A stretch of 36,367 bases of DNA from Candidatus Gastranaerophilales bacterium (GTDB taxonomy: Bacteria > Cyanobacteriota > Vampirovibrionia > Gastranaerophilales > Gastranaerophilaceae). The position numbers and the translations under genes were made by a program. Where the stretch lies: positions 1 to 36,367 of the forward strand of contig CAJOJP010000021.1 in NCBI GenBank assembly GCA_905234915.1, given 5' to 3'. Shown one piece after another: positions 1 to 36,367 of the stretch (its first letter is position 1; each line of letters opens with the position of its first letter). Below the pieces are notes generated by a model. It did not search any database, was not told where the DNA came from, and was given only the letters and a program-made list of their open reading frames with translations.

Positions 1-131
1 GATAGATGCAAGAGCTTGCGTTTTCACGCGTTTTGGCTGAGTTTAGATGTTTTTATATACATAGCAGTTGGCTTCGTTTTATATCCCCTGACAAGCCGCA
101 AATGCTTTAATATAAATAACTTTAGCCTTTT

Positions 132-159
132 GCACCATAATATATTTTCAGGTGTAAAA
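132..159 (-). repeat. third copy of AT-rich repeat end
   Basis: Read on the minus strand this stretch carries the same core as the two ends of the 10522-10958 element (AAAATATATTATGGTG). It also shares the adjoining TTTACANCTG with the copy at 10922-10958. Only this one end is visible here, so it may be the end of an element that continues beyond the left edge of the window, or a solitary relic. The bases to its left do not obviously match the interior of the other element. Confidence 0.5.
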
Positions 160-171
160 TTTTATTGTTTC

Positions 172-195
172 AAAAAGTCCGGTTATTTACCGGAC
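172..195 (-). terminator. rho-independent terminator, minus strand
   Basis: GTCCGGT and ACCGGAC form a perfect 7-bp stem with a 5-base loop. On the minus strand the stem is followed directly by five T. No minus-strand gene is visible between here and the plus-strand gene at 540, so its transcript is unidentified; an antisense or small RNA from the 200-540 gap is possible. Confidence 0.6.
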
Positions 196-239
196 GTTCT
201 ATTAGTATCTGCAAAAAGTTTTGCGACAGTAGATTTTTA

Positions 240-269
240 TTGACAAAAAGCAGATATTAAATATATACT
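240..269 (+). promoter_or_regulatory. sigma-70-type promoter
   Basis: TTGACA at 240-245 and TATACT at 264-269 are separated by 18 bases. Transcription would begin near 276 and give a leader of about 264 nt ahead of the CHAP-domain gene at 540. Confidence 0.65.
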
Positions 270-275
270 ATATTG

Positions 276-390
276 ACTACGTTAATATAGTGGGTTGCCC
301 ATAAGGGGCAGCGATTAGTTGCTGTCTGTTTATAAACAGTTTGAAGCTCTTGTGGGTAAACCTGCGGTATTTTGAATTTAAATTTTCACT
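276..390 (+). ncRNA. possible structured 5' leader or small RNA
   Basis: Downstream of the promoter, GGGTTGCCCA (292-301) can pair with TGGGTAAACC (353-362) at nine of ten positions, counting one G-U. Inside this helix GGCAGC (307-312) pairs with GCTGTC (321-326), and CTGTTTATAAACAG (326-339) is a palindrome. I could not match it to 6S, SRP, tmRNA or a riboswitch class I know. It may be a leader controlling the hydrolase gene or an independent RNA. The 3' limit is a guess. Confidence 0.35.
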
Positions 391-539
391 TGCAAACTTT
401 CTTTTCCTCTGTAGGCTGATTTATGTTAAGTTTTCTTAATATTAAATAAAAATTTCGTATAAAAAAGTAAATATTAAGTTAAAAAAAAACTTTATAAAAA
501 TAGGGGAAAATAAGGATAAAATACGAAGGATAGAATTAT

Positions 540-1121
540 ATGAGTATTGCAAGCGTGGGGGAAGACAGTAAATTTGCTAAATATTTAAATAAGCAAATTG
601 AAAAAAAGCTGGAAGATGAACCGGAGTCAACTTCAAAATCTGTTTTTGATGTATTTGGCGGAGGGAATAGCGGCAACGGTATAGGCAGCAGCATTGTAAA
701 TTATGCAAAAAAGTTTCTGGGATGTAATGAAGCGGACGGAAGTGCGGATAAATTTCTGGGAGGCGGAAGTTCTTCTGCTACTGCGTGGTGTGCGGCATTT
801 GTTAAATATGTTGTTGAACACGTAATGGGCGGCAAGGCACCAAGCTGGTATAAAAATGTCGGGAATAAATGGTATTGTCCCGATATAGGGCAAGCTGCCG
901 AAAGTGCAAAGAAAACAGTCAGTGCAAGTAAAGCAAAACCGGGTGATATAGTATTATTTCAAGATGGCGGAGGAGGATATGATCGCTTCTATCATATCGG
1001 TATTGTTAAATCAAATAAGGGCGGAAAAATAACAACAATTGAGGGTAATTCCTCTGATCAGGTAAAATCAAACAGTTATAGTGTAAACGATTCAAGATTA
1101 ACTATTTGTAAAATGGCATAA
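540..1121 (+). CDS. CHAP-domain peptidoglycan amidase/peptidase-like protein
   Basis: The 193-aa protein has a low-complexity N-terminus (residues 1-50, acidic then Gly/Ser-rich) followed by a CHAP/NlpC-P60-type fold. The catalytic Cys is C84 in the motif AWCAAFVKYV and the His is H152 in YHIGIVKSN. E168-G-N is the usual third element, and KPGDIVLF is the typical strand between them. CHAP enzymes cleave amide bonds in the peptidoglycan peptide or at the glycan-peptide junction. No signal peptide or transmembrane segment is visible, so export, if any, must use another route. GAAGGA lies nine bases before the start. The gene stands alone between a long leader and a bidirectional terminator. A phage-lysin origin is possible, but there are no phage genes nearby. 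Confidence 0.8.
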   Translation: MSIASVGEDSKFAKYLNKQIEKKLEDEPESTSKSVFDVFGGGNSGNGIGSSIVNYAKKFLGCNEADGSADKFLGGGSSSATAWCAAFVKYVVEHVMGGKAPSWYKNVGNKWYCPDIGQAAESAKKTVSASKAKPGDIVLFQDGGGGYDRFYHIGIVKSNKGGKITTIEGNSSDQVKSNSYSVNDSRLTICKMA

Positions 1122-1135
1122 TTTTATTTAAAACA

Positions 1136-1166
1136 AAAAGAAACTGCTTTTATGGCAGTTTCTTTT
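1136..1166. terminator. bidirectional terminator
   Basis: AAGAAACTGC and GCAGTTTCTT form a stem of about 10 bp around a short T-rich loop, with A- and T-tracts on both sides. It serves the CHAP gene on the plus strand and the zinc-ribbon gene on the minus strand. Confidence 0.85.
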
Positions 1167-1181
1167 CTGTATATTTTTAAG

Positions 1182-1460
1182 TTATTTTGCTTCTTGTTGT
1201 TTAGCGGCGGCATAACAGTCTTTACAATAGACTTCTTTATCCGGAGCCGGTTTAAAGGGAACTTTAGTTTGACATCCGCATTTTGAACAAGTGACTTCAA
1301 ATAATTTCCTTTTGCCTTTTTGTTTTCTGTTTTTGCGGCATTCCGGGCAGCGTTTTGGTTTATTTTTCAAGCCTCTTTGTTCAAAAAACTCCCTTTCACC
1401 CGCTGTAAAAACAAATTCGCTTCCGCATTCTTCGCAAATAAGTTTTTCGTCTTCGTACAT
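1182..1460 (-). CDS. double zinc-ribbon protein (zf-trcl / CxxC-x17-CxxC type)
   Basis: The 92-aa protein carries four CxxC knuckles. The first half (residues 9-41) has ICEECGSEF followed by FTAGEREFF and RCPEC, which is the 'probable zinc-ribbon' (zf-trcl) pattern. The second half has CSKCG and, after VPFKPAPDKEV, YCKDCY, the CxxC-x17-CxxC module that often follows it. Such proteins are small, cytoplasmic and of unproven function; nucleic-acid binding is the usual guess. AAGGAG precedes the ATG. The gene is monocistronic with a strong terminator downstream. Confidence 0.8.
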   Translation of the reverse strand: MYEDEKLICEECGSEFVFTAGEREFFEQRGLKNKPKRCPECRKNRKQKGKRKLFEVTCSKCGCQTKVPFKPAPDKEVYCKDCYAAAKQQEAK

Positions 1461-1620
1461 GTGATTTCTCCTTAAATTATGGGGTATTTGTCTTAAATAT
1501 GTAAATAATTTGCGATGGAAATTAAATATTAATCACTACCGATTGTTATCTACAAAATATTATTATAGTAATTTATTTAATAAATTTCAAGTAGTTTAAC
1601 AAATAATAAAAAAGATAATT

Positions 1621-2091
1621 CTAGCGGTGATACTGTTCATTGGAATTAATTTTGAAAGCTCTATAGATTTGTTCAGCCAATAAAATTCTAATCATTTGAT
1701 GAGTAAAAGTCATGTCGGAAAAACTCAATTTAAAATTGGCAATATTACTTATGCGCGTACTTAAACCGTTTGCTCCGCCTATTATAAAAATAATATCATT
1801 AATTCCGTTATTTGTTATTTCTTTTATTTTCAGAGCAAATTCCTCCGAGCTTAATTTTTTGCCTTTTATTTCAAGTGTAATGACAAAAGACTCTGATTTT
1901 ATTAAAGGTATAATTTTATCGGCTTCCAGTTCTTTATATTTTTCACATAAAGAATCATCAATAATTTGTTCTGCGGGAATTTCAGTCAGCAAAAATTTGC
2001 AATATGAGCCTAATCGTTTTTCATACTCGCTGAAAGCAGCTTTTAAATATTGTTCTTTGAGTTTTCCTACAGCAATTATTCTTATATTCAT
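1621..2091 (-). CDS. rlmH: 23S rRNA pseudouridine-1915 N3-methyltransferase RlmH
   Basis: The 156-aa SPOUT-family methyltransferase is full length for RlmH. It begins with MNIRIIAVGKLK, has the SAM-binding loop IIGGANGL at residues 103-110, the knot region LSFSDMTFTHQMIR and the conserved C-terminal YHR. RlmH methylates the pseudouridine in helix 69 of 23S rRNA on assembled ribosomes. Its start lies five bases after the stop of the matrixin-like gene, so the two are probably cotranscribed. No terminator is obvious downstream, only an A/T-rich gap. Confidence 0.95.
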   Translation of the reverse strand: MNIRIIAVGKLKEQYLKAAFSEYEKRLGSYCKFLLTEIPAEQIIDDSLCEKYKELEADKIIPLIKSESFVITLEIKGKKLSSEEFALKIKEITNNGINDIIFIIGGANGLSTRISNIANFKLSFSDMTFTHQMIRILLAEQIYRAFKINSNEQYHR

Positions 2092-2096
2092 ATTAA

Positions 2097-2975
2097 TTAA
2101 TATATGCTTCCGTATATTTTCTTAACCGTATTAATATCTCTTTTTGATAAAGTATCTGTTCTGTATGAATGAATTTCATAATACATAATATCATTAATAC
2201 TGTTGCTGTGATATTTTATACCGAGAGCATGCCCTATTTCGTGCAGGGCAGTGGTTAATATTATGGAGTTTGTATTATCTGCGCCCATGTCATTAATATT
2301 AGATAAAAACATTCTTACTTTTTGGAAATACTTTTTTCCGTTTTTCTCGGTAAGATTACCGTAATAAGTTCTTCCGTTAACATTTACATCAACTTTTGTT
2401 ACAATATCGCAAATTATATCAGCCTCCTCGGGATTTGAAACAAAATTAAAGTGAATTAAACCTTCAAGACTATCCTCCCAAATTTGAAATGCCTTCTGGT
2501 AAATATAGCTTTTACCGTAGCTTCTGGCATAAGCGTTGTTAATATAGACTTTTATATCTTTAGGATTTTCCCACGCTGCTGAATTATAATAGTCATAATA
2601 ATCGCCGTAGTCGTTTCTTTTTGCATCTTCTATTTTTTTTAATATATCAGAAGTTTTTTGTTTTTCCTGTTTAGTTAATGCAATCAGTTTTGTGTTTCTT
2701 TTTTCATTTTGCAAAATATAATCAAATTCCAATAATGCTTCTTTATAGCGTTTTTCGTGTTCAAGTATTAATCCGCAGTCATAGCGGAGAATATTAAGAT
2801 AATATTTATCGGCATAAAAATACTTTGTCATTAAATTGCGGAAACAATTAACATTCCCGTTCGTTCTAAAACATGTCGATCTATCCGCATTAAATTGATT
2901 TAAATCAAAATTATAAGCGTATAGGGAAGATACATTCATGACTAATGCAATAATTGTAACAAAGATTTTTTTCAT
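2097..2975 (-). CDS. secreted matrixin-like zinc metalloprotease (M10 type)
   Basis: The 292-aa protein has a signal peptide (hydrophobic residues 4-20, cleavage probably near Y-A-Y). A Tyr/Lys-rich helical region of about 100 residues that looks TPR-like follows, then a C-terminal metzincin catalytic domain. The zinc motif HEIGHALGIKYH is at residues 245-256, with all three His ligands, and the downstream NDIMYY supplies the Met-turn (M264). The helical region YNSAAWENPKDIKVYI matches the first strand of M10 folds. The enzyme should act in the periplasm or outside the cell; the substrate is unknown. TATAAT lies 21 bases before the ATG, next to a palindromic repeat. The gene is followed immediately by rlmH. 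Confidence 0.85.
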   Translation of the reverse strand: MKKIFVTIIALVMNVSSLYAYNFDLNQFNADRSTCFRTNGNVNCFRNLMTKYFYADKYYLNILRYDCGLILEHEKRYKEALLEFDYILQNEKRNTKLIALTKQEKQKTSDILKKIEDAKRNDYGDYYDYYNSAAWENPKDIKVYINNAYARSYGKSYIYQKAFQIWEDSLEGLIHFNFVSNPEEADIICDIVTKVDVNVNGRTYYGNLTEKNGKKYFQKVRMFLSNINDMGADNTNSIILTTALHEIGHALGIKYHSNSINDIMYYEIHSYRTDTLSKRDINTVKKIYGSIY

Positions 2976-3004
2976 GCTTACCTGACTTTTATTATACCTG
3001 TTTT

Positions 3005-3069
3005 GTCACTATAAAGAGCGGCAGTAGCCGTATTGCATCGTCCTTACTACGTTCGTCCTCGCAAATGAC
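3005..3069. repeat. degenerate GTCATTGCGAGG-type intergenic repeat
   Basis: On the minus strand the stretch begins GTCATTTGCGAGGACGAACG and contains GACGATGCAATAC before closing with GTGAC. This is a diverged form of the widespread bacterial palindromic repeat GTCATTGCGAGG...GACGAAGCAATC. The ends are inverted (GTCA/TGAC). A second, perfectly palindromic relative lies at 5692-5727. Confidence 0.6.
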
Positions 3070-3070
3070 A

Positions 3071-3106
3071 AAAAGCAGGCTGACATAAACAATTTGTACA
3101 GCCTGC
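3071..3106 (-). terminator. rho-independent terminator of the 3117-4787 gene
   Basis: GCAGGCTG (3075-3082) and CAGCCTGC (3099-3106) form a perfect 8-bp stem with a 16-base loop. On the minus strand the stem is followed by TTTTTG, about ten bases after the stop codon. Confidence 0.8.
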
Positions 3107-3116
3107 CTGTTTATTA

Positions 3117-4787
3117 TTATGGTTCTTTTCCAACATCACTACCATCAAGAGGTGGTTCAGGATATTCAGTCTGCAGTGTACTTGATTCTTTTTTTTGAAG
3201 CTGATCAAATTGAGCTCGGGTCATAAATCGTTCAGCCCCTTCTATATGACTGCCTTTTGTATGTGCTTGTGTCAACATAGTACTACCTGCTTGTGAAGTC
3301 CAACCGCCTGCATCAATTACGGCAACTTTTACCTGTTTCCCGTCTATTGTAACTGTTTGAATGTCTGCACCATTTATAGCTTCCATTAATTCTTCGCCGT
3401 TATGGGCGCTTAGAGTGTTTGTTTTATATTCGTTTTCCATACCAGAAGCGGAGCCGTTGCCTGAACCCGAGCCATTTGGTACTGTTGCGGGGTTTTGTGC
3501 GTCTGTTTGTGAAGTTGGCGGCGGTGTAGTACCTTCCGGCGGAGTTGTCGGTGTCGGTGTAGTCGGTGCAGGATTGCCTGTTGTCGGTGTAGAAGGTGTT
3601 GCATCCGACTGAGGCTGTGCACTAACTCCTGCGGCTTCAAGCTTTTCTGAAAGTATAACCGCTGTATCGTTTTTGATTTCTTTTTCAATTGCAGCAATTT
3701 CAGCAGGATCCTGCGGCTGTTTCGCTTTTGCTTTTGCCAGCTGTCTATTATGAATCTTGAGGTTTTTATCTGCATTTTGAGGTGTCTGCTCTAAATCCCA
3801 GGTTCCATCTTTATGTTTATACTTATTAGTTGCCTGATTATGATCTAATTGATAAAGTTTATTATTTGCATCGGCAGAATTGGCATATTTATCTATTTGT
3901 GCTTTTACGGCTGGATCATTGGGATCTTTACCTGCAGCTCTTGCCATATTTGTTAATTTTTGAGTAATTTCTTCTTTTGAACCGGTAATAAACTGACCTT
4001 GTTGGAGTCTTGCTGAATCAGTATCAGAAATGCCCAGTCTTGTCATATCATCAGGAGTCATCTTTGAAAAATCTTCGATACCTGTTAAACTTTGCATCGT
4101 TCCGATATTATTATAAGTTCCGTCGCCATTTTGTTCTAATGTTTGAGTTAAACGTCCTCTTTCAGCTTCATATTCTTCTTGCGGAAGAACATCAGCAGGT
4201 TCATTGTTAAAATCAGGGGTATCTGCGTTACCGTTTTGTGCTTGCTGAGCCTCCGCCTGTGCTGCTTCAAATGCCGCCTGTGCTTCAACTGCTTTTTCTT
4301 GAGCCTGCGCAAATGCTTGTTCTTTTCTGGCTACCTCAGCTTTTGCCGCTTCATATTTTTGTTTTGCTGCTGTATAATTAGCGTTATTAACTTCACCTGT
4401 TTTTTCATCTTTAAATTGATCTGGTTGCGGTTCACTCCCCAAACCTTCTAATGTTGTTCTTGCTGCATTCAATTCCGATTGGGCTGTACCGACAGCTGAT
4501 TGAGCTTGTTCATTAGCTGTATTTGCCGCATCCAATTTCGCCTGCAACTCCTGCGACACTCCGCTTTCGGTAGGAGAAGCTCCTGTATCGCGTAATATAG
4601 CTCTTTGACTTTCAACACTCCCAGGTCCAGAGGTGGAATTAGTTCCAAATATACTTGTAGGATTTCCTGTTTGTTGTGTACTGGTTAAATTTATCTGTTG
4701 AGGTCCGCCCTGTGTTTGTGCTGCCCTTCTTGCTGCGGCACGTTCAGTGCTTCCTTTACTATGAAACATATGACTCAGCCAACTCAT
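3117..4787 (-). CDS. large Ala/Gln/Thr/Pro-rich protein of unknown function
   Basis: I do not recognise this 556-aa protein. Residues 1-75 are polar and Thr/Ser/Gln-rich. Residues 80-185 form an Ala/Gln/Glu-rich region with strong coiled-coil character. Residues 200-345 are a mixed region, and a Pro/Thr-rich tract (about 390-430) acts as a linker. Residues 450-540 look like a small folded C-terminal domain (VTIDGKQVKVAVIDAGGW). There is no Cys, signal peptide or transmembrane segment. Its codons are richer in G+C than the neighbours, as expected from Ala, Gly and Gln. AAGGAG precedes the ATG. It is divergent from a gene of similar style (5012). A structural or secreted surface role is a guess. 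Confidence 0.75.
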   Translation of the reverse strand: MSWLSHMFHSKGSTERAAARRAAQTQGGPQQINLTSTQQTGNPTSIFGTNSTSGPGSVESQRAILRDTGASPTESGVSQELQAKLDAANTANEQAQSAVGTAQSELNAARTTLEGLGSEPQPDQFKDEKTGEVNNANYTAAKQKYEAAKAEVARKEQAFAQAQEKAVEAQAAFEAAQAEAQQAQNGNADTPDFNNEPADVLPQEEYEAERGRLTQTLEQNGDGTYNNIGTMQSLTGIEDFSKMTPDDMTRLGISDTDSARLQQGQFITGSKEEITQKLTNMARAAGKDPNDPAVKAQIDKYANSADANNKLYQLDHNQATNKYKHKDGTWDLEQTPQNADKNLKIHNRQLAKAKAKQPQDPAEIAAIEKEIKNDTAVILSEKLEAAGVSAQPQSDATPSTPTTGNPAPTTPTPTTPPEGTTPPPTSQTDAQNPATVPNGSGSGNGSASGMENEYKTNTLSAHNGEELMEAINGADIQTVTIDGKQVKVAVIDAGGWTSQAGSTMLTQAHTKGSHIEGAERFMTRAQFDQLQKKESSTLQTEYPEPPLDGSDVGKEP

Positions 4788-4911
4788 TATAAACTCCTTT
4801 CCTTTCTATTATATATATCTTTTTATACACACTGCGATAAGTTAAAAATATATCGCAAATATATATTCGGCATTTTTTACTTAATTCTTTAATTTAAAAT
4901 CAAATTTTCTA

Positions 4912-4927
4912 TAATATTTGTTACAAA
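4912..4927. promoter_or_regulatory. TAATATTTGTTACAAA motif in divergent promoter region
   Basis: The 16 bases match the site at 25414-25429 at 15 positions, and the inner TTTGTTACAAA is near-palindromic. It lies 84 bases before the start at 5012 in a 224-bp divergent intergenic region; the other copy lies 68 bases before the start at 25498. Both downstream genes encode low-complexity proteins without signal peptides. It may be an operator or part of a promoter. Confidence 0.4.
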
Positions 4928-5011
4928 ACTTAAAAAACAGGAGAGAAAAGTAAATTTTTATTAGTATATATTTTTTGTATATTAGAGAGATACATAAATG
5001 GGAGAGCTTTT

Positions 5012-5661
5012 ATGGCAGATGGAGCAGTTGATTTAAGATTAACACGTGGTACAACACCGGTAAGCGGTGCACAACAAGGTCAGAACCCTCAAGGTACACA
5101 AAATGTCACGGGGGGGGGGGAGGCGATACCGGTATTTCCGGAAGTGATTTTGGCAAGGCTACTACTACACCTAGCAATGCAAACACTGTTCCTGACGCAC
5201 CTCAAAGTTTTAATCCGAAACTTCTTCAGGCTTTTGAAAATTACCTAAATGCAAGCAGGGATTCAGGTGCCGCAGCAGATGCTTCAGCTCAGGCAGATGG
5301 TCAAGTTACAGCTGCAAAGGATGATGTTTCTGAAAAAAAGAATGCCTTAGATGCATTAGTAGATGTTCTTGATAAATTAGGTGTCTTAGGCGGAGGTTTA
5401 GGAACAATTATAAAAGGACTAACCGGTTTATTCGGCGGCAGTGATGACGATGCTGAAAAAAAAGAAGAAGAAATAAAACAAGCGCAAGCAGATAAAGAAA
5501 GAGCGCAGCAGGATTTAACAGCTTCACAGCAAACTTTAGAAGCTGCTACTGCTGATCAAACAAAGGCAAAAGATAAAGAAAAAGACACAAAAAATGAAGA
5601 AAATGAAGCTGAAGAAAACTACAATACAGCTAAAAAAGAGGAAGAAAACGGACAATCATAA
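5012..5661 (+). CDS. low-complexity protein interrupted at a poly-G tract (candidate phase-variable gene)
   Basis: GGGAGAG precedes ATG 5012. The first 36 codons run in one frame to an 11-G tract (5110-5120). As written that frame then goes into nonsense and stops at 5248. The downstream coding continues in the -1 frame from GDTGISGSDFGK to TAA at 5659-5661. With 12 or 9 G the two parts join into one protein of about 216 (or 215) residues. The joined product has a Thr/Gly/Gln-rich head, a Gly-rich hydrophobic stretch (GVLGGGLGTIIKGLTGLFGG) and a Lys/Glu/Ala/Gln-rich coiled-coil tail. It has no signal peptide or Cys. It resembles its divergent neighbour in composition. A homopolymer sequencing error is the alternative to true phase variation. 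Confidence 0.7.
5110..5120 (+). repeat. poly-G tract of 11 bases
   Basis: An uninterrupted run of 11 G in a strongly A+T-rich genome, inside the coding part of the 5012 gene. One more or two fewer G restores the reading frame. Tracts of this length are typical sites of slipped-strand mispairing. Confidence 0.85.
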
Positions 5662-5691
5662 AAAAGAAGTTAAATTTTAAGTATTTTTTCT

Positions 5692-5727
5692 GTCATCGCG
5701 AGCAAACTAGCGTTTGCTCGCGATGAC
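5692..5727. repeat. perfect 16-bp REP-like palindrome, possible terminator
   Basis: GTCATCGCGAGCAAAC (5692-5707) and its exact complement (5712-5727) flank a 4-base loop. The sequence belongs to the GTCAT(T/C)GCGAG palindromic repeat family. It sits between the convergent ends of the 5012 gene and yidC, with T-runs on either side, so it may end transcription from both. Confidence 0.8.
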
Positions 5728-5769
5728 GCTATTTTAGATTTTTTGCAATTTTTTTAAATTTGCCAGAAC

Positions 5770-6867
5770 TTATTTCTTTTCGTTCTCTATTGTTCTTGTT
5801 TCAATGGGATTAATTGTTTTTGCATTTGATAAATCTTTTACCGGATGTTTTTGTGCTTCTTCCCTTTCAAGCTGTTTATTAATCATTACCGATTGAATAA
5901 TTTGTATGATATTACTTACAACCAGATACAACAGAACTCCTGCCGGAATAGGGGCAATTACAAACATGAATATAATCATCACGGGCATAATTGTTCCCAT
6001 CATTTTTTGCATTTGCTGCTGCATCGGGTCCTGGCTTTGATTTTTGTTCATTGATAACATTACTTTTTGCGATAAAAGCATTGTTGCAGCAAATAATAAT
6101 ATTAAAATAAATACATCGGCATTAAACTGTCCTTGAGGTATAACAGTAGGAACACTTGCCGCCATAATATCGCCTTTATGTTCAAAATGAACATTTTCTA
6201 CCTCTCTTGTTTTCATATTCTGAATTTCTACATCGGCAGAGGTCATTTTTGAAATTTCATCAAAATTAAGCCCCGTAAAATCATCGTCTTTAATTTTGAA
6301 ATCTACGTTTTTACCTGCTGTTATACTGCCTTGAACTTTAAGTCCGTTTTTATCAATTTTTACGTTATCAAGTTCCTTATCACCGAGTGAAACTTTAACT
6401 TTTTTAAATATTACAAACTTATCGCCTTCCGAAACACTAAAGGCTCCGTCATAAGAAAGACCGGCACTTCCTTTCAGTGTTTTATCAATTCTGTTAATAA
6501 ATAAAAAATTAGAATTTCCCGCCTCCTGCATAAACATAGGACTGATTAACGCTGCATAAAGCAATATAAATATCGGCATTTGTATTAATAAAGGCAGACA
6601 TCCCGACATTGGATTAAATTTATGCTCTTTATAAAACTCCATCATTTTTCTCTGGAGTGTCTGAGGATCATTTTTATAGCGTTCCTGCAATTTTTTCATT
6701 TCAGGCTGTAATACCTGCATTGAACGCATTGACCGCTGCTGAGAAACTCCCAAAGGCCAAAGGCATAATCTTACAATTACCGTTAACGCTATAATTGCCA
6801 GTCCGTAATTACCCGTAATATGATATAATCCTTTTAAAAGTTCGACTGTTAATGCTGTAAAGTCCAC
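5770..6867 (-). CDS. yidC: YidC/Oxa1-family membrane protein insertase
   Basis: The 365-aa protein has the YidC core without the large N-terminal P1 domain of Proteobacteria, as in Cyanobacteria. Membrane segments lie at about 20-40 (containing the groove Arg R33), 95-112, 249-268 and 295-330. The cytoplasmic hairpin with QPEMKKLQERYKNDPQ lies at 54-85, followed by NPMSGCLPLLIQMP. Between the second and third of these segments there is an insert of about 120 residues (127-248), predicted extracytoplasmic and rich in short beta-strand patterns with charged residues. The C-terminus is basic. It follows the glycosyltransferase gene by 18 bases, away from the usual rnpA-rpmH context. It inserts and folds membrane proteins with or without SecYEG. 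Confidence 0.92.
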   Translation of the reverse strand: MDFTALTVELLKGLYHITGNYGLAIIALTVIVRLCLWPLGVSQQRSMRSMQVLQPEMKKLQERYKNDPQTLQRKMMEFYKEHKFNPMSGCLPLLIQMPIFILLYAALISPMFMQEAGNSNFLFINRIDKTLKGSAGLSYDGAFSVSEGDKFVIFKKVKVSLGDKELDNVKIDKNGLKVQGSITAGKNVDFKIKDDDFTGLNFDEISKMTSADVEIQNMKTREVENVHFEHKGDIMAASVPTVIPQGQFNADVFILILLFAATMLLSQKVMLSMNKNQSQDPMQQQMQKMMGTIMPVMIIFMFVIAPIPAGVLLYLVVSNIIQIIQSVMINKQLEREEAQKHPVKDLSNAKTINPIETRTIENEKK

Positions 6868-6885
6868 TTTATATATTCTCCCTTC

Positions 6886-8238
6886 TTATATTTTTGTTAA
6901 TTCCGCGCTTTGTACTTCCTTTTTTACCGTGCATAAATTTTCATTAACTTTATTTGTTGTGCCGTGTTTAGTTTTACCCCAATCGAGAGTATTTTTCTTA
7001 AAAATTATTTTAAATACTATAAATATTGCAAGCGGAAACCATAAAATTACTATGTATGCTGAGGTTAATACCGACTGTATAATATTTTGAACCGGCTTTA
7101 ATTTTAAGTATTTTCGAAGACTATAAAATAATGTAACAAAAAAGAAACCGCACATTAACATTGCCAGTGCCATTGATGAAAGTATCCAGTTTGAATCATC
7201 TTTTGCAAAACGATATGCCTGAATGGCAACTTCGGATACAACCCACAAAGGCAGAATAAACTCGGTAATATATGCGGTCATATCAAGACTTACACGCAAC
7301 GATATATCTCTTGAGGTTAAAACATCCGAAAAATGCTCAAGATAACGTCTTATACTGCCTTCTATCCAGCGTCGTCTTTGTTTTAATAACGGCATACACG
7401 AAGGAACTCCTTCTTCATATACGCATACCTCGGGACAAAAACGAACATCCCATCCTTTTATCTGTAATCTTGTGGATAAATCCAAATCATCAGTAATTGT
7501 GTATATATTCCAGCCGTTTACATCTTCAAGTGCTTTTCTTTTTATAAGTTCTCCGTTTCCTCTAAGTTCTACCGCCCCTTTTACGGCATCTCTGCCTACC
7601 TGAAAATGCGTATCCACCGCCATTTCATTATCCTGACAACGGGTAAGAAAATTCTGCTCCCTGTTTATTATTACTTTCCTTGCCTGAACGGCTCCGACTT
7701 TTTCATTCTCAAGAGATGGAATAAGCTCTTTCAGAAAATCCGGTTTTACTCTGGCATCAGCATCAAAAACAAGTATTGCTTCCCCTTTTGCTATTTTTAA
7801 GGCATCATTTAAAACGGCAGATTTACCGGGAAATGCATCTTTTTTTCTTGTAAAAAATTTCATATTCGGATAATTTCCGCTTATTTTCTCTAAAACCTCA
7901 GCCGTATTATCACTGCTTCTGTCATCTATTACTATAATCTCATATTCGGGATAATCTATTTTTGATATATTTTCCAGTGTACCTGCTATCACTTCGGCTT
8001 CATTATGAGCCGGAATCATTATACTTACAAAAGGTTTATAATTATAATTTTTTGGAATCGGGTTTTTTCTCGCACTGCGTACTCTATGTTTAAATGCTAT
8101 CTGCATATATGCAGTATATAAACTCATAAATACAAGTATAGTTACAAATGCGCATGGCGTATTCATGTGATTTTGAAAAAAGTACAAAAGTACTATTAAT
8201 ACTGATATAATTGATAGAAGTAAAATTCTTTCCTTCAT
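6886..8238 (-). CDS. membrane GT2 glycosyltransferase (PgaC/IcaA-like)
   Basis: About 450 aa from ATG 8238, which has AGAAGGG just upstream; an in-frame TTG five codons earlier (8253) is a less likely start. Two N-terminal membrane helices precede a GT-A domain with PAHNEAEVIAGTL, IVIDDRSSDNT, FDADARVKPDF (D-x-D), ITDDLDLSTRLQ and the processive-synthase signature QRRRWIEG. Three or four membrane segments follow. This is the architecture of poly-beta-1,6-GlcNAc synthase and related beta-glycan synthases at the inner membrane. The actual sugar cannot be read from sequence, and no pga/ica partner genes are present. It is probably cotranscribed with yidC. Confidence 0.85.
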   Translation of the reverse strand: MKERILLLSIISVLIVLLYFFQNHMNTPCAFVTILVFMSLYTAYMQIAFKHRVRSARKNPIPKNYNYKPFVSIMIPAHNEAEVIAGTLENISKIDYPEYEIIVIDDRSSDNTAEVLEKISGNYPNMKFFTRKKDAFPGKSAVLNDALKIAKGEAILVFDADARVKPDFLKELIPSLENEKVGAVQARKVIINREQNFLTRCQDNEMAVDTHFQVGRDAVKGAVELRGNGELIKRKALEDVNGWNIYTITDDLDLSTRLQIKGWDVRFCPEVCVYEEGVPSCMPLLKQRRRWIEGSIRRYLEHFSDVLTSRDISLRVSLDMTAYITEFILPLWVVSEVAIQAYRFAKDDSNWILSSMALAMLMCGFFFVTLFYSLRKYLKLKPVQNIIQSVLTSAYIVILWFPLAIFIVFKIIFKKNTLDWGKTKHGTTNKVNENLCTVKKEVQSAELTKI

Positions 8239-8273
8239 TATCCCTTCTCTCAAAATTTACCTTTTACTAAATT

Positions 8274-8345
8274 TTACCAAAAACAAATAAATCTTTTCAC
8301 TATTTTTTCTCTTTTTATTTGTTTTTAATTACCAAAAACAAATAA
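8274..8345. repeat. repeated TTACCAAAAACAAATAA sites in a divergent promoter
   Basis: TTACCAAAAACAAATAA occurs at 8274-8290 and again at 8329-8345. An inverted partial copy (TTTTTATTTGTTTTT) lies between them at 8312-8326. They occupy the 149-bp gap between the GT2 gene and the plus-strand gene at 8388. Tandem regulator-binding sites or a weak terminator hairpin are both possible. Confidence 0.4.
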
Positions 8346-8387
8346 TATTTTTTCTTGTATGATATTATTAATTAAAAGGAGCAGATA

Positions 8388-9212
8388 ATGTTTTGTCCGG
8401 ACTGCGGAAATGAAATTCCCCAAAATGATAACTTCTGTAAAAATTGCGGTTGCAATATAAATAATGAAGATTTTAGAGTACATTCTTTTAATCCTTCGGG
8501 GCTTTTATGCGTTTTATTTTTTATCCTGATTGTAGCTGCAATTACATATAATTATCTGGCTAAAGTAGGCTCCTCAATTAATCTGGATGATTCAAACGTT
8601 CCTGAAGTAATACTTAAACCGGATAAATGTACTTCTCCTTATGTTGAAAATGAGGTTATTTCATTATTTAAAGAACAGGATTTATATTTTAAAGATATAG
8701 ATTTTAAAACAATTGACAGTATAATGCTTCAATCAAAAGAAACTGTTTCAAATGACGAAAAAGCCGCAAAGTATATTTGCTCCGGAATTATTGAAATTAA
8801 GTCTTCTCCGAAAGGTTTTCGCCCCATAGATTACAATAATAACAATGCATTTTATAATAAAATTTATATTGACTATGATGAAAACTTAATAGCTAAATAT
8901 ACTACTTATGCAATCCCGATTTTTTATACCTCTCAAATAATTGAAAACAAAAACAAAGTGGAAATTAATGAATTTGGAAATGGAGAATTTAATTGCAAAG
9001 GTATTTGCGAGCCAATCCACCGATTTGCAAAACAAACGAAAAAAATTCCTTTAGTTTTGTCTAATGATGATATTCAGCCAAAAATTAAACAAAATATCCC
9101 AAATATTGTTAATGTGAACGATATAAAACATCAAAACAACGATAAAATAAAAAAAGATAAAAAGAAAAAATTATTTAAAATTTTTAAAAGAAAAAAACGA
9201 GAGAAAATTTAA
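8388..9212 (+). CDS. N-terminal zinc-ribbon, single-pass membrane protein
   Basis: The 274-aa protein starts with the zinc-ribbon MFCPDCGNEIPQ...FCKNCG (four Cys, residues 3-22). A membrane helix follows at about 37-58, then a domain of about 150 residues with no recognised signature, and an extremely Lys-rich tail (KKDKKKKLFKIFKRKKREK). With the ribbon in the cytoplasm the middle domain would face the periplasm, but the basic tail makes the topology uncertain. AAGGAG lies before the ATG. The next gene starts four bases after the stop, implying coupling. Similar ribbon-plus-helix proteins are common and uncharacterised. Confidence 0.75.
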   Translation: MFCPDCGNEIPQNDNFCKNCGCNINNEDFRVHSFNPSGLLCVLFFILIVAAITYNYLAKVGSSINLDDSNVPEVILKPDKCTSPYVENEVISLFKEQDLYFKDIDFKTIDSIMLQSKETVSNDEKAAKYICSGIIEIKSSPKGFRPIDYNNNNAFYNKIYIDYDENLIAKYTTYAIPIFYTSQIIENKNKVEINEFGNGEFNCKGICEPIHRFAKQTKKIPLVLSNDDIQPKIKQNIPNIVNVNDIKHQNNDKIKKDKKKKLFKIFKRKKREKI

Positions 9213-9216
9213 TAAC

Positions 9217-10500
9217 ATGACAATTATATCTGTTGAAAATGATTTTGTATTAAGGGATATATCTAATATCTTATCGATTGATGACTTCAATAAATTATTT
9301 TTAGTTATTCAAAATAACAAAAATATAAATGAACACATTATAGATACTAAATTTCAATCAGTAGAAAAATCTGTTTTAAAACACAGAAAAATAAAACATA
9401 TCATTCATTCAAGCGAATTTACCGAATCAATGGCTTATGATGTGACAGATACCGCAATTAGTATGGCTTTGGATTTTATAAAATACGGAATATTTGCTAA
9501 TGATTTATTGGCACATAATTTTACCTTTGAAAACGGCAAATGGATTTTATATGATTTTTGCTCCTTTTCTTATAATAAAAAAGGACTTAGAGCTCAAATA
9601 AGAAGTACTTTTTATATTTCCTTTGCAGCTTTTGAATTAATGAAAATTATAAAAAGAAATAAATTAAAACATTATTTTCTGAACAGGATTAAATATTCGC
9701 GCCTTATTAAAATGATTTCCTTTTTTAATTGGACAAAATGGTATTTATGCATGGAATTTATACTTCTTCTTTTGTCGTTAAATTTTTCCGGAACAGCTTT
9801 AATTTTTATGAAAAAAATATTTGATATCTATAATAATAAGCATAAAAGAAATGTTTATAAATTTGTTACAGACGAAGAAAAGAAAAAAATATATGAATTA
9901 ATTGATAACTTATTATCAGAAAATTCCGATGTCTTTTGCGTTGGAAAATTCTCCGGAGATTGGGCTTTATTTTCTAAAATTCCCGCTTATAAAGTGTTTT
10001 ATACAGATAATTATGAATTATGCGACAATTATTATAATTTTATAATACAAAACAATATCAAAAATATTTCACCTGCCGTATTGCAGCCATTATCAAATGA
10101 TGAAGCTCTTTGTGATAATTTAAAATACAGAGCCTTGTATGATGATTATACTAAACAGCGTTTTGCTTCCGATACAATATTGATTGATTTTGATGAAGTT
10201 TACGACGAAAAATATAAATCACCCGATGAATTTTGTTCCGTTATTTCGGATTATGCAAAAAATTGCATTATTATAAAATTAAGTAAAAATAAAATTCTTT
10301 TAAAACAATTAAGCACAACAATAAAAAAGTATTTTAAATTTATAGAATCTATTGAACTTAAGGAAAATTATCTTTTATCCGCAAAATGTAATACTTCTTC
10401 CGTAAAATTAAAAAATATAAGCTATTACGGAAATGATAACAGAGCAAAAGAACAAAAAAAACAATGTAACGCCATAATAAAGTTAATAAAAAATAACTGA
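9217..10500 (+). CDS. unknown protein with kinase-like and degenerate methyltransferase-like regions
   Basis: 427 aa, not confidently recognised. Residues 85-125 contain LLAHNFTFENGKWILYDFCSF. This resembles the 'DAHPxNIxF...PVFxDFxSF' element of kinase-like N-terminal regions found in some SAM-methyltransferase fusion proteins. Residues 240-300 read like a Rossmann entry (DVFCVGKFSGDWALFS, then YKVFYTDNYELCD), with the glycine-rich loop degenerate. DTILIDFDEVYDE may be the next strand. A hydrophobic stretch at about 175-195 could be membrane-associated. The start is four bases after the zinc-ribbon gene with only a weak ribosome site, suggesting translational coupling. It may modify a surface lipid or protein, but that is speculation. 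Confidence 0.65.
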   Translation: MTIISVENDFVLRDISNILSIDDFNKLFLVIQNNKNINEHIIDTKFQSVEKSVLKHRKIKHIIHSSEFTESMAYDVTDTAISMALDFIKYGIFANDLLAHNFTFENGKWILYDFCSFSYNKKGLRAQIRSTFYISFAAFELMKIIKRNKLKHYFLNRIKYSRLIKMISFFNWTKWYLCMEFILLLLSLNFSGTALIFMKKIFDIYNNKHKRNVYKFVTDEEKKKIYELIDNLLSENSDVFCVGKFSGDWALFSKIPAYKVFYTDNYELCDNYYNFIIQNNIKNISPAVLQPLSNDEALCDNLKYRALYDDYTKQRFASDTILIDFDEVYDEKYKSPDEFCSVISDYAKNCIIIKLSKNKILLKQLSTTIKKYFKFIESIELKENYLLSAKCNTSSVKLKNISYYGNDNRAKEQKKQCNAIIKLIKNN

Positions 10501-10521
10501 ATTATATTAAGTAATTATATA

Positions 10522-10958
10522 TTTTTTTGCACTAAAAAATATATTATGGTGCATAATTAGCGAAAGTATTAACTTCAAAAGGAATTAAAAACGGCGGTCT
10601 GTTTCCTCAGTTATTAAAATTCTAAATTCAACTCCAAAGCCCGTAACTCGCGCTAACGCGCTCAGACAGACGGGCTTTTTCTGTTGTTTCATTAAGAATT
10701 TTTCAATAACTTCGTCTATGCCCGCCTTATTTAAGTGTAAAATAAATTTAAATAAATACTGCATATACGGAATACCGTAATTTTGCTTACAAAACAGACA
10801 GCAAAGGCGGGCACTGTTTGACGAACGAATGTGAGGAGTTTGCCCGCCTCGGGTTGCAGTTAGCAAAATAGGTATGCAGTATCCGCAGTATGTTTTAAAT
10901 TTATTTTACACAGATAAATACAATTATACACCATAATATATTTTCAGATGTAAAAATG
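10522..10958. mobile_element. 437-bp inverted-repeat element (MITE-like candidate)
   Basis: The two 37-bp ends are inverted copies of each other: 22 of the 23 innermost bases match, and the outer part is looser. A third end copy lies at 132-159. The interior holds several palindromes: TGCCCGCCTT (10719-10728) pairs perfectly with AAGGCGGGCA (10804-10813), which can alternatively pair with TGCCCGCC (10841-10848). There is also a terminator-like hairpin at 10636-10680. No transposase is encoded; the 93-codon minus-strand frame (10585-10866) looks like chance coding over repeats. Target-site duplications are not clear beyond possible TA, so mobility is unproven. Confidence 0.45.
10636..10680. 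terminator. rho-independent terminator-like hairpin
   Basis: AAAGCCCGT (10636-10644) pairs with ACGGGCTTT (10670-10678) and is followed by T residues. A second stem, CGCG-CTAA-CGCG, sits in the loop. It lies 136 bases after the stop at 10500 and may end the 8388-10500 transcript, but it lies inside the inverted-repeat element. Confidence 0.55.
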
Positions 10959-11021
10959 TATTTAATTTCCCTTATATTATTTATTATATATTTTATCGGC
11001 AAGTAAACCTTTAATCATAGC

Positions 11022-11336
11022 ATGCGCGCAATTTTGAGCATCAATTCTTATGGGAATACGGGCGGATGTCAATTGGTTTTTAATTTTAATAATATATATT
11101 TGGAAGATTGTGAAAGTGTATGCACTTATCAGCTAATTAATGCATCTCGTTTTTGTTATGAATCCCATTGAGCGCGAAACGACGGACTTGAATGTGAACT
11201 TATTGATTCAACACCACATTGGAAAGATAAATGTCATTGCTGGAAATATTCAAGTGAAATACCTATAGAATCAAGCGAATTTGCGCCTAATGGCGAAATT
11301 GAATGCGGTCATCACGGAATGTGGCAGGAAAATTAA
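11022..11336 (+). pseudogene. decayed Cys/His-rich gene with an in-frame TGA
   Basis: From ATG 11022 one frame runs for 104 codons to TAA 11334-11336, broken only by TGA at 11169-11171. Both halves have the same style. The first has GGCQLVF, LEDCESVCTY and FCYESH; the second has LECELID, DKCHCW and IECGHHGMW. There is no ribosome-binding site before the ATG. The pattern fits a dead gene for a small Cys-rich protein. I cannot name a family. Confidence 0.5.
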
Positions 11337-11442
11337 ATTTAATAAAAATTCAAATTCTATAGAAATTAACATCAACTTTATTGAGAAACTTAATTTTTTT
11401 TTGTATAATAAAGAATATTACATATAAACCAAGGAATTTTAA

Positions 11443-11688
11443 ATGGAAATATCTTTAAACAGTGATTTTGATAAATTTATAAATGAACAAATGGCTACGG
11501 GATTATATAAATCTGTTAGTGAGATTGTAAATGATGCAATGTCATTATTAAGATTAAGAAAATCTGTTAATTCCGAAAGAATAAATGCCTTTAATGCTGA
11601 AATAAAAAAAGGGATTGATGATATTGAAGCAGGTCGCATTGCTGATGGAGATGCTTTTTTTAAAAATTTAATTAAACAATATGAATAA
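11443..11688 (+). CDS. parD: ParD-type ribbon-helix-helix antitoxin
   Basis: The 81-aa protein begins with the beta-strand MEISLNSDFDKFI and continues with GLYKSVSEIVNDAMSLLR, the ribbon-helix-helix DNA-binding pattern of ParD/CopG antitoxins. An acidic C-terminal segment (KGIDDIEAGRIADGDAFF) is the typical toxin-binding arm. AAGGA precedes the start. The stop overlaps the start of the ParE-like gene by 8 bases. ParD neutralises ParE and represses its own promoter, so autoregulation is likely. Confidence 0.85.
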   Translation: MEISLNSDFDKFINEQMATGLYKSVSEIVNDAMSLLRLRKSVNSERINAFNAEIKKGIDDIEAGRIADGDAFFKNLIKQYE

Positions 11689-11872
11689 ACTTAAACTAAA
11701 GATAACTGAACAAGCACAGTTTGACATTAAACAGATTACGGAATATATTGCAAAGGAGAATATAAAATCTGCCAGAGAAATGGCAGTATATCTTTATGAA
11801 ATTTGCGGAATGCTGGCTGAATTTCCCCAAATTGGAGTATCAAGACCTGATTTTACATATAAAATGTTATAA
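11681..11872 (+). pseudogene. parE: ParE/RelE-superfamily toxin, C-terminally truncated
   Basis: 63 residues with the ParE pattern: ITEQAQFDIKQITEYIAKEN, a helix with the conserved aromatic, then LAEFPQIGVSRPDF. A full ParE of about 95-100 residues continues with strands ending in a VLH.aRD-like motif that forms the toxic face. Here the frame stops right after FTYKML, and I see no continuation in other frames before the end of rsmG. The toxin is therefore probably inactive and ParD a remnant antitoxin. Confidence 0.7.
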
Positions 11873-11894
11873 AAATAATACTTTTAGCGGTATT

Positions 11895-12614
11895 TTATAA
11901 AGGTTTTTTTAAAATTAACCCGTTTTTTCGCGGATATATACCCGGAGTTTGTGCATTTTTTCTGATAATTATAAGCACCCTTTTATTTTCTGTTTCTATA
12001 GGCAGCGAATATTCAATTTGCTCCGTAATTTCAGCATTTAGTATTTTTAATGCATTTTTCGCATTTTTAATTTCTTCTTCGGCTTTTAATGATTTATAAG
12101 CTACAAAAAACGCTCCCTCTTTTAAATAAGGTATTGCATATTCCAAAATAATTCTTAATTCAGCCATAGCTCGACTCAGGCAAATATCAAAATCCGCTCC
12201 GAACGAAAGTTCTTCTGCCCGCTTACACAATGGATTAATATTGTTAAGTTTAAGTTCATTTTTAACAAATTCTATAAATTTTATTTTTTTTAAAGTTGAA
12301 TCTACGGCTGTTATATTAATATTATTAAAAAATATGGAAACAGGTATAGACGGAAATCCGCCGCCTGTACCGATATCTAGCATATTTAACGGTGTATCCT
12401 TATAATATTTTTTTAAAAAAAGATTTAAAGAAAGACTGTCATAAATATGTTTTTCAAATAAAAATCGAAAATCATTTCTGCTTATTAAATTTATTTTTTG
12501 ATTGTATTCAAGGAAAATATCTATAAATTTTTCAAGCAGCACACTTTTTTTATCAATATTAATACCTAATTCAGCTAATTTAGAAAAATAATCAGAACTT
12601 TCCTTCAAGGTCAT
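11895..12614 (-). CDS. rsmG: 16S rRNA (guanine-527 N7)-methyltransferase RsmG
   Basis: About 239 aa from ATG 12614; an in-frame GTG at 12626 would add four residues. Numbering from the GTG, NLISR at 46-50 and the SAM loop MLDIGTGGGFPSIP at 82-95 are diagnostic, followed by AVDSTLKKIKFI and the CLSRAMAEL motif. The length is normal for RsmG/GidB. It methylates G527 in the 530 loop of 16S rRNA; loss of function in other bacteria gives low-level streptomycin resistance. The start overlaps the 3' end of rimO by about 23 bases, indicating translational coupling. Confidence 0.93.
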   Translation of the reverse strand: MTLKESSDYFSKLAELGINIDKKSVLLEKFIDIFLEYNQKINLISRNDFRFLFEKHIYDSLSLNLFLKKYYKDTPLNMLDIGTGGGFPSIPVSIFFNNINITAVDSTLKKIKFIEFVKNELKLNNINPLCKRAEELSFGADFDICLSRAMAELRIILEYAIPYLKEGAFFVAYKSLKAEEEIKNAKNALKILNAEITEQIEYSLPIETENKRVLIIIRKNAQTPGIYPRKNGLILKKPL

Positions 12615-13896
12615 ATTCCGCTGCACCTGTTACTTCAACATTTACTATATCCCCCGGAGTAAGGTCTTTATCTGTTTTTATATAAATTAAACCGTCCACC
12701 TCGGGCGCATCTTTGTATGTTCTGGCTGTAATTATTCCGTCTGAACCTATAGTTTCAATAATACAATCAATTTTCTTACCGATTAATTTTTTATTAATTT
12801 CTTTCGATACATCTTGTTGTATTTCCATTAATTTTTTTCTTCGGCTGTGTTTTATTTTGGCGACTATCTGCGGTTTTAATTTATCGGCTTTTGTATTTTT
12901 TTCTCTTGAAAACTCAAAAACACCAACCCTGTCTAATTTCATTGTTTTAACAAATTCGCATAATTGTTCAAAATCTTCCTCTGTTTCGTTCGGATACCCC
13001 GTAATAAACGTGGTTCTTATTGCACAAGAAGGAATTATTTTTCTTATTTTTTCAATCATCAGCTTATAATCAATAACGGGTCTGTTCATTAATTCAAGCT
13101 GATTTTTACTTACATGCTGCAAGGGAATATCTATATATTTTACAACTTTATCAAGTGAAGCAATAGTTTTAAGTAATTCCTCGGTAATTAAAGAAGGATA
13201 AGTGTACATAATTCTAATCCAGCTTAAATTTTCAATTTCATTAAGCCGCTTTAAAAGCTCAATAAGCTGAGGTTTTCCGTATAAATCTTTTCCGTAGCTT
13301 GTTGTATCCTGCGCAATTAGGACAATTTCATTAACTCCTTTATTTACAAGGTCTTGAGCTTCTTTTAATATATTTTCGATTTTACGTGACTTATATTTTC
13401 CTCGTAATTTTGGAATAATGCAATAACCGCAATTAAAATCACATCCGTCTGCTATTTTAATATAAGAACTTGCCCCAACAGTAATTTGCCTGCGCTCAAT
13501 GGTTTCGGGATAATTATACTCCGGATTTTCGCTGACTTCATAATCGGATTTATTATCTTTTTCAAGATTTTTTATTATATCCGAAATTTTTGTAAAATCA
13601 GAGGTACCCACAAATGCAACAGCTTCCGGAATAAGTTCTTGAAGTTCTTTTTTGTATTTTTGGGGAAGACACCCTGCTATAATAACCTTTTTTCCCAACT
13701 TAATCATATCAAAAATCGATGCTACGGATTCTTTTTCCGCATCATGAATAAAAGAACAGGTATTTACAATAACAATATCAGCTTTTGTATCATCCAAAGT
13801 TACTTCATAACCTTCCTGAGCCAATTTACCGAGTATCAGCTCAGAATCTATTAAATTTTTAGCACAACCATGGTTTATTAAAGCTATACGCTTCAT
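12592..13896 (-). CDS. rimO: ribosomal protein S12 methylthiotransferase RimO
   Basis: The 434-aa radical-SAM methylthiotransferase has an N-terminal UPF0004 domain with cluster cysteines C11, C47 and C76 (NHGCAKNLIDSE is typical of RimO rather than MiaB). The radical-SAM triad is C152-x3-C156-x2-C159 in DGCDFNCGYCIIP, and a C-terminal TRAM domain follows. RimO adds a methylthio group to the conserved Asp of ribosomal protein S12. It lies between the M48 protease gene (30-base gap) and rsmG (overlap), consistent with one minus-strand operon. Confidence 0.95.
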   Translation of the reverse strand: MKRIALINHGCAKNLIDSELILGKLAQEGYEVTLDDTKADIVIVNTCSFIHDAEKESVASIFDMIKLGKKVIIAGCLPQKYKKELQELIPEAVAFVGTSDFTKISDIIKNLEKDNKSDYEVSENPEYNYPETIERRQITVGASSYIKIADGCDFNCGYCIIPKLRGKYKSRKIENILKEAQDLVNKGVNEIVLIAQDTTSYGKDLYGKPQLIELLKRLNEIENLSWIRIMYTYPSLITEELLKTIASLDKVVKYIDIPLQHVSKNQLELMNRPVIDYKLMIEKIRKIIPSCAIRTTFITGYPNETEEDFEQLCEFVKTMKLDRVGVFEFSREKNTKADKLKPQIVAKIKHSRRKKLMEIQQDVSKEINKKLIGKKIDCIIETIGSDGIITARTYKDAPEVDGLIYIKTDKDLTPGDIVNVEVTGAAEYDLEGKF

Positions 13897-13926
13897 TACT
13901 TATTCTTTTCCAATTCCGTTAATTTA

Positions 13927-14775
13927 TTATTCCTGAGAAGCTGACATTAGAGCTTTTAACATAGTAAAAGAAGCCTGCCAGCCGAGCTCATTGGTTGAAT
14001 TTTTATATTTTTCAAGTTTTGCAAGTCTTTTAGCTTTCAATTGTTCCTGCTCTTTTTTAAAAGCATTTAATTTAGAAGGACTTGCGTTTCTTGAATCTAC
14101 TATAGGCTGCGCATAATTCATAAACTGCTTATATGAATCGGTATTATATCCGAGCTTTAATTTTTCGGGATACGTGTATGTAATATAATTATATAAATAC
14201 ATTGTCCTCTTATCGCCCGAAGGGTGGTCTTGAATTATATCAACATAATTTCCGCTGATTTTGTATAATACGGAAACCATAGCCAAAGGATTATAACCGG
14301 CTTTTGTCATTAAATCCACAGCAGTAATATCCGCTTCATATTCTTCCGTGCGTGACATTTTTTTCATTGTAAGATTTTGAGCAACAGCCGCCCCTGTTTT
14401 TAATTGCTGATTTATATTTGAACGTGAAATTACGGTTGAAGTCAATGCATTTATTATACTTTGTTTTGCTACGTGATTGTTAACAATATGACCTATCTCG
14501 TGAGCTATAACACCTGCTAATTCAGCATCATCATTTACATAATTTAAAAGTCCCGTATAAACGCATATTTGATTGTTTCCATCCGCATAAGCATTAATTT
14601 CATCTGTTTCTATTACAGCAAAAGTTACTTGAGAAGGCAGATTATTTTTTTCTAAAAGTGCCTTACCTATTGTATTTACTCTGTTTACATTAGCCTGCGT
14701 TGTCCAATCGGCTGCAAATACACTCATAATACTTATCGTAAAAAATACAACAAAAACAGAAAATATCTTTTTCAT
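13927..14775 (-). CDS. secreted M48-family zinc metalloprotease
   Basis: 282 aa. A signal peptide ends near FAA-DW (residues 21-23). HEIGH at 92-96 supplies two zinc ligands and the catalytic Glu; SRTEEYEAD at 141-149 supplies the third ligand. These are the hallmarks of the periplasmic BepA/LoiP/YcaL group, which degrade misassembled outer-membrane proteins. The C-terminal 80 residues are Lys/Ala-rich helical, without the TPR repeats of BepA. It is first in the apparent operon with rimO and rsmG, which may reflect chance. Confidence 0.88.
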   Translation of the reverse strand: MKKIFSVFVVFFTISIMSVFAADWTTQANVNRVNTIGKALLEKNNLPSQVTFAVIETDEINAYADGNNQICVYTGLLNYVNDDAELAGVIAHEIGHIVNNHVAKQSIINALTSTVISRSNINQQLKTGAAVAQNLTMKKMSRTEEYEADITAVDLMTKAGYNPLAMVSVLYKISGNYVDIIQDHPSGDKRTMYLYNYITYTYPEKLKLGYNTDSYKQFMNYAQPIVDSRNASPSKLNAFKKEQEQLKAKRLAKLEKYKNSTNELGWQASFTMLKALMSASQE

Positions 14776-14867
14776 AACATATCCTTTTATGCTTCTTTAC
14801 TTTATATTATACACAAAATAAATTTTTTTAAGCTATATATTTTGATACACTAAATTTTATTTTGTGT

Positions 14868-14873
14868 TATAAT
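14868..14873 (+). promoter_or_regulatory. -10 box of the tRNA-Glu gene
   Basis: A consensus TATAAT lies 12 bases before the tRNA. A -35 box is less clear; TTGATA at 14842-14847 would give a 20-base spacer. Confidence 0.5.
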
Positions 14874-14885
14874 AAAAACAATTAA

Positions 14886-14957
14886 AGCGGTATCGTCTAG
14901 GGGTCAGGACGGGAGATTCTCATTCTCCAAACACGGGTTCAATTCCCGTTACCGCCG
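14886..14957 (+). tRNA. tRNA-Glu(CTC)
   Basis: The D-arm TCGTCTAGGGGTCAGGAC is characteristic of tRNA-Glu. The anticodon stem GGAGA/TCTCC carries the loop TTCTCAT, giving anticodon CTC (Glu, codon GAG). The T-arm is ACGGG-TTCAATT-CCCGT. The acceptor pairs GCGGTA with TACCGC. If the tRNA is 72 nt with discriminator G, the first pair is A1/C72, a mismatch that is unusual because tRNA-Glu normally has G1-C72. The 3' CCA is not encoded. T-rich sequence follows. Confidence 0.88.
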
Positions 14958-14988
14958 TTTTGTTAATTTAATGCATTTTTTGATGTTT

Positions 14989-15045
14989 TTCCCTTTAAAT
15001 TCAATAATAAATGTGCCTGAAAGCATGCTGATTAATTAAAGGGAA
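14989..15045. repeat. long-loop hairpin after tRNA-Glu
   Basis: TTCCCTTTAA (14989-14998) and TTAAAGGGAA (15036-15045) are perfect 10-bp inverted repeats separated by 37 bases. There is no downstream T-run on the plus strand. On the minus strand the stem is followed by AAAAACATC, so it is not a clear terminator. It may be an operator for the small membrane-protein pair. Confidence 0.35.
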
Positions 15046-15147
15046 TTTCACGGTGTTAAAATTGTTACAAAGTTCATGAAGTTTTTGTAATAATTGATGT
15101 ATAATGAAGGTATGGAAAATAAAGAAATATAAATAAAATACATCGAA

Positions 15148-15363
15148 ATGAAAATAACTGATAGTATTGCATTACGGAATTATTGTAATACTGTAGTTAT
15201 TGGTATTATAGGTGGTTTAATTGGTTTGTTGTATAATTTTTCAATTATGAATGTAATTCTTTTTGTTGTAGGACTTTTGGTAGGTTATAGATTTATGCAA
15301 AAAAGTTACAATTTATCGAAAAAAATAACAACCCTGACAAATAAAATAAAAGAGGTAAGATAA
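15148..15363 (+). CDS. small two-helix membrane protein
   Basis: The 71-aa product has two hydrophobic helices (about 15-29, with GIIGGLIGLLY, and 33-48, with NVILFVVGLLVGY) joined by a short turn. A basic, Lys-rich C-terminal helix follows, probably in the cytoplasm. No family is recognised; a holin-like or toxin-like role is possible but not supported by motifs. The ribosome site is weak. The stop TAA overlaps the ATG of a second tiny gene (TAATG), implying coupled translation. A TTGTTACAAA site lies 77 bases upstream, similar to the motifs at 4912 and 25414. Confidence 0.55.
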   Translation: MKITDSIALRNYCNTVVIGIIGGLIGLLYNFSIMNVILFVVGLLVGYRFMQKSYNLSKKITTLTNKIKEVR

Positions 15364-15470
15364 TGAATATAGTTCAAATCTTTGAGTTATTATGTATTAT
15401 CGGTATAGCTATTGGTTTATGTTATACAATTAAAGACTCAGAAAAACAGCCAAAACAAAAAAATATATAA
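15363..15470 (+). CDS. 35-aa single-helix membrane microprotein
   Basis: ATG 15363 overlaps the upstream stop by one base. The product MNIVQIFELLCIIGIAIGLC continues with YTIKDSEKQPKQKNI: one hydrophobic helix (residues 3-21) and a polar Lys-rich tail. The TAATG junction is the main evidence that it is translated. No family is recognised. Confidence 0.5.
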   Translation: MNIVQIFELLCIIGIAIGLCYTIKDSEKQPKQKNI

Positions 15471-15613
15471 CCAAAACACAAATAAAAAAAATAAACCTTC
15501 CGTATTTATGCAAGTGATGTTGTCGGATTACAACAAATACTTGCAATTTTCGTAAGTTATAATATAAAAATATCAGTATTGATAGTTTCATTACATATAA
15601 AAAAAGCGGATAA

Positions 15614-16978
15614 TTAATATTTTTTAGCAGCTTTTGCAGCAAGTTCTTTTTCATATTCTGTTTTTACATGGAAATCGCGGTTTCCGTCTTGCTGTTTGTG
15701 TCTGAATTCATACATATATTTCGGAACAAGATAGCCGAGAGATAAACAGCTTGCTCCGATACTAAGTACGGTTGCAGCTACTTTCAGAATTCTTACTTTA
15801 TCTAAATATTTATTTATATCTTTAGATTTTTTTCCAAATTTAATATAATCTTCAAGATTTTTTACCAGTTGGTTTATTTTATCGGGGTCAATATATTTTC
15901 TCGTATCGATTTTTATTTGGTCGTCTTTAGTTTTTACTGTAGAAATTATTCCCGATTTTTTTGCCGCATTAACTACGGTATGATTTTGATTATTAAATAA
16001 AAACTTATATAGCTCACTGTTATCAGTATTTTTAGTAAATTTTGCACTGAAATTTTTAATTTCTTTTTGCATTTCATTATTTGTTAATATATCTTTTGCA
16101 AAATCAGACGACAAAAGTTGAGCATCTAGTGCAACAGGAATTTTAAATAACTTTTGAGAAGCAGTTTCTAAACTTTTTTTAATTAATTCTCCGGCACAAT
16201 AAACAAAAAATAGGAAAGAACCTTCTTTTATGCCATATTCTTTAAATTCTCCTTCTGTCCTTGCAGTTGAAAGTCTTTCTCCCGTAATTCCCACATCAAG
16301 CAATATCATGTTCTTAACAGGATTGAGTATAAATTCTTCAGCGGTTTTAATTCCTGACCCAAAAGAAGGATTATATTTTGATTTTTTACTTGAGCTGAAA
16401 TTTTCAAATTCGGAAAATACACCGGATTTTTTATTTACCGGTATATTTTTCAATTCATTTGTTTTTTCTTGAAGTCCCGAGGACTTCATATTTTCGTTAA
16501 ATTCTTTTTCAATGTTTAATCTTGTCATTTTTTGTTTTAACTTTGTTAATCCCAAATAAGACAACATTGTAAGTGCCATTGAAATACCGAATTTTGCCAA
16601 TGTAAGAGCTTTTGTTTTACCTATATTTTTACCGGCTGTTTTTAAATCTTTCAAAATTTCATCAGTGGGAGCATGTTTTATTGAAAGATTAAGATATTTT
16701 TTATCTTTGACAACTCTTACATCTGCTTCGGGAGAAATTTTTGCGAACTTAAAAATAGTTTTATCTACAATTTTTTTATACAGGGGAATTCCAAAAAGCC
16801 AAATAGCACCTGTTCCAAATTCATCAACAAACCTGTCTTTTCCTTCAACACCTCCGCCGGCATCATAAGAAAAATAAGTATAGCCTGCACTGTTAAAGGT
16901 GTCCTTAATTCCTAACGGTATTTTAGAATCAGTCGAGCCAAGTTTTGATACAAGTTTTGGAGCAATTTCCGAAATCAT
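15614..16978 (-). CDS. unknown membrane-associated protein
   Basis: 454 aa, not recognised. Hydrophobic stretches occur at about 58-70, 128-145, 255-268 and near 400-420 (VLSIGASCLSLGYLV); the rest is Lys-, Asn- and Ser-rich with helical and coiled-coil character. There is no cleavable signal peptide. The C-terminus is a charged helix (YEKELAAKAAKKY). The gene appears monocistronic, with a short upstream reading frame (16985-17056). Its style (large, lysine-rich, few hydrophobic helices) resembles the unknown proteins at 22719-25329, but I see no shared motif. Confidence 0.7.
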   Translation of the reverse strand: MISEIAPKLVSKLGSTDSKIPLGIKDTFNSAGYTYFSYDAGGGVEGKDRFVDEFGTGAIWLFGIPLYKKIVDKTIFKFAKISPEADVRVVKDKKYLNLSIKHAPTDEILKDLKTAGKNIGKTKALTLAKFGISMALTMLSYLGLTKLKQKMTRLNIEKEFNENMKSSGLQEKTNELKNIPVNKKSGVFSEFENFSSSKKSKYNPSFGSGIKTAEEFILNPVKNMILLDVGITGERLSTARTEGEFKEYGIKEGSFLFFVYCAGELIKKSLETASQKLFKIPVALDAQLLSSDFAKDILTNNEMQKEIKNFSAKFTKNTDNSELYKFLFNNQNHTVVNAAKKSGIISTVKTKDDQIKIDTRKYIDPDKINQLVKNLEDYIKFGKKSKDINKYLDKVRILKVAATVLSIGASCLSLGYLVPKYMYEFRHKQQDGNRDFHVKTEYEKELAAKAAKKY

Positions 16979-16984
16979 GACAAC

Positions 16985-17056
16985 CTAAAGCCCCCATACC
17001 ATGTTCATAAGGTCTTGAAATTCTTTATTCAATATATATTTAATAAATTCAGACAT
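16985..17056 (-). CDS. possible 23-codon upstream reading frame
   Basis: ATG 17056 opens the frame MSEFIKYILNKEFQDL-MNMVWGL, whose stop lies only six bases before the ATG of the 454-aa gene. TATAAT lies eight bases before this ATG, so the frame would start at or near the transcript's 5' end. It could be a leaderless leader peptide, or simply untranslated leader. Confidence 0.3.
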   Translation of the reverse strand: MSEFIKYILNKEFQDLMNMVWGL

Positions 17057-17155
17057 TAATGATTATTATACCTCACTACAATTTATATAAAGGTTCAAAG
17101 AAAAAATAAATTGACAAATTTTTTTAAATTTTCTTAATTTGTAAACATTTATTAA

Positions 17156-17788
17156 TTAAAAAGTCTGATTATCTTCAACTCCTACGGTAAATTGCAGGAA
17201 ATTACCTATTAAATTTTCATTCCAAACCTGTATATTATCAGGCACATTTAGTACACACGGAGTAAAATTCCAAATATATTTTATTCCTGCATTTACAAGA
17301 AAATCAGTTACCTTCTGTGCAAATTTTCGAGGAACCGTTAAAATTGCAATTTTTACACTAAATTTATCAATAATAAATTGAAGTTCATTTAAATTAAAAA
17401 CTTCTTTTTCATTTATTTTAATTCCTATTTTAACCGGATCATTATCAAACAAGGCAGTAATTTTAAAGCCGTAGGCTTCAAAATTATCATATTTTGCTAA
17501 TGCCATTCCTAAATTACCTGCTCCTACTATAACCGCCGTTTTAACAGTTTTAAATTTTAGAGTAGCTTCTATTTTACATTTAAGTTCACCAGTCTTATAC
17601 CCGACTTTACACTTTCCCTTATAACCAATCATTGCAATATCTTTACGAATCTGCGTGTTATCAATATGCAATAAATCAGCTATTTGCGGACTTGAAATAT
17701 ACTCAATTTCTTTCTCTATATAATCGGATAAAATACTGTGATACAAAGTAAGCCTGTTTATAATCTTATCCGTTAATACTTTATGCAT
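17156..17788 (-). CDS. rex: redox-sensing transcriptional repressor Rex
   Basis: 210 aa, full length for Rex. A winged-helix domain (residues 5-80) contains ISSPQIADLLHIDNTQIRKDIAMIG. The NAD(H)-binding Rossmann domain has VIVGAGNLG (87-94) and an acidic residue after the second strand (TALFDNDP). The C-terminal domain-swapped helix ends in a conserved-type hydrophobic segment. Rex represses fermentation and anaerobic genes when NADH/NAD+ is low. The pyruvate formate-lyase operon here is a natural candidate target, but I did not find a full TTGTN10ACAA-type operator in its promoter. Confidence 0.92.
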   Translation of the reverse strand: MHKVLTDKIINRLTLYHSILSDYIEKEIEYISSPQIADLLHIDNTQIRKDIAMIGYKGKCKVGYKTGELKCKIEATLKFKTVKTAVIVGAGNLGMALAKYDNFEAYGFKITALFDNDPVKIGIKINEKEVFNLNELQFIIDKFSVKIAILTVPRKFAQKVTDFLVNAGIKYIWNFTPCVLNVPDNIQVWNENLIGNFLQFTVGVEDNQTF

Positions 17789-17971
17789 CGATTTACATAC
17801 CCTTTTTTATTATAACACGAACTTTTTGTTCTTTAATAAAAATTATGTGCTGTTATTTTTTAAAAATACAGGGCATGTATAAATTATAATGTGTTCTGTT
17901 CTTAAATTTTAAAATATGTTATGGTAGTTTTAATATAAAAGAATTTAAGAATTAATTGGAAAGATATATTA

Positions 17972-20900
17972 ATGAAAAATAAAAAAAGAAATATAATTTT
18001 ATCTGCAGCGTTGTTAGTTTTTGCGAGTTCTTATGCATTTGCCTCTGATTCATATAAAATCCATGATACTGATTCTCCCGTTTTTCAAATTAACGTTTAT
18101 AACGAGAATGAAGAAGCACCGGTAATACTGGATTTTCAGGAAAATCCGGAGGATCCTTCAAATCCTGTTCCTGTTTATGCAACATCAACTTATACGTTAG
18201 ATTCCAACAGTATTAATTCAATAAAAGCAGCTGCTTCAGATTGGCTTGATATATTAAATATTCACACCCGTACTTCGCCTATCATATTAGCTATATATAC
18301 GAATGACATATATAACGCAAGTGCATATGCTCCAAATTTACCTTATTATTTGCAGACGAATACATCAACAAATAATGTGATAGGGGCTATTTTAATAGGA
18401 AAAGGGGCTTTACTGGACGGATGGGATACAAATCCGGTATATTCTTCATTGTATAAAGGAGGTACTTTACCTTCTTTATATTCAACAATATCACATGAAT
18501 TAATGCATGCTCTCGGTGTTGCAACAGGCGCAAATATATATAAATATAACCAGAATGATACAGTACCTGATACAAATTTCTATTTTTCCTCAGGAACTGA
18601 CAGCCCTATAACTGCTTACGATTCTTTTTTGGAAATTTATAAGGGAACACCATATAATTCAAATACATCACAAATTATGGATGAAAATTTGCAAGTTTCG
18701 GCATCAAACGGAGTGCAAATTAAATATACCGAAAACGGAAACGGTACATTCGATATATATAATTATGCTCCTTATTTTACGGGCGCAAAAACTCTAAAAA
18801 CATTAACCGGATTATCGCTCAATGAAATAATAACGGCACAAGGATTAACCGATTATATTACGCCTGTATATAACAGCGAAACAAATACTTATACATACCA
18901 ATATAATAATAATACCTATACTGAAGTTCAAATGACAAACTTGTTACAACCAATTTTACAAGATTGGATTTATAAAAACGGCGGACTGAAAAGTTATTCT
19001 TATAATGGTTATGGTAAAACCGTTTATGGGCTTCCGGTAAGTTCGTACGAGGGAAATATACCGAATCTTTCTCATTTAGAGTTAAGAAACAGCTTAATGT
19101 CGCATCAGAATTTCAGAAACTGGTCAACTCCTATGGAGGCGGAATTAGCTTTATTATACGATATAGGCTATACCGGCATTGATACTAAAAAATATTTCGG
19201 TAAATCCGTATATTTAAATAATCAAAATGTATCATTTAATGAAGGATATACTGAAAATACCGATAAAGGCGTAGGTTTACATATATACGGAAATAATAAT
19301 AATGTTATTCAATTATCGGATGTAATATCATCAGGCAGAGGTGTTATAGGTGCAAGAATTGAAGGTACGGATAATTATTATGAATTATCTTCCGGCAGCA
19401 AAATAAAAGTAACCGGAGATGATGCGGCAGGTATAGGTGTTAGCTGGGGTAAAAATCACGTTATAAATATAAATGAAGGTGCAAAAGTAGAAGCCTCAGG
19501 AAATAACGGCATCGGTGCAAGTTTTGATTTCGGTACCAATATGTTAGGGTCGGCTATAGAGGAAAAAGGTTCTTACAGCTATAGCTTAGGCGGAAAAATC
19601 GATGATGATATTTGGGTCGGGATTTTTACCAATCCGGATGTCGAAACTCAAGGTGCATTGGTTAATTCTTTTAATGTATCGGGAACAGTAAGCGGAAAAG
19701 ATAAAGCAATATATATATCCGATAATGCTTTTGTTAATGCTGTTAATATATTGCAGGGAGCTGATATTCAAGGTGATATAGTTTCAAAATGGAATTCCGT
19801 ACGTTCGGGTGATTATTCACTTGTATCAATACCCGGAGGCAGTACAGGTTATCAGTTTCAGACTTATCCTCAGCTTATAGAGGAATATGGATACTTTACA
19901 AATTTAAATTTCGGTTCAAATGACTCTCCTTATGAAGGAACCTTCAAATATAATATCAACGGTGATTCTGAATTTCATTTGTGGGATTATATTAATCAAA
20001 GTTATTCGGTTAATTCTTATTTGTTTAATACTATAAAAATGAAAGTTAATACTGGTTCAAAATTAACTCTTGACGGTTCTTTGTTTGACGGCGGTTCAAA
20101 AATAGCAGTTTATAGTCTTACAAATAACGGAACGATTAATATTAATAATACGGTTAACTTAAAAACTTTTAGCGGTTCGGGCAGCATATTGGGAAATACT
20201 GAAATAAACGATAAGGAAGGTGTAAAAGGAACAGGAACGATTAATATAAAAAAGGCTTCTGTTTTAAAATTGGACGATTCCGTAAGAAATGTAAACAGTA
20301 CTGTTAAAATAGAAACAGACGGAACTTTATCGACTGTAAATAATGCAATAACGGAACATAAAATAACTAATTTAAAAACTGAAAATAATTCAAAATTAAG
20401 TTTTGAAATTGATACTGATAATGGAACAATAGTAAACGATAAGTTCACAATAAATTCAACAGAAGGTTCTGAAGGCACAGCAAAATTTGACAGTATCTCA
20501 GTTACTCTTGATTCTTTAGATGAATTGATAGAAAACGGAGCTCAATTATTTACTACCGATAAAACCGTTAATATGGGAGATAATACATTTAGCGTATATA
20601 CGGATAAAAAACAGCATGTATTTAAACAGGATAGTAATAATTTACAGCGTTTGGTTTATTTATCGACTTTTGAGGCAAAAGGCGGATTATCGGATGCTGC
20701 AATGGATAGTTCCACAGGAAATTATACAGTGCAAAAAGATGAAAAACAGCCCGCACAAGGCGGTTATGTCAACGGTTCGACATTTGAAATAACAGGCGAA
20801 GATTTGGATTTTAATTCAAATAAAGGTCTTATAATTGACGGTCAATATAATACAGACAAAACTACAGTTAAAGTCAGCACTAAAAATGCAATCAGCAATA

Positions 20901-22696
20901 ATGAATATAAAGGAACTTATACAGTTCAAAACAATGGTAATTTAGTTATAGAAACAAACGGAAAAAATATTGATATAGCTCCTGCATTTAATACAAATAC
21001 AAACTCACAAGGAAGCTCAATTTATATAAGTAAAGATTCTTCTGCCACGATAAATGCGTTAAATAAAAATAAAATTGTTATATCAGGCAAAATACAGGGT
21101 GAAATGCAAAATAACAAAATTTCAGCCTTGTATGCAAAAGGAAATGATATAACAATAACCGGAATTGATTCGACAGCCGTTAATCAAAGTGCTAAAATTA
21201 ATACACTTGCAGGAACAAGTACTAATACGGATTGGCAGCTTAATGACGGTATTATGAAAGTTAAGAATGATAAATATCTTTCCTCTGACGGTACAAATTC
21301 CGTAAAATTTAACGGTGGTACCTTAAACCTTCAAAATAATACGGCTTCACAAATAAATCTTGCAAAAATGGAGCTTAATGAAAATACTAATGTTCTTGTT
21401 GATTTGGATTTTAAAAATAAAACAATAGATAAATTTGCATTTAATAATTCTGATGATGTAACCAAAAAAGATGTTAAGTTAAACATTTCAGATATAAACT
21501 ATATAAATGTAAAAGATGTAAAACAGGATAAATATGTTATTCCTGTTGTGGGTAAATCCTCTAAAAGTGAAAAATTAATCGGAAATATCAGTGCAAACTT
21601 ATCTGATGTATTAACGCCGATATATAAATATAATGTTTCTTATGTTGAGGATGAAAATTCCGGCAGTCTGGTATTTCAAACACCGTACGGAAAAGACAGC
21701 TATAAAAGCTATAATCCTGCTGTAATGGCAGAACCCGTTGCAGCACAAACAGGCGGATATTTTAATCAGCTTGCAAGTTATGATACCTCCTTTACAAATA
21801 TGGATTCAATGATGAATTTACCTTCATCAGAGAGATTGACGGTATTAGAAAGAAACAAATATGCCATAAATAGTAATGAAAAGCTGATGTATTCTCCGAA
21901 TTTATTAGGGGAAACCAAAAGAGGGTTATGGTTTAAACCTTATACAACATTTGAAAAAGTTGATTTAAAAGGTGATGCCGAAATTAATAATATAGGATAC
22001 GGTACCTTTGCAGGCGGTGATACGGATGTGGTAGAACTAAAAAGAGGCTGGAACGGAATTTTTTCCGCTTATGCAGGATATAACGGTTCACATCAAACTC
22101 ATAGCGGTATTTCTACATATCAAAACGGAGGTTTGCTTGGTTTAAGCGGAGCCTTCTACAGAAAGAATTTATTTGCGGGTATAACTGCAAATCTGGGTGC
22201 AGGCATTGCAAATACCGAGTCTATGTATGGAAAAGATGATTTTACAATGCTGACAACAGGTGCAGCTCTAAAAACAGGCTATAATTTGGAATTTAAATCA
22301 GGACGATATATTGTTCAGCCGAGTTATTTAATGTCATATACATTTGTTAATACCTTTGATTACACAAATGCAGCCGGTTTAAGAATTTCTCAGAGTCCTC
22401 TTAATGCAATTCAGATTGTTCCGGGATTAAAATTAATAATGAACACGGAATCAGGTTTCCAGCCTTACTTAAATTGTCAGATGATATGGAATATTCTGGA
22501 TAAATCAAAAGTACATGCTAATGATGTTGAATTACCTTCTCTAAGTGTTAAACCTTATGTCCAATATGGAGCAGGGCTGCAAAAACGTTTCGGCAGGAGA
22601 TTTTCGGGCTATGCTCAGGTAATGATAAGAAACGGCGGAAGAACGGGTATTGCTCTTTCAGTCGGTTCAAAATGGATTTTAGGTGAAAATTTGTAA
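17972..22696 (+). CDS. type Va autotransporter with N-terminal metzincin-like domain
   Basis: 1574 aa. The signal peptide ends near AFA-SDSY (residues 24-26). Residues 60-400 are metalloprotease-like: SHELMHALGVATG has H175, E176 and H179, but position 12 of the motif is Gly rather than the third His or Asp. The Met-turn-like NSLMSHQNFRNW lies around M376, followed by MEAELALLYDIGY; this element is known from other bacterial autotransporters. Residues 420-1290 form a repetitive Asn/Thr/Gly-rich beta-helical passenger. Residues 1317-1574 are the 12-strand beta-barrel (RGLWFKPYTTFEKV to GSKWILGENL). GGAAAGA precedes the ATG. No other gene is in the transcript. Whether it is proteolytically active is open. 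Confidence 0.88.
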   Translation: MKNKKRNIILSAALLVFASSYAFASDSYKIHDTDSPVFQINVYNENEEAPVILDFQENPEDPSNPVPVYATSTYTLDSNSINSIKAAASDWLDILNIHTRTSPIILAIYTNDIYNASAYAPNLPYYLQTNTSTNNVIGAILIGKGALLDGWDTNPVYSSLYKGGTLPSLYSTISHELMHALGVATGANIYKYNQNDTVPDTNFYFSSGTDSPITAYDSFLEIYKGTPYNSNTSQIMDENLQVSASNGVQIKYTENGNGTFDIYNYAPYFTGAKTLKTLTGLSLNEIITAQGLTDYITPVYNSETNTYTYQYNNNTYTEVQMTNLLQPILQDWIYKNGGLKSYSYNGYGKTVYGLPVSSYEGNIPNLSHLELRNSLMSHQNFRNWSTPMEAELALLYDIGYTGIDTKKYFGKSVYLNNQNVSFNEGYTENTDKGVGLHIYGNNNNVIQLSDVISSGRGVIGARIEGTDNYYELSSGSKIKVTGDDAAGIGVSWGKNHVININEGAKVEASGNNGIGASFDFGTNMLGSAIEEKGSYSYSLGGKIDDDIWVGIFTNPDVETQGALVNSFNVSGTVSGKDKAIYISDNAFVNAVNILQGADIQGDIVSKWNSVRSGDYSLVSIPGGSTGYQFQTYPQLIEEYGYFTNLNFGSNDSPYEGTFKYNINGDSEFHLWDYINQSYSVNSYLFNTIKMKVNTGSKLTLDGSLFDGGSKIAVYSLTNNGTININNTVNLKTFSGSGSILGNTEINDKEGVKGTGTINIKKASVLKLDDSVRNVNSTVKIETDGTLSTVNNAITEHKITNLKTENNSKLSFEIDTDNGTIVNDKFTINSTEGSEGTAKFDSISVTLDSLDELIENGAQLFTTDKTVNMGDNTFSVYTDKKQHVFKQDSNNLQRLVYLSTFEAKGGLSDAAMDSSTGNYTVQKDEKQPAQGGYVNGSTFEITGEDLDFNSNKGLIIDGQYNTDKTTVKVSTKNAISNNEYKGTYTVQNNGNLVIETNGKNIDIAPAFNTNTNSQGSSIYISKDSSATINALNKNKIVISGKIQGEMQNNKISALYAKGNDITITGIDSTAVNQSAKINTLAGTSTNTDWQLNDGIMKVKNDKYLSSDGTNSVKFNGGTLNLQNNTASQINLAKMELNENTNVLVDLDFKNKTIDKFAFNNSDDVTKKDVKLNISDINYINVKDVKQDKYVIPVVGKSSKSEKLIGNISANLSDVLTPIYKYNVSYVEDENSGSLVFQTPYGKDSYKSYNPAVMAEPVAAQTGGYFNQLASYDTSFTNMDSMMNLPSSERLTVLERNKYAINSNEKLMYSPNLLGETKRGLWFKPYTTFEKVDLKGDAEINNIGYGTFAGGDTDVVELKRGWNGIFSAYAGYNGSHQTHSGISTYQNGGLLGLSGAFYRKNLFAGITANLGAGIANTESMYGKDDFTMLTTGAALKTGYNLEFKSGRYIVQPSYLMSYTFVNTFDYTNAAGLRISQSPLNAIQIVPGLKLIMNTESGFQPYLNCQMIWNILDKSKVHANDVELPSLSVKPYVQYGAGLQKRFGRRFSGYAQVMIRNGGRTGIALSVGSKWILGENL

Positions 22697-22718
22697 TATA
22701 GACTAAATATAAATTTTT

Positions 22719-23357
22719 TTAGTTAAAAATTATATTATGATAACATTCCAATGCTTTTTGATTCTCTCCAACGCTTAAAGGTCTTAATCTTTCAAAGGAA
22801 GGAATTACTATCCTGTTATCATCCGGAGTTGCAAACCAAATATCAGACGAATGCAATATTTTATCGTCAGCTAAACCTGCTTTTGTAAGCTTTTGCATAT
22901 CAGAAAAAGCTGCAAGCTTATTTTTTCTTGAAACTTTTTCTTTTACTTTGCAGTAAGGTATTAAATCACCGTTTTTAGTACCTTTTATTTTGGTGATAAG
23001 AAACATATCATTGTCTTTGATTATTGTCTTTATATGCTCAGGTGCGATATCAAGACCTAAATTATTTACTTTTTTTAAATTATACTCATATAAATTTCCA
23101 AAATCTTTAAACATATTTTGAATTATGTATTCTCCATGTTTGAATAAAACTCCGTTTTTAAGTTCAAGTTCTCCCTTTTCAACATTTTTATAAAGAATAT
23201 CGAGTACTTCATTATGATTAGCTGCATTTTCCATTTTACCAATTAATTCATTAAATGAATCCGGTATCGCAGTACAATTATTAAACTGTAATTTTTTTAA
23301 AAACGGTTTCATAAAATTATATCCTGTAATATTTATTTTTGAACTGGTTACAATCAT
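22719..23357 (-). CDS. unknown protein, weakly kinase-like C-terminus
   Basis: 212 aa, not recognised. It is Lys/Asn-rich with no signal peptide. The C-terminal part reads HSSDIWFATPDDNRIVIPSF. Its spacing recalls the catalytic-loop and DFG region of protein-kinase-like folds (HxDI...NxIxIxDF), but the DFG is absent, so any kinase activity is doubtful. AGGAAAAAC precedes the ATG. It lies 49 bases downstream of the 640-aa gene and is probably cotranscribed. Confidence 0.65.
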   Translation of the reverse strand: MIVTSSKINITGYNFMKPFLKKLQFNNCTAIPDSFNELIGKMENAANHNEVLDILYKNVEKGELELKNGVLFKHGEYIIQNMFKDFGNLYEYNLKKVNNLGLDIAPEHIKTIIKDNDMFLITKIKGTKNGDLIPYCKVKEKVSRKNKLAAFSDMQKLTKAGLADDKILHSSDIWFATPDDNRIVIPSFERLRPLSVGENQKALECYHNIIFN

Positions 23358-23406
23358 TGTTTTTCCTGTCTTACTTAATTATATAAATCTGAAATTTTCT
23401 TTTTTG

Positions 23407-25329
23407 TCAAGTATTCATACGCATTTTTTGTTCAATCAAACTTTTAAAAGAATGAAACCAATCCGAACATTTACTGCCTTTAATATTATTAATACAATAT
23501 TTAAGAAGTAATCCCGAAGCCATAGTATTATTATCGGGAAGCATATAAGGAACAGAGGTACATGCATAACCGTCGCCGTAACCAAAATCACCTAAAAGTT
23601 TAGCAAGTAAGTTTTGTTCTTCTTTTGTAAGTGTATTTGCAAATTTTCTATAATCAACAGTAGTACCCGGAATAAAAAAATCATCAGCTGCTCTGTTTAA
23701 ATAAACCATTTCATTGTAAACATTTTCAATACCGCTTCTTAAACTGCTTATAGGTGAAAAAATAATACCGGTATTTTTAATATCGGGATTATTGACAAAA
23801 CTGCCGTAACTAAATTCTTCCTGCACTATGGAAGCTCCGCTTCCAACTATATCATCAAGTATTACAAGTATTTTATCATTTAAATCAACAGGCGGATCTT
23901 CTCTGCCGTTAAAATAAATAATTTTTTTAGGATTTATTTTATTTATATTGACATATTGATATGTTACAAGTTCAAAACTTTTTCCGCGGGCAGGAATTAC
24001 ATATAATACATCATCTGATGACTTACCCTGTTTTTGAACAATATTTTTTATTTCAGCAAATTTATTTTTTAACATATCCGTCATAGTTTCAGAGGAATGG
24101 CAGCTTAGCATAGCCTCAAAATACTTTGCAATAAGTTCCCGTCCTTTTGTAATTTCCTGAACAGAATAATGAGAAGCAGGCATCATCTGTTCAATAATAG
24201 TATCAATAACAGCTTTTATTCTTTTATGAGAAGGATATAGAGAATTTAAATTATCGGCAATATTATTTAGAGTTGGAGCTTTTCTGTTTTCAATTACTGT
24301 TATTTCTGTTTCCTCGCCTAATATTCCTTTTGCCCTTCTCAAAAAATCTCCGTTTAAAGCTTCTTCAAGGGAAATTCCTTCTTTTTTCATTTTATTGATT
24401 ACTGCAATTGCAGAGCTTTCTAAATCAATTTGGTGTCCTAAAAAACCGTGTGAAATATCTTGTCCGTCTATAACATTGTTCCATCCGCTTAAATGAAATA
24501 CTTTTACTTTACATCTGTCGATTTCTTCTTTTAAATCTCTAAAATCCAGAGGAGCTTTATCTTTTAAATCTTTTAAGTAAGATAATACCGTTTCATCAAG
24601 AAATAATGCTTCTTTTGCATTTAAGTAGCCCAAATCTATTTGTTTCTTTTTACTTTCTAAATAATGCAAAACAGAATTAATATTTAATCCGATTTCTTTA
24701 GGAACACGTATGTATCCGATACCTAATTCGCCAAGTTTTTTTTCAATTACATTTAATTGAGAATACTCCGCAAATTGAGTTAATCCTGCTAAAACTTCCT
24801 TTACGGTGTTTTCAGGCGCGCCGGTTGTTTTTGCTACATTGGAAACCATTGCTTCTATGTCTTGGATACTTTTGACTTTCAACAATTGTCTTAGCCGTAC
24901 TTCTAAATTCATGGAAAATAAATTAGTGTTTGCATAATGAAAATCACAAGAAAAATTTGGCTCGGCAGTTAAATTTTTTTCAATTCCGTCAACCTCTACA
25001 GTTGCTCCGTGCTGAACCTTAGATAATATTTTAGAATTAACTCTTGCAGTATCGGAAAAAGAACTGAATATTGAGGCAATTTCCTTTATTTCTCTTTTTA
25101 TTTTTTCAGATGTTTTGATAACTCTTTCTTTTATATCTATCTTAACTGCAGGAGTATTCCTTAAAACCGAATATGTAAAGACATCTCTTTTATCTTCTCT
25201 TCTTGTCTTAATGGGAGTTTGTATTCTTGTTTCGGAAAAATTATTTTGCAGTCTTTTTCTTATATCATCAATTCTTTCGGCAATGCGAAAATTTCTGGGG
25301 TTAAATCTCATACCGTTATGCCTAATCAT
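23407..25329 (-). CDS. large unknown protein with C-terminal phosphoribosyltransferase-like motif
   Basis: 640 aa. The N-terminal 80 residues are basic. Residues 130-340 are helical and of unknown type. The C-terminal half (about 430-590) contains VLYVIPARGKS and, after KIIYFNGRE, ILVILDDIVGSGASIV. The latter is the PRPP-binding loop of type I phosphoribosyltransferases (hydrophobics, two Asp, Gly-Ser-Gly-Ala-Ser). VIPARGKS could be the early substrate loop. Typical PRTases are about 200 residues, so this is a fusion. The substrate is unknown. AGGAAAGT precedes ATG 25329. It leads the minus-strand pair with the 22719 gene and is divergent from the Gly-rich gene. Confidence 0.7.
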   Translation of the reverse strand: MIRHNGMRFNPRNFRIAERIDDIRKRLQNNFSETRIQTPIKTRREDKRDVFTYSVLRNTPAVKIDIKERVIKTSEKIKREIKEIASIFSSFSDTARVNSKILSKVQHGATVEVDGIEKNLTAEPNFSCDFHYANTNLFSMNLEVRLRQLLKVKSIQDIEAMVSNVAKTTGAPENTVKEVLAGLTQFAEYSQLNVIEKKLGELGIGYIRVPKEIGLNINSVLHYLESKKKQIDLGYLNAKEALFLDETVLSYLKDLKDKAPLDFRDLKEEIDRCKVKVFHLSGWNNVIDGQDISHGFLGHQIDLESSAIAVINKMKKEGISLEEALNGDFLRRAKGILGEETEITVIENRKAPTLNNIADNLNSLYPSHKRIKAVIDTIIEQMMPASHYSVQEITKGRELIAKYFEAMLSCHSSETMTDMLKNKFAEIKNIVQKQGKSSDDVLYVIPARGKSFELVTYQYVNINKINPKKIIYFNGREDPPVDLNDKILVILDDIVGSGASIVQEEFSYGSFVNNPDIKNTGIIFSPISSLRSGIENVYNEMVYLNRAADDFFIPGTTVDYRKFANTLTKEEQNLLAKLLGDFGYGDGYACTSVPYMLPDNNTMASGLLLKYCINNIKGSKCSDWFHSFKSLIEQKMRMNT

Positions 25330-25413
25330 ACTTTCCTAAAGTTCTAAGTGCTATGAATGAAATAATTGACAAAAATTCAGCAAATTTTAAGAAATATTAA
25401 TTTAAATTTTTTG

Positions 25414-25429
25414 TAATATTTGTAACAAA
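25414..25429. promoter_or_regulatory. TAATATTTGTAACAAA motif in divergent promoter region
   Basis: Second copy of the motif at 4912-4927, differing at one base. The core TTTGTAACAAA is the exact reverse complement of TTTGTTACAAA there. It lies 68 bases upstream of the Gly-rich gene start and 84 bases from the divergent start at 25329. Confidence 0.4.
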
Positions 25430-25497
25430 TTTAAATTAAACGCGCAATTTTTCACTTTCTGATGTTTTTATATATGTACATAGGAGATATATGTAAA

Positions 25498-25989
25498 ATG
25501 GGTTTTCCGGACATAAATACAGGTTTACCATACAACAAAGATAAGTGGCTTACGCTGCAAGGCGGCATGAATGCCGGCGGTATTCAAGGCGGAGCTCGTG
25601 GAGTCCAAGGCGGCGGTTACGGCGGTTCTTATCATGGTGGCGGACAAACTATTACCGAGCAAATGGATGCAATTGATGCAAAACATGGCAAAGTCAACGG
25701 TGGCGACAGTTTCTTATCTTTAACAGGAATTAGAGCAACAGGCGGAGTAAATGGAGCTAATGCTGCAGAACGTACACGCGGTGCTTCAGGAACATCAGCT
25801 GAACCTAAAGTTGATTATGGTACAACAACTCAAACAGAAATTGATACACAGATGGAAGCTGAAACAGCTGCTCTAGGCAGGACACAGGCTGCAATGGGAT
25901 ACAACCCTGATGTATCAGGTGATACCGAAGGATTAAGTCAGGTTCAAGATGCAGCACATGCACAAAAATTGCACATAAAAGCAGCATAG
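25498..25989 (+). CDS. Gly/Gln-rich low-complexity protein
   Basis: 163 aa from ATG 25498, which follows AGGAG (25481-25486 area). An earlier in-frame ATG (25462) would add 12 residues but lacks a ribosome site. Residues 1-18 (MGFPDINTGLPYNKDKW) are followed by a Gly-rich stretch with GG repeats (25-60) and a polar Ala/Thr/Gln-rich half. It has no Cys, signal peptide or helix. It shares composition and promoter motif with the genes at 3117 and 5012. A terminator follows. Possibly a surface or structural protein exported by an unrecognised route. Confidence 0.7.
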   Translation: MGFPDINTGLPYNKDKWLTLQGGMNAGGIQGGARGVQGGGYGGSYHGGGQTITEQMDAIDAKHGKVNGGDSFLSLTGIRATGGVNGANAAERTRGASGTSAEPKVDYGTTTQTEIDTQMEAETAALGRTQAAMGYNPDVSGDTEGLSQVQDAAHAQKLHIKAA

Positions 25990-26009
25990 TGCATAAATGT
26001 TTTTGAGAA

Positions 26010-26038
26010 AAAGCGAGTATTTGTAGCTTGCTTTTTTT
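26010..26038 (+). terminator. rho-independent terminator
   Basis: AAAGCGAG (26010-26017) and CTTGCTTT (26027-26034) form an 8-bp stem with one G-U, followed by a T-run. It ends the Gly-rich gene and overlaps the -35 region of the next promoter. Confidence 0.7.
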
Positions 26039-26048
26039 CTGATATAAT
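26021..26048 (+). promoter_or_regulatory. promoter giving a probable leaderless mRNA
   Basis: TTGTAG (26021-26026) and TATAAT (26043-26048) are spaced by 16 bases. The ATG of the next gene starts seven bases after the -10 box, where transcription should begin, and no ribosome-binding site exists between them. Confidence 0.5.
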
Positions 26049-26054
26049 AGGCTT

Positions 26055-26291
26055 ATGAGAAACTTGTATAATATTGATGAGTGGAAGGATGTGCCTTATA
26101 TAAGGCTTGGCGAAATATTAATCGAAGCGGGAAAAGTTAATCTGCTTCATTTATCGATGGTTTTGGATATACAGAGATTTCAAAAAATGCCGATGGGCAA
26201 AATCTTTCTGGCAATGAAAATTATTAGTGAAGAAGATTTGAAACAGGCACTTCTTTTGCAAAGGACAATAAAGAAACGCAGAAATGCTTAA
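26055..26291 (+). CDS. stand-alone MshEN-type (c-di-GMP receptor family) domain protein
   Basis: The 78-aa protein consists almost only of two 24-residue units separated by five residues. The first starts at R17 (RLGEILIEAGKV...VLDIQ); after RFQKM the second is PMGKIFLAMKII...ALLLQ. Each follows the MshEN pattern (R/x)LGxxLxxxGxxxxxxLxxxLxxQ, the N-terminal domain of type II secretion and pilus ATPases (GspE/PilB/MshE). That domain binds c-di-GMP in MshE-type proteins. The ATPase domain is absent. The start of the secreted phosphoesterase gene overlaps its last 8 bases, so the two are coupled. It could be a small c-di-GMP-responsive adaptor. Second-repeat Pro in place of Arg may weaken binding. 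Confidence 0.75.
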   Translation: MRNLYNIDEWKDVPYIRLGEILIEAGKVNLLHLSMVLDIQRFQKMPMGKIFLAMKIISEEDLKQALLLQRTIKKRRNA

Positions 26292-27108
26292 ATTTTTAAA
26301 AAAAACAGTGTTTATATTTTTATTATCGGCGTTTTTTCAAACAAACGCTAATGCCGAGGTATTGGAATTTGCTCAAATAGGCGATGTCCATTACACATAC
26401 GGTAATCAGGAGAACGATAAATATTTGTATTTTCTCAATCTCTCATTGAAAAAGAAAAATGCTGATTTTGCAGTTTTCCTGGGTGATAACGTTGATAAAT
26501 CTACGGAAGAAAATGTTATAGGTTTAATGAGCTGTTTATATCCGTGGAGGATACCTTATTATCTTGTATTGGGTAATAATGATGCACATAAATTGAACGG
26601 ACTTGAAAAGGATGTATATCTTGATATAGTAACGACTTTTAATCATAATCAAAAAGACCGAGAAAAATACTATTATTTTAAGCCTAACAGTGATTTTATA
26701 TGTGTTGTATTGGATGATACACCTGATTTTGCTCCGTCTAATCACGGAGAAGTTTCCGATGAGCAGCTTATATGGCTTGATAAACTTTTAACAAAATATT
26801 CAAAAAAAATGTTTATAATATTTCAGCATTCTCCGTTAAATCCTCCAAGAGAGGAATATAAACTTTCAATGCTTAATACGGATAAGTATCGTGAAGTTAT
26901 CAAGAAACACTCAAATATTGTTCTTATGTCCTCGGGGCATTATCACGAGGAGTCAATAAAACAAGATGACAAAGGAATTTGGCATATTTCAGCACCGGCT
27001 TTTTCTGATTTAGCTCATAGCTATCAGCTGGTTAAAATCACTTACGATGAAAAAAATATCAAATCTCCAAAAGATGTAAGCGTTGAAGTTATAAGAGTTA
27101 AAGTATAG
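26284..27108 (+). CDS. secreted calcineurin-like metallophosphoesterase
   Basis: 274 aa. A signal peptide ends near ANA-EV (residue 24). All metal-binding blocks of the family are present: GDVH (D34, H36), GDNVDK (D68), GNND (N99), QHSP and GHYH. This is the DxH...GDxxD...GNHD-type pattern, with GNND in place of GNHE. Such enzymes hydrolyse phosphomono- or diesters with two metal ions; the substrate (nucleotide, lipid or sugar phosphate) cannot be told. It should act in the periplasm. It is translationally coupled to the MshEN gene and its 3' end overlaps pflA by 11 bases convergently. Confidence 0.87.
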   Translation: MLKFLKKTVFIFLLSAFFQTNANAEVLEFAQIGDVHYTYGNQENDKYLYFLNLSLKKKNADFAVFLGDNVDKSTEENVIGLMSCLYPWRIPYYLVLGNNDAHKLNGLEKDVYLDIVTTFNHNQKDREKYYYFKPNSDFICVVLDDTPDFAPSNHGEVSDEQLIWLDKLLTKYSKKMFIIFQHSPLNPPREEYKLSMLNTDKYREVIKKHSNIVLMSSGHYHEESIKQDDKGIWHISAPAFSDLAHSYQLVKITYDEKNIKSPKDVSVEVIRVKV

Positions 27109-27829
27109 AATGTATTCCTTCTATAATGTAATTTCTGCCCTGTATGGCATTTTCTTTTGACAGCGGTGAAATATCTTTCAACGGATAATTTATTCCCAGC
27201 CGTTCATATTTTATTTTTCCCATATCATGATAAGGTAATACATCAAGAGCTTTTATACTATTTAATTTTTTTAAAAATTTGCCGAGTCTGAGCAAATAAT
27301 CTTTATTAAACGTAATATCAGGAACTAAAACATGCCGTATCCACATTGGAATATTATTGTCAGATAAATATTGTGCAAATTCCAGTATATTTTTATTTGA
27401 GTGACCTGTTAATTTTTTATGTTCATTTTCATCGATATGCTTTATATCAAGAAGAACTAAATCTGTATATTTTATAAGATTATTAAATTTATCAATACTA
27501 TCATAATTAAATAAAACACCTGAAGTATCTAAAGCAGTATGAATATTATGTAATTTAAATTCTTTAAAAAGTTCAATAACAAAATTAATCTGCAATAAAG
27601 GCTCGCCGCCCGTAACGGTTAATCCGCCTTTACAAAATTCTTTTACCCCTTCATACTTTCGGTAAATTTGAGAAATACTCAATATTTTATTGTCTTTTGT
27701 ATCCCAAGTATCGGGATTATGACAATACAAACAGCGCATAGGGCAGCCCTGCATAAATACAACAAACCTGACCCCGGGGCCGTCAACCGTTCCGCAAGTT
27801 TCAATAGAATGAATATTACCTTTTTGCAT
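27098..27829 (-). CDS. pflA: pyruvate formate-lyase activating enzyme
   Basis: 243 aa, full length. The N-terminus IHSIETCGTVDGPGVRFVVF leads into the radical-SAM cluster motif C29-x3-C33-x2-C36 (GCPMRCLYCHNPDTW), diagnostic of PflA. It installs the glycyl radical on PFL with SAM and a 4Fe-4S cluster. Its ATG follows the stop of the glycyl-radical subunit by one base, so it is the third gene of a tight operon. Confidence 0.94.
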   Translation of the reverse strand: MQKGNIHSIETCGTVDGPGVRFVVFMQGCPMRCLYCHNPDTWDTKDNKILSISQIYRKYEGVKEFCKGGLTVTGGEPLLQINFVIELFKEFKLHNIHTALDTSGVLFNYDSIDKFNNLIKYTDLVLLDIKHIDENEHKKLTGHSNKNILEFAQYLSDNNIPMWIRHVLVPDITFNKDYLLRLGKFLKKLNSIKALDVLPYHDMGKIKYERLGINYPLKDISPLSKENAIQGRNYIIEGIHSIL

Positions 27830-27830
27830 T

Positions 27831-28070
27831 TTAACCTAAAGACGAATGAAATGTTCTTGAAATAACATCATCCTGCTGTTCTTTAGTCAATTTATTAAAA
27901 TTAACGGCATAACCCGATACTCTTACTGTTAACTGAGGATATTTTTCCGGATGTTTTTGAGCTTCAATAAGAGTTTCTCTGTTTAATACATTGACATTTA
28001 AATGATGTCCGCCTTTTTCCATATATCCGTCAATCAAATTTATTAAATTTTCTTCCTGCATTGTAGTCAT
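27831..28070 (-). CDS. separate glycyl-radical subunit of pyruvate formate-lyase (GrcA-like)
   Basis: The 79-aa protein matches the C-terminal end of [48 protein letters not shown] with the radical Gly at G53, and [17 protein letters not shown]. It has its own ribosome site (AGGGGA eight bases before ATG) and starts 14 bases after the stop of the large chain. In most bacteria this segment is fused to PFL; GrcA/YfiD is a spare copy used after oxygen damage. Here the large chain lacks it, so this chain must supply the radical in trans. Confidence 0.9.
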
Positions 28071-28084
28071 AATAATTCCCCTAA

Positions 28085-30268
28085 CTAAACTTTACTTGTT
28101 TGCTTTTGATTGTCTGAAATTGTATCTTTCCCTTTCCGTATAGGTGAAGATACAAAACAACTACGTTTATCTTTTGTAAAATATGAATCCGAATTTCCTT
28201 CAGAGCATCCGCAATCGAAATTTATGCTTAAATCATCAAGAAATATTTCATTTTTTCCAAGAGCGTCAGGAATAATTGAAAATGTATTTGAAATACCGTC
28301 TTGAGCATCTTTAAACGGCAGTTTAGCAACGGAAGCAAGTGCGGCAACGGCTCCATTTTCATCACGTCCGTGCATGGGGTTTGCCCCCGGAGCCAGAGGT
28401 ATGCCCTCTTTTCTTCCGTCGGGTGTATTTCCTGTCTTTTTACCATATACAACGTTTGAAGTAATTGTTAATATAGACATTGTCGGAATTGAATTTCTGT
28501 AGGTATAATGTTTCCTGATTTTATTCATAAAATTATGAACTAAATCCACTGCTATTTTATCGACTCTGTCATCGTTATTGCCGTATTTCGGGAAATCCCC
28601 TTCGATTTCATAATCGGTAACAATTCCGTTTTCATCACGAACAGTTTTAACTTTTGCATATTTTATTGCGGAAAGTGAATCGGCAACAACCGATAAACCT
28701 GCTATTCCCGTTGCAAAATAGCGTTTAACATCTCTGTCATGCAGTGCCATTTGAGCTTTTTCGTAGCAATATTTATCGTGCATATAATGAATTACATTTA
28801 AAGTATTAACATATAAACCGGCAAGCCACTCAAGCATATCATTGTATTTTTCCATAACTTCCTCGTAATCAAGATATTCGGAGGTAACGGGTCTGTATTT
28901 CGGGCCTACCTGTTCTTTTAATCTTTCGTCAATACCGCCGTTTATAGCATAGAGTAAGCATTTTGCAAGGTTTGCTCTTGCTCCGAAAAACTGCATTTCT
29001 TTTCCTACAACCATAGAAGAAACACAGCAGGCAACAGCATAATCATCACCGTGAACACTGCGCATTAAGTCATCATTTTCATATTGAATTGATGATGTCG
29101 AAATAGAAATATGAGCCGCATATTTTTTAAAATCAGAAGGAAGCTTAGCTGACCACAACACGGTTAAATTCGGTTCAGGTGCAGTTCCGAGGTTTTCAAG
29201 AGTATGCAGATATCTGAAGGAATTTTTTGTAACAAGAGTTCTTCCGTCAATTCCCATACCGCCTATTGATTCGGTTATCCATGTCGGATCGCCCGAAAAC
29301 AGAGCATTATATTCAGGTGTTCTTGCGAATTTTACAAGTCTTAATTTCATTATAAAATGGTCAATGAGTTCTTGAGCTTGTATTTCTGTTAAAATTCCTT
29401 CTTTTAAATCTCTTTCAATATAAATATCAAGGAAGGTAGAAGTTCTTCCGATACTCATAGCAGCCCCGTTCTGCTCTTTTACCGCGCTTAAATATGCGAA
29501 ATAGAGCCATTGAACAGCTTCTCGCGCATTTCTTGCCGGCTGAGAAATATCAAAACCATACATTCTGCCCAGTTCAATCATTTCTTTTAACGCGTTAATT
29601 TGTTCTGCCAATTCTTCTTTTAATTGAATTTTATCGGGAGTCATTTCTCCTTCTATTGAAGAATGCTGCCCGAGTTTATCTTCAATTAATCTGTTAATAC
29701 CGTATAAAGCAACACGTCTGTAGTCGCCTATTATGCGTCCTCTGCCGTAGGCATCCGGCAAGCCCGTTAAAATTGCAGCGTGTCTTGCCTTTTTCATTTC
29801 GGGGGTATAACAATCAAATACTCCCTGATTATGAGTTTTTCTGTATTTTCTGAATATTTCGCCGACTTCTTTATCAACGGTATAACCATAAGAAGCACAA
29901 GCACCTTCTGCCATTCTTATTCCTCCGAATGGCTGCATTGCACGTTTTAAAGGTTCATCAGTCTGTAAACCGACTATTTTTTCAATATTTTTATCAATAT
30001 ATCCCGCTTTATGAGAAGTTATTGAAGATACAATTTTTGTATCCATTTTTAAAACTCCGCCGTTTTCACGTTCTCTATTAAATAAATCAATACATTTACC
30101 CCATAATTTGAGAGTATCTGCTGTAGGCGGAGCTAAAAAATCAGCATTTCCTTTATAAGGAGTATAATTTTTTTGTATAAAGTCCCGGACATTGATTTCA
30201 TCATTCCATCTGCCGGGGATAAAAGAAGTTTCGGCATATACTTTATTTTTGTAATTAGTTTCAACCAT
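28085..30268 (-). CDS. pflB: pyruvate formate-lyase catalytic chain lacking the glycyl-radical domain
   Basis: 727 aa. The PFL barrel is intact from [17 protein letters not shown] to [14 protein letters not shown] (ending near residue 672), including the catalytic pair C414-C415 in [11 protein letters not shown]. It converts pyruvate and CoA to formate and acetyl-CoA. Instead of the expected glycyl-radical domain it ends in an unrelated 55-residue tail with three Cys (686, 688, 704) and a Lys/Ser/Gln-rich end. The missing domain is encoded by the next gene. First of the operon pflB, radical subunit, pflA. Confidence 0.93.
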
Positions 30269-30596
30269 GCTTAATGTCCCGTTTTCCTTTTCTTATGATA
30301 CACAGAAATAGTTTTAACATTTTTATTTTAACCGAAATATAATTTTTATTAAATTGCTGGTTCAAATATTGTAAAATAAATTAAAAATTATGAATTTTAA
30401 AATTTCTAAGTTTTGTAAACAATACTATCGAACTAGTTATGCAAGATTATATTTTTTTAATATTTGTGATATAACAATTTTATAATTAGTAATCATTTTG
30501 CCGGTTGTGATAAATACGGAAAAGGTGCGGTTAAATGCATTTTTCGATTACCTGAGCAAAGTGTTACACCGGATTAGACAAAAATCGGAGGATTTT
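30269..30596. other. divergent intergenic region, pflB / GH57
   Basis: A+T-rich gap holding both promoters. TTGTGATATAACAA (about 30464-30477) and TTTTGTAAACAATA (about 30413-30426) are short TTGT/ACAA palindromes, but their spacing is shorter than a canonical Rex operator. CCGGT and ACCGG in the GH57 leader may form a weak hairpin. No gene is visible; the frame opening at 30498 lacks a ribosome site. Confidence 0.4.
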
Positions 30597-32318
30597 ATGA
30601 CAGTAGGTTCATTTGTATTTATGTTACATTCGCATTTGCCTTATTACAGAAAGGCAGGGATGTGGCCGTTTGGAGAGGAAAATTTATATGAGTGTATGTC
30701 TGAAACATACGTTCCGCTGTTAAATGCAATTTCAGAATTATATGAAGAAGAAGGAATTAAGGCTAAATTAACTGTCGGTATTACTCCGATATTGGCTGAG
30801 CAGCTTAATGATGAACATTTGCAAAACGGATTTGTAGAATATTTGGATTCAAGAATAAAATCGGTATCAAAAGATTTAGAAAGATATCCGGATCCCAAAG
30901 TTCCTCATTCACAGCATTTAAAATATCTCGCAAATTATTATTACAATTGGTTTAATCATATAAAAGACTCTTTTATTAATAAATATAATAAAGATTTAGT
31001 AAGCGCATTTAAAAAATATCAGGATTTAGGCTGTATTGAAATTACGACCTCCGCTGCAACACACGGATTTTCACCGCTTTTGGCTACGGATTCAAACTTA
31101 AATGCACAGTTTAAAGTAGGTTCCGATACTACAAAAAGATTGTTCGGAAAAAAAGCAAAAGGCTGCTGGCTTCCTGAATGTGCATATCGTCAAGGCTATG
31201 AATATACCGGTAAGGACGGTCAAAAAAAATGGCGCAGCGCTATTGAAGTAACCCTGCAAAATAATGATATTGAATATTTCTTTACGGAATCTCATGTAAT
31301 AGAAGGCGGTAACTCGGTTGGTGAAAGAAGGGTAGTTGGTATTTACGGTAACATTGAATATATTCCGCTTCCGAAACGTGAAGCTACCGGATATGATACT
31401 TTTTCGGCTTATTGGCTTCCCGATGCCCAGGTAGCTGTTATGGGAAGAAATGACAGAGCCGGTTTTCAGGTTTGGTCTGCCGCAGATGGCTACCCCGGTG
31501 ATGGTGTATATCGTGAGTTCCATAAAAAAGATGATAAATCAGGCATGAATTATTGGCGTATTACTTCACCTACAACCGATTTAGGCGATAAAATGCTTTA
31601 TGATCCCGTTCTTGCAATGAATCAGGTAAACTCAAATTCTGATCACTATACAACATTATTGTATCATTTGTTAAATGACCATAAAAAAGCTACGGGAAAA
31701 GAAGGCTTGTTAATGGTTTCTTTTGATACCGAATTATACGGACACTGGTGGTTTGAAGGTATTGAATTTATTAAGCAGGTTGTAAGAAAAATTAACAACT
31801 TTATACCTGAAATAGAAAGATGTACAGCAGGTGAATATCTCGAAAAACATCCGCCTGTTGATACTATTCAAATTCCTGAAAGTTCCTGGGGACAAGGCGG
31901 TCATTTCTATGTATGGATGAACCATTTAACCGAGTGGATGTGGCCGATTATTCACGGTTGTGAAAAACGTATTATTGATATTGTTTCAAAATACGAAAAA
32001 ATTCCAGAAAATAAACTTTTACACAGAGCTTTAAATCAACTGGCAAGAGAAAATTTACTTCTCCAAAGTTCTGATTGGCCTTTCCTTATTACTACATGGC
32101 AGGCTAAAGATTATGCAACGGACAGATTTAGAGAACACGTTGACAGATTTGAAAAAATCGCTGATATGATAGAAGCAGGCAATATTGATGATGGTGAATT
32201 AAAGAAAATAGAATCAATAGATAACTGTTTCCCCGTAATTGATTACAGAGTATATCTGCCGATTGAAGAAGGTGTTATACCTCAACAGGAAGCTAAATTG
32301 GCACCGTTATATCAATAA
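30597..32318 (+). CDS. GH57 1,4-alpha-glucan branching enzyme (with DUF1957)
   Basis: 573 aa from ATG 30597, chosen because GGAGG lies six bases upstream and because MTVGSFVFMLHSHLPYYRKAG is the typical family N-terminus. The longer frame from 30498 lacks a ribosome site. H11/H13 begin the GH57 barrel. The nucleophile is E194 in CWLPECAYRQGYE and the acid/base D377 in VSFDTELYGHWWFEG. The C-terminal third is the helical DUF1957 region (LLLQSSDWPFLITTWQAKDY). The family makes alpha-1,6 branches in glycogen, and such enzymes are frequent in Cyanobacteria and Thermus. A strong terminator follows. Confidence 0.9.
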   Translation: MTVGSFVFMLHSHLPYYRKAGMWPFGEENLYECMSETYVPLLNAISELYEEEGIKAKLTVGITPILAEQLNDEHLQNGFVEYLDSRIKSVSKDLERYPDPKVPHSQHLKYLANYYYNWFNHIKDSFINKYNKDLVSAFKKYQDLGCIEITTSAATHGFSPLLATDSNLNAQFKVGSDTTKRLFGKKAKGCWLPECAYRQGYEYTGKDGQKKWRSAIEVTLQNNDIEYFFTESHVIEGGNSVGERRVVGIYGNIEYIPLPKREATGYDTFSAYWLPDAQVAVMGRNDRAGFQVWSAADGYPGDGVYREFHKKDDKSGMNYWRITSPTTDLGDKMLYDPVLAMNQVNSNSDHYTTLLYHLLNDHKKATGKEGLLMVSFDTELYGHWWFEGIEFIKQVVRKINNFIPEIERCTAGEYLEKHPPVDTIQIPESSWGQGGHFYVWMNHLTEWMWPIIHGCEKRIIDIVSKYEKIPENKLLHRALNQLARENLLLQSSDWPFLITTWQAKDYATDRFREHVDRFEKIADMIEAGNIDDGELKKIESIDNCFPVIDYRVYLPIEEGVIPQQEAKLAPLYQ

Positions 32319-32332
32319 TTTTAATTTGTACG

Positions 32333-32367
32333 AAAAAGGAACTGTGATAATAAACAGTTCCTTTTTT
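32333..32367 (+). terminator. rho-independent terminator
   Basis: AAAAAGGAACTGT (32333-32345) pairs with ACAGTTCCTTTTT (32354-32366) across a short loop, followed by T and A. It ends the GH57 transcript. Confidence 0.85.
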
Positions 32368-32415
32368 ATGCGCAATTTCTTTTTATATATCGAGTTCAAA
32401 AGAACAACTGCTCAT

Positions 32416-32502
32416 TTATAATTTAAGAGCAGAAGAAATATCACTTACAACAGCATTTATTAGCAATATAATTATAAATAAACGCCATAAAAATCTTCTC
32501 AT
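32416..32502 (-). CDS. 28-aa membrane-type small peptide
   Basis: ATG 32502 follows AGAGG by five bases. The product has a basic start (MRRFLWR), one hydrophobic helix (LFIIILLINAVV) and a short polar tail (SDISSALKL). The good ribosome site and signal-like structure support translation. It could be a type I toxin-like or regulatory microprotein, but there is no family match. Confidence 0.4.
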   Translation of the reverse strand: MRRFLWRLFIIILLINAVVSDISSALKL

Positions 32503-32567
32503 AAAAACCTCTTATTTTATTTTAACACATAAACAATTAAATGTTCATAATATATTTGGCTGAGTAT

Positions 32568-33032
32568 CTAATTACCATAAAGCAGCCAGTCAACAGACAC
32601 TTTAAAATTTTGTTTTATATTGTCAACAAGCTCTATATCCGGCTTTGTCTTTTCACTAATAAGATTATTCAATTCAATTTCCGTAATATTTAATAATACT
32701 GCCATTTTCATTTCAGATAAATTATTCTTATTTTTAATATCTAAAATTCTGTTTCCAAAACCGCTTTTTTTTATGCACAAATTTGAATCAAATTGCCGCT
32801 CTTTTGAATTATTTACAATCATTGTTGAATTATTAACTTTTATAAAAAGATTTATACCCGAATTTTTTTGAAATTTTTCTATGTCTGAAAGTGTTACTTC
32901 GCTTTTTTTATTACTAAATTTTTGGCTTAAATTTGAAGTTGATGTTTCCAGCCAGCGTGCAATATCAGCCTGTTTTATTTTTTTATTTTTATCCAATAGC
33001 TGTACTTCTTCAAAAAATTCCGTGTAGTTCAT
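32568..33032 (-). CDS. transcriptional regulator with two helix-turn-helix domains
   Basis: 154 aa. Residues 15-60 form one HTH (IKQADIARWLETSTSNLSQK). Residues 90-152 form a second, XRE/Cro-like HTH ending in the family-typical VSVDWLLYG. The pair of HTHs in one chain is less common than a single XRE domain and suggests binding to a long or bipartite operator. It is divergent from the Cys-rich gene, with a 13-bp palindrome in the shared promoter region. Confidence 0.75.
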   Translation of the reverse strand: MNYTEFFEEVQLLDKNKKIKQADIARWLETSTSNLSQKFSNKKSEVTLSDIEKFQKNSGINLFIKVNNSTMIVNNSKERQFDSNLCIKKSGFGNRILDIKNKNNLSEMKMAVLLNITEIELNNLISEKTKPDIELVDNIKQNFKVSVDWLLYGN

Positions 33033-33283
33033 ATATTATCCATTATTAATTTATTATTAACAAAATTACTTAGTTCAACTTGACATTTTTATTAATTTTT
33101 GATAATTTTAAATTATAATAATTAAAACAAATAAAGATTTAATCCGCTAAACAATGATGAATATATTATTACAATAGTATATTCCGTTTGGCATTAGTTC
33201 AGCATAAACATTATAAATAAAACAAATTAACAGCTCAATCGAAAAATAATAATAAATTTTATTTTTTATTATTTCTTATTGTT

Positions 33284-33316
33284 TTGATAAAACAAATCAA
33301 TCTTTTGTTTTATCAA
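33284..33316. promoter_or_regulatory. 13-bp perfect inverted repeat, likely operator or leader hairpin
   Basis: TTGATAAAACAAA (33284-33296) and TTTGTTTTATCAA (33304-33316) flank a 7-base spacer, 39 bases before ATG 33355. There is no strong GC stem, so an operator for a dimeric HTH protein is more plausible than a terminator. The rest of the 33033-33354 gap is A+T-rich, with TTGACA near 33081 and TATAAT-like boxes. Confidence 0.6.
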
Positions 33317-33354
33317 TAAAAAATGTAAAAAATTTAAGCTACATAGGAGTAAAA

Positions 33355-33849
33355 ATGGATTTTGATTTAATAGAAAATTTATCACAGGAAAGTGTGGAAG
33401 AACTATATGAGGATATTGCTTCAAAGGATTATTTAGCTTGTACGTGCCACTTATCGGGATATGTTATTCCTGATAGTACAGGTGAAATTCATCGCGGAAA
33501 TAGACCAGTTTTAAAGGATTTTGGGGATTGCGATGATACAATGAATGAATCAAATATTGCATGCTACTCCTGGTGCAGCGAGAATATAACAGATTCTCAA
33601 ATAGAGGAAACTTTGTATAGTCGATTTTGGGTATATGCAGGTGCTAGTGATGCTCTTGACATGTCATATAGTCTTGGCTATATGCACAGCTGGGATGGCA
33701 CAATGTTTGGTTTTGCAATGGTATATTCTTATTGCAGAATACCTGATATTTCAAGATGCAGCGGTGAAGGGTGGAGCAGAACTTTTCATCCTGAAGGATT
33801 TTGGTCAACTAACCGTGAAAATTTTGACAAACATTGTAATAATCCGTAG
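33355..33849 (+). CDS. small Cys-rich protein of unknown function
   Basis: 164 aa. The N-terminus (MDFDLIENLSQESVEELYED) is strongly acidic and helical, with no Sec signal. From residue 28 the protein has eight Cys: a CTC pair, GDCDD, ACYSWCSEN, YSYCRIPDISRCSGEG and KHC. It also has many Trp, Tyr and Gly. An acidic leader before a Cys-rich part recalls precursor peptides of modified peptides, but the second part is too long for most and no modifying enzyme is nearby. AGGAG precedes the ATG. Even Cys count would allow disulfides outside the cell. Function unknown. Confidence 0.7.
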   Translation: MDFDLIENLSQESVEELYEDIASKDYLACTCHLSGYVIPDSTGEIHRGNRPVLKDFGDCDDTMNESNIACYSWCSENITDSQIEETLYSRFWVYAGASDALDMSYSLGYMHSWDGTMFGFAMVYSYCRIPDISRCSGEGWSRTFHPEGFWSTNRENFDKHCNNP

Positions 33850-34006
33850 AGAACATTAATTCGGCTGCGGTAGTTTAACTTAAAAATTTTTTGTAAATTT
33901 TTCTATTTCCTTTGGCAAAAAATTTTCCTTAGGGTTTTTATAATACTATAAAAAATCATCTATGTAATTTTAAGGGAATAAAATAGGGAAAGAAGATAAA
34001 ACACAC

Positions 34007-36148
34007 ATGGATAAATTTTGGTCAAAATCAATTGCTTTAAGCGTAGTTACTACAATAACATCATTTAATTTTGCATTTTCTGTAGATTTACCCGTGATAA
34101 AAGAAGCAGGCTCGGTATCGACAGGTACCAGCGTTGGAATTGCTAATTGGGAAGCTTTTAATAAAGGGAAAGATGCTAATGTTAACATTAACGTTATATC
34201 AGTTGATAACAGACTTCCGGATTTTTCAAACGGAAAAAACGTAAATGTAACCACAAATGCAAATAATATGAATATACAAATTTTAGGCGGAAATCACAGC
34301 GTTGGCAGTGCAAATTGGAACTCATTTAATATAGGCAGAGATGCAAAAGTTAATGTTGAATTTACTGCTCCATATCAAACATCATTAAACAAAGTCAGTG
34401 CCTCGGGCGGTATGTCGCAAATATACGGTCAATTTACAAATTCCGGTTATTCTTCAACCGGTAAGGTTATTTTATTAAATCCAAACGGCATTTTATTCGG
34501 AAAAGGCGCAAATGTTGATTTAAATTCAATTACTGCTTCTACTTTAAACGGTAAATTTAACAACAATACAAATAGCTTAGTATTAACTAAAACAGGTAAA
34601 ACAACCGAAGGTATTATTGTTGAGGACGGGGCAGTTGTTAAAGGCGATAAAAATGTTTCTTTTGTTTCGGATAATATAAATTTATATAAAGGTTCACAAA
34701 TTAAAACAGGCTACGCAATGCCTCAGTCTGATTGGTTATTAAACGGTGATAATAAAGCAAATTCAATAAAACTTGTTACCTCTGATGGTATTACGTTTAA
34801 ATATGCAAATGAAGGAAATGTAAATTCAGAATCTAAAATTGTTTCTTCCTCTAAAAAAATGAATATTAATTTGCATGGCGATATTGATGCAACTAATATT
34901 GAAGTAAGAAATGCTTCAACTAACGAAGATAGTCATGTTAATATTGCAGGTGCAAATTTAAGAGCACATAAATTTATTTCGAGTAAAGACGGCAGTATAT
35001 ACATTGTTTCAAATAATGATGTAAATATAGATAATTCAAATTTACAAATGGTTAATAGCAATTCTATTTGCAGTTCGGATGAATGTATGAGTGTTTATTA
35101 TAATTATTATTCGCCTGAATACGAGTGGTATTCAACAGAAGGTGAAGGTGCAGTAAGTACTGAAATTTACCCCGTATCTCCCGTAACATTAATTCAGACA
35201 AGAGAATATGATGCAACTCCTACTGAAAATCAATCTATAAAGATTAGTGCAAAAAAAGATTTGAATATTAATTCAAGTAAATTGTATTCAGCTCATAATT
35301 CAAATGATTTAAAACTAGCATCAACTGCAGGCAGTGTATCCTTGAATAATACCGATATATATGCAAATGCAAATGTAAATATTCAGGCGAAAAACAATTT
35401 GAATGTTAATTCAAGCAATCTTCAATCCTCAGATATTAAATTAACCTCCTCAAACGGAAATGCGAATGTTGACAACAGTGAGCTATGGGCACTTGCTAAC
35501 AATATTAATATTAAAGCTAAAAATGATTCATTAATTACAAATAACAGCTTAAAAGCGAGAAATGCCGTTAATTTGACCTCAGTAAACGGTTCTGAATACA
35601 CAGACGGCAATTATATTTATACAAATAAACTTACGGCAAAATCAAACAAAGAATTAGGGTTTGTTAATAATAAAATTGCAGCTAAAAATGCTTCGTTAAA
35701 ATCATCAAATAATGATACTTATGTATTTGATAACAGCATTTATACTGAAAATAATTTAACTGTAAGCTCAAAAGAAAAATTACATTTTGGTAACAATAAA
35801 ATTTTGTCAAATAACGTAAAACTCAGTTCCTCAAATAATCAAGGATTTGTTTTTGATAATAATATATATGCAAAAAAAGCTTTAACAGTAAGTTCAAAAT
35901 ATGATTCAGGCATAGATAATAATATACTAAATGCAGGCAGCAACATAACGCTATCATCAACAGAAGGAAATGCTTTTGTAAATAATAACGAAATTACAAC
36001 AAGTAAAAAACTAAAAGTTAATTCAAAAGAAGGAACATACGTATTAGGAAATGATATTTGGGCACTAAAAGGAACTGAATATAAAGCAGAAAATAACAAC
36101 ATAATTGATATAGATAATAATTATGCAAAGAAAAGAGTAATCTATTAA
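34007..36148 (+). CDS. filamentous-haemagglutinin-like two-partner-secretion exoprotein (TpsA)
   Basis: 713 aa. A signal peptide ends near AFS-VDLP (residues 24-26). The TPS/FHA N-terminal domain includes NWNSFNIGRDAKVNVEF, GGMSQIYGQF, VILLNPNGILFGKGANVDL and ITAST, the signals recognised by a TpsB transporter. The first part contains an extra related copy (ANWEAFNKGKDANVNINV, about residues 46-63). Residues 415-700 are tandem repeats of roughly 21 residues rich in Asn and Ser (such as LKSSNNDTYVFDNSIYTENN), which should form a beta-helix. No TpsB gene is in the window. It may be an adhesin. It is followed by two terminators. Confidence 0.85.
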   Translation: MDKFWSKSIALSVVTTITSFNFAFSVDLPVIKEAGSVSTGTSVGIANWEAFNKGKDANVNINVISVDNRLPDFSNGKNVNVTTNANNMNIQILGGNHSVGSANWNSFNIGRDAKVNVEFTAPYQTSLNKVSASGGMSQIYGQFTNSGYSSTGKVILLNPNGILFGKGANVDLNSITASTLNGKFNNNTNSLVLTKTGKTTEGIIVEDGAVVKGDKNVSFVSDNINLYKGSQIKTGYAMPQSDWLLNGDNKANSIKLVTSDGITFKYANEGNVNSESKIVSSSKKMNINLHGDIDATNIEVRNASTNEDSHVNIAGANLRAHKFISSKDGSIYIVSNNDVNIDNSNLQMVNSNSICSSDECMSVYYNYYSPEYEWYSTEGEGAVSTEIYPVSPVTLIQTREYDATPTENQSIKISAKKDLNINSSKLYSAHNSNDLKLASTAGSVSLNNTDIYANANVNIQAKNNLNVNSSNLQSSDIKLTSSNGNANVDNSELWALANNINIKAKNDSLITNNSLKARNAVNLTSVNGSEYTDGNYIYTNKLTAKSNKELGFVNNKIAAKNASLKSSNNDTYVFDNSIYTENNLTVSSKEKLHFGNNKILSNNVKLSSSNNQGFVFDNNIYAKKALTVSSKYDSGIDNNILNAGSNITLSSTEGNAFVNNNEITTSKKLKVNSKEGTYVLGNDIWALKGTEYKAENNNIIDIDNNYAKKRVIY

Positions 36149-36160
36149 ATCTTTTCTACA

Positions 36161-36196
36161 AAAAAAGAGGCTGTCCAAAATGACAGCTTCTTTTTT
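36161..36196 (+). terminator. rho-independent terminator of the FHA-like gene
   Basis: AAAAAAGAGGCTGTC pairs with GACAGCTTCTTTTTT (one G-U) around a short A-rich loop, 13 bases after the stop codon. Confidence 0.85.
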
Positions 36197-36206
36197 TATT
36201 TAAAAA

Positions 36207-36237
36207 GAAAAATGAGCCTTCCCACGGGCTCATTTTT
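36207..36237. terminator. bidirectional terminator
   Basis: AAAATGAGCC and GGCTCATTTT form a strong stem with T-runs on both strands. On the minus strand it lies downstream of the partial gene at 36284. Confidence 0.8.
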
Positions 36238-36283
36238 ATAAAACTATATAAATTATTTTCCCCAAATCCTAATCTGTAGTCGT

Positions 36284-36367
36284 TTAGTCTAACAATGACT
36301 CAAGAATACTTGCATTCTTTATTGCCACTGCATTTGCTTTTACTTTTTGTGTGTGAATGTAAGTTCT
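36284..36367 (-). CDS. C-terminal fragment of an unknown gene cut by the window edge
   Basis: One minus-strand frame is open from the edge for 27 codons (RTYIHTQKVKANAVAIKNAS followed by ILESLLD) and stops at 36284-36286. A terminator lies 47 bases beyond. The other two frames have early stops or low-complexity text. No family can be named from so short a piece. Confidence 0.4.
   Translation of the reverse strand, partial: RTYIHTQKVKANAVAIKNASILESLLD

Follow-up and report, generated by a model that had tools for sequence, protein, structure and literature searches.

A candidate poly-G phase-variable gene in a Gastranaerophilales genome and the recurrence of poly-G tracts across the Gastranaerophilaceae

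The analyzed DNA (hereafter the window) is the whole 36,367-nucleotide stretch of contig CAJOJP010000021.1 from the Candidatus Gastranaerophilales bacterium assembly GCA_905234915.1, a 2.50 Mb genome that is 98% complete and divided into 146 contigs, of which the window is contig 21. It contains two half-frames that meet at a run of 11 G residues (Table 1). The upstream start codon is preceded by a GGGAG ribosome binding site at a distance of approximately 8 nt, and the frame opened by it (frame 0) is terminated at the assembled tract length by a TAA at 5246 after 78 codons. A second frame is free of stop codons from a TGA at 5029, across the tract, to the TAA at 5659-5661, and no ATG, GTG, or TTG was found in it between these two points. 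Having no start codon of their own, the 179 downstream codons need a tract length, or slippage, that joins them to the upstream start. Addition of one G or removal of two (the 9/12 series of lengths) restores a single frame of 216 aa, such that a change of one or two residues toggles between products of 216 and 78 aa as in contingency genes, and the G11 constitutes a homopolymeric G/C tract of at least 8 inside the reading frame. The gene at 5012-5661 is OFF as assembled. The original prediction of two half-frames joined at an 11-G run into one protein of about 216 aa with a good ribosome site, and of an OFF state as sequenced, was reproduced in full.

Table 1. Positions of the tract gene, its neighbors, and selected further tracts of the host genome (window coordinates unless a contig is named).
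Feature	Position	Strand	Remark
G11 homopolymer tract, proposed slipped-strand switch	5110-5120	+	codons 33-36
Upstream half-frame, 32 codons, ATG 5012	5012-5109	+	ribosome site and coding score
Downstream half-frame, 179 codons plus TAA	5122-5661	+	without a start codon of its own
78-aa out-of-frame product predicted for the OFF (G11) state	5012-5248	+	
Low-complexity protein of 556 aa, divergent neighbor	3117-4787	-	without relatives in 40 congeners
yidC/oxaA, convergent with the tract gene	5770-6867	-	
17-pair palindrome TGTCATCGCGAGCAAAC..., terminator-like	5691-5728	+	between the tract gene and yidC
G10 inside one 628-aa frame, with the GT8 part on one side and the LicD part on the other	L207 3848-3857 (contig C13)		ON
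GGDEF gene with a 10-residue tract at codon 30	L209 4993-5002 (contig C32)		OFF as assembled
G13, apparently intergenic	L006 4081-4093 (contig C134)		just 5' of an AAAAAAATG

Both half-frames carry the signature of coding DNA. Codon usage scoring trained on the other genes of the window gave +0.66 bits per codon for the upstream half in frame 0 and +0.73 bits per codon for the downstream half, the latter similar to intact genes, and all remaining frames of both halves scored negative. The probability of 179 stop-free codons arising in a wrong frame is approximately 1e-6, and no lesion besides the frameshift was detected in the downstream half. The GC content of the window is 32%, and apart from the G11 tract no run of G or C in it exceeds 5. 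Markov models of orders 1-4, applied to both strands, gave an expectation of 7e-4 to 2.5e-6 runs of at least 11 G per window; the original prediction had likewise called poly-G rare in such A+T-rich DNA.

The genomic surroundings of the tract gene differ from those in related genomes. The yidC gene was followed by queA in all 28 relatives with readable downstream DNA (28/28), whereas queA of the host lies on the separate contig C1 and yidC is followed instead by the tract gene. The usual place of queA is thus taken in the host by the tract gene and the divergent 556-aa gene, both of them without relatives, which suggests that the locus is species-specific and was placed there by rearrangement or insertion. 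A prophage origin of the locus found no support. The yidC contig of one genome of the same genus (G011; position 695 of contig C196) matches DVJT01000047.1 of Candidatus Avigastranaerophilus faecigallinarum, which assigns the host to that genus group of the Gastranaerophilales. Low-complexity Gly/Gln/Ser proteins are encoded at positions 540-1121, 3117-4787, and 25462-25989 of the window, none with a Sec signal recognized by eye and one with a CHAP domain; these proteins may perhaps be clients of an unrecognised export route.

Sequence comparisons identify the 216-aa product as an ORFan with no family match. Homologues of the downstream half were found neither in 97 relatives, nor in the contigs of 84,980 species (close relatives only), nor in IMG/VR or phage records, and no tract-length variants of the gene were found in IMG/VR. 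Searches of Pfam and PHROGs returned weak coiled-coil matches only, among them DUF4407 (PF14362), which was rejected at 17.5 bits versus a Pfam gathering score of 31.3 and with a match confined to the coiled-coil region. AlphaFold2, run on the downstream half as a single sequence, gave a model (mean pLDDT 77) in which about 30 disordered residues in a Gly/Thr stretch precede two long helices; a Gly-rich hydrophobic stretch lies close to the helix turn. The complete product is predicted to combine a disordered Gly-rich N-terminus with a helical hairpin. Foldseek searches with this model retrieved generic helical hairpins with colicin chains among the first matches and no match at E<=0.001; a colicin receptor-binding hairpin was rejected as the fold match was not significant (best E 0.012 with the single-sequence model), and the modeled resemblance to colicins in Gly-rich N-terminus and hairpin serves as a lead only. 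No Sec signal was seen by eye in the 216-aa product. A role in the envelope or after export is considered, with low confidence, likelier than an enzymatic one, and the protein might tentatively be placed at or outside the cell surface.

The tract of the window is accompanied by others in the host genome. Eight tracts of at least 9 G were observed versus 0.02-1.4 expected by extrapolation from the window composition, an excess over chance of the kind associated with contingency genes, and their lengths of 9 (one tract), 10 (five), 11 (one), and 13 (one) are piled at 10-11. In the GT8-LicD gene, a change in tract length would be predicted to remove the LicD part of the protein, and a DNA-pattern search of congeners located this tract in the host genome only. 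This gene recalls the Haemophilus lic1 locus, a phase-variable locus that is likewise of the LicD family; however, lic1 uses tetranucleotide repeats in place of poly-G, and the likeness noted is one of gene family. The GGDEF tract gene is possibly a phase-variable diguanylate cyclase. Another tract is situated at the end of an FkbM methyltransferase gene, and a further one lies in an OFF gene that, named by eye and without a Pfam match, probably encodes a sugar ATP-grasp protein. Three tracts are intergenic or in unclear frames (contigs C29, C66, and C134), and the G13 of contig C134 is possibly a transcriptional or leader tract.

A survey of relatives, whose genomes are assemblies from uncultured organisms labelled as MAGs, identified tracts of at least 9 G in 36 of 41 genomes of the genus and in 99 of 117 genomes of the family Gastranaerophilaceae, with a maximum of approximately 128 per genome. 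Very long G runs (e.g., in G013 contig C108 and G019 contig C60) were left out as they look like sequencing artefacts. Five close congeners were without any such tract, indicating that the trait comes and goes. The congener G025, assembled in about 20 contigs and 98% complete, has 58 tracts, and the 49 that were read measured 9 (29 tracts), 10 (16 tracts), or 11 residues (4 tracts). Thirty of these 49 lie in frames of at least 120 aa with a tract-dependent length, 17 of them ON and 13 OFF as assembled. Their products, assigned by eye, include large membrane glycosyltransferases, nucleotide-sugar epimerases, FkbM-type methyltransferases, and a prepilin. Two G025 paralogues carry a tract at the same codon with G9 (ON) in one and G10 (OFF) in the other; with one genome per species, the differences in tract length were seen across species and between paralogues.

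A tract is also carried by rfbG, a conserved gene whose motif identifies it as a CDP-glucose 4,6-dehydratase. An invariant GNVIGGGDW is encoded with mixed Gly codons in eight orthologues, whereas the genes of G025 (L255) and G026 (L264) have a G11 at this motif that is one G out of frame; the remaining protein sequence is preserved in the other frame, and both assemblies are OFF. This contrast in codon choice indicates that a conserved enzyme has been placed under a putative poly-G switch in two species and is the strongest single comparison available.

A separate observation concerns type IV prepilin-like genes in G032, also of the same genus, which has approximately 119 tracts. Among the 58 examined, 35 were followed by a prepilin motif within 400 nt, and genes with G9-G11 or C9-C10 in their first codons were located at L097-L125 (odd numbers) and L269-L308. 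In 28 clear cases the tract is in the first prepilin codons (M...RHGGGGR...FTLAEVLITLVVIGIIAAIT); 22 of these are OFF and 6 ON as assembled, and for some a start 3' of the tract is possible.

The gene at 5012-5661 is best explained, with good probability, as a translational phase-variable gene of the poly-G contingency type. Slipped-strand mispairing during replication would alter how many G residues the tract holds; those of the 9/12 series would yield the 216-aa protein (ON), whereas lengths such as 11 would shift the frame and end it after 78 codons (OFF). Switching would be random, reversible, and exerted at translation, and we infer that the tract length varies in the living population. 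The tract would then be one of a poly-G set, spread over the host genome and those of its relatives, that mostly controls surface glycan, pilin, and signalling genes, and its gene is very probably one of many that are switched randomly in this little-studied group. The ON/OFF switch of the original prediction agrees with the anatomy of the gene and is strongly supported by its genomic context, comprising the further tracts, their placement, the mixed states, and rfbG.

The alternative that survives best, although improbable, is an assembly or sequencing error in which the real tract has 9 or 12 G and the gene is intact and invariant. Homopolymers of 11 bases are error-prone in short-read assemblies, the G11 consensus can be off by one, and the host assembly is fragmented (146 contigs). 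A one-base error would nonetheless leave 10-12 G, within the range of tracts of at least 8 shown to switch in Campylobacter (PMC6321876); moreover, tracts of 9-11 recur in dozens of independent assemblies in both ON and OFF states, and an rfbG with G11 was found in two species. Less probable still is a pseudogene, i.e., a true and fixed frameshift in a gene being lost, which would agree with the lack of relatives among the genomes searched and with a gene that shows no conservation beyond its own species. Such decay is difficult to reconcile with a downstream half that is stop-free, scores like intact genes, and has suffered no second lesion, and with a frameshift that falls exactly at a hypermutable tract. 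Equally unlikely is transcriptional slippage or ribosomal frameshifting at G11, giving a constant mix of short and long products from unchanged DNA. In its favor, polymerase slippage is possible at long homopolymers and the downstream frame is well kept despite the OFF state in the DNA, but the ON and OFF lengths of other copies and the 9-13 spread would be left unexplained. None of the three was judged to fit the genus-wide pattern as well as slipped-strand switching.

The best-known examples of poly-G phase variation come from host-adapted Proteobacteria and Campylobacterota, and the Vampirovibrionia (“Melainabacteria”) are non-photosynthetic relatives of the Cyanobacteria in animal guts. 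That slipped-strand variation at poly-G is established in Campylobacter and Neisseria, as stated in the original prediction, is borne out by the literature (PMC6321876; PMC3786947). Campylobacter tract lengths peak at 9 (53%) and 10 (26%), and the tracts described here resemble the Campylobacter phasome in having 9-11 G inside reading frames of an A+T-rich genome, many per genome, in mostly surface-modifying genes with mixed ON/OFF states, and in sharing this length peak (PMC6321876). They differ in belonging to another phylum and in that length variation has been demonstrated in Campylobacter, whereas here it is proposed from assembled sequences. The Neisseria hmbR and hpuA genes encode poly-G phase-variable surface receptors with demonstrated switching and share with the window gene a frame switched by poly-G length inside the ORF, although the window protein, unlike these receptors, is without a known family (PMC3786947). 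A literature search of incomplete coverage returned no paper joining poly-G phase variation with the Vampirovibrionia; phase variation was mentioned together with Melainabacteria once, incidentally, and with Gastranaerophilales not at all. The type of switch is well known, while its occurrence at such a scale in the Vampirovibrionia is apparently unreported.

Taken over the family, it is rather likely that the Gastranaerophilaceae run one of the largest known sets of poly-G phase-variable genes of the Campylobacter type, including dozens of mostly OFF prepilins with first-codon tracts in at least one species, with the window gene as an outlying member. If confirmed, a large prepilin repertoire held mostly OFF via poly-G would be of greater note than the window gene. 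If the switching is real, tract lengths would be readable directly from existing metagenome reads, and if gut Vampirovibrionia use it at the scale seen, their surface glycans and pili would probably be diversified under pressure from hosts and phages.
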